Positions 1 to 32,286 of a stretch of DNA of 32,286 nucleotides are shown here, in pieces. Numbering within the stretch: position 1 is the stretch's first letter; the number at the start of each line of letters is the position of its first letter. Made by a program: the position numbers and the translations under genes. Where the stretch lies: IMG/VR virus record IMGVR_UViG_3300013119_001050, positions 1 through 32,286 of that record; one strand, 5' to 3'. The notes below the pieces were generated by a model. That model searched no databases. It saw nothing but the letters and a program-made list of their open reading frames with translations, and was not told the DNA's origin. This stretch comes from a virus.

Positions 1-3000
1 CGGTGTACGCCGCGTAGATCTCGGCGGGCGTGTACTCCGACTCCGTCCAGCGGTGGCTCTGCGCCTTCTGCCGGACGTTGAACTCGTACACCTCCCCAAC
101 CCGGTCGTGCTGCCAAAGGCCGCCCTTGCCGGTGATGCGTTCCAAATAGATGTTCCCGAACTCGATCTGTGTCTCCTCTGTTGGCGTCACCGGCAGGGCA
201 GCGTTCAGGGTGATGAGGATGTCGCCGGAGTCCGTCGTGGCGCCGGTGACGGTCCTCCGGTAGATGCTGTCATGACGACGAAACGTGGCGACGGAACCGA
301 CGAAAAGGTCTGTAATGCCCTTTCCGTTCAGGTAGGTGGCGACAGTTGCAGCACTCAGCCCGTCAGCGTCGGCCCCGCGGCCACGAATCTGATATGTGTA
401 CCCTCCGAGCGGCGACTGCCACCAGTGGGGCATCCTGTAGTTGATCCGGATTTGCGTCGTCCCGGTATTGTCCGACGCCACGCGGCAGATCTTCTCCATC
501 TTCTCGTAGACGGTGCCTTCGAGGCAGAGGTAGTCGACGCCGTCCGAGTAGCCGGAATGCAGCTTGTAGACGTAGCCGTTCTTCGCCAGCACCCAGATCT
601 CCGGCTCCTTCGTGTCGGGATGCCGGACCTCGATCGCGTCCTTGATGTAGATTCCATCCTCAGTCGCGTCCGTGGGATCGTTGGCGGCAAGAAACGAATA
701 GGATGTGAACTCACCGGAGACCTCCTCGGGTGTGTAGTGCGGGTACCAGACGAGAGCCATGTCGTTGCCGAGGCTGTTGTCGTACCGCGTCATGAAGACG
801 ATGTAGGCGGAATTGAAGCGATCCCAGATTCCCACCCACTCCTCGGACTTCTCGATGTTGAAGGCGTGCGGGTAGATCAGGCGGTACGTCTCGGACGTCG
901 GCAGGTTCGCAGACGGCCGGTCCTCGCTCGAAAACCCCTCCATGTGCCTGGTGAGGGGGAAGAGCTGGCCGCCGATCATTCTGGCGATCGAGCGCTCGTT
1001 CGCGATGACAAGCCCGACGTCGTCGATCGGCTCCATCACGCGGGGGGCGAGCCCCCCGCTCTTGGCCTTGACCTCCTGCGTGAGGACGGGAGAGCCAAGG
1101 CGCTGCGTGGAGTCCTCGGTCACCTCGTCGTAGTCGAAGTCCGCGGCCGAGCACTCGTACGTCTTGTCGCTCGTCGTGACGAAGAGCCTGTCAAGTTCAA
1201 CGCGCACACCGGTGATCGGTCCTTCGAGGTTTTTGTAGTAGATCGGCGGCACGGCGCGGGGAGAGTCGATCGGCGACCAGTAGAGCCTCCACGGGAACGC
1301 CGGGTCGCCGGCGTAGAACATCCTCCCCCGGAAGACGCACAGGTACTTGAGGCCGGCGGCGGGCGGGTAGTTGTTCAGGCTGGCGTTGGCGCCCTGAAGC
1401 TCCTCGTCGGACTTGTTGCAGACCTCGAAGGTAATCAGGGAGCCGTCCGAGCCGTAGCCGCTCGGAATGGCGTACTCGCCCTCGAGGTAGAAATCACCCC
1501 CTCCCCGCGGTGTTCTGTATACCCGGATATGCGTGGCGTCCGGGGACGGGCTCTTCTGAAGGTAGTGGATGATCTTCGCGTAGGTGGTCGTCGACGACTC
1601 CATGCCGCCCCACTGCTTGAAAAAGCCCACGATGCGCTTTTTCTCCAAATCCGTGGGGTCGGTGTGGGTGCGCTTCCAGAACTGGTACTTCGTCCTGGCT
1701 GTTTCGACTTCATCCGGGTTGTCCTTGTTGATGGCCGTGACGAACCAGTGGAACTGGCAGTTGATCTTCTCTTCCTCGGGCATGTCGTAGAGCGGGGACT
1801 TGCCCCACTCGCGGTTCGACATGTTCGGCGCTGTCTGGGCCTTTGTCACCAGTGAGGCGTGGAAACTCTCGGAGTACGAGAAGCCGTTGCCCTTGCACTC
1901 GGGCCAGACCTTCAGCGAATCCGGCTCGGTCGTCGAGTCGGAAGGGAAGTCCACGTAGAGATCGCCCCACTCAAAGATCCCGGCGTTACCGGACTTGATG
2001 GAGCCGGTGACGCCAAGGTAGTCGCGGGCGTCGTTGACGTATCCGTGACAAAAAAAGTCGGCCGCATCAGCAGATCCACCAAGTCCTCGGTCGGGCGCCA
2101 GCTCGTGCGGCGCCCACCAGAGTCTCGGCCTCTCAACGTCACCAACACGGATAACCCGTCCATCGCCAGTGAGCAGCATCGGCCTGCCGCCGCCGTAGGT
2201 GAAGAATACATCGTTCCCCCATCTCTGGCTCGATATCATGGCGTTCACGGGCGGATCGCCGTCGAGCATGTCAACGTACTGGAGCGACGGCGCGGTGTTG
2301 CCCGTGTTCCACTGGATCTTCCAGATGCCGGACGACGCCACGATGTACTGCGAGCCGTAGCCGTCGCGCTTGCGGGCCTCCAGGAGGCCGATCGGCTCGG
2401 AGCTGCCGGTCTCGGTGTCGAACAGGCTCTTGTATCGTTTCAGGCCGCTTTTTTCCGTGAACGAGTAGATGCCCCACGGGATCTGGTGATGGAAGTCGAG
2501 CTCCACGAGGTCCAGAGAGCCGTTCACGATGTTCATCTTCGGCACTGCCGTGAGCGGGAAGAGGTAGGCGTCGGAGATCGTGTTCGATCCTGCGATGTCC
2601 ACCAGGCGGCTGCCGTCGCCCTCCTGGCAGTCCCAGATGGAAATCGCCCTTCGCATGAGCCTGTTCTTGACGTCCTGCGTGACGTAGCCCTCGGTGCCGA
2701 GGTAGACGACGTCGTCCTCGGACAGCGGCTCGCCAAGGTACCCGAAGCCGCAGGTGCGGCCGACAGCGCCGATTATCGTGTGACGGCAATGGAAATCCGC
2801 GTCGCCGGAGCTTGTGTCCTGGTCCATGTAGCCGGCGACGGCCTGGGAGCATGTCACCGTCCCGCCCGTGGCGTCGAGGTCCGCAACCCAGTCGTCGGCA
2901 GACCCGCCGCAGGTCGAGTACGCGTACCCGTCCGAATCCTGATTTGACGCAGTGAAGCCGTAGAACTCCACGTCGGTGCCGTTCAGGACGATCGAGCAGT

Positions 3001-5548
3001 GGTTCAGGGTGTTGCCCTGCTGGTCGGCGTAGAACTCCGCAGCCGTTCTGTTCGTGCACGTCACCGTCGTCGTGTTGCCGGGAGGGCCGAACTCGAACTC
3101 GGCGAATGTCTGTGTTCCTGCACCGAACTGCAACGTCGCGGACGGACCCTTCAGGATGTCGCCCCGCATGTGTACGGGGATAACACGGCTCCTGTCGACG
3201 GTGGAGATCGCCGTGGCCAGAGGGTCGTCCTTCTGGTCCTGCGTGAACCTGTAGGAGTGCAGGCCGCCGGACTGCTCCGGGACACCCATCCACGCCTCCT
3301 GGTCCTCAGGGTCGCCGGCGCACTTGTCGTTGTACGACACGTCCGTCTCCCAGGCCGGGAACATGCCGTCGAAGGTGATCTCCTCGTTGCGGAACGTGCA
3401 GTACGTGTCCTTGCCGAGGTTGAAGGCGTACCGGATGTCGGTCAGCTCCTCCGCCCCGGACCAGCCGGGCTGTATCCAGCCGCCCACGACGAGGTAGTAC
3501 TTTCCCTTGCCGATCGCGTTCACCATCCAGGTGGGGATCAGGGACGTCTCGCCGGTACCCTGCTCGTACTCGTAGTTCGCCGCGTCGTAGTTGTTCGTCT
3601 CGCCCGTGTCGTCGAAGTGAATCTCGTGAGCGTCGCTGGCAAGGTCGAGCGTCCCGCTGCCGAGGAAGGCGCTGCCCGAGATGTCGTAGGCCGAGATCGT
3701 CACCACGTTGCCCGTGTAGGCGCCGGTGCTCTCGTCCCAGGTGGCGTTCCGCGAGTACCCGACGACGATCTTCTTCCCGAGGGCGTCCGCGGCAGAGTCG
3801 GCGATCTTGATCGCCTGGCCGGAATCGGTGCCGATGACGGACGTGTTGACGTGCTTCGGCTCCTGGCCCTCGTGGTTGTCCGCGTCGAAGGCGCGGCCAT
3901 TGGCGAAGAACACAAGCCAGATCTCGCCGTCCTCCGTCCCGGTCCATCCGGAGCCGTTCGGGTAGCCGTCCGCGTCGTCGTTCACGGTGATTAGCTTCAG
4001 GCCCCAGTGGACCGCCGCCCTGTCGCCGTAGCCGCGGAGATGGTACGTCAGCCTGGTGGACGCGTCGTGCAGGCCGTCGATGGTGTTCTGCGGGGAGACG
4101 AACGACGCGAGGACCTGCTGGTCCGGGTACGTCATCGAGTCGATCTCCCAGTAGAGGAAGAAGCTCTCTGCGTCGCGGGAGTACTTGTGGCCGTGCGTGC
4201 CGCGCTTGCCGCCGAACGTCTGCCGGTAGATGTCGCCGTTCGGGATGACCATCGGCGCCACACCGTTGAACCTGAGGGCATCAACACCGCTCTGCCAGTC
4301 GTCGGTGACCCGGAGAGGGGAAGATGCCATGACGTCGAGGAAATGGTCGTGGTTGGCGCTGTCGGCGTTGTAGTCCTCGTCCGGCGGCCCGCGATCCTCG
4401 TTGAGCTTGTAGTAGAGTTCCAGGAAGTTCGTCGTGTCGGAGTCGGTCAGGTCAAGGCGCGTTGTCCCGTCGTCGTAGCCCGCTCCCTCGAAGAACGTCC
4501 AGAACCCGCCCCAGGCGGCGTCGCCGTACGACGTGTTCCAGAACGCCAGCTCCGAGATCGCCATGTGGGCCGGCATGTGGATCTTCGAGTTGTTCGTCAT
4601 CCTCGGCCTGGAAGAGGGGGCGAACTCCCAGAGGAGGGGGTTGTTGATCGCGCTGCCGCCCGACACGGGGAACTCCGGCGTGGCCTTGTAGTGGTCGATG
4701 TCGGGCGCGCCGCCGAAATAGACCGGGTGATCCTCGATGTTCAGGTACGTGGCGATCTCGTGGTCCGCGCCCTGGGTGAAGTTGTGCTCGTTGTCGGAGC
4801 TTGGAGGTCCCTCATCGACGACGAAGAAGATCTCGTAGCGGCCGTCCACGGAGTCGACGTCGCAGAACAAGAGGTACGTGTGCGGCTCGAAAGGGTCGAT
4901 GTCCTCGCCGCCCGGCGCGACGATGCCGATCACGTCCATGTCGTTGTTCGCGGTGTTGTAGGAGTGGATCACGCAGAGAGCGTACCACTTCAGCGTGGCG
5001 GAGTCCTGCACGAGGTAGAGCCCCCAGCCTGTCGATTTCCCGGCGCCGTCGTCGTCGTCCGTCCCGGCGTGGTACGGGTCGCACGTCGCCGCAAGGCAGA
5101 CGACGGAGCCGGGAGTGAACGTGCTCGGATTGAGGACCTGGTCAAGGACCTCCTGCGGCCCGTAGTGCGCTGCGCTGGGCGGCGAGTCGCCCCACCCGGC
5201 GATCTCCTTGTCGACGGCTGAGGCGGCGTTCTTCACGTCGATGAGCTGCGCCCTGAAGGAGACGCCGTACGACGCCTCGCGGGCCGAGACCCTGCTCCAG
5301 TTGAAGTCCTGCGTCCTGGCGCGGAGGAACGCCCCCTCGAAGCCGTTGAGCACGACGGACGGCGGGGCGATCTTGGAGGCCGTGACCTTCTTCAGACCCT
5401 GCCTGGTCTTGAGGGACGCTTTTCCGAGGACGATGTTGTCTGCCTTGACGGAATGCTGGATTGTAGCCTGGGCGGCCTCACCTCGGGTACGCAGTCCCAG
5501 CACGGGGAGCGCCTGGACTTGTTCCTCAATTTGGCCCGAATCTGACAT
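1..5548 (-). CDS. Giant virion protein with tail-nozzle-like beta-propeller segment (C-terminus beyond window)
   Basis: A single minus-strand frame stays open from an ATG at 5548 to the left edge, giving at least 1849 residues. The start follows GGAG eight bases upstream. The protein is rich in Gly, Asp, Ser, Thr and aromatic residues, has almost no long charged helices, and looks like repeated beta-structure. At about residues 1395-1430 a stretch reads FRGRMFYAGDPAFPWRLYWS, followed by segments such as LDRLFVTTSDKTYE and VGLVIANERSIARMIGG. That pattern is known from the beta-propeller of podovirus tail nozzle or stabilisation proteins (T7 gp12 / P22 gp10-like). Those families are normally well under 1000 residues, so this would be a fused or much enlarged version. 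It is the last visible gene of the late operon. Virion location is inferred from position and composition; the nozzle assignment rests on motif recall only. Confidence 0.75.
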   Translation of the reverse strand, partial: MSDSGQIEEQVQALPVLGLRTRGEAAQATIQHSVKADNIVLGKASLKTRQGLKKVTASKIAPPSVVLNGFEGAFLRARTQDFNWSRVSAREASYGVSFRAQLIDVKNAASAVDKEIAGWGDSPPSAAHYGPQEVLDQVLNPSTFTPGSVVCLAATCDPYHAGTDDDDGAGKSTGWGLYLVQDSATLKWYALCVIHSYNTANNDMDVIGIVAPGGEDIDPFEPHTYLLFCDVDSVDGRYEIFFVVDEGPPSSDNEHNFTQGADHEIATYLNIEDHPVYFGGAPDIDHYKATPEFPVSGGSAINNPLLWEFAPSSRPRMTNNSKIHMPAHMAISELAFWNTSYGDAAWGGFWTFFEGAGYDDGTTRLDLTDSDTTNFLELYYKLNEDRGPPDEDYNADSANHDHFLDVMASSPLRVTDDWQSGVDALRFNGVAPMVIPNGDIYRQTFGGKRGTHGHKYSRDAESFFLYWEIDSMTYPDQQVLASFVSPQNTIDGLHDASTRLTYHLRGYGDRAAVHWGLKLITVNDDADGYPNGSGWTGTEDGEIWLVFFANGRAFDADNHEGQEPKHVNTSVIGTDSGQAIKIADSAADALGKKIVVGYSRNATWDESTGAYTGNVVTISAYDISGSAFLGSGTLDLASDAHEIHFDDTGETNNYDAANYEYEQGTGETSLIPTWMVNAIGKGKYYLVVGGWIQPGWSGAEELTDIRYAFNLGKDTYCTFRNEEITFDGMFPAWETDVSYNDKCAGDPEDQEAWMGVPEQSGGLHSYRFTQDQKDDPLATAISTVDRSRVIPVHMRGDILKGPSATLQFGAGTQTFAEFEFGPPGNTTTVTCTNRTAAEFYADQQGNTLNHCSIVLNGTDVEFYGFTASNQDSDGYAYSTCGGSADDWVADLDATGGTVTCSQAVAGYMDQDTSSGDADFHCRHTIIGAVGRTCGFGYLGEPLSEDDVVYLGTEGYVTQDVKNRLMRRAISIWDCQEGDGSRLVDIAGSNTISDAYLFPLTAVPKMNIVNGSLDLVELDFHHQIPWGIYSFTEKSGLKRYKSLFDTETGSSEPIGLLEARKRDGYGSQYIVASSGIWKIQWNTGNTAPSLQYVDMLDGDPPVNAMISSQRWGNDVFFTYGGGRPMLLTGDGRVIRVGDVERPRLWWAPHELAPDRGLGGSADAADFFCHGYVNDARDYLGVTGSIKSGNAGIFEWGDLYVDFPSDSTTEPDSLKVWPECKGNGFSYSESFHASLVTKAQTAPNMSNREWGKSPLYDMPEEEKINCQFHWFVTAINKDNPDEVETARTKYQFWKRTHTDPTDLEKKRIVGFFKQWGGMESSTTTYAKIIHYLQKSPSPDATHIRVYRTPRGGGDFYLEGEYAIPSGYGSDGSLITFEVCNKSDEELQGANASLNNYPPAAGLKYLCVFRGRMFYAGDPAFPWRLYWSPIDSPRAVPPIYYKNLEGPITGVRVELDRLFVTTSDKTYECSAADFDYDEVTEDSTQRLGSPVLTQEVKAKSGGLAPRVMEPIDDVGLVIANERSIARMIGGQLFPLTRHMEGFSSEDRPSANLPTSETYRLIYPHAFNIEKSEEWVGIWDRFNSAYIVFMTRYDNSLGNDMALVWYPHYTPEEVSGEFTSYSFLAANDPTDATEDGIYIKDAIEVRHPDTKEPEIWVLAKNGYVYKLHSGYSDGVDYLCLEGTVYEKMEKICRVASDNTGTTQIRINYRMPHWWQSPLGGYTYQIRGRGADADGLSAATVATYLNGKGITDLFVGSVATFRRHDSIYRRTVTGATTDSGDILITLNAALPVTPTEETQIEFGNIYLERITGKGGLWQHDRVGEVYEFNVRQKAQSHRWTESEYTPAEIYAAYT

Positions 5549-5560
5549 AACCCAGCTCCA

Positions 5561-5986
5561 TCATAGGGTAGGAAGCCCGGTACCCGAGTACAGATGAACG
5601 ATGTTGATGAAACACTTGTCGACGGCTCCCGCGAACTCGGAGCCGGCGCTGTCGATGTCGTCGACGACGATCTTGATCGTGTTGTTGTTGCACCAGAACG
5701 GGAACGCTGGGAAGAAATTCCGCGCGCCGCCGATCCCCTGGCTGGCAAGCTCGATACGAGAATCCGCCTCCCACGACCCGGACGTGTCCTGAAAGAAGAT
5801 CGACGCCTTCCAGTCGTTGCCGGACGCCCGCTGGTCGACAAGCTGGATACCGGCGATCAGGGCGCAGTCGGTGATTGTGATCGCGTTGTACGACGCGCCG
5901 CCCCAGTAGTCGTAGATGTCGAACCGGCGGGGGTACATCGCCTGGACGGCCGTGAGGCGGATGTCAAGAGGGTCGTGGTACGTCAT
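5561..5986 (-). CDS. Putative virion protein, 141 aa
   Basis: The ATG at 5986 follows a clear GAGGTGA site. The product is compact and rich in aromatic residues and beta-strand-forming stretches, with segments such as FDIYDYWGG, FPFWCNNNTIKIVVDD and CFINIVHLY. No signal peptide or membrane segment is visible. It lies between two other structural-type genes in the late operon, with spacings of about ten bases, and so is probably co-translated with them. I do not recognise the family. A small jelly-roll-type head decoration, adaptor or tail component is possible, but this is inference from position. Confidence 0.7.
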   Translation of the reverse strand: MTYHDPLDIRLTAVQAMYPRRFDIYDYWGGASYNAITITDCALIAGIQLVDQRASGNDWKASIFFQDTSGSWEADSRIELASQGIGGARNFFPAFPFWCNNNTIKIVVDDIDSAGSEFAGAVDKCFINIVHLYSGTGLPTL

Positions 5987-5994
5987 GCGTCACC

Positions 5995-6948
5995 TCACTG
6001 GCAGATAAGCCGCAGAGAATCGCAACTGTAGATCGAATCCGTCTGGTCGACGGACAGGCCCTCCGGGAAGCCGAGCCTCAGGTACTTCATCCCCCTGAGA
6101 TCGATCGCCTTCTGCGTCGGGGGCCGCGCGTGCATCGAATTGGTGTAGTCGATCGCCTGGAACTCCGCGGCGCCGTAGCACCCGCTCTGGTGCGTGTCGA
6201 TGCCGCTCGACTCCGGGGCAAAGCAGGCGACGAAATCAAAGCTGTAGAAGTTCACGTCGCTCGGGTCATCGCCGGTGATGTTCGAGACCAGCCCGTTCTT
6301 CAGCGGCTGGTAGCTGGCGCCGTGCGAGCCGACGGCGTACCTGTAGTCGGTCTCCTCTTCGCTGTGGTACATGAAGAGCTGGCCGGTCAGGTGCCGGTAC
6401 GCCAGGAAACCCACGTTGCTCGTGATGATCCGGCCCCAGTGGAAGTTCGACACGTCCACGTAGCAGTTCGTGATCATCATGTGCTCGCCGGGGCCGAGGA
6501 GGAGCTTTCTTTCGAACGTGTACGGCCCCGTGGTCGCGGTGTACCCCTCGAACAGCCCGCCGGCATGAACGCCGGTGTAGGTGTCGGGGTCGGCGCCCGC
6601 CTTCAGGTAGAGCGTCCCGCTGCTCCACCACCAGTCGCCGTAGGTGCCCGCCTCGACATTGGCGATGCTCGTCTTTTCACTGCCGATGATCCAGGTGCTG
6701 CCGGACGTGTTGGTGTGGACGCGGAGAGGACCGCTGTTGTTCTCGGACGCGTAGCACGACGGCGACGGCGTGTAGGTCGCCTCCCACACGGTGCCGCTGT
6801 TCAGCGACCAGGTCGTCACGGCGTCGTAGTGGCGCGTCTGGTCGCGGATGAACTCGAAGGTGTAGACCTCGGAGTGCGCAGCGACGTTCACGGAGTTCTG
6901 GGCCTCGCCGCCGCTCTTGCAGAGATATGGAAGCGCTCTATCAACCAC
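5995..6948 (-). CDS. Putative virion protein, 317 aa
   Basis: The start is GTG at 6948, chosen because GAGGTGA lies four bases upstream and the previous gene ends at 6957. The protein is rich in Gly, Ser, Thr, Tyr and Trp and predicted to be mostly beta structure. Examples are TSGSTWIIGSEKT at about residues 80-92, GDWWWSSGTLYLKAG near 105-120 and FERKLLLGPGEHMMITNCYVDVSNF near 165-190. This resembles right-handed beta-helix or sandwich folds found in phage fibres and head decoration proteins. There are no membrane segments. Family not recognised; it is placed among virion proteins by operon position. Confidence 0.7.
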   Translation of the reverse strand: MVDRALPYLCKSGGEAQNSVNVAAHSEVYTFEFIRDQTRHYDAVTTWSLNSGTVWEATYTPSPSCYASENNSGPLRVHTNTSGSTWIIGSEKTSIANVEAGTYGDWWWSSGTLYLKAGADPDTYTGVHAGGLFEGYTATTGPYTFERKLLLGPGEHMMITNCYVDVSNFHWGRIITSNVGFLAYRHLTGQLFMYHSEEETDYRYAVGSHGASYQPLKNGLVSNITGDDPSDVNFYSFDFVACFAPESSGIDTHQSGCYGAAEFQAIDYTNSMHARPPTQKAIDLRGMKYLRLGFPEGLSVDQTDSIYSCDSLRLICQ

Positions 6949-6956
6949 GGATCACC

Positions 6957-7430
6957 TCACCAAGTGACGATGCCGACTTCGGTCACGGAGTCGGCCTCCT
7001 GGCTTGCGTATATCTTCACGAAACGGGCGGCGGACTCGAGCGGACTCCAGCCCACGGTGCCAACAGCGCCCGCGTTGCCGAACACACCGTCCATGGACGC
7101 CCCGTTGTACTGGTTGATCATCCGGAGAGCGGTCGTGCCGTCCATGGCCAGGGGCGACACCCAGAACGACTGGTCGCCGATGAAATCGAAGAGCGGAGAA
7201 TAGCTCGTCGCCCCGGCGACAGTGGTGACAAGGTCTTCCACGACAAGAAGGATCTTGCCGGAAGGGCCGACAGGAGCCCACGCGTCCGTGGAGCGGCCGG
7301 CGCCATGAGCGGACCACCCCGTTGAGATATGGGACGCGAGTATGAAGTACTGCGACTCCGGGGGGATGGACGTGGAGGGGCTCTTGAGTCTCCCCTCGAC
7401 CGGGTTGGAAGACGCGCTTACAACGGCCAT
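6957..7430 (-). CDS. Putative virion protein, 157 aa
   Basis: The ATG at 7430 follows GAGGTG. The product has a hydrophobic, beta-rich core (SGKILLVVEDLVTTVAG around residues 58-74, then FDFIGDQSFWVSPLAMDG around 80-98) and no charged tails. It looks like a small single-domain capsid-associated or tail-associated protein. It sits directly after the adaptor candidate and before the 317-residue virion protein, all in one direction with minimal gaps. I do not recognise the family; possible roles include a head decoration or tail component. Confidence 0.65.
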   Translation of the reverse strand: MAVVSASSNPVEGRLKSPSTSIPPESQYFILASHISTGWSAHGAGRSTDAWAPVGPSGKILLVVEDLVTTVAGATSYSPLFDFIGDQSFWVSPLAMDGTTALRMINQYNGASMDGVFGNAGAVGTVGWSPLESAARFVKIYASQEADSVTEVGIVTW

Positions 7431-7440
7431 TTTTCACCTC

Positions 7441-8205
7441 TCAATAGTCTACTGCCGGATCCGGCCACTCCTCCATGAGGACGGGGGAGTTCTCCTTCTG
7501 CTCCGTTATCGCGCTCGTCGCCTGGTTCTCTTCCCTGGCAAGGCGCGCCTCCATCATGTTGATCTTCTCCTGCGAGCGCTCGATCTCGAGGCAAAGCCGC
7601 TCGGCAAGAGACTTGAAGAACGGTATTGCCCGCTCGGGTATGTCGAGATAGTCGTTCGGGTTCGTGATCGTGTCGCCCTCGTGCGTGATCGGCTGCGGCT
7701 TGAAGTAGTAGTGCATCTTCAGGCCGCTCACAAGAGCCGACGTCGGTTGAGGAACAAGGCCGATCGCGGGGTATTTCACGCTGCTGTTCGTGATACTACC
7801 TGTCGTGAAGTAGAACTTGAGCGCCGCGACGTTCGGGACGTTCTGGTCGGAGCGGACGTACCTGTACCGGTCCGTGATCGAAATCTGCTCGACCGGGTGC
7901 TCCTCCCCGGAAGACTCGACCGTGAGGAACTGCCTGGCTTGCAGGTAGTCGTCGACGTCGAAGTCGCCGCTGGGGCCGATGGTGTACACCTCCTGCGAAG
8001 AGACGAGATTCGCCGATGCCGTGGTGTTGATGAACTGGTCGCCCTTGTCGATCAGGTGGAGCGCCGCGTGATCCATGGCAAGGTTGATCACGGTGCAGAG
8101 CTTCTCGACCGAGTAGGGCGAGCCGGAAAGCGTCGACGTCGTCAGCTTCAGCTTGATGAGCAGGTAGTCGAAGATATCCTGGAAGGTCACGCGTTCGGCG
8201 GACAT
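7441..8205 (-). CDS. Head-tail adaptor-like protein, 254 aa
   Basis: The ATG at 8205 overlaps the end of the preceding gene by 19 bases. The N-terminal third (residues 1-60) is helical (TFQDIFDYLLIKLKL, VEKLCTVINLAMDHAALHL). A beta-rich middle follows, then a C-terminal helical segment (residues 190-240, FFKSLAERLCLEIERSQEKINMMEARL). This helix-beta-helix layout, the size and the place shortly after the capsid gene match podovirus head-tail adaptor (connector gp4/gp11-like) proteins. These ring proteins bind the portal and receive the nozzle. Family assignment is by architecture and context; no diagnostic motif is visible. Confidence 0.6.
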   Translation of the reverse strand: MSAERVTFQDIFDYLLIKLKLTTSTLSGSPYSVEKLCTVINLAMDHAALHLIDKGDQFINTTASANLVSSQEVYTIGPSGDFDVDDYLQARQFLTVESSGEEHPVEQISITDRYRYVRSDQNVPNVAALKFYFTTGSITNSSVKYPAIGLVPQPTSALVSGLKMHYYFKPQPITHEGDTITNPNDYLDIPERAIPFFKSLAERLCLEIERSQEKINMMEARLAREENQATSAITEQKENSPVLMEEWPDPAVDY

Positions 8206-8744
8206 TTGTCTATATCAACCATTCTTGAAACCCCGTCCTGCCGGATGGGGATACTGCGCTGGCGTACCTTGTCCACGTTCGATGTTCCGTACGGCGTCGA
8301 GATGATCCTGCCCTTCGAGTTCCAGATGTCGCGGGCGATGTCCATCCCGATATCCTTCGCGCCGTCGATCGATTTCTGCCTGATGCCGGCGTTCGACTTC
8401 TCCATGGCGTCGATGGCCTCGCAGAAACCGCCGTGCCGGCTTGTGTCCATCTCTCGAAGAGCCCTGATGAGCCGGAACCGGCACGAGCTCGGGGTGACGG
8501 ATCTTTTTTCCCCATCCATGAGGGAGAAAACCCAGACCCACTTCCCGAACGGCCATGCCGATCCCGGCACACCAAGAAGGCTCGGATGCGTCGGGACATA
8601 AGTCTTGGCCTCCTGAGCGACCACCCAGACGGGTTGCCCGGTCCTGTGGTGCCGCGAAGAGCGGACGAGGGCCAGGTCCTTGCTGACCATGCGGACAGCC
8701 TTTTCCACGTCCGCGTAGGGGTGCCTCTCGATCGGTATCCTCAT
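8187..8744 (-). CDS. Conserved-type late protein after capsid gene, 185 aa
   Basis: The ATG at 8744 has AAGGAGG about nine bases upstream. The sequence is mixed alpha/beta and basic. Its N-terminal part contains VWVVAQEAKTYVPTHPSLLG and WPFGKWVWVFSL (around residues 38-77). The C-terminal half is helical, with FCEAIDAMEKSNAGIRQKSIDGAKDIGMDIARDIW. No signal peptide or transmembrane helix. It lies between the major capsid gene and the adaptor candidate, where phages often encode head completion or small accessory head proteins. Family not recognised. Confidence 0.65.
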   Translation of the reverse strand: MRIPIERHPYADVEKAVRMVSKDLALVRSSRHHRTGQPVWVVAQEAKTYVPTHPSLLGVPGSAWPFGKWVWVFSLMDGEKRSVTPSSCRFRLIRALREMDTSRHGGFCEAIDAMEKSNAGIRQKSIDGAKDIGMDIARDIWNSKGRIISTPYGTSNVDKVRQRSIPIRQDGVSRMVDIDKCPPNA

Positions 8745-8764
8745 GTCCTCAACGCCTCCTTCGG

Positions 8765-10369
8765 TTATGCGTCACCCGCATCGACGGTACCGCAGGTCCC
8801 GATCTTCACGCCCGTGAGAAGGGCGTTCCGGTTCGGGCTGTCGCAGATATGGTCCGCGAGCATGGTCACGTCGGCGGTGACGGCGTACTTGTAACGGCCT
8901 ATCGAAGAGTCGATGGCCGGACGGAAGATCCCGGCTCCGGTGTCCCACCAGGAGAAGTCGGAGACGAGGCCCACGTAGTGCGTGCTCGAGTCGAGCATCC
9001 AGATCGGCTGGTAGATCGGGTCGGAGGTTGCGCTGGCGTCCTTGACCCACGGGCCGGCGTACTTGTCGACCACGATCGGGATCTCCTCGTTGAAGAGCAT
9101 CCAGTTCTGGCCGCCGGGGTGCTTGTCCTGATTCTTGTCCATGAAGCCCGTCTTGGTCGAGATGGTGTTCATGAACCGCTGCTTGCTGTACTGGGGCGTG
9201 AGACCCTGCGCCAGGGCCGCGTACTGCCTCGTACCGTCGCGGGACATCAAGATGAGGTCGATCTCGCCGAACGACCTGTTGTGAACCGTGTCGATGTTCT
9301 TCTGTATGCAGAGCGCCGGGTTGCCGGCGGTCGAGCTTGTCCAGTCGTAGATGTTGCTCGAACCGAGCGTCTTGTCGACGATGCTGTTGAAGTACGAATA
9401 GGAGCTACGGTTGATGCCGAGGTAGTCCGACTCGCCGAGCGGGTTCACGTTCGCCATGGAGGCGCTCAGGCCACGGAAGCCGTACTGCGTGTGAGCGGCG
9501 CCAGCGTAGTTGTGGTAGCCGTACCAGTGGACCTTGTCGCTCGCGCCGATCGTGATGTCGTTCGCTGCCGCCTCGGTGGCGATGAACTCGTAGGAAGTCG
9601 CACTCTCGGAATCCTCGCCGCAAAGCTCGATCTTGGCCGACACGCCGTTGTCGTCGAACTCGATGCGCTTGACGTGCATGAAGAGCTCGTTGTACTCGGT
9701 GCTGGCGTTGTCGAAGGGGGCGCGTTCCGCGGCGTAGTCGGATGCCCAGACCCGGATTCGCATGCCTTCGTAGTAGTAGTGCCCGTTGGAGACACGCATC
9801 CAGTTGTCCGCCGGGAAGAGCGGGGTGCCAGGTGTCACCGGATACTTCACGTAATTGGTCGCGAGCACCGACGGCACGACGGTCGTGCCGGTGTACTGCT
9901 GATAGAACGGCAGAAGCCCCGAGCCGTCGCCGTAGCACTGGGCGTCGAGGCGCTCCTTGAAGTCGCGGAGCAGGTTCATCATTTCGCCGTCGAGGATGTC
10001 GTAGAACGTCCCGCGATCCGTCTGGGCCTGGTCGATGGCGTCCTGCGGAAGCTCGATGGCGCCGGTGAGGAGCCTCGGAGTCGCGGTCGCCTTCGTGACA
10101 CCCATGTGGCCGGGGATGGAAAGAGTCGAGGACGCAGCGCCAGCGGTCGTGGAACGAGCGATGGGCTGCGGAGAGCTGTTCCTCCGGTAGCGGAGGGGGA
10201 TGACCATCTGATTGCCGTGGTATTCCACGGCATCCTGGCGGAAGAGCTGCCAGGTAGCTGTGCCTCCGGAGAGGAGATCGATCCAATTCTGGAGATACCA
10301 CTCCTTCAGCCAATCAGTCCAGATACCGAGGTCGGTACCATGCTGAAATTCCGGGGTACCGTAAGCCAT
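8765..10369 (-). CDS. Major capsid protein, 534 aa
   Basis: The ATG at 10369 follows a strong AAAGGAGG site, as expected of the most highly translated late gene. The sequence shows the usual capsid pattern: an N-terminal arm with WTDWLKEWYLQNWIDLLSGG, then an A-domain-like stretch with ELPQDAIDQAQTDRGTFYDILDGEMMNLLRDFKERLDAQCYGDGSG at about residues 105-150. Long beta-rich regions, a homopolymer-free composition and a Gly/Ala/Asp-rich C-terminus follow. It comes immediately after the portal and the scaffold candidate, the standard order. The alternating helical spine and polar loops fit an HK97-type fold, but that fold is inferred. The length suggests an inserted or extra domain relative to minimal capsid proteins. 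Confidence 0.85.
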   Translation of the reverse strand: MAYGTPEFQHGTDLGIWTDWLKEWYLQNWIDLLSGGTATWQLFRQDAVEYHGNQMVIPLRYRRNSSPQPIARSTTAGAASSTLSIPGHMGVTKATATPRLLTGAIELPQDAIDQAQTDRGTFYDILDGEMMNLLRDFKERLDAQCYGDGSGLLPFYQQYTGTTVVPSVLATNYVKYPVTPGTPLFPADNWMRVSNGHYYYEGMRIRVWASDYAAERAPFDNASTEYNELFMHVKRIEFDDNGVSAKIELCGEDSESATSYEFIATEAAANDITIGASDKVHWYGYHNYAGAAHTQYGFRGLSASMANVNPLGESDYLGINRSSYSYFNSIVDKTLGSSNIYDWTSSTAGNPALCIQKNIDTVHNRSFGEIDLILMSRDGTRQYAALAQGLTPQYSKQRFMNTISTKTGFMDKNQDKHPGGQNWMLFNEEIPIVVDKYAGPWVKDASATSDPIYQPIWMLDSSTHYVGLVSDFSWWDTGAGIFRPAIDSSIGRYKYAVTADVTMLADHICDSPNRNALLTGVKIGTCGTVDAGDA

Positions 10370-10382
10370 TTAAGGCCTCCTT

Positions 10383-11339
10383 TTACGTCTGCTGACGCTG
10401 TTTTTCCAGTCGCTGTAGAACTCCAAGGCCGACGGACTTCCTCATGGCGGCGTTGTTCGCGTCGAACTCGATGCCCTTGGGAAGAAGACCGGACATGAGA
10501 TCTCCGCCGCCCTGCTCGCCGGCGATCGGCGGCGTGCCGCCTCCACCGCGATGAGAGGGCGGAGCCTGGGCCGGCGCGGCCTGCTCCGGCGGCTTCTTTG
10601 CAAACCTGTTTGCCTCGGGAGCCTTGCGGGACACGTAGTCGGAATTGATCGCCCGTGCCTCCTGGTCAATGCCCCTGTCGACGATCTGAGGGATCTGCTC
10701 CCATGTGACGCCGTCCGTGGCCTGGATCAGACCGACGATCTTCGAGATCGGAGAATCGAGGTACCTCTCGGGAATCCCCCCGAAGGCCTCGTGGTTCTTC
10801 ACCTTGTCCGTCACGAAGCTGTTGATCTGCTGTATCACTGCTTGCCGCTGGTTCGATTCCTGGGCGCTTTCCATCGTCTGGACACGGTTCACGAGCGTCT
10901 GCATGTCGTCGCGGTACTTCTCCATTCCCCTTCCCAGACCCTTGATGGAACGAGCGATCTTGGTGAGACCTGGATCCTCGTATTCGTCATAGTCGTCCGG
11001 CTCGGGGTCCGCTTCCTGCCTCGGTTGTGCCATGCTGCTCAAAACCTCCAGCTGCTTTTCCTGCAGCGCCGTGAGCTGCTCCTGATTTTCCCGCCGTATT
11101 CGAGACATCTCCTGGAGGAAGCTCTCCCGGTCCTCTGCCCGGGCCCGCGCAAGGGCGGCGTTGTCTTCCTTGATGGACGCCAGCTCGGCCGCGAAGTCGA
11201 TCTGGTCTCCCTCGTCGGGCGCTACCTCCGGCTGCGCCGGAGGGCCTCCGTCCATCTCCTGAAGTTTCTCGATCGGCGTTTTTCGATCGTTCATCAGCTT
11301 CTGCTTCTGCAAGGGGCCCATTTCCTGTTCACCAGCCAT
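10383..11339 (-). CDS. Scaffolding protein, 318 aa
   Basis: The ATG at 11339 follows AAAGGAG. The protein is highly charged, Gln/Glu-rich and mostly helical. A long coiled-coil-like segment occupies about residues 45-105 (FAAELASIKEDNAALARARAE, continuing through ESFLQEMSRIRRENQEQLTALQEKQLEVL). An acidic patch follows (DPEPDDYDEYEDPG), then a second helical region and a Pro/Ala/Gly linker (AAPAQAPPSHRGGGGTPP). A short basic C-terminal helix ends the protein (VLQRLEKQRQQ), typical of a capsid-binding tail. The position between portal and capsid genes, the composition and the basic C-terminus together identify an assembly scaffold. No protease motif is visible. Confidence 0.8.
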   Translation of the reverse strand: MAGEQEMGPLQKQKLMNDRKTPIEKLQEMDGGPPAQPEVAPDEGDQIDFAAELASIKEDNAALARARAEDRESFLQEMSRIRRENQEQLTALQEKQLEVLSSMAQPRQEADPEPDDYDEYEDPGLTKIARSIKGLGRGMEKYRDDMQTLVNRVQTMESAQESNQRQAVIQQINSFVTDKVKNHEAFGGIPERYLDSPISKIVGLIQATDGVTWEQIPQIVDRGIDQEARAINSDYVSRKAPEANRFAKKPPEQAAPAQAPPSHRGGGGTPPIAGEQGGGDLMSGLLPKGIEFDANNAAMRKSVGLGVLQRLEKQRQQT

Positions 11340-11364
11340 GATTCACTCCTTTCGGGACCCGTTT

Positions 11365-13587
11365 TTATTGCCCAGAATCATTCGAACCGCCCGTCTGGGG
11401 GTTCTGCTCAGAATTCGACTGAGCCTGGGAGAGCCCCGGCATTCCAGGTAGACCTGAAAGGTTACCGCTCGGATTCCCGTCCATGGGAGCCGAGCCCATC
11501 GGCCCACCCATCTGCCCCGGCATCATCTGTCCAGGGAGACCCTGCATCTGCTGCATGGCCATTTGCTGGGCGGGCTGTGTATGTGCAACGATGTGGAAAT
11601 TCATCAGAGCGTAGAGATCCGGTTTCTGGGCAACCAGGCGCTGGAACTCGTCGCTCTTCATCCACAGTACGTGTTCCTCGAGGTGGATGTCGTGGTTCTG
11701 ATACCACTCGACCGCGGGGTTGAGGCCCATGGCCATCCACTCGTTCTCCATCTGGGCGCGCCGCTGGTCGATGCGGTCCCCCTCCATCCGCTCCTCGGCC
11801 GAGCCGAGCTCGAGCTGGATGGCGATCTCGCGCCGGTGCGCCGGCACGAGCGCCGGCTGGTAGTACCCGATATTGACCAGGTCCTTGATCCTGGCCATCG
11901 TGGCGATCCTCGACTTGGGGAGCGCCGAGCCTGCCCGGACGACGACGTCGCTCGATGACGAGACGTCAGCGCCGGAAAAGCGGAAGGCGTCGAGCTCGTT
12001 GTTCGGCCCGGCGATCTGGATCAGGCGCGGCGCATCCCAGAACTGCGAGACGCGCAGCAGCGTCTTTCGGCCAAGTTTGGCCAGGGAGTCCTCCCAGAGC
12101 GACGAGATCGGCGAAAGGTCCATCTCGTCCTGCTCCTGCAGAAGATTCACGCCCACGCCCGATTTCACGCCCTGAGGCGCCTGTCCACGGGAAGGCCCGT
12201 GCTGGGCGCTCACGAAGTCGAGGTGCTGGAACATCACCTCCAGCAGCTTGAATATATCCCCCGAGAGCGGCGTCGGGATCGAGACGTGAGGCTCGCCGTA
12301 CGCCGCGTTGTACCGGATCTGCTCTCCCGGCTCCGAGGTGATCTTGCGGCCCTTGGCCATGGACCCCTCGGGGATCATCCACTTCGGTTTGCCGAGCAGT
12401 TTGACGTGCTCAAGGCAGATCGAGACGATCAGGTTGATCGCCCGCTGGATGCCGGTGAGGTTCCCCACGATGTCCTGCGGCCAGAAGCGGCCGCCGATGG
12501 GGATGCAGCAGAAATGGACGAAGGGGTGCCAGTCCCTGTCCGGACGGGCACCCCTCGCCTCCAGGTAGGGGGAGTCGGTCATTCGAAGAATCATGTTCTC
12601 GGCGGAGCAGATCAGCCGGCCGCGGGGATACTCGGCCGTGGGCCGCACCCACGTCTCGTAGTAGATCACCCACCGGGTTGTCGAGTCGGACCCGCCATAA
12701 TCAAGGCTTCCGGACGAAGAGCCCTGCGAGATGGCCGTAAACTGCCGCTCGAGCCAGAGGTCGTCCGAAAGATCGAGGTTTCCCTGGATGTACTTCCCCT
12801 TCTCGGGGAAGTTCTGCCTGACCCAGTCGACCGTCTTCACGGTCCTGCGCGTGATGTACGGCGAGCCGTCGATGTGGCCGAGGTACTGTGGGTCGATCAG
12901 GATCTGGAACGGCGGCACGACCTCCCAGTCGACGCCGCCAGGCTGGTAGGTGAGAGGGTTGCCGAGCTCGTCGATCATCGGCTCGTCAGTCCCCTCCCAC
13001 TTCAGGATGTTGCCCTGGAGGTCCACAGCCTCCTGCAACGGGCCGACGGACGGGTCGTGCGCTACGTTGATGAACCCGGACCCGGTCTCCCACATCCAGT
13101 TTGCAACGAGCTGCTGCGTGTAGGCCCACTGGCACTCGATCTGGTGCCACTGGAGCAGCTTCTTGTTCAGTCTGGATTTCCGGCGCGCCTTCGAGTCCGT
13201 GCCGCCCGGCATGACGTCCATCTCCGGATTTGACCGGAGAAGCTGCGCCGTCCAGGTCCTGACGACCGGGTCGATGACGTTGGAGGTGTGGCGCTCCCTG
13301 TAGCTGGGAACCTTCTGCTGGGTGAAGCGCGAGGCGGCGACGCTCCAGGTGTGGTACTGGTTCCCCATACGGAGAACCTTGTTGGTGAGCCAGCGCCGAT
13401 GCAACATCTGCATCGCCGGGATACACTCATTCACACGCCTTCGGACGTAGTCGAGGGCCTGAGACTCCTCTTCCGTTGGATTCGGCCGGTTATCCGGCTT
13501 AGATACTGTCAGATGCGTCCGACGTACCTGATCCAGCGGGTTCGTCCGTGGGCGGTATGGTCTGGTGATCGTCATTCCGGCCGCCAT
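11365..13587 (-). CDS. Portal protein, 740 aa
   Basis: The ATG at 13587 has GGAG at suitable spacing and overlaps the end of the upstream gene by 89 bases; a second in-frame ATG at 13575 is the alternative. The N-terminal portal core is recognisable from the residue pattern: NVIDPVVRTWTAQLLRSNPEM at about 103-123, then VANWMWETGSGFINVAHDP, a wing/stem region, and VGNLTGIQRAINLIVSICLEHVKLLGKPKWMIPEG at about 375-410. The tail is Gln/Met/Gly/Pro-rich (QQMAMQQMQGLPGQMMPGQMGG), common in podovirus portals. It follows the terminase genes and precedes the scaffold and capsid genes. It would form the dodecameric DNA channel at one capsid vertex. Confidence 0.9.
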   Translation of the reverse strand: MAAGMTITRPYRPRTNPLDQVRRTHLTVSKPDNRPNPTEEESQALDYVRRRVNECIPAMQMLHRRWLTNKVLRMGNQYHTWSVAASRFTQQKVPSYRERHTSNVIDPVVRTWTAQLLRSNPEMDVMPGGTDSKARRKSRLNKKLLQWHQIECQWAYTQQLVANWMWETGSGFINVAHDPSVGPLQEAVDLQGNILKWEGTDEPMIDELGNPLTYQPGGVDWEVVPPFQILIDPQYLGHIDGSPYITRRTVKTVDWVRQNFPEKGKYIQGNLDLSDDLWLERQFTAISQGSSSGSLDYGGSDSTTRWVIYYETWVRPTAEYPRGRLICSAENMILRMTDSPYLEARGARPDRDWHPFVHFCCIPIGGRFWPQDIVGNLTGIQRAINLIVSICLEHVKLLGKPKWMIPEGSMAKGRKITSEPGEQIRYNAAYGEPHVSIPTPLSGDIFKLLEVMFQHLDFVSAQHGPSRGQAPQGVKSGVGVNLLQEQDEMDLSPISSLWEDSLAKLGRKTLLRVSQFWDAPRLIQIAGPNNELDAFRFSGADVSSSSDVVVRAGSALPKSRIATMARIKDLVNIGYYQPALVPAHRREIAIQLELGSAEERMEGDRIDQRRAQMENEWMAMGLNPAVEWYQNHDIHLEEHVLWMKSDEFQRLVAQKPDLYALMNFHIVAHTQPAQQMAMQQMQGLPGQMMPGQMGGPMGSAPMDGNPSGNLSGLPGMPGLSQAQSNSEQNPQTGGSNDSGQ

Positions 13588-14137
13588 TGCCGCTCACTCC
13601 AACTGCCACACCTTGCGTCATCCGGTTCGAGATCTCCGCCTGCGCCAAGACCGTCCGGAGATCCCGCGTCACGGGGTGCTCCGAATACTCGGCGCTCTGG
13701 GCCTTCTGCACCATGTGCTCGGCCGCCTCGCGGCCGACGCGGTGCTGAGACATGAGATTGGTCACGAGCTCCTCGTAGGCCTCGTCATAGTCCGTCATGG
13801 GCTCAGGCGCGGGTCGCTCGTTCAAGTGCTCGGTGTTGTACGTCGCGAACTCCTTGAGGTTCCGCGACATGAATTTATCGGTAACATTCTGCACCATACC
13901 GAGATAAAGCTCCCGGTCGTTGCGGCCATCCACAAGAAGCCGCTCGATCATGGCACGCTCGGCCACGATTTCATCTCCACGGGTCTGCGCATCGGCCCTG
14001 TAGGTGTCGGCAAGAGCGGCGCTCATGTTCGTCTGCTCCCGCATGACACGCTGGATATTGAGCCTCTCCCAGAACAAAAAGCCCACAAGGGACGCGATCA
14101 ATCCACAGAGAAGGATTTCAGTGAGACCGACTTCCAT
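13499..14137 (-). CDS. Membrane-anchored helical protein, 212 aa
   Basis: The ATG at 14137 overlaps the previous gene by 20 bases. Residues 5-23 (LTEILLCGLIASLVGFLFW) form one clear N-terminal transmembrane helix or uncleaved signal anchor. A long polar helical region follows, then a low-complexity Gly/Asp/Ser/Thr C-terminus. The end overlaps the portal start by 89 bases in another frame, so the last 29 residues are constrained by two reading frames. An inner-membrane spanin-like protein or a virion-associated membrane protein is conceivable because a lipoprotein gene lies close by, but there is no direct evidence. Family not recognised. Confidence 0.65.
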   Translation of the reverse strand: MEVGLTEILLCGLIASLVGFLFWERLNIQRVMREQTNMSAALADTYRADAQTRGDEIVAERAMIERLLVDGRNDRELYLGMVQNVTDKFMSRNLKEFATYNTEHLNERPAPEPMTDYDEAYEELVTNLMSQHRVGREAAEHMVQKAQSAEYSEHPVTRDLRTVLAQAEISNRMTQGVAVGVSGNGGRNDDHQTIPPTDEPAGSGTSDASDSI

Positions 14138-14297
14138 GCTTTTTCTCTCCGCTCGCCGCCTTCCCCGGGTTGCCGCGGTTCGGCGTGCCCATGGGGTTCG
14201 GGACTGTCCAGAATTCGCCCTTGCTCTTCACCGGCTGCTTGGTTCTGCCGGGCTTCGCGGACCAGATCTTGCCGCCGCATTTTTCCTTGCAGGACAT
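14118..14297 (-). CDS. Small basic cysteine-containing protein, 59 aa
   Basis: The ATG at 14297 was chosen because a near-perfect GGAGGTGA lies five bases upstream. The product starts MSCKEKCGGKIW, is rich in Lys, Gly, Pro and Ser, and has a repeated Asn-Pro turn pattern (WTVPNPMGTPNRGNPGK). The two cysteines three residues apart could bind metal, but a second pair is absent. Such small basic proteins often lie between terminase and portal genes in podoviruses; their role is unknown to me. Confidence 0.6.
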   Translation of the reverse strand: MSCKEKCGGKIWSAKPGRTKQPVKSKGEFWTVPNPMGTPNRGNPGKAASGEKKHGSRSH

Positions 14298-14298
14298 A

Positions 14299-14595
14299 TC
14301 ACTCACCTCCGATTATCTTGCCCTTCGGGCTGTTCTTCACCCGCATGTAGCCCTTCCCGAGCCCCATGGCCGTGATGAGTCCGCCGATGCCGTAGACAAT
14401 CAGGTCCGTAGCGCCCTGCTTCACGGGTTCCGGAGCCGGTGCGATGGACACGGCCGTCTCGGTCGCGATCTCGACGATCTCCTCGGCGCTGATCGTCCTC
14501 TCGGGGACGATGACGACACCTTCCTCGTCAACGACGGCGGGGATCGTACAGGCGCCCAGAAAAACGGCCAAAAACAGCACCCAAAAACACCTCAT
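14299..14595 (-). CDS. Putative phage lipoprotein with second membrane segment, 98 aa
   Basis: The ATG at 14595 opens with RCFWVLFLAVFLGAC, a short positively charged, hydrophobic signal ending in LGAC, which fits a signal peptidase II lipobox with Cys16 as the lipidated residue. A Val/Glu/Ile-rich acidic stretch follows. Residues 64-85 (TDLIVYGIGGLITAMGLGKGY) form a second hydrophobic, Gly-rich segment before a basic tail. Together these suggest an envelope protein with lipid attachment and possibly one membrane-spanning helix. An outer-membrane spanin is possible but normally lacks the second helix. It lies next to the single-pass protein ending at 13499, so the two may act together. Confidence 0.65.
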   Translation of the reverse strand: MRCFWVLFLAVFLGACTIPAVVDEEGVVIVPERTISAEEIVEIATETAVSIAPAPEPVKQGATDLIVYGIGGLITAMGLGKGYMRVKNSPKGKIIGGE

Positions 14596-14798
14596 TTTTG
14601 CCTCCTTTTTCGGGCCTTTTTCATCCGCATTTTTCGGGGTCTTTTCGGCCCCTTTTTTGGCGGCTTTTTCGGGGCCTTTTCAGGCAGCTTTTTGCCCCCT
14701 GTTTCAACGTCCCATTTTGCCCTTGTTTCAGGGCGGATTTTTCCCTCCTTTTCGAGCTGCCTGAACTTGCGCCGTTGAGCCTCGGACTTGTACGGCAT
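14592..14798 (-). CDS. Lysine/proline-tailed small phage protein, 68 aa
   Basis: I place the start at the ATG at 14798, where the recognisable N-terminus MPYKSEAQRRKFRQLEKEGKI begins; a longer upstream extension is low-complexity Arg/Pro and unlikely. Small proteins beginning MP(F/Y)KSEAQRRKF occur widely in phage head regions and have no assigned function. The C-terminal half (residues 36-68) is an almost pure Lys/Pro/Arg tail, histone H1-like, from the tract of T-runs on the plus strand. Such a tail could bind DNA or RNA non-specifically; this is inference. Confidence 0.7.
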   Translation of the reverse strand: MPYKSEAQRRKFRQLEKEGKIRPETRAKWDVETGGKKLPEKAPKKPPKKGPKRPRKMRMKKARKRRQK

Positions 14799-14802
14799 CT
14801 GA

Positions 14803-15000
14803 TCAGCCCTTGATGGACCCGTGCTTGGCGTGCTTCTCGCCCTTGCAGCCGGAACCCTCCGTACCGTCGATGGAGATGCTCGCCTTCTTCTCGCCGGAAG
14901 GCAGGCCGGAGTCCTGCTGCGTGGCGTGATGGCGCTCATTTCGGCCCGGAGAACCCGCTCCCTTGAACTTTGAGCCTATTTTCTTGTGGAAACTACGCAT
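14803..15000 (-). CDS. Small basic hypothetical protein, 65 aa
   Basis: The ATG at 15000 lies 17 bases after the terminase stop, with GGGAG upstream. The protein starts MRSFHKKIGSKFKGAGSPG and is rich in Gly, Lys, His and Ser, with no hydrophobic core; it is probably disordered. It has no recognisable family. It belongs to the run of small genes between terminase and portal. Confidence 0.55.
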   Translation of the reverse strand: MRSFHKKIGSKFKGAGSPGRNERHHATQQDSGLPSGEKKASISIDGTEGSGCKGEKHAKHGSIKG

Positions 15001-15016
15001 GACCGAATCTCCCAAA

Positions 15017-16729
15017 TTAAAATCCTAGATTAAAATCGTCGGCGTCGATGTTCGGGTCCTGCTGCCTTGCCATTACCTGCTCTACGATCAATTCTTCAAC
15101 TGTTTTTTCCACGAAGGGCGACTCCTTGGCGCCGATCTCGGACGAAATCGAGAGCGCCACCTGGAGCGCGATCGCGTACGCGTCGGCGCAGTCGTCGTGG
15201 CCGCGAATGACGCCGATGCCGTGCATCGTAGACGGCGCGTCCTCGTTCAAGTACGCGTACGCTCGAAGCTCGTCCAGAGTTGTCTCGTCGTTAACCCGTG
15301 TGGTGAAATGGTTAAGGTGATATTTAAGATCGTTGATCATCAGCGGCTTGGTCCTGGGGTCGGTCCTCCAGCCGAGCTGGGGGCCGCGCATGCCCATGTC
15401 GCGGGCGTGCTGCGCGGCCTGGCTGGCCTTCCAGCTTGCAAGGCGCTTTGGAGTGGCCGTTTTCAGGTGCGTCGGCATGGCAAAAATTTTGGGGTAAATT
15501 TCGCTCTTCATGACGTGCACCGTGGCGGCGCCGGAACGGTTCGTTTCTGGGGCCACCGTGGCGTCGTTATAATAGCGCCCCAGACACACCAATTCATGGC
15601 CGAATTCGGCGGGGTCCAGACGCCCTCTCCAGACAGCCACCTGCTCGAGTGTTTTCGCGTCCAGGACCTGCGCCACGGACCAGTCGCCGAGCGGGTTTCC
15701 GTCAGCAATGTCAGCGCCGATCGCGTATTCCCTGTTCGGGTCGGGGAATTCAAAGATTGTCAGCTTGCCCCGAACGCCGACAGAGGGCACGAACGTGTAC
15801 CTGGCGATGCCGAGGTCCTCCTTGAGGTACCCGACGCCCTTGAGCTTGCCGTGAGGCGGGACGATCGCCTTCTCGTGGTCCATCACCTCCTGCTGGAAAT
15901 CGAGCGACTCCTTGGAGAAGACCTTGCCGAGAGTCATGACGCGGTACTTGCCGTGAACGCGGATGTCAAGGCTCACGGGGTCGCGCTTGAACCGCTCCTT
16001 CGCGGCGGCCACCTGATCGGCCGGGATGTACGGGTTGTCCGCCATGCCGATCTCCTGGGTGAAGACGCCGAGCTTCGACAGGCCAAGGTGGTGAGAGTCG
16101 TACAGAAGCTCGTGGAGCCACTCGGAGCCCTTCAGGGGGGTGAAGGAGAAGACGAGGGAGCCGCGGACCGTCAAGATCCGCATGAGGCACTCGTCGAACA
16201 CGTCCTCGGGCGGCTCCTCGTCGAACACGATCAGGTTGCGCTCCGTGCCCTGGAACTTGTCGGCGCCAGAGTCGCAGCTCTTGAAGCCGAGCGTCGACCC
16301 GTTCTTAAAGAAGTACATCTTGTCCCGGGCCTTGTACCCGGCGTGGCCGGCCTTGATCTCTTCGGAAGGGATGAAATGCCTCACCTTGTGCTCGATCACG
16401 TCACGGGAGACGTTCGTGTCAAGAGAGACGCACCAGACGTGAGCGGGGGTGTCGTAGAAGATGAACTCGCCGGCAATGCGGGAAAGGGCGGGGTCGAAGC
16501 CGATGGCGCGCGCCACGGCCATGTAGGAGGCCGTCTCGGTCTTGCCGACACGGTTGGCGCCAACAAGACCCTTGACGTGCGCAGGGGACAGCAGCACACG
16601 GGACTGTTTTTCGAAAGGCTTCCAGTTATAGAACGGGAGGTCGGACTTCATCCGGCGGTGGATCGCCAGAAGATTCGCTTTCCGTCTTTTCTCCTGCTCT
16701 CGACTCCCCTCCTCGTCTTTCCGGCCCAT
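15017..16729 (-). CDS. terL: Terminase large subunit, 570 aa
   Basis: This is the DNA packaging motor: an N-terminal ATPase and a C-terminal nuclease. With the start at ATG 16729 (GGAG ten bases upstream), the Walker A motif is GANRVGKT at residues 57-64 and Walker B with the catalytic Glu is LIVFDEE at 166-172. A coupling motif, FSFTPLKG, lies near 194-201. The C-terminal RNase H-like nuclease shows an Asp motif, YAIGADIADGNPLGDWS, and the late GHDDCADAYAIAL acid cluster. Length is normal for the family. The frame also opens further upstream from a TTG at 16792, but that would overlap TerS by 167 bases; the ATG overlap is about 104 bases. It lies directly after the TerS candidate. Confidence 0.93.
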   Translation of the reverse strand: MGRKDEEGSREQEKRRKANLLAIHRRMKSDLPFYNWKPFEKQSRVLLSPAHVKGLVGANRVGKTETASYMAVARAIGFDPALSRIAGEFIFYDTPAHVWCVSLDTNVSRDVIEHKVRHFIPSEEIKAGHAGYKARDKMYFFKNGSTLGFKSCDSGADKFQGTERNLIVFDEEPPEDVFDECLMRILTVRGSLVFSFTPLKGSEWLHELLYDSHHLGLSKLGVFTQEIGMADNPYIPADQVAAAKERFKRDPVSLDIRVHGKYRVMTLGKVFSKESLDFQQEVMDHEKAIVPPHGKLKGVGYLKEDLGIARYTFVPSVGVRGKLTIFEFPDPNREYAIGADIADGNPLGDWSVAQVLDAKTLEQVAVWRGRLDPAEFGHELVCLGRYYNDATVAPETNRSGAATVHVMKSEIYPKIFAMPTHLKTATPKRLASWKASQAAQHARDMGMRGPQLGWRTDPRTKPLMINDLKYHLNHFTTRVNDETTLDELRAYAYLNEDAPSTMHGIGVIRGHDDCADAYAIALQVALSISSEIGAKESPFVEKTVEELIVEQVMARQQDPNIDADDFNLGF

Positions 16730-17237
16730 GGGGCGAAAGCTCCGAGATAGGGGTGAATTCGGCGTCCTCTGCGTCGTCGGCGCCGGATGCAATGTTTTCC
16801 TTCATCTTGTTGAAGCGAGCCCGCTGGAACGAGTCGAAGGACTTGAACTCGATCGCCTCGGCCATGCCGAGGTCCTGCATAAGCTCGTACTGAAGCTGCG
16901 CAACGGGCATGTTCTCGGCCCGCAGGTGCATGTCAACGGCCTCACGAAGCCGGAACACGTACATGCCCTGCGTCTTGCCGATCTCCGTGAGGACCTTGAT
17001 ACGGTCGGCGATCTTGGCGTTCTGGGCAGAGCCGAGGGCGCACATGCCAAGAAGGAACTGAAGCTCGATCTCCGTGATGATCTTCGCCTCGAAGGACTTC
17101 TCGAAGAAGGAGATGCAGTTTTTCATCACCTCCTGGAAGACAGTGAGCTCCTTCGGCTGAAGAAGCCCGATCTGCTGGAAGACGTTACCCTTCGTCGCCG
17201 GCAGGTTCTCGCTGTCCGTCTTTCTGCCTCTGCTCAT
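16626..17237 (-). CDS. terS: Probable terminase small subunit, 203 aa
   Basis: The ATG at 17237 opens a helical protein of typical small-terminase length ending just inside the large terminase gene. Residues 25-130 are helical, with LTVFQEVMKNCISFFEKSFEAKIITEIELQFLLGMCAL and IADRIKVLTEIGKTQGMYVFRLREAVDMHL. The C-terminus is acidic, Pro/Ser/Glu-rich and disordered, as often seen where TerS docks to TerL. I see no strong HTH, so the call rests on position and helical makeup. It would recognise packaging sites on viral DNA and present them to TerL. An alternative is an accessory packaging protein. Confidence 0.65.
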   Translation of the reverse strand: MSRGRKTDSENLPATKGNVFQQIGLLQPKELTVFQEVMKNCISFFEKSFEAKIITEIELQFLLGMCALGSAQNAKIADRIKVLTEIGKTQGMYVFRLREAVDMHLRAENMPVAQLQYELMQDLGMAEAIEFKSFDSFQRARFNKMKENIASGADDAEDAEFTPISELSPHGPERRGGESRAGEKTESESSGDPPPDEVRPPVL

Positions 17238-17505
17238 CTTCTACCTGCACCAGGTTGAAAACCACTCTCTGCCAGTACTCGGACCTCGAGTACCTATTAT
17301 ACGGGGCCGATGTGTCCCGTTTCACTATTTTCATCTGGGCGACGACGTCCTCCTCGGAAAGAGCCTCGACGTACTGCTTGATCGTCGCCCTGAGGCTGAA
17401 ATCCCGCTGCCACTCGAGATGAGCGGCGCCGCCGACATGATAGTCCAGGTATCGCTCGATCTTCTTATAGTCGCCAAGGCGGGCCGGGATGTATTTACTT
17501 GGCAT
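17185..17505 (-). CDS. Hypothetical protein upstream of TerS, 106 aa
   Basis: The ATG at 17505 overlaps the end of the previous gene by 11 bases, and the gene overlaps TerS by 53 bases, so the three are probably translationally coupled. The protein is charged and helical, with KYIPARLGDYKKIERYLDYHVGG at the N-terminus and a Gln/Asp/Glu-rich tail. No domain recognised. Its position in front of the terminase pair suggests a packaging or DNA-binding role, which is inference. Confidence 0.6.
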   Translation of the reverse strand: MPSKYIPARLGDYKKIERYLDYHVGGAAHLEWQRDFSLRATIKQYVEALSEEDVVAQMKIVKRDTSAPYNRYSRSEYWQRVVFNLVQVEDEQRQKDGQREPAGDEG

Positions 17506-17857
17506 TGTTGGGGTCCAGGAAGCTCTTGTCTAAGCTATCAAAAAGATCGATCACGCCGCTGAAATAATCCCGATTCCGCGCATGGGCTTCGTCGATCAGG
17601 GCCTGGAGCCGCTCGTGGTCAGAGAGGTGCTGCTCCCAGAGATCCGTAGTCTCCTTGTCGGCCGGATCCCCGTAGAAAGCATCGAACTCGAAGTACGCCT
17701 TCACGTGCTCCTCGTGAGGCCGCACCCACCCCTTGCCGTCGCACCTGTTAACCAGGAAGGTCGTCGGGTGCTGCTCCTCGCCGCCCTTCAGGAGTTTCCA
17801 CGGCGCCAGGGCCACTCCCAGTAAAGATCCCAGGAAGCCGCGTCTACTTGGTTTCAT
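17495..17857 (-). CDS. Protein with a twin-arginine (Tat) signal, 120 aa
   Basis: The ATG at 17857 follows a very strong GGAGGGAGGA site and is preferred over an upstream GTG/ATG. Residues 1-19 read MKPSRRGFLGSLLGVALAP: a twin-arginine motif (S-R-R-x-F-L) followed by a short hydrophobic h-region. This is the classic signal for export of folded proteins by the Tat pathway. The mature part is acidic and helical (ETTDLWEQHLSDHERLQALID), with no cofactor-binding motif visible. A phage Tat substrate is unusual. The motif could also be a fortuitous basic N-terminal anchor. Confidence 0.65.
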   Translation of the reverse strand: MKPSRRGFLGSLLGVALAPWKLLKGGEEQHPTTFLVNRCDGKGWVRPHEEHVKAYFEFDAFYGDPADKETTDLWEQHLSDHERLQALIDEAHARNRDYFSGVIDLFDSLDKSFLDPNNAK

Positions 17858-18155
17858 TCCTCCCTCCGTCGTACACGACCGTGAAACCATCATCGTTTTC
17901 TCTCTGGATGAGGAGCATCACACCCTCATAGTAGTCCCACGGGGCATTCTTTACGGCTTCAATAAAACCATTTTCATGAAAGTGGTTATACGCCGCAGCA
18001 TAGAGAGACGCCTGGAAAGCCTTGTTGCCACCACAGTACTCGTCAACAGCTTTCAACTCACCCCAGCCCTCGGAGCGAAGCCACTTCTGAACAGACCTAA
18101 TCCCAGCATCATGGCCCACTGCTGTCAAGAGAACGACATCTGTGACGTAACTCAT
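17844..18155 (-). CDS. Hypothetical late-operon protein, 103 aa
   Basis: The ATG at 18155 overlaps the stop of the HTH gene (ATGA), and the gene end overlaps the next start, so it is tightly embedded in the operon. The sequence looks like a small alpha/beta domain: VVLLTAVGHDAGIRSVQKWL at residues 7-26, FQASLYAAAYNHFHENGFIEAV in the middle, and YEGVMLLIQRENDDGFTVVYDG near the end. No family recognised, no signal peptide. Confidence 0.6.
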   Translation of the reverse strand: MSYVTDVVLLTAVGHDAGIRSVQKWLRSEGWGELKAVDEYCGGNKAFQASLYAAAYNHFHENGFIEAVKNAPWDYYEGVMLLIQRENDDGFTVVYDGGRNETK

Positions 18156-18358
18156 TCCTCCGCCTCCTCAAGGACGTTCTTGCGTTTGAAGATCTTCTGG
18201 AGGACCTCCTTGATCTGGAAGCTGCAGTCCGTGTTCTCGCCACGCTCAAGGCGGTTGAGGAAGGACGGGCTGACGTAGCAGCCCGCCTCCTCACACCTGC
18301 CGGAAAGCTCGCGCAACGACAGGCCGGCCGATGTCCTGTAGAAAAAAAGCCTGAGCAT
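18152..18358 (-). CDS. XRE-type helix-turn-helix protein, 68 aa
   Basis: The ATG at 18358 has GGAGG six bases upstream and overlaps the previous stop (TGATG). Residues 11-41 read as an HTH of the Cro/C1 (XRE) type: SLRELSGRCEEAG, a turn, then VSPSFLNRLERGEN, where SPSFLNRLERGE matches the recognition helix and conserved ending of this class. A short basic tail (IFKRKNVLEEAEE) follows. It is a candidate DNA-binding regulator. It sits in the late operon rather than in an immunity region, so it might feed back on early or late promoters rather than act as a lysogeny repressor. Confidence 0.7.
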   Translation of the reverse strand: MLRLFFYRTSAGLSLRELSGRCEEAGCYVSPSFLNRLERGENTDCSFQIKEVLQKIFKRKNVLEEAEE

Positions 18359-18570
18359 CAGTTGCCTCCGGAAGGGCTCCCGGTCATGTTCGCGTTCGGC
18401 ATCAGGCACTCGGCCTGAGGAATCGGTGCCTGGAAGCCGAAGTCGTAGCCGTCGATGTCGTTAAACATCAGAAGACGCACGATCTGCTCGTACTTGTGCT
18501 TCAGCTTCTTGATGATCTCCGGGTCGAGGTCGTCGGGGAGCGCGACCGCAATTCGCATGTGTCCGTTCAT
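18358..18570 (-). CDS. Small hypothetical protein, 70 aa
   Basis: The ATG at 18570 overlaps the stop of the upstream gene, and its own stop overlaps the HTH gene start (TGATG), so translation is coupled on both sides. The product has a short structured N-terminal half (HMRIAVALPDDLDPEIIKKLKHKYEQIVRLLMF) and a Pro/Asn/Gly/Ser-rich tail. The first half resembles a small alpha/beta unit. No family recognised. Confidence 0.55.
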   Translation of the reverse strand: MNGHMRIAVALPDDLDPEIIKKLKHKYEQIVRLLMFNDIDGYDFGFQAPIPQAECLMPNANMTGSPSGGN

Positions 18571-18740
18571 GGGGTTCCTTTCGTGTCTGAATAGGTGATG
18601 GCGCTGTGATCGTAGTGAAAATACGAAAAATCGGGCCAGGTGGGCTTTGGACGCTGCGGAGGCGGAGGAAAACTCCAAGGACTCGGCTCCGGCCGTAAGT
18701 TCTTGCGAAGGTTCTCGATGAACCCCATCCTGTCGGTCAT
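18567..18740 (-). CDS. Small Pro-rich hypothetical protein, about 57 aa
   Basis: An open frame ends with an ATGA overlap onto the next gene. The start is uncertain: ATG at 18740 lacks a good Shine-Dalgarno, and GTG at 18767 would overlap the preceding stop by eight bases. The protein has a basic N-terminal part and a Pro/Phe/Trp/Tyr-rich centre (PSPWSFPPPPQRPKPTWPDF) and looks disordered. No function can be inferred. Confidence 0.45.
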   Translation of the reverse strand: MTDRMGFIENLRKNLRPEPSPWSFPPPPQRPKPTWPDFSYFHYDHSAITYSDTKGTP

Positions 18741-18759
18741 GGCGTGGTCGTCGAACCGG

Positions 18760-18990
18760 CTACCCACAAAAGGGACGGGCCCACACCTCCAGGTGGTCGG
18801 CGTTGCTGGAGAAAGAATTCTCTTCCTTCATGGCCTTGGCGATGGCCTTGATCTTCGCGCCGTCCTCGGTGTCGGCAGCGACGTAGTACGTATCCCAGTC
18901 ACGGACGTCCTTGGCCGTGTAGGGCGGCTTGGCGGCCTCGTTCCATTCGACAACGAGGGTGTCCCAGATCGGGCACTTGTTTTCGCTCAT
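18760..18990 (-). CDS. First gene of the late operon, hypothetical 76 aa
   Basis: The ATG at 18990 follows AAAGGA at good spacing, directly behind a terminator-like hairpin. Residues include CPIWDTLVVEWNEAAKPPYTAKDVRDWDTYYVAADTEDGAKIKAIAKAM, a small charged alpha/beta sequence with an Asp/Tyr-rich middle. No family recognised. As the promoter-proximal gene it is the first product made once the leader terminator is passed. Confidence 0.6.
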   Translation of the reverse strand: MSENKCPIWDTLVVEWNEAAKPPYTAKDVRDWDTYYVAADTEDGAKIKAIAKAMKEENSFSSNADHLEVWARPFCG

Positions 18991-19009
18991 GTTCGTGTCC
19001 TTTCGTGTT

Positions 19010-19080
19010 AAAAAACCCGAGGCCACCCGGAGCCCGGCAAACGGGAGCCGAATCGCGATGCCCGGCACCCGGGCGACCTC
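19010..19080 (-). terminator. Rho-independent terminator-like hairpin in the late leader
   Basis: On the minus strand GAGGTCGCCCGG (19080-19069) can pair with CCGGGTGGCCTC (19030-19019): 12 pairs with two G-U wobbles. GGG and six Ts (19015-19010) follow at once. It lies between the late promoter (19134-19162) and the first late gene. It would therefore stop both read-through from the methyltransferase gene and transcripts from the late promoter unless antiterminated. The loop of about 38 bases contains further GCCGGGC repeats. Confidence 0.65.
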
Positions 19081-19133
19081 AGATTCTAGATCTTTCTGTA
19101 CCCGCCATCGAAGGCATTCGCAGGCGAATATGA

Positions 19134-19162
19134 AATGTAGACCACACAACACCAGTTGTCAA
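19134..19162 (-). promoter_or_regulatory. Late operon sigma70-type promoter
   Basis: On the minus strand a perfect -35 TTGACA (19162-19157) is followed by a 17-base spacer and a -10 TACATT (19139-19134, four of six matches). The expected start is near 19127, giving a leader of about 117 bases up to the end of the T-run. The GTTGCA dyad lies eight bases upstream of the -35 box. Confidence 0.7.
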
Positions 19163-19170
19163 GAACTTTT

Positions 19171-19186
19171 GTTGCATGGGTGCAAC
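19171..19186. promoter_or_regulatory. GTTGCA dyad operator, late promoter copy
   Basis: GTTGCATGGGTGCAAC is a 6-bp inverted repeat (GTTGCA/TGCAAC) with a 4-bp centre, extended outward by TT/AA. It is centred about 52 bp upstream of the inferred late start site. The same dyad recurs at 20246, 27711 and 31706. Position suggests an activator site; the binding protein is unknown. Confidence 0.65.
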
Positions 19187-19202
19187 AAAGAGGGCCGTCT
19201 AA

Positions 19203-20189
19203 TCAAAACAATCCCAAACGGTCCGCAAGGACCAGGAACGCCAACGCCGCCTGCTGCGGGACAACTCCGTTGCCGAGGAGTCGAAGGCGGTCCACCCGGT
19301 GGGGAGCCCCATCAGATACTCGACAAAGAGGGGGTTCAACCGCTTTTCCCTGGTATTTACCACCCTGTGCAAATACTCGGTCTTTCTGTTCGTTGCCTTC
19401 CTGCTCGGCCTCATCCCTATGGCGGAACTGGCTTCTTGTGCGCTCGGCGTCGGCCACTGCTGGCGCAAGATCCGGCCACCGGTCAAGGATGTACCGCCAT
19501 CCCGCATCATCCGAGGGGCCTGGCGGCCAAAGAGGCGGGCCGTCCTGCTCAGGTCGTTCCCCTTCCTGTTCCCCGCTGACGGATTCTCTCCCTCGCAAGC
19601 CTTCGGGGTGAGCCACTTCTCCGCATCCCGCTTCAGGTTCATCCCCTGAGTGGATGTCGCATCGCTCCCCGGCCGCCGGCCGTCGTGACTGCTCGGAGAC
19701 GCCCAAGATGAACACCCGCTCCCGCCTGTGCGGGGCACCCACCGCTCCCGCCGTGAAACAACCCCACTCCGCATCGAACCCCATTTCGGCCAGAGATCCG
19801 ACGACGACGGCAAGGCCTCCTCGAACAAGGCCGGGAACATTTTCCAAGAACACGAGCCCCGGTCCCACCTCCCGAATGATCCGGGCAATGTCGGGCCAGA
19901 TCCACCGGTCGTCGTCCGTGCCTTTTCGCTGCCCGGCGCATGACCAAGGCTGGCACGGGAATCCGGCAGTGAGGATGTCCACAAGCCCACACCAGCTCCT
20001 GCCGTCGAAGGTCGCAAGGTCAGACCAGACAGGAGCCGGAGCCAGGACACCTTTTTCCATCTTGTCAACCAGTACCGCCGCCGCGAATGCTTCCCTCTCC
20101 ACGTGACAGATCGTTCGAGGTCGCAGTCCGGCGAGATCAAGGCCGAGTTCGAGGCCACCGTACCCGGCACATAAAGCCAAGACATGCAT
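19203..20189 (-). CDS. Orphan DNA cytosine-5 methyltransferase, 328 aa
   Basis: The ATG at 20189 has GGAGG four bases upstream and starts exactly at motif I. Visible C5-methyltransferase motifs, in order: motif I (SAM binding) ALCAGYGGLELGLD at residues 5-18; motif IV with catalytic Cys79 in GFPCQPW; motif VI ENV at 116-118; motif VIII PHRRERVFILG near 153-163; a variable target-recognition region at about 170-290; motif X LLGNGVVPQ at 304-312. It would methylate cytosine C5 in a short sequence of viral DNA, most simply to protect against host restriction. No restriction endonuclease gene is adjacent. The gene has its own promoter and dyad operator upstream. Confidence 0.93.
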   Translation of the reverse strand: MHVLALCAGYGGLELGLDLAGLRPRTICHVEREAFAAAVLVDKMEKGVLAPAPVWSDLATFDGRSWCGLVDILTAGFPCQPWSCAGQRKGTDDDRWIWPDIARIIREVGPGLVFLENVPGLVRGGLAVVVGSLAEMGFDAEWGCFTAGAVGAPHRRERVFILGVSEQSRRPAAGERCDIHSGDEPEAGCGEVAHPEGLRGRESVSGEQEGERPEQDGPPLWPPGPSDDAGWRYILDRWPDLAPAVADAERTRSQFRHRDEAEQEGNEQKDRVFAQGGKYQGKAVEPPLCRVSDGAPHRVDRLRLLGNGVVPQQAALAFLVLADRLGLF

Positions 20190-20207
20190 CAATCCTCCAG
20201 TGAAGGC

Positions 20208-20236
20208 AAAATAACGAACCCGACAAGGGAAGTCAA
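20208..20236 (-). promoter_or_regulatory. Promoter of the methyltransferase gene
   Basis: Minus-strand -35 TTGACT (20236-20231), a 17-base spacer and -10 TATTTT (20213-20208) sit just in front of the GGAGG/ATG of the methyltransferase gene, predicting a very short leader of about 12 bases. The GTTGCA dyad lies nine bases upstream of the -35, almost the same geometry as at the late promoter. Confidence 0.65.
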
Positions 20237-20245
20237 TCAGAATCT

Positions 20246-20261
20246 GTTGCATGTATGCAAC
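20246..20261. promoter_or_regulatory. GTTGCA dyad operator, methyltransferase promoter copy
   Basis: GTTGCATGTATGCAAC: GTTGCAT/ATGCAAC arms of seven bases around a two-base centre, a near-perfect palindrome. It is centred about 52 bp upstream of the inferred methyltransferase start and next to a TATATATATA run on the other side. Confidence 0.65.
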
Positions 20262-20305
20262 AAACGGGAGAGAGAGATTTCTATATATATAAGGGTGCCG
20301 TACTA

Positions 20306-20349
20306 CTCGCCGGACGCTCGCCGGACGCTCGCCGGACGCTCGCCGGACG
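20306..20349. repeat. Four perfect 11-bp tandem repeats (iteron-like)
   Basis: CTCGCCGGACG is repeated four times without change, at 20306, 20317, 20328 and 20339. The 11-bp period places each copy on nearly the same face of the helix, as in iterons bound by replication initiators or in multi-site regulators. An AT run lies just to the left and a two-copy AATACACCCC repeat just to the right. Confidence 0.8.
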
Positions 20350-20407
20350 GAATACACCCCAATACACCCCCGCAAGGAATGTGTGCAAAATCGGCACACC
20401 CTTGCAT

Positions 20408-20423
20408 GGTTTCACGTGAAACA
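20408..20423. other. parS-like ParB-binding site
   Basis: GGTTTCACGTGAAACA matches the widely conserved bacterial chromosomal parS consensus TGTTTCACGTGAAACA at 15 of 16 positions, including the perfect 14-bp palindrome GTTTCACGTGAAAC. No ParA or ParB gene is visible in the window, so host ParB or a ParB encoded elsewhere on the element would have to bind it. Function is inferred from sequence identity to the consensus. Confidence 0.75.
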
Positions 20424-20435
20424 TGGCGCTGCTGC

Positions 20436-20456
20436 GAGATAGTTCTGAGATAGTTC
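20436..20456. repeat. Two-copy 11-bp-period direct repeat
   Basis: GAGATAGTTC occurs at 20436-20445 and again at 20447-20456, one helical turn apart, just right of the parS-like site. It could be a second set of protein-binding repeats. Confidence 0.6.
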
Positions 20457-20616
20457 GAGACGAAGAATGTTCAGTTTTTTAGACACGGGATCGGGAAATC
20501 TTAGGTCCACAGGCAGGGCACTATACACACCTCCCCGGCTCCTGGTCCCATCGCCTCCATACCCCTGGGTGGTTGCGAGTTGTTGCGGGCCGGGGGTTTG
20601 CGGCTCAACGGACACA

Positions 20617-20680
20617 TGCACCAAAGTGTCACTGTTCCAAAAGTGAGACAGTGTCACAGGGTCATGGAACAGTGGGTGCA
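20617..20680. repeat. Long interrupted inverted repeat
   Basis: CACTGTTCCA (20630-20639) and TGGAACAGTG (20665-20674) are perfect 10-bp arms. Outside them TGCACC (20617-20622) and GGTGCA (20675-20680) extend the dyad with a seven-base bulge on the left. A third, inverted half-site with ACAGTG lies between the arms near 20648. It may form an RNA hairpin or a multi-half-site operator upstream of the early operon. Confidence 0.6.
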
Positions 20681-20862
20681 AACCGCGCCTCGAGGTTCCC
20701 ACCTTCCTCCGCCCCATCAATTCAGTTAGACGCGCCTACTTATGATAGAGGAAGCAACGTAGCATGCGCGCACCTACATTTTTTGCATGTGGTACCAGCA
20801 AGGAATGTATGCCTGTAGCGTCTGCCGATCTGGCCGATCTCTGCCAATGTGTCAAAATGCGA

Positions 20863-20901
20863 TTAAGTCCGGGATTTTCCTTGATTTTGTCCCGGACTTA
20901 A
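20863..20901. repeat. Hairpin element, copy 1 (AAGTCCGGGA family)
   Basis: TTAAGTCCGGGA (20863-20874) and TCCCGGACTTAA (20890-20901) are perfect 12-bp arms around a 15-base loop containing CCTTG. No T-run follows, so a simple terminator is unlikely. A near-identical element lies at 22800-22838. It sits about 50 bases upstream of the first early gene. Confidence 0.75.
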
Positions 20902-20953
20902 CCGATACTGCTTGTGTACCGAGAGAACAACATTACAGTAAGGGAGCTGGATC

Positions 20954-21115
20954 ATGGACAAGGCCGACGACTGGACGGACAGTGACGGTACGGTGCATTG
21001 CGGCATTTGCGGTGAGTCGTGGGACACCGACACGCAAGGCTATGAGGCGGCGAGAGAGACGCTTGAGTGGACCGTCGGCGACGGTTGCCCGGCGTGCTAT
21101 GGCGACCTGTCCTAA
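20954..21115 (+). CDS. Small zinc-ribbon-like early protein, 53 aa
   Basis: The ATG at 20954 follows AAGGGAG and opens a 53-codon frame ending in TAA. The protein begins MDKADDWTDSDGTVHCGICG and ends CPACYGDLS, so it has two C-x2-C pairs (CGIC and CPAC) about 30 residues apart, as in small zinc ribbons. It is strongly acidic. It is the first gene of the plus-strand early cluster, a place where phages keep small host-takeover proteins. No specific family recognised. Confidence 0.65.
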   Translation: MDKADDWTDSDGTVHCGICGESWDTDTQGYEAARETLEWTVGDGCPACYGDLS

Positions 21116-21178
21116 TTGGCCGCGCCGGCGTCGCGACAGGCCGGGTGCTTCTTTAGGCGCAACAAGGGAGTTGAGATC

Positions 21179-21469
21179 ATGAACAAGCAGGAATACGCAG
21201 AGTATCAACAAAGTGTCCGAGATTTCTTCAGAGAGAACGATATTAATGGTTTTTCTCATACGGGTGAACCGTTTTTTTCCTGGAGTCCATGCGAATGCTG
21301 CGGCTCATCCCTTGGCGGGGATCGCTACACCGTGACGGCCTGGAAATTTGGCAAGAGCGCAACCATCAAAATCACGGTATGCGCAGACTGCCTCTATTAT
21401 GAAGCATATGGACAGCTGGACGATACGGCCATGGAAGAAATCGAATCAGTAAGAAGGGTAAGATCATGA
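21179..21469 (+). CDS. Small cysteine-pair early protein, 96 aa
   Basis: The ATG at 21179 has AAGGGAG upstream; an earlier in-frame start would read through a GC-rich hairpin. The product contains PCECCGSSLGGDRYTVTAW at about residues 36-54 and VCADCLYYEAYGQLDD at about 67-82. The C-x2-C (CECC) and C-x2-C (CADC) pairs form a probable zinc-binding unit. Small proteins with CECCGS-LGGDRY-type sequences occur in many phages and plasmids without known function. The gene end overlaps the next start by four bases. Confidence 0.7.
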   Translation: MNKQEYAEYQQSVRDFFRENDINGFSHTGEPFFSWSPCECCGSSLGGDRYTVTAWKFGKSATIKITVCADCLYYEAYGQLDDTAMEEIESVRRVRS

Positions 21470-21774
21470 ACACAATAACGATTCGAGACGGGAACGGCAC
21501 AGATATCGAGCTTCCTGTTGGATGTTGGATTGACTGTCACAAGGGAATCTACATTGGTGAGGAGGTTCAAGAGATTGCAACGGCCTACGGCTGGAAAGGA
21601 GAGTGTGTAGCCTGCGATGGTGTTCTATCGGACGGAGATGATCCAGAAGCGTACGAATGGGCATGGGAAGAAGCAGAAGAGTTCATGAACTCCCTGATCG
21701 AAGAGCACGATTTCTATTTTACGTGCTCTGACTGGGGAGGGGACTGGGGTTTATGGCCAATTGAGGAGGATTAA
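21466..21774 (+). CDS. Very acidic tryptophan-rich early protein, 102 aa
   Basis: The ATG at 21466 overlaps the previous stop (ATGA). By my count the protein has about 26 Asp/Glu and only three Lys/Arg residues. The second half reads DDPEAYEWAWEEAEEFMNSL and ends DWGGDWGLWPIEED. Four cysteines are scattered through it. This acidity with many aromatic residues is reminiscent of DNA-mimic antirestriction or anti-host proteins, but I see no specific family motif, so that role is speculative. Confidence 0.7.
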   Translation: MNTITIRDGNGTDIELPVGCWIDCHKGIYIGEEVQEIATAYGWKGECVACDGVLSDGDDPEAYEWAWEEAEEFMNSLIEEHDFYFTCSDWGGDWGLWPIEED

Positions 21775-21798
21775 CCCCCTCAGAAAGGGCGAAGAATC

Positions 21799-22203
21799 AT
21801 GAAGACAGAAACATGCGACGAACGCGTAGAAAGGCATTATCGAGACCGGATAGATGACATTCGCAATCTATGGGAAGCGCACTGCGAAGGAGAAGAAGAC
21901 AGGCACTCCGACGATATTGGCACCTTCTGGGAATATGGCTTGGATTTCTCCTGTGTCCCCATGGGTACGTTCGACGACATGGAAGCGCCTTACTTCCGAT
22001 ACCAGCTTTCATGGGGTGGACCGGGAGATGAATTCCGTTTCTTCACGGGGCCCGACCTTATCCCTTATAAGGTGGAATACTGGTTCCTTGATTGGTTCGA
22101 CGGTGCAAGATGGCCCGTCCACGGCGAAGATTTGGAATTGTTGCAGGAGGTATTCGACTGTTTCAACGAATGCGGCATGACGGCAGAACAGGACAGCCGC
22201 TAA
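21799..22203 (+). CDS. Conserved acidic early protein, 134 aa
   Basis: The ATG at 21799 follows a short GGGCGAAGAATC leader. The protein is acidic (about 33 Asp/Glu) and contains YFRYQLSWGGPGDEFRFF near residues 67-84, then KVEYWFLDWFDGA. Proteins carrying a YQLSWGGP-(S/G)-(D/E)EFRF stretch are common in mobile elements, plasmids and phages, with no established biochemical function known to me. The sequence suggests a compact alpha/beta fold with exposed aromatic residues. It continues the cluster of small early proteins. Confidence 0.7.
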   Translation: MKTETCDERVERHYRDRIDDIRNLWEAHCEGEEDRHSDDIGTFWEYGLDFSCVPMGTFDDMEAPYFRYQLSWGGPGDEFRFFTGPDLIPYKVEYWFLDWFDGARWPVHGEDLELLQEVFDCFNECGMTAEQDSR

Positions 22204-22218
22204 CCCGACGGGGCCTTG

Positions 22219-22243
22219 CCGCCGCACCCCTGTAACGCGGCGG
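22219..22243. terminator. GC hairpin between early genes
   Basis: CCGCCGC (22219-22225) and GCGGCGG (22237-22243) form a seven-pair GC stem with an 11-base loop. A pyrimidine-rich but not immediate T-tract follows. It could be a weak terminator or an RNA-processing or stability hairpin. Confidence 0.35.
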
Positions 22244-22285
22244 TTCCAGCTGTTTCTATTTTCTCTTTTTCAAAGGAGCCGAAAA

Positions 22286-22795
22286 ATGAGCAGAGCAAGA
22301 ATCAATTTCAGGAAAGAAGACACGGTTTTTTCGAATGGAGTGTACTTCTCAGACGGCAGGTTCGCCGCGCATGTGTCATGCTGTTTCGCTAGTCATCCCA
22401 TCAATGCCATCCAGGCCGATCTCAAGGAAGGGATACCACTATTCCGCAATTACTACGGGCATATCTCTTCAGATGTCCCTGAGATGACAGAGATTATCAA
22501 CAACCGAAAAGGGGAGCTGAGACCGGCGATCATCACCAACAGGGGCTCTCTTTGGTGTGAAGCTGACCCGGAGCAGTCAGGATCCCGCTGGAAAAGGATA
22601 GTGGGTGTTGAGGGGTCTTTTCCTGAGGAACACGAATTCCAGGATCGATACACGATCATGATGGAACGTGTTCTTGAAAAAGCGAAGGGATCGGGACTTT
22701 ACCTCGATGAAGACGGCAAGGCATTCATTCTGGACAGGCAGACGGAAGAAGTCATCTTCACCGTGATGCCTATCAAGCAGAGAAAGAGCAGCTAA
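22286..22795 (+). CDS. Hypothetical early protein, 169 aa
   Basis: The ATG at 22286 follows AAAGGAGCCGAAA, the extended ribosome-binding box shared by several early genes here. The protein is mixed alpha/beta, with FSNGVYFSDGRFAAHVSCCF at residues 15-34 and TIMMERVLEKAKGSGLYLDEDGKAFIL near the C-terminus, and has a basic tail. No signal peptide or transmembrane helix. No family recognised. Confidence 0.65.
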   Translation: MSRARINFRKEDTVFSNGVYFSDGRFAAHVSCCFASHPINAIQADLKEGIPLFRNYYGHISSDVPEMTEIINNRKGELRPAIITNRGSLWCEADPEQSGSRWKRIVGVEGSFPEEHEFQDRYTIMMERVLEKAKGSGLYLDEDGKAFILDRQTEEVIFTVMPIKQRKSS

Positions 22796-22799
22796 CCAA

Positions 22800-22838
22800 T
22801 TAAGTCCGGGATTTCCCTTGTGTTTAATCCCGGACTTT
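22800..22838. repeat. Hairpin element, copy 2 (AAGTCCGGGA family)
   Basis: AAGTCCGGGATT (22802-22813) and AATCCCGGACTT (22826-22837) are perfect 12-bp arms. Arms, loop core (CCTTG) and downstream CCGA closely match the element at 20863-20901. It starts five bases after a stop codon and lies about 30 bases before the next start. Not followed by a T-run. Confidence 0.75.
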
Positions 22839-22868
22839 CCGACAATCTTATTTCCGGAGGCAAGCACC

Positions 22869-23057
22869 ATGAGCAAGTTCCGTGTTGCGTCCCAGGTATC
22901 GCCCGAGCTCTGTTCTGACATGCTGAAGCGGTGCGAAGCGGACAAGCGCACCCTCGAGGCCGACCTTGTCAGGGCGGACCTGAAGACCCGAATTCTTTTG
23001 ATCGGCGTCGCCATGTTGGCTGCCGGTTACCTCATGATCCTGATGTTTCTTATTTGA
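22869..23057 (+). CDS. Small single-pass membrane protein, 62 aa
   Basis: The ATG at 22869 follows CCGGAGG. Residues 1-42 are charged and helical, with SPELCSDMLKRCEADKRTLEADLVRAD. Residues 43-62 (RILLIGVAMLAAGYLMILMF) form a clear C-terminal transmembrane helix. The topology is that of a tail-anchored or single-pass protein with a cytoplasmic coiled N-terminus. Function unknown; early phage membrane proteins often act on the host envelope or exclusion. Confidence 0.65.
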   Translation: MSKFRVASQVSPELCSDMLKRCEADKRTLEADLVRADLKTRILLIGVAMLAAGYLMILMFLI

Positions 23058-23070
23058 AGGGAGCCGAAAA

Positions 23071-23307
23071 ATGAAAGACGCAACGTCAAAAGTCGCCGTG
23101 AAAGCGTGCGGCGCCAAGAAAGGCGAGCGCATCACCTTCCACTGGGACGAAGGCATCGGCCATATCGCAGTGACGGCCTTCGAACACGATGGATCGGGGG
23201 TGTACGTCCAGCTCTCCATCCCCGCCTTCCTGGCCATGAAGCGCCGCCTCGAGTACATCGAGCAGATGATTCTCGCGCACGGCTGCCCGGAGGTGAAATT
23301 CGAGTAA
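23071..23307 (+). CDS. Hypothetical early protein, 78 aa
   Basis: The ATG at 23071 follows GGGAGCCGAAAA, the shared extended ribosome-binding box. The product is small and alpha/beta, with GERITFHWDEGIGHIAVTAFE and SGVYVQLSIPAFLAMKRRLEYIEQMIL, and has two cysteines. No family recognised. Confidence 0.6.
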   Translation: MKDATSKVAVKACGAKKGERITFHWDEGIGHIAVTAFEHDGSGVYVQLSIPAFLAMKRRLEYIEQMILAHGCPEVKFE

Positions 23308-23413
23308 TACTGTCGAGGAGAGACGGTTTATCGTGCAACAACCGATAGCGTTGTCATGTCTGATGGATGATGAAAAATAGCGAAATCGCCTGGCATTTCG
23401 TAAGGAAAGAATC

Positions 23414-23527
23414 ATGAAAGAGCGAAAATGCGGGCTCGGGATGCCGATCTCGGTCCGGACGATATTCCTGATCGCGCTGGCGGCCTTCCTGGCCGGCGCG
23501 ATCATCTGCAGGGAGGTGATCTTGTGA
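23414..23527 (+). CDS. Tiny membrane protein, 37 aa
   Basis: The ATG at 23414 follows AAGGAAAG. Residues 1-12 are basic and polar, and residues 13-30 (VRTIFLIALAAFLAGAII) are a single hydrophobic helix. The stop overlaps the next start (GTGA). Size and layout fit a one-helix membrane peptide. Function unknown. Confidence 0.5.
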   Translation: MKERKCGLGMPISVRTIFLIALAAFLAGAIICREVIL

Positions 23528-23856
23528 AATCCCCGTCAACAGCCACGGGCGTCTACCGCGACGCCCGCGGCAAGATCAAGCGTGTCATGGTCTGGCTCGA
23601 GCCGAACCAGGTGAACGTCCAGGAATGGTCGAAGATGGAGCCCGCCATGAAAAAGGGCTGGGTGGACATGACGGTCCGCAACGAGCTCGCGCAGTACGCT
23701 TACGACGACCGCGAGCGCTGCTGGAAGAACCGCTTCGGCGACATGGTCCACAAGCCGCCCGACGACATGCACGAGCTGACGCTCCAGAGCTATCGCATCG
23801 GCGGCCACTTCCAGGGCCGCGGGTCCGGCGGCGTGAATTTCACCCCCAGGAGGTGA
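23524..23856 (+). CDS. Hypothetical early protein, 110 aa
   Basis: GTG at 23524 was chosen because GGAGGTGA precedes it and the start overlaps the previous stop. The protein has a beta-rich N-terminal part (GKIKRVMVWLEPNQVNVQEW), a helical middle (TVRNELAQYAYDDRERCWKNRF) and a Gly/Arg-rich basic end. No family recognised; the basic tail could contact nucleic acid. Confidence 0.6.
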   Translation: MKSPSTATGVYRDARGKIKRVMVWLEPNQVNVQEWSKMEPAMKKGWVDMTVRNELAQYAYDDRERCWKNRFGDMVHKPPDDMHELTLQSYRIGGHFQGRGSGGVNFTPRR

Positions 23857-23945
23857 TGCATCAAGATCCGCCTACACAACAAAAGTTGCGTATTATCAGA
23901 CGTTGCAGGCCTGATGATGAAGATCTTTTTAAAGGAGCCGAATCA

Positions 23946-24140
23946 ATGTTTGGACCGAAAAACGGAGTCTACTGGGTCAGCTCGAAAAAGGATCCGCGCT
24001 TCAACAAATCCTGGGAAAAGCCAGGACTCGTCTGCTGGGGCACCCCGGACTGGGTTCTCGAGTGGATCCGGAACAAGGCGGAAGAGCTGGGCCTCGACAA
24101 AACACCAGACGACCTGACGACCGGTTTTCATAAGCACTAG
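23946..24140 (+). CDS. Small hypothetical early protein, 64 aa
   Basis: The ATG at 23946 follows AAAGGAGCCGAA. The product is Trp-rich and basic, with VYWVSSKKDPRFNKSWEKPG and TPDWVLEWIRNKAEELGL. It resembles small phage accessory proteins with a conserved Trp pattern but no known function. It is spaced 89 bases after the previous gene, in a segment containing a CAAC-4-GTTG half-site pair near 23878-23889. Confidence 0.6.
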   Translation: MFGPKNGVYWVSSKKDPRFNKSWEKPGLVCWGTPDWVLEWIRNKAEELGLDKTPDDLTTGFHKH

Positions 24141-24152
24141 TAAGGAGTTCGC

Positions 24153-24530
24153 ATGCCTGGACAGAAATCGACCCTCTACACGTTCATCGCCCTGATCAAG
24201 GATTGCGACGAGCTCAACGACATCATGGGAAGGGGGGTCCCTGGTATCTCCCCGTGGACCGTCTGCACCGAGGCTGTCGCCTACGTCACCCCTCAGGAGG
24301 AGGAGCGCGTGGCGAACATCTTCAAGACCGCGCAATTCGACGAGGCGAAGCCGGTCCCTCTTGGTCTCATCTACACGTCCCGCAAGGACGCCGAGGAGCG
24401 GCGCGGGGAGGTCGCGGCGTTCTACGGCATCGAGAACCCCGACGACCTGATCCTGGTCCACCTCGAGCGCAAGAAGCGCGGCCGCCCCGTTGGAAGCAAG
24501 GCGAGTGAAAAAGAAAAAGACGAAGAGTAA
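24153..24530 (+). CDS. Early protein with AT-hook-like tail, 125 aa
   Basis: The ATG at 24153 has AAGGAG upstream. The main body (residues 1-105) is alpha/beta, with VCTEAVAYVTPQEEERVANIF and RRGEVAAFYGIENPDDLILV. The C-terminus KKRGRPVGSK (about residues 107-116) matches the RGRP core of an AT-hook, which binds the minor groove of AT-rich DNA, and an acidic end follows. It neighbours the HTH protein that precedes an AT-rich island, so a role in binding that DNA is possible. Confidence 0.65.
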   Translation: MPGQKSTLYTFIALIKDCDELNDIMGRGVPGISPWTVCTEAVAYVTPQEEERVANIFKTAQFDEAKPVPLGLIYTSRKDAEERRGEVAAFYGIENPDDLILVHLERKKRGRPVGSKASEKEKDEE

Positions 24531-25329
24531 ACGGCTGAGCGACGGTTTCACGACCGTCCCTCACAACTTCCGCCGCGAGCACAGCGTGCCGAATGACATG
24601 AAGCGCAAGTACGGCACGAAGTGGAAGGCATGGAAGGACCTGTCGAAAATGCTAACCCCCCGGGTGAGCTGGACGCTGGATCGAACCCACCAAGAGTCTC
24701 AAGGTACAACCGAATTTAATCGTGACGCAGTGGATCAATCCCGCCCCGACGACTCGACCCAGCAGACCTATGTCCCTCACCCGGGGGACCCCCTTTTCGG
24801 CCCGGACAACGAGAGCGAGATCCCCGGCCGCGAGGGTCCGACGGCCTTCTACACCGTGAAGGAGTTCGCCGCCCTCGCCCGCGTCACCGAGAACACGGTG
24901 CGAAGGTGGATGGCAGACCCCGAGGTCAGGCTTCCGCACCTGAAGATCCGCGGCCACCGCGTGATCCCCGACTTCTGGAATTACGAGCTGAAGTGGAAGA
25001 TCCACCCCACTCAGCTGAAATCCTGGATCATGGACCACTCCGACGTCATGTACTCTCCTCTCGAGACCATGTACTTCATGATGCAGGCCCTGCGCCTCCG
25101 TCTGGGCGCGAGAATGGCCCGTGAAGGCGATCAGGCCGGCACCATGACCGAATCCCTCGTGGAGATCGTGGACAAGACTCTCGGCGAAATACAGCGCACA
25201 GCAAAGGACCCCCGGGCCAGGCGTGTCGTCTGGATTCGCCCCGCCGAGCTCGGCATCTTCGAGGACAACCCGACCAGTGAGCCCGACGACAACCGCCATA
25301 ACTTCGTTTTCAAACCACCGGAAAAATAG
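24505..25329 (+). CDS. MerR/excisionase-type HTH DNA-binding protein, 274 aa
   Basis: GTG at 24505 is taken as start (weak AAGG upstream); it overlaps the previous gene by 26 bases. A very basic N-terminus (KKKKTKSKR) leads to a disordered segment. At about residues 113-150 lies a winged-helix unit of the MerR/excisionase class: FYTVKEFAALARVTENTVRRWM, then LPHLKIRGHRVIP, the wing and DNA-contacting end. A helical domain of about 100 residues follows. The gene lies immediately upstream of the AT-rich island and the helicase, which suggests an origin-binding or transcription regulator role. It is also a candidate reader of the GTTGCA sites. These roles are inferred. Confidence 0.75.
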   Translation: MKKKKTKSKRLSDGFTTVPHNFRREHSVPNDMKRKYGTKWKAWKDLSKMLTPRVSWTLDRTHQESQGTTEFNRDAVDQSRPDDSTQQTYVPHPGDPLFGPDNESEIPGREGPTAFYTVKEFAALARVTENTVRRWMADPEVRLPHLKIRGHRVIPDFWNYELKWKIHPTQLKSWIMDHSDVMYSPLETMYFMMQALRLRLGARMAREGDQAGTMTESLVEIVDKTLGEIQRTAKDPRARRVVWIRPAELGIFEDNPTSEPDDNRHNFVFKPPEK

Positions 25330-25805
25330 TGTTGCATCTATGAATATTGATCTACGTAATAACCGAAGTCGCGACCGGGGAATATTTCGCAGTACTACGG
25401 CAAATAGTAGCGAAAAAGGGTCAAAAAAGTTTTTAGTAGGGGTAGGGTCAGGCTGTTGCGCAACAGCAAACATATACCTCGTTAAAAAACCCTCTTCTTC
25501 TCCCAAAAAAATCCGTGTTACGCAACACTACTTAATAAAAAACCTTAGATATGAGGTAACTCTGTACATTCAGGCCGGTTACCGCGATCCTTCTAACATA
25601 AAATCATACGAAATTTGGCCGATGCAACACCAACCACAATCAAAATCGAAACATATAATTACCGACCCGATTTGCCGCACCTATCAACAGAAAAGACTTC
25701 GGTTTCTACGTAGAGGTGTTGCATCTTCCGATGAAAGTTTATGTGTTCGGCATGTAAATCGTCGTAAGCCCTTAGCGGGCGCTAAGTACCGACATTTGCG
25801 CAACT
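25329..25805. repeat. Cluster of GTTGCA half-sites and small dyads
   Basis: GTGTTGCATC occurs at 25329-25338 and 25716-25725, and as its exact inverse GATGCAACAC at 25621-25630. Palindromes built from the same core are GCTGTTGCGCAACAGC (25452-25467) and GTGTTACGCAACAC (25515-25528), with TTGCGCAA near 25797. A separate perfect dyad, CTTAGCG-GG-CGCTAAG, lies at about 25771-25786. All fall in the AT-rich island upstream of the helicase gene. Confidence 0.65.
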
Positions 25806-25903
25806 TCCCGCGTTTTTGGCTGGAACCCCATACACCGAAAGGAGATACGAGACATCTATCGAAAACAGTACGATCTGCGTTAATTAAAAGGAGCCACATA
25901 TGA
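25340..25903 (+). CDS. Uncertain open frame in AT-rich island, 187 aa
   Basis: From ATG 25340 the frame is open for 187 codons and ends in an ATGA overlap with the helicase start. The other frames are full of stops in this AT-rich stretch, which would be surprising by chance. Against a gene: no Shine-Dalgarno, heavy use of rare-type codons (CGA, AGA, ATA, CTA, TTA) unlike every neighbour, and many regulatory-looking dyads inside. The product would be very basic (Lys/Arg/Ser/His-rich) and matches nothing I know. It may be a horizontally acquired gene, or non-coding origin or regulatory DNA that happens to be open. Confidence 0.3.
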   Translation: MNIDLRNNRSRDRGIFRSTTANSSEKGSKKFLVGVGSGCCATANIYLVKKPSSSPKKIRVTQHYLIKNLRYEVTLYIQAGYRDPSNIKSYEIWPMQHQPQSKSKHIITDPICRTYQQKRLRFLRRGVASSDESLCVRHVNRRKPLAGAKYRHLRNFPRFWLEPHTPKGDTRHLSKTVRSALIKRSHI

Positions 25904-27672
25904 AATCGAGAACATACGGATCAACGCCCATACCAACAATTATCGGCGATATGATTTACGTCAGCGGGCTGCTCTACCAGGACGCCCGGGACATCAAGAT
26001 CCCGGGCAAGAGATGGAAGCCGAAGGAGCAGAAGTGGGTCTTCCCCCTTGAGGGACTTCCGGCCCTTTGCCGATTCTTCTTTCCCGGGGTGGATATTAAG
26101 AATGAGTGGAAAAACATTGCGCCCGCTTGGCACTACGCCTATGCATCTTGGCAAGAAATGCTTACCAGGAAGCTCGAGGTTGCCCGTCAGACCGCGCGGA
26201 TCCTCGAGGGCCAGCATTCCCTTGTGTCGGAGCTCAGGGAGCGCTATCCCTTCCTCATGGAGCACCAGGCCGTCGGAGCGGCACTGTGCCTTCTGCGCAA
26301 GCGAATCGCCATCTACCACCAGACCGGCACCGGCAAGACGACCCTGCTCCTCACGGTGATCTCGGAGATCCTGAGGGAGGACCCTGAGGCTCACATCCTC
26401 GTCCTCTGCCCGAGGCCGATCATCACACCGGCCTGGCTCGCCGACGCCCGGGACTGGTTCCCGGATCTGCCGATCGAGAACCTGCACCCCGTGGCTGGCA
26501 AGAAGCGCGACGTCAGCCCGGGCATCGTCGGCATCATCAACTACGAGAGCTTCTGGCGGTCTCCAAAACTCGTCCACGACGCCGCCTACACGGCCGTCAT
26601 CTGCGACGAGAGTGTGAAGATCAAGGCGGACGACTCCACGATCGGCCGCGCCATGCGCGGCGGCAAGAAGGAAAAACGCACCTTCCCGGGGGTGGATGCC
26701 GAGTACAAGATCATCGCCTCCGGCTACCCGGACCCGAACGGACCTGAGGATTTCTGGGGTCAGCTTGCCTGGATCCAGGAGGACGAGGAGATCTTCCCCG
26801 CCTCCTTCTGGCATTTCCGGCAGCGCTACATGCAGGCCACCGACGAACGCTGGATTCGCAGGTACGGCAAGCCCAAGAAGATCCGCACCGGCTGGAAGCT
26901 CCTTCCCTCGAGGGAGCAGCTCTTCTACGACCAGATCGCCAAGATCGCCTTCTTCAAGGAGCGCGATGACTGCATCGACATCCCGGCGGCGCAGGACATC
27001 ATCTACGAGATCCCGCTGCCCCCGTCCATCCGGAAGCTCTACGACTCCGTCGAGGTGGGCATCTACGGCATGATCACCTCGCCGGCGGGGACGAACATCC
27101 ACCTGAAGGCGCAGAAGAAGGCCTGGTACCTCCAGGAGATCTGCTGCGGCTTCGTGAAGGACGGTCCGGACCAGGTCTGGCTCTCGAACCACAAGCTCGA
27201 CATGCTGAAGGAACTCCTCGAGCAGCTCGGCTCGGAGCGCACCCTGATCTGGACGACCTTCCACGCCGAGTACGACGAGGTCGTGAAAAGCCTCCTCGAG
27301 TGGAACATCCCCTTCGCGGCCGCGGACGGCCGCTCGAACGCGAAGCAGCAGGACGGCGCCGTGGAGAAGTTCAACGCCGGCGAGGTGCGCGTGCTGGTGT
27401 CGAACGTGGCGTGCTTCAAGTACGGCCTCACGTTCGTACGTGACAACCGAAACGCGATCTACATGTCGCTGTCGTTCAATTTCGATGACCACGGCCAGAG
27501 CCGGGATCGGATCTCGAGGAAGGGCCAGCAGCGCAAACAGAATTTCTATTATTTGATCGCCGAGGACACGGTCGACCAGGCCATTCTAGGTGTCCTTCGG
27601 AGAAAGGGTAACGTCGTAAAGGCAGCCTTCGATGAAATCAGGAGAAGGCATTCTTCTGAAAAAAGTAGTTGA
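25900..27672 (+). CDS. SNF2-type superfamily 2 helicase, 590 aa
   Basis: The ATG at 25900 follows AAAGGAGCCAC. Helicase motifs in order: a Q-like EHQAVGA near 121-127; motif I QTGTGKTT at 141-148; motif Ia-like LVLCPRPIITPAW; motif II CDES at 235-238 (DExx); motif III IASGYP at 272-277; motif V-like VLVSNVACFKYGLTF; motif VI QSRDRISRKGQQR at 533-545. The last two mark the SNF2/SMARCAL1 branch. Residues 20-63 (LLYQDARDIKIPGKRWKPKE, then KWVFPLEGL) resemble the HARP-like substrate-binding element in front of SMARCAL1-type annealing helicases. It would remodel DNA forks or recombination intermediates during viral replication. Confidence 0.9.
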   Translation: MKSRTYGSTPIPTIIGDMIYVSGLLYQDARDIKIPGKRWKPKEQKWVFPLEGLPALCRFFFPGVDIKNEWKNIAPAWHYAYASWQEMLTRKLEVARQTARILEGQHSLVSELRERYPFLMEHQAVGAALCLLRKRIAIYHQTGTGKTTLLLTVISEILREDPEAHILVLCPRPIITPAWLADARDWFPDLPIENLHPVAGKKRDVSPGIVGIINYESFWRSPKLVHDAAYTAVICDESVKIKADDSTIGRAMRGGKKEKRTFPGVDAEYKIIASGYPDPNGPEDFWGQLAWIQEDEEIFPASFWHFRQRYMQATDERWIRRYGKPKKIRTGWKLLPSREQLFYDQIAKIAFFKERDDCIDIPAAQDIIYEIPLPPSIRKLYDSVEVGIYGMITSPAGTNIHLKAQKKAWYLQEICCGFVKDGPDQVWLSNHKLDMLKELLEQLGSERTLIWTTFHAEYDEVVKSLLEWNIPFAAADGRSNAKQQDGAVEKFNAGEVRVLVSNVACFKYGLTFVRDNRNAIYMSLSFNFDDHGQSRDRISRKGQQRKQNFYYLIAEDTVDQAILGVLRRKGNVVKAAFDEIRRRHSSEKSS

Positions 27673-27698
27673 CCCGTAGGTGGTGGTGGTGGTATTAC
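27669..27698 (+). promoter_or_regulatory. Promoter upstream of the GroES-like gene
   Basis: TTGACC (27669-27674), an 18-base spacer of GGT repeats and TATTAC (27693-27698, four of six) precede the dyad at 27711. The -35 box overlaps the stop codon of the helicase gene. Expected start near 27705. Confidence 0.45.
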
Positions 27699-27710
27699 AC
27701 ACACGTGTTT

Positions 27711-27726
27711 GTTGCATGGCTGCAAC
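27711..27726. promoter_or_regulatory. GTTGCA dyad operator, GroES operon copy
   Basis: GTTGCATGGCTGCAAC lies just after the inferred start site of the GroES-like gene promoter and 25 bases before its ATG, a position where bound protein would block transcription. Its sequence differs from the late-operon copy only at central bases. Confidence 0.65.
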
Positions 27727-27750
27727 AGGGATCATTCAAAAGGAGTTGAT

Positions 27751-28041
27751 ATGAAGCAGGTTAGCAAGTACCGTGCGCTGTGGGATACTCTCTTGATCGA
27801 AGTCGACGACCCGGAGCAGGAAACAAAGGGCAAGGACGGCAACCCGATCATCCTGCCGAAGTCGGCGCAGACCGGCAAGCTCACGGGCGTCGTCAGGAAA
27901 ACCGGCCCTGAGGTGAACGAGCTCCTGAAGCCCGGCATCCGGGTGATGTTCTCGTTCATGAGCGGCCAGGAAGTCATCCTCGACGAGAAGAAGTACATCT
28001 GTGTGCAGGAGCGCGAGATCATCGCGATTCTCAAGGACTGA
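27751..28041 (+). CDS. GroES-like co-chaperonin, 96 aa
   Basis: The ATG at 27751 follows AAAAGGAGTTGAT. The whole sequence follows the GroES/Cpn10 plan. Residues 6-16 (KYRALWDTLLIEV) match the opening strand of GroES (IRPLHDRVIVK). GNPIILPKSAQTGKLTG at about 28-46 is the mobile loop with an IIL tripeptide, comparable to the GroES IVL that docks on GroEL, followed by the G-x-V strand. LKPGIRVMFSFMSGQEVILDEKKYICVQEREIIAIL at about 59-95 matches VKVGDIVIF...EEVLIMSESDILAI. It would cap host GroEL, as T4 gp31 does, to fold viral proteins. It lies in the replication gene region rather than with capsid genes. Confidence 0.85.
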   Translation: MKQVSKYRALWDTLLIEVDDPEQETKGKDGNPIILPKSAQTGKLTGVVRKTGPEVNELLKPGIRVMFSFMSGQEVILDEKKYICVQEREIIAILKD

Positions 28042-28062
28042 TCTGTTCTGAAAGGAGCCGAA

Positions 28063-28509
28063 ATGAAAAAGCTGACGATCAACGACCTGGACCTCGACCC
28101 GGGTCTTCCCGACCCGGACGAGGCGTTCGACGGCGTGGCGCGCACTTGGCGCCACTGGCGCGACATGAAGGACGAGGTCGATGCCCTGGCCAAGGAGGTC
28201 AACAAGAAGATCGACCACTGGAAGAGCAAGATCCTCACCTGGATCGAGACGACCGGCGCGGAGCAGATGAATTCGGCGGGCGCCTGGTTCAAGCCGACCG
28301 TCAAGTACTCCGCCCGGATCAACAAGGACGACCGCGACGCCGCGCACCTGTGGCTTCGCGACATCGGCGAGGGTGACGCCATCCAGGAGAGCGTCCACGC
28401 CTCCACTCTCAAGAAGCTCGTCAAGCAGTTCGACGAGGAGGGGATCGAGGTCCCCGACTCGATCAAGTTTTCCACGTATACCGACCTGAAGTATGGGAGA
28501 CAGTCATGA
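28063..28509 (+). CDS. Conserved early protein next to ssDNA-binding gene, 148 aa
   Basis: The ATG at 28063 follows AAAGGAGCCGAA, and the end overlaps the next start by four bases. Residues 25-65 are a charged helical segment (VARTWRHWRDMKDEVDALAKE, then WKSKILTWIETTG). A beta-rich part follows (WFKPTVKYSARIN), then a helix and a final segment, STLKKLVKQFDEEGIEVPDSIKFSTYTDLKYGR. The order of coiled segment, beta pair, 'xLKxLVKxxxEEG' and closing strand is seen in a widespread phage family encoded beside recombination or ssDNA-binding genes; function not established. Its coupling to the next gene suggests a shared complex. Confidence 0.65.
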   Translation: MKKLTINDLDLDPGLPDPDEAFDGVARTWRHWRDMKDEVDALAKEVNKKIDHWKSKILTWIETTGAEQMNSAGAWFKPTVKYSARINKDDRDAAHLWLRDIGEGDAIQESVHASTLKKLVKQFDEEGIEVPDSIKFSTYTDLKYGRQS

Positions 28510-29360
28510 GTAAGGCCAAAGAAACCGTTCCTGCCAAGCAGGAAACAGGCGCTGTCGCGGACCCGATCCAGTACAACGACGGACTCGAGAATCTCGACGA
28601 CGCTGGCGACTTCCAGATCACGCGCCTGAGGATCATCCAGAACACCACGAGCGCCGGCTACGAGCTCGTGGGCAACGTCGGCGTCTTCGCCGACCCCGAG
28701 ACCGGCGAGAGCTACGGCAAGGAGGTCGAGGTCATCCCGGTCTACATCCCGCCGAAGACCCGGGCGCGCTTCGAGATCAACGACGACGGCGAGCAGGTCC
28801 TCGGCAGCCCGCCGGTCTGCAAGTCGTCGAACGCGAAATGGCCGGACACGCCGGACACGCCGTTTCCGAGGACGAAGGACCCGGACAAGTTCCCCTGCCT
28901 CTCCTGCCCCGAGGCGGAGTTCGGCAAGCGCGACCCCAAGACCCGCAAGTCGCCGCCGCCGCGCTGCCGGCTGCAGTACAACTACGCTCTCGTGATCGTG
29001 GCCGTCGAGGGCAAGGAGCTGGATCCTCCCGAGGGGGTGTTCTTTTCCATGCAGAAGGGCTCGATCGGGGCGGCAAAGGCGTTCAACACCCTGCTGACGA
29101 AGAAGAAGGCCGGTCACGCGATCTGGCACAAGCGGTATCGCCTGAGCCACTTCGTGAAGGAGGTCTCGACAAAGCAGGGCTTGACCAAGTTCTTCTGCCC
29201 GCAGTTCTCCGTGGCCGGCTTCTCGAGCGAGGAGCAGGTCGCCATGGCCGAGGGCCTCAACGCCGTCTTCGCCGCGAACGCCGACAAGCTCGCGGACATG
29301 GCGGAGGGTGAGGGCAACGACAGCTTCGACACCGACAAGTTCGAGGGCGGAGCTCTTTGA
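28506..29360 (+). CDS. Candidate phage ssDNA-binding protein with zinc cluster, 284 aa
   Basis: The ATG at 28506 overlaps the previous stop. The N-terminal half is beta-rich (ITRLRIIQNTTSAGYELVGNVGVFADPETGESYG). A cysteine cluster at about residues 104-154 (C near KSSNAKW, the CLSC pair, then C before RLQYNYALVIVAV) suggests a zinc-binding loop inserted in the fold. The C-terminus is acidic (AEGEGNDSFDTDKF), like the protein-binding tail of phage and bacterial SSBs. Position between the co-chaperonin/early-protein genes and the primase-helicase supports a single-stranded DNA-binding role in replication. No OB-fold signature is proven; an unassigned zinc-containing phage replication protein is the alternative. 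Confidence 0.65.
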   Translation: MSKAKETVPAKQETGAVADPIQYNDGLENLDDAGDFQITRLRIIQNTTSAGYELVGNVGVFADPETGESYGKEVEVIPVYIPPKTRARFEINDDGEQVLGSPPVCKSSNAKWPDTPDTPFPRTKDPDKFPCLSCPEAEFGKRDPKTRKSPPPRCRLQYNYALVIVAVEGKELDPPEGVFFSMQKGSIGAAKAFNTLLTKKKAGHAIWHKRYRLSHFVKEVSTKQGLTKFFCPQFSVAGFSSEEQVAMAEGLNAVFAANADKLADMAEGEGNDSFDTDKFEGGAL

Positions 29361-29368
29361 AAAACGTG

Positions 29369-29436
29369 GCCGCGCCGGGGTCAATCATGTTTCGGACCTG
29401 GGCCTTTTAGATCCAAGCCCGGCGCGGCATTTTTTA
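29369..29436 (+). terminator. Rho-independent terminator after the ssDNA-binding gene
   Basis: GCCGCGCCGGG (29369-29379) pairs perfectly with CCCGGCGCGGC (29418-29428), followed by ATTTTTT. An 11-pair GC stem with a T-run right after the stop codon is a strong intrinsic terminator, despite a 38-base loop. Confidence 0.8.
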
Positions 29437-29445
29437 AAAACAAAC

Positions 29446-29542
29446 GAGGGGCCCGCCATGTATCCGCACACAAAAGGACGGCCGCAGCAAACCCCACCCA
29501 CCAAAGTCCCTGACATGCCACGGTCGTCTGGGCGGGCTCCTC
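29446..29542 (+). promoter_or_regulatory. Large stem enclosing a leader ORF
   Basis: GAGGGGCCCGCC (29446-29457) can pair with GGCGGGCTCCTC (29531-29542) over 12 positions with one G-U. The left arm contains the Shine-Dalgarno of a 36-codon frame starting at 29458, and the right arm ends shortly before the primase-helicase ribosome site. It could regulate translation. Confidence 0.45.
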
Positions 29543-29568
29543 TTCTTATTTTCTTGGAGGAAAGATGA
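29458..29568 (+). CDS. Possible leader peptide, 36 aa
   Basis: ATG at 29458 has GAGGGG six bases upstream. The frame runs 36 codons to a TGA that overlaps the primase-helicase ATG (ATGA). The peptide is Pro/Arg/Lys-rich (MYPHTKGRPQQTPP...) and ends LLIFLEER, so it is unlikely to be an enzyme. It may couple translation of the next gene or may be spurious. Confidence 0.35.
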   Translation: MYPHTKGRPQQTPPTKVPDMPRSSGRAPLLIFLEER

Positions 29569-31508
29569 ACACCCTCGACGCCGTCGCCGATTTTCCTCCC
29601 TGCGCCAGGCAGATGCTGACGAGGGGAATTCGGGGCGACGGCCGTGAGGTTCTTTTCTTCAAACTCTGCCTTCACTTCAAGGCGCGGTCCTTCTCGAAAG
29701 AGGAAGCGCTGGATCTCCTCCTGTTCGTGAACTCCAACGCCGTCTACCCGGCCCTCGCCGAAGAGGTCGTCGAGCGCGAGCTGAAGAAGGCGTACGCCAG
29801 GGACGAGGATTTCGGCTGCGGCACGGCCCTGCTCTCGGACTACTGCGACAAGACGTGCGACCTCTACCCGGGCGACACGAGCGACGCGGGGCAGCTCATG
29901 GTGTCGTTCAAGGACGTCGAGAAGGGCGAGTACAAGTTCAAGCACGGCACCTGCCTTTTCGAGCTGTCGGGCTTTGCGATCTTCCGCGGCTCCGGCAGGG
30001 CGAGCGTGACCCTGTCGAGGGGAGGCGAGCTGGTCCACCGCGACATGCTCTCCTTCGCATCCTCCCCCCAGAGGCAGCGCTACGTCGCCGCGGCCACCAA
30101 GGCCGGCGTGAACGGCCTCAACGTCAACCAGGACCTGATCGACATCGAGAGCATCGTCCTCGAGATGCGCCGGCGTACGGCGATGATGAGCATGCTCGAG
30201 GAGAAGAAGAAGTACGCCCTCACTCCCGGCGAGGAGCAGGCCGCGAAGGAGTGGCTTTCCCACAACCCGTTCCTGCTCGAGACGATCCTGTCGCTCGTGT
30301 CGCGCTTTGGTGTCGTGGGTGAAGAGCGGTCGATCCTGCTTATCTACCTCCTTCTCACATCCCGGCTGCTCCCGACGCCCGTGTCGGCCATCACGAAGGG
30401 CGAGAGCTCCACGGGCAAGAGCCATGTCATCGGCCAGGTGCTGAAGATATTTCCCGACTCCGAGGTCCTCACGTTCACGCGCTCGACGGGCGCCGCGCTC
30501 TACCACGGCGCGCCGGACGAGTACAGGTACAAGGTCCTCTACTTCGCCGAGGCCGCCGGCATGAACGAGGAGCAGGCGAACCTGGCTGTCCGCTCCCTCC
30601 AGTCCGAGGCCTCCCTGTCGCTCCGGATCTCGGTGAAGGACCCGAACACGGGCGCCTGGCAGGCAGAGACGAAGAAGGTCCAGGGCCCCTGCGCCGTGAT
30701 CACGACCACGACGGAGTCGATGCTCTACAAGGACAACGAGACGCGGTGCTTCTCCATCTACTCGAACGACTCGGAGGAGCAGACGAGCGACGTGCTCTCC
30801 CACATCGGCCTGAAGGCGGCCGACAAGCTCTTGCCGCCGCCCACGAAGGAGGAGGTGCAGCCCGTGTCGAACGCGCAGCTCCTCCTCACGACGCATCGCG
30901 GCCAGAAAGTCGTCGTGCCCTTCGCGAACAGGATCACCGACGTATTACCCTGCGAGAGCGCCAGGATTCGCCGTGACGCGGAACGGTTCCTGAATTTGAT
31001 CTGTGCATCGGCCATGATCCACCGGTACCACAGGAAGTCCGAGAACAAGGTCCTGTTCGCGAACCTTGCGGACTACTACATCGCGAAGGAGATCGGCCGC
31101 CAGGCCCTGTTCCAGTCTCTTCACGAGCTCGGCCCCCAGGCCGAGCGCCTCTTCCAGTGGGTCGAGGGGCAGATAGTCCTGAAGAACGAGGGCGAGAAGC
31201 CAATCATGGACTTCTCGAACTACGAGAGCTTCAAGGAGGACTGGATCGTCACGTACGACGAGATCGCCGAGGGCCTGAACGTGTCGAAGCGGTGGATCCA
31301 GACGTGGATCAAGCAGCTCTACCATTCCGAGCACCTGATAAACCTGGCTCGCGGCAAGAAGGGCCGTTCCGCCAGGATCACCCTCGGCCCGAAGTCTTTC
31401 GTGGAGGAGGTAACGCTCCCGCCCGTGCGGGAGCTCATGGACGCGTACCCGTGCGACGAGGAACTGATCTACTCGCCGCTCGGCCTTGAAGTGGATCTTG
31501 ATAAATGA
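29565..31508 (+). CDS. Primase/helicase: PriL-like Fe-S domain fused to AAA+ helicase, 647 aa
   Basis: The ATG at 29565 follows TTGGAGG. Residues 10-101 resemble the iron-sulfur domain of archaeo-eukaryotic primase large subunit (PriL): FPPCARQML opens it (Cys13), a GDGREVLFFKLCLHF helix follows, and the remaining cysteines Cys85, Cys94 and Cys98 lie in GCGTALLSDYCDKTCDLY. The AAA+ core has Walker A GESSTGKS (279-286), Walker B-like VLYFAEA (324-330), a sensor ITTTTES near 379-385 and a candidate arginine finger in NETRCFS (391-397). The C-terminal part (about 575-625, YDEIAEGLNVSKRWIQTWIKQLY) is a winged helix. It is likely the replicative helicase with primer-related function. No catalytic primase small-subunit domain is visible in the window. 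Confidence 0.85.
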   Translation: MNTLDAVADFPPCARQMLTRGIRGDGREVLFFKLCLHFKARSFSKEEALDLLLFVNSNAVYPALAEEVVERELKKAYARDEDFGCGTALLSDYCDKTCDLYPGDTSDAGQLMVSFKDVEKGEYKFKHGTCLFELSGFAIFRGSGRASVTLSRGGELVHRDMLSFASSPQRQRYVAAATKAGVNGLNVNQDLIDIESIVLEMRRRTAMMSMLEEKKKYALTPGEEQAAKEWLSHNPFLLETILSLVSRFGVVGEERSILLIYLLLTSRLLPTPVSAITKGESSTGKSHVIGQVLKIFPDSEVLTFTRSTGAALYHGAPDEYRYKVLYFAEAAGMNEEQANLAVRSLQSEASLSLRISVKDPNTGAWQAETKKVQGPCAVITTTTESMLYKDNETRCFSIYSNDSEEQTSDVLSHIGLKAADKLLPPPTKEEVQPVSNAQLLLTTHRGQKVVVPFANRITDVLPCESARIRRDAERFLNLICASAMIHRYHRKSENKVLFANLADYYIAKEIGRQALFQSLHELGPQAERLFQWVEGQIVLKNEGEKPIMDFSNYESFKEDWIVTYDEIAEGLNVSKRWIQTWIKQLYHSEHLINLARGKKGRSARITLGPKSFVEEVTLPPVRELMDAYPCDEELIYSPLGLEVDLDK

Positions 31509-31656
31509 AGCGGGGATGCTCTTTTAAAAAAGGCGGCGAACGAGGAGATCGGAAGAAACCAACCGCAAGTGTACAAACCGTCTCTTCAACTGAAACCGTG
31601 TTTTGTCGTTCATTGATGTGGTTCTTGTTAAAGGGCGCTGCCAGCTCCTTGGCCCC

Positions 31657-31697
31657 GGGAGGTACAACAACGGGGCTCCCCGCTTCTTTTTCTTCTT
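31657..31697 (+). terminator. Probable terminator after the primase-helicase gene
   Basis: CGGGGCTCCCCG (31671-31682) forms a compact GC hairpin, alternatively paired as GGGAG/CTCCC, followed by CTTCTTTTTCTTCTT. It lies about 150 bases after the gene and just before the next promoter and dyad. The stem is short, so confidence is moderate. The stretch 31509-31656 holds nothing else I can support. Confidence 0.45.
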
Positions 31698-31721
31698 GAC
31701 TTTTTGTTGCATACATGCAAC
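31696..31721 (+). promoter_or_regulatory. Promoter -35 overlapped by GTTGCA dyad
   Basis: A -35-like TTGACT (31696-31701) is followed four bases later by the dyad GTTGCATACATGCAAC (31706-31721), which fills the spacer; a good -10 is not evident. Bound protein would block RNA polymerase. A small hairpin, GCCCCG-CGAT-CGGGGC, lies in the leader (about 31739-31754) of the next gene. Confidence 0.5.
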
Positions 31722-31769
31722 AGTGAAAAACCGGATGCGCCCCGCGATCGGGGCAGAGAGGAGCCGAAC

Positions 31770-32009
31770 ATGAAGACGAAGCACGGGCAGTGCGGGTGCT
31801 GCGTACACTGGGATGGGAAGAGGACGAAGGCCGGTGTCTGCGGCTGGGACGCAAAGGACAAGTGGGCCGAGTGCAAGAAGATCACGGAGTCGGAGACGTC
31901 GAGTTGCGCGGCTGAGCTGTCGTGCGGCGACGTTCTCTCCGACGACCAGCTCGGTGTGAATTTTCAGGCAAGCCGGGTCTTCGGCTGCGTACACTGGAGG
32001 CTGGCATGA
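31770..32009 (+). CDS. Cysteine-rich small protein, 79 aa
   Basis: The ATG at 31770 follows GAGGAGCCGAA. The product has CGCCVHW near residues 8-14, VCGWDAKDKWAECKK in the middle, two more cysteines (CAAELSCGD) and ends FGCVHWRLA. The repeated C-x-H-W pattern at both ends, with about eight cysteines in 79 residues, suggests a metal-binding or disulfide-bonded knuckle. Small CVHW-containing proteins are frequent in phages and mobile elements without assigned function. It has its own dyad-overlapped promoter. Confidence 0.65.
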   Translation: MKTKHGQCGCCVHWDGKRTKAGVCGWDAKDKWAECKKITESETSSCAAELSCGDVLSDDQLGVNFQASRVFGCVHWRLA

Positions 32010-32087
32010 CGATGCGCAGGCCGAGCCGCTGATGCGGCGGGGGATGGAGTGTTACAAGGACGCGCGGGCGCAGCAGAGGAGGGTGTG

Positions 32088-32286
32088 ATGGAAAAGATCC
32101 AAATAAAGAATCGATGGACAGGGGATATTATTTTCAGGTTCGAGTGCGAAAAAAACACGACGAGAGAAACAGTTGAGGAGGCGTTAAAGCGCGGCGCCGA
32201 CCTGCGCGGTGCCGACCTGTACGGTGCCAACCTGCGCGGTGCCGACCTGGGCGGTGCCAACCTGCGCGGTGCCAACCTGCGCGGTG
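32088..32286 (+). CDS. Pentapeptide-repeat protein (C-terminus beyond window)
   Basis: The ATG at 32088 follows GAGGAGGGTG. After a 36-residue N-terminal part (MEKIQIKNRWTGDIIFRFEC...) the sequence becomes a regular array of A-(D/N)-L-x-G units (GADLRGADLYGANLRGADLG), the signature of the right-handed quadrilateral beta-helix of pentapeptide-repeat proteins. The DNA is correspondingly a 15-bp tandem repeat, with near-identical copies of GGTGCCRACCTG. The gene is cut by the right edge. Known members (Qnr, MfpA) mimic DNA and bind gyrase; whether this one does cannot be seen here. Confidence 0.85.
   Translation, partial: MEKIQIKNRWTGDIIFRFECEKNTTRETVEEALKRGADLRGADLYGANLRGADLGGANLRGANLRG

Follow-up and report, generated by a model that had tools for sequence, protein, structure and literature searches.

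The window analyzed here, which is the whole of a 32,286-base viral record, encodes a 647-amino acid protein (29565-31508, plus strand) composed, as judged by homology, of a four-cysteine PriCT/PriL-like domain, a beta-rich domain, an AAA+ motor, and a winged-helix-like tail. Both the order of these parts and their homologies support the reading offered in a preliminary description of the sequence, of a PriL-like domain joined to an AAA+ helicase, with the N-terminal domain being a four-cysteine PriCT-1/PriL-like module and not PriL itself. As to function, we lean slightly toward a split phage primase-helicase, of which this protein would be the large subunit and the helicase.

The Four-Cysteine Domain

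The gene starts with an ATG, 4 bases downstream of a Shine-Dalgarno sequence, GGAGG (29556-29560), and the coordinates given in the preliminary description are exact, as are the positions of its three further cysteines, at residues 85, 94, and 98; the FPPC opening is at residues 10-13. Only 9 residues separate the protein start from FPPC. The domain occupies residues 7-103 (29583-29873), as supported by profile, PHROG, hhalign, and AlphaFold2 analyses, and the cysteine codons are found at 29601-29603 (Cys13, in FPPC), 29817-29819 (Cys85, in FGC), 29844-29846 (Cys94, in YCDK), and 29856-29858 (Cys98). Long ORFs are also present on the opposite strand over the gene (29385-30896, minus strand, for example), and these are considered shadows because it is the plus frame that has homologues along nearly its whole length.

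Taken alone, the spacing of the cysteines is not strong evidence, as it is not particularly rare: a loosely defined form of it is matched by 3 of the 143 six-frame window ORFs of at least 100 amino acids, where shuffles predict 0.67, and by 0.4% of the sequences obtained by shuffling the 647-amino acid protein. The profile comparisons, on the other hand, appear decisive in marking the domain as a genuine family member. A profile of 45 non-redundant phage relatives, built with the window sequence left out, matches the domain over residues 9-101 with a score of 40.9 bits and an E-value of 7e-12 in a set of 557 six-frame ORFs, the runner-up window ORF scoring 6.5 bits, and a smaller profile gives the window domain 22.7 bits, versus 6.6 bits for the best of 2000 domain shuffles. 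Cys13, Cys94, and Cys98 are each present in 46 of 46 sequences and Cys85 in 45 of 46, and these four are the sole invariant columns of the 42-sequence alignment. The preliminary description had regarded non-conservation of the four cysteines among homologues as a reason to abandon its reading; they are kept in essentially all homologues.

Annotated families point in the same direction. PHROG 21866, labeled “primase,” matches residues 7-97 (E 3e-4). The Pfam family PriCT_1 (PF08708) matches 36 of the 42 alignment members at E <= 1 (best E 6e-14), with the window domain itself at 12.1-12.6 bits, under the curated cut-off of 21.1 bits. The PriL family (PF04104) matches 27 of the 42 members (best E 1.4e-6), and in the same Pfam search the window sequence itself has no PF04104 match. 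Searched against PDB, the 42-sequence profile recovers entries for the Fe-S domain of yeast PriL (E 6e-5), placing Cys13 and Cys85 opposite the first two cluster cysteines of PriL; this profile is needed, as PDB searches with the single window sequence or with a four-sequence domain profile recover nothing. Comparison by hhalign with a PriL set made of the human sequence (corrected against the PDB match) and the yeast fragment from the PDB search results in a probability of 95% (E 3e-8), versus 0.2% for an unrelated-profile control. Thus, the profile-profile test against PriL, one of the checks proposed at the outset, is positive.

With the 42-sequence alignment as input, AlphaFold2 predicts, with confidence, an all-helical domain (pLDDT 87.7), for which the best VIA-align match is PriX (Z 8.7, 88 aligned, 3.1 Å), followed by Xenopus PriL (6.6), the NrS-1 primase-polymerase (6.1), yeast PriL (5.4-5.8), and, further down, RepB' (Z 5.3) and human PriL (Z 4.7), with all of the top eleven matches being primase domains. 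As the Foldseek E-values are all above 1, and thus weak, and as Z-scores under 13 may be incidental for helical bundles, the structural weight rests on the agreement of these matches. The prediction is not that of an unrelated zinc domain, the other outcome that the preliminary description had set against itself. As for the GDGREVLFF helix noted there, a helix is predicted at residues 27-40, and GDGR thus ends just at the start of it. The position of Arg27 is conserved in at least 90% of the alignment and falls in the segment of human PriL Arg306, a residue that contacts the primer 5'-triphosphate (PMC5333051), with the register there ambiguous by four residues.

The kinship between PriCT and PriL has been published already, and PriCT domains have been described as homologues of PriL that are usually fused to the primase they serve (PMC5862659). 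The published PriCT-2/PriL match aligned two of the four cysteines, and the present alignment extends it to a family that conserves the full set of four. Within this kinship, the closest relatives of the window domain by sequence are the four-cysteine PriCT-1-type domains located after the AEP in phage primases, rather than cellular PriL, and it is in this respect that the earlier wording, correct as to the PriL/PriX fold and homology, needs to be modified. One set of examples is the PrimPol-PV1 primases (Thermus phage P23-45 gp40, Bacillus phage vB_BboS-125 gp45, the KLEB27-3 primase), possessing the same helical domain with the four cysteines, at 15-28% identity; while in these the domain follows the AEP in the same chain, the domain in the window starts the chain, and no AEP is present. 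With the Fe-S domain of PriL (Pri2/p58C, PF04104) and with PriX, the window domain shares the helical fold and the order of cysteines. It differs from PriL in comprising only about 104 residues, lacking the N-terminal PriS-binding domain, starting at residue 7, and being fused to an AAA+ motor. When used as a tblastn query against phage records, the N-terminal domain gave no match, because the single sequences are too divergent.

By analogy with PriL, the domain probably holds a [4Fe-4S] cluster. The alternative, which is compatible with any of the functional readings below, is that the four cysteines bind zinc, as a structural site in a PriCT fold. The third and the fourth cysteines are merely 4 residues apart and close to the second, as in zinc sites, while the corresponding distance in yeast PriL (Cys434-Cys474) is 40, and a paper on the Marinitoga CAPP speaks of conserved cysteines only (PMC8211822). 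However, the fold and the cysteine order match those of PriL, whose four cysteines hold [4Fe-4S], the compact spacing fits the situation in Archaea, where the smaller half of the PriL C-terminal domain is largely absent (PMC2852410), and primase domains, not zinc folds, come first in VIA-align. We thus regard zinc as a serious but rather unlikely option.

The Helicase Half

The rest of the protein has a different set of relatives. In tblastn searches against plasmids, residues from about 108 to 607 match CHC2-TOPRIM primase-helicases encoded by Leptospira, Pseudomonas, Paraburkholderia, and Enterobacter plasmids, at 25-30% identity and with E down to 7e-28 (1e-20 to 7e-28 for the AAA+ core). 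The part held in common consists of the beta-rich domain (residues about 108-200; 29886-30164, as defined by alignments), located between the cysteine domain and the AAA+ core, of the AAA+ ATPase core with its lid (residues about 235-535; 30267-31169), and of the C-terminal helix-turn-helix (HTH) region. While the plasmid proteins possess a CHC2 zinc finger and a TOPRIM domain, neither is recognized by Pfam in the window protein, which has the four-cysteine domain instead. Viral relatives of the AAA+ core are represented by proteins of three loci (L012, L013, and L014) and, remotely, by a Sulfolobus SSV protein. Single-sequence scans of viral and genome contigs with the full protein or its AAA+ part found nothing; an AAA+ consensus that served purely as a bait led to L014 and to no phage record or genome contig, and with other AAA+ alignments as queries, only L012 and L013 were gained and L014 was found again.

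When nine sequences are aligned, the Walker A, catalytic glutamate, sensor-1 threonine, and arginine finger of the AAA+ core are found to be retained by most or all of them, with G284, K285, T381, T382, and R394 kept in at least eight of the nine. Walker A is GESSTGKS (residues 279-286; 30399-30422), in which G284 and K285 are invariant in all nine. Walker B is a variant, VLYFAE (residues 324-329; 30534-30551), with the aspartate replaced by alanine (A328), a replacement of the aspartate being found in most of the family, and with Glu329 kept in most. The preliminary description called this core MCM/D5-like. The AAA+ motifs are indeed present, but neither MCM, nor D5, nor any other named AAA+ family of Pfam matches the window protein, and the distant SSV relative has a weak match to MCM (E 0.0016), below the MCM cut-off, leaving “D5-like” unsupported. 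By sequence, the closest relatives of the AAA+ part are the helicase half of CHC2-TOPRIM primases from plasmids and individual viral proteins (L013, L014, and that of Sulfolobus SSV), and not D5.

The AlphaFold2 model of the full-length protein is poor (pLDDT 44), too poor for the placement of domains relative to each other. It does place a beta-hairpin between the Walker B helix and the sensor-1 strand (residues 350-373; 30612-30683), and this low-confidence element is likely the pre-sensor-1 DNA-contact hairpin, as in pre-sensor-1-hairpin helicases. The winged helix proposed in the preliminary description is a more qualified case: the predicted winged-helix-like DNA-binding tail (residues 556-605; 31230-31379) aligns with the HTH tails of the relatives, but its direct matches to HTH models are weak (HTH_17, E 0.03).

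Relatives and the Order of Parts

The association of the four-cysteine domain with AEP was assessed in 80 viral-contig loci, gathered via AEP motifs starting from weak matches to plasmid “primase C-terminal domain” proteins and one viral contig. In 79 of these, the domain comes immediately after the AEP motif within one ORF; because selection of the loci relied on AEP motifs rather than on cysteines, this count is not biased to cysteines, but AEP-less proteins could not be included in it. When all ORFs carrying the four-cysteine domain are considered (113), an AEP motif is found upstream of the domain in 109, the four exceptions being the window ORF, an AEP protein encoded by a plasmid (L008), and a pair of phage proteins, of which one has a divergent AEP-like motif.

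A further relative is encoded at 6768-9026 of a 33-kb viral contig (L014; IMGVR_UViG_3300005860_000225). In this protein of 757 amino acids, an AEP (E 4.5e-20), the four-cysteine domain, an AAA+ motor of the window family (E 5e-18), and an HTH-like tail are all present in one chain. The order of the shared parts is the same as in the window protein; the differences are the AEP at the front and the lack of the beta-rich domain. At the sensitivity used, no close full-length relative of this protein was found in viral contigs, phage records, or plasmids. By sequence, then, the window protein looks like the L014 order minus the AEP, with a helicase half that is closer to the TOPRIM-linked branch. 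Both known partners of the helicase motor are primases, AEP in L014 and CHC2-TOPRIM in plasmid elements. Bacillus phages and elements provide another example, of AEP-PriCT-MCM-like proteins (about 1030-1060 amino acids) that, like the window protein, carry the four-cysteine domain on the same polypeptide as an AAA+ helicase. However, these possess an AEP, and their AAA+ is of another family, having no significant match to that of the window.

Genomic Context and the Search for a Catalytic Primase

The gene comes after a series of genes indicative of a phage replication block, all on the plus strand: an SF2/SNF2-type phage helicase (25900-27672; PHROG 62, E 1e-77), a GroES/Cpn10-like protein of 96 amino acids situated within the block (27751-28041; PF00166, E 5.4e-13), a DUF7307 (Pam3 gp33-like) protein (28063-28509; Pfam E 2.8e-17), and a Pam3 gp34-like protein (28506-29360; Pfam E 6e-8). 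The space between the gp34-like gene and the ORF contains a long inverted repeat, GCCGCGCCGGG ... CCCGGCGCGGC followed by ATTTTTT (29367-29435), maybe a terminator or a regulatory hairpin. The last ORF of the window (32049-32286, plus strand) encodes pentapeptide repeats (PF00805, E 1.8e-12) and is cut by the record end.

No AEP was detected in the 32-kb record with Pfam PF09250, with an AEP profile from 41 loci, with a motif scan, or with ten single AEP/DnaG queries, and no TOPRIM with Pfam PF13155 (Toprim_2) or DnaG-type queries. An AEP catalytic domain with the DxD and sxH motifs is absent from both the ORF and the record, and a six-frame search identified no AEP remnant upstream of the ORF. 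The statement of the preliminary description that the catalytic partner is not in the window is therefore upheld for this 32-kb record, with the caveat that the AEP profile misses the divergent AEP-like protein of Salmonella phage PMBT28, and a very divergent AEP may still be present. The record, which comes with no CheckV completeness value, is probably a fragment, since its ends share no direct repeat, and a gene missing from it may thus well be present in the phage. Among phages sharing this block, a DNA polymerase gene follows either immediately or after a short distance, and two of these phages have a gene for a four-cysteine-domain protein located just before the helicase gene. In PMBT28, which has the same helicase-DUF7307-gp34 block, that gene (L137:3018-4574) encodes the domain after a divergent AEP-like motif (AIDID ... 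SKSGGAH), and gp24 of Acinetobacter phage Barton (L135:1-956) looks similar; both products are unannotated, “hypothetical” proteins. As the window has neither a DNA polymerase gene nor a four-cysteine gene before the helicase, the polymerase at least, and probably an AEP, lie beyond the record ends.

A Possible Split Primase-Helicase

In PriL, it is the C-terminal domain that keeps hold of the template-primer junction and passes it on (PMC5333051). By analogy, the four-cysteine domain at the N-terminus would grip, at the fork, both the template and the primer under synthesis, the latter by its 5' end, and this grip would serve a primase catalytic domain while the AAA+ motor, probably a ring, unwinds the DNA; the winged-helix-like tail may bind DNA or recognize an origin. 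The AEP subunit, which in most cases is fused directly ahead of the domain, would most likely be encoded by a separate gene in the unsequenced part and act in trans. The Fe-S cluster, primer binding, unwinding, and the partner are what we infer here, rather than compute.

A number of observations argue for such a split. The domain belongs to a family paired with AEP in nearly all of the viral AEP loci, it has the PriL/PriX fold and the PHROG “primase” match, the same order of parts is found behind an AEP in L014, in plasmid elements the helicase module likewise stands behind a primase, in that case a CHC2-TOPRIM one of the DnaG type, and the gene is part of a block that in related phages leads on to DNA polymerase. 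Against it, the partner is hypothetical, with no AEP in the record; in PMBT28, a single gene encodes both the AEP-like motif and the four-cysteine domain, and Barton gp24 looks similar, so that the two are not split there; the Walker B aspartate is an alanine, though Glu329 is kept; and the full-length model is poor.

A different possibility, one that we consider to be on the unlikely side, is that the phage has no AEP at all. The domain may then still serve the helicase alone, binding primer-template or single-stranded DNA or aiding origin melting, with the host DnaG doing the priming. The lack of AEP and TOPRIM in the record agrees with this, as does the natural pairing of the helicase module with TOPRIM primases, and DNA unwinding that needs no NTPase domain has been reported for the combination of PriCT-1 and HTH in ColE2 Rep (PMC5862659). 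However, the domain nearly always accompanies an AEP, even if by a census in which AEP-less cases would have been missed, and the record is a fragment whose replication block breaks off ahead of any DNA polymerase gene. Decay of a primase-helicase, through loss of the catalytic AEP by a 5' deletion, seems improbable: the ORF does begin just ahead of FPPC, and the AEP, four-cysteine domain, AAA+ order of L014 would allow it, but the frame is intact, the Shine-Dalgarno is strong, all four cysteines and the main AAA+ motifs are intact, and upstream there is no trace of an AEP. An unrelated cysteine motif resembling PriL by chance can be dismissed, even though the loose pattern alone turns up in other window frames, given the strong match to a model made without the window, the agreement of the profile, fold, and PDB searches, and the outcome of the unrelated-profile control.

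The split primase-helicase, if true, would place a PriL-like domain apart from its catalytic partner and on a helicase, providing a phage counterpart of the arrangement in Archaea and Eukaryotes, where PriL is separate, and the coupling of primer hand-off to unwinding by this domain would become testable. Taken one step further, and here we are tentative, the arrangement could represent a heteromeric phage primase in which a PriL-like Fe-S subunit is part of the replicative helicase and the AEP is on another polypeptide, with one module serving two unrelated primase lineages. In such an enzyme, an AEP-type accessory domain would be joined to a motor otherwise paired with DnaG-type (TOPRIM) primases. 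That proteins linked to TOPRIM and proteins linked to AEP have this motor in common clearly exemplifies the exchange of modules between unrelated primase lineages.

Other combinations are seen among the viral loci. About half of the viral ORFs with AEP and the four-cysteine domain (L029-L108) exceed 900 amino acids, and many possess a P-loop ATPase of a family unlike that of the window. In two of the loci (L094 and L098), the AEP and the four-cysteine domain are fused to an apparent DnaB/RecA-type helicase, which represents yet another helicase partner.
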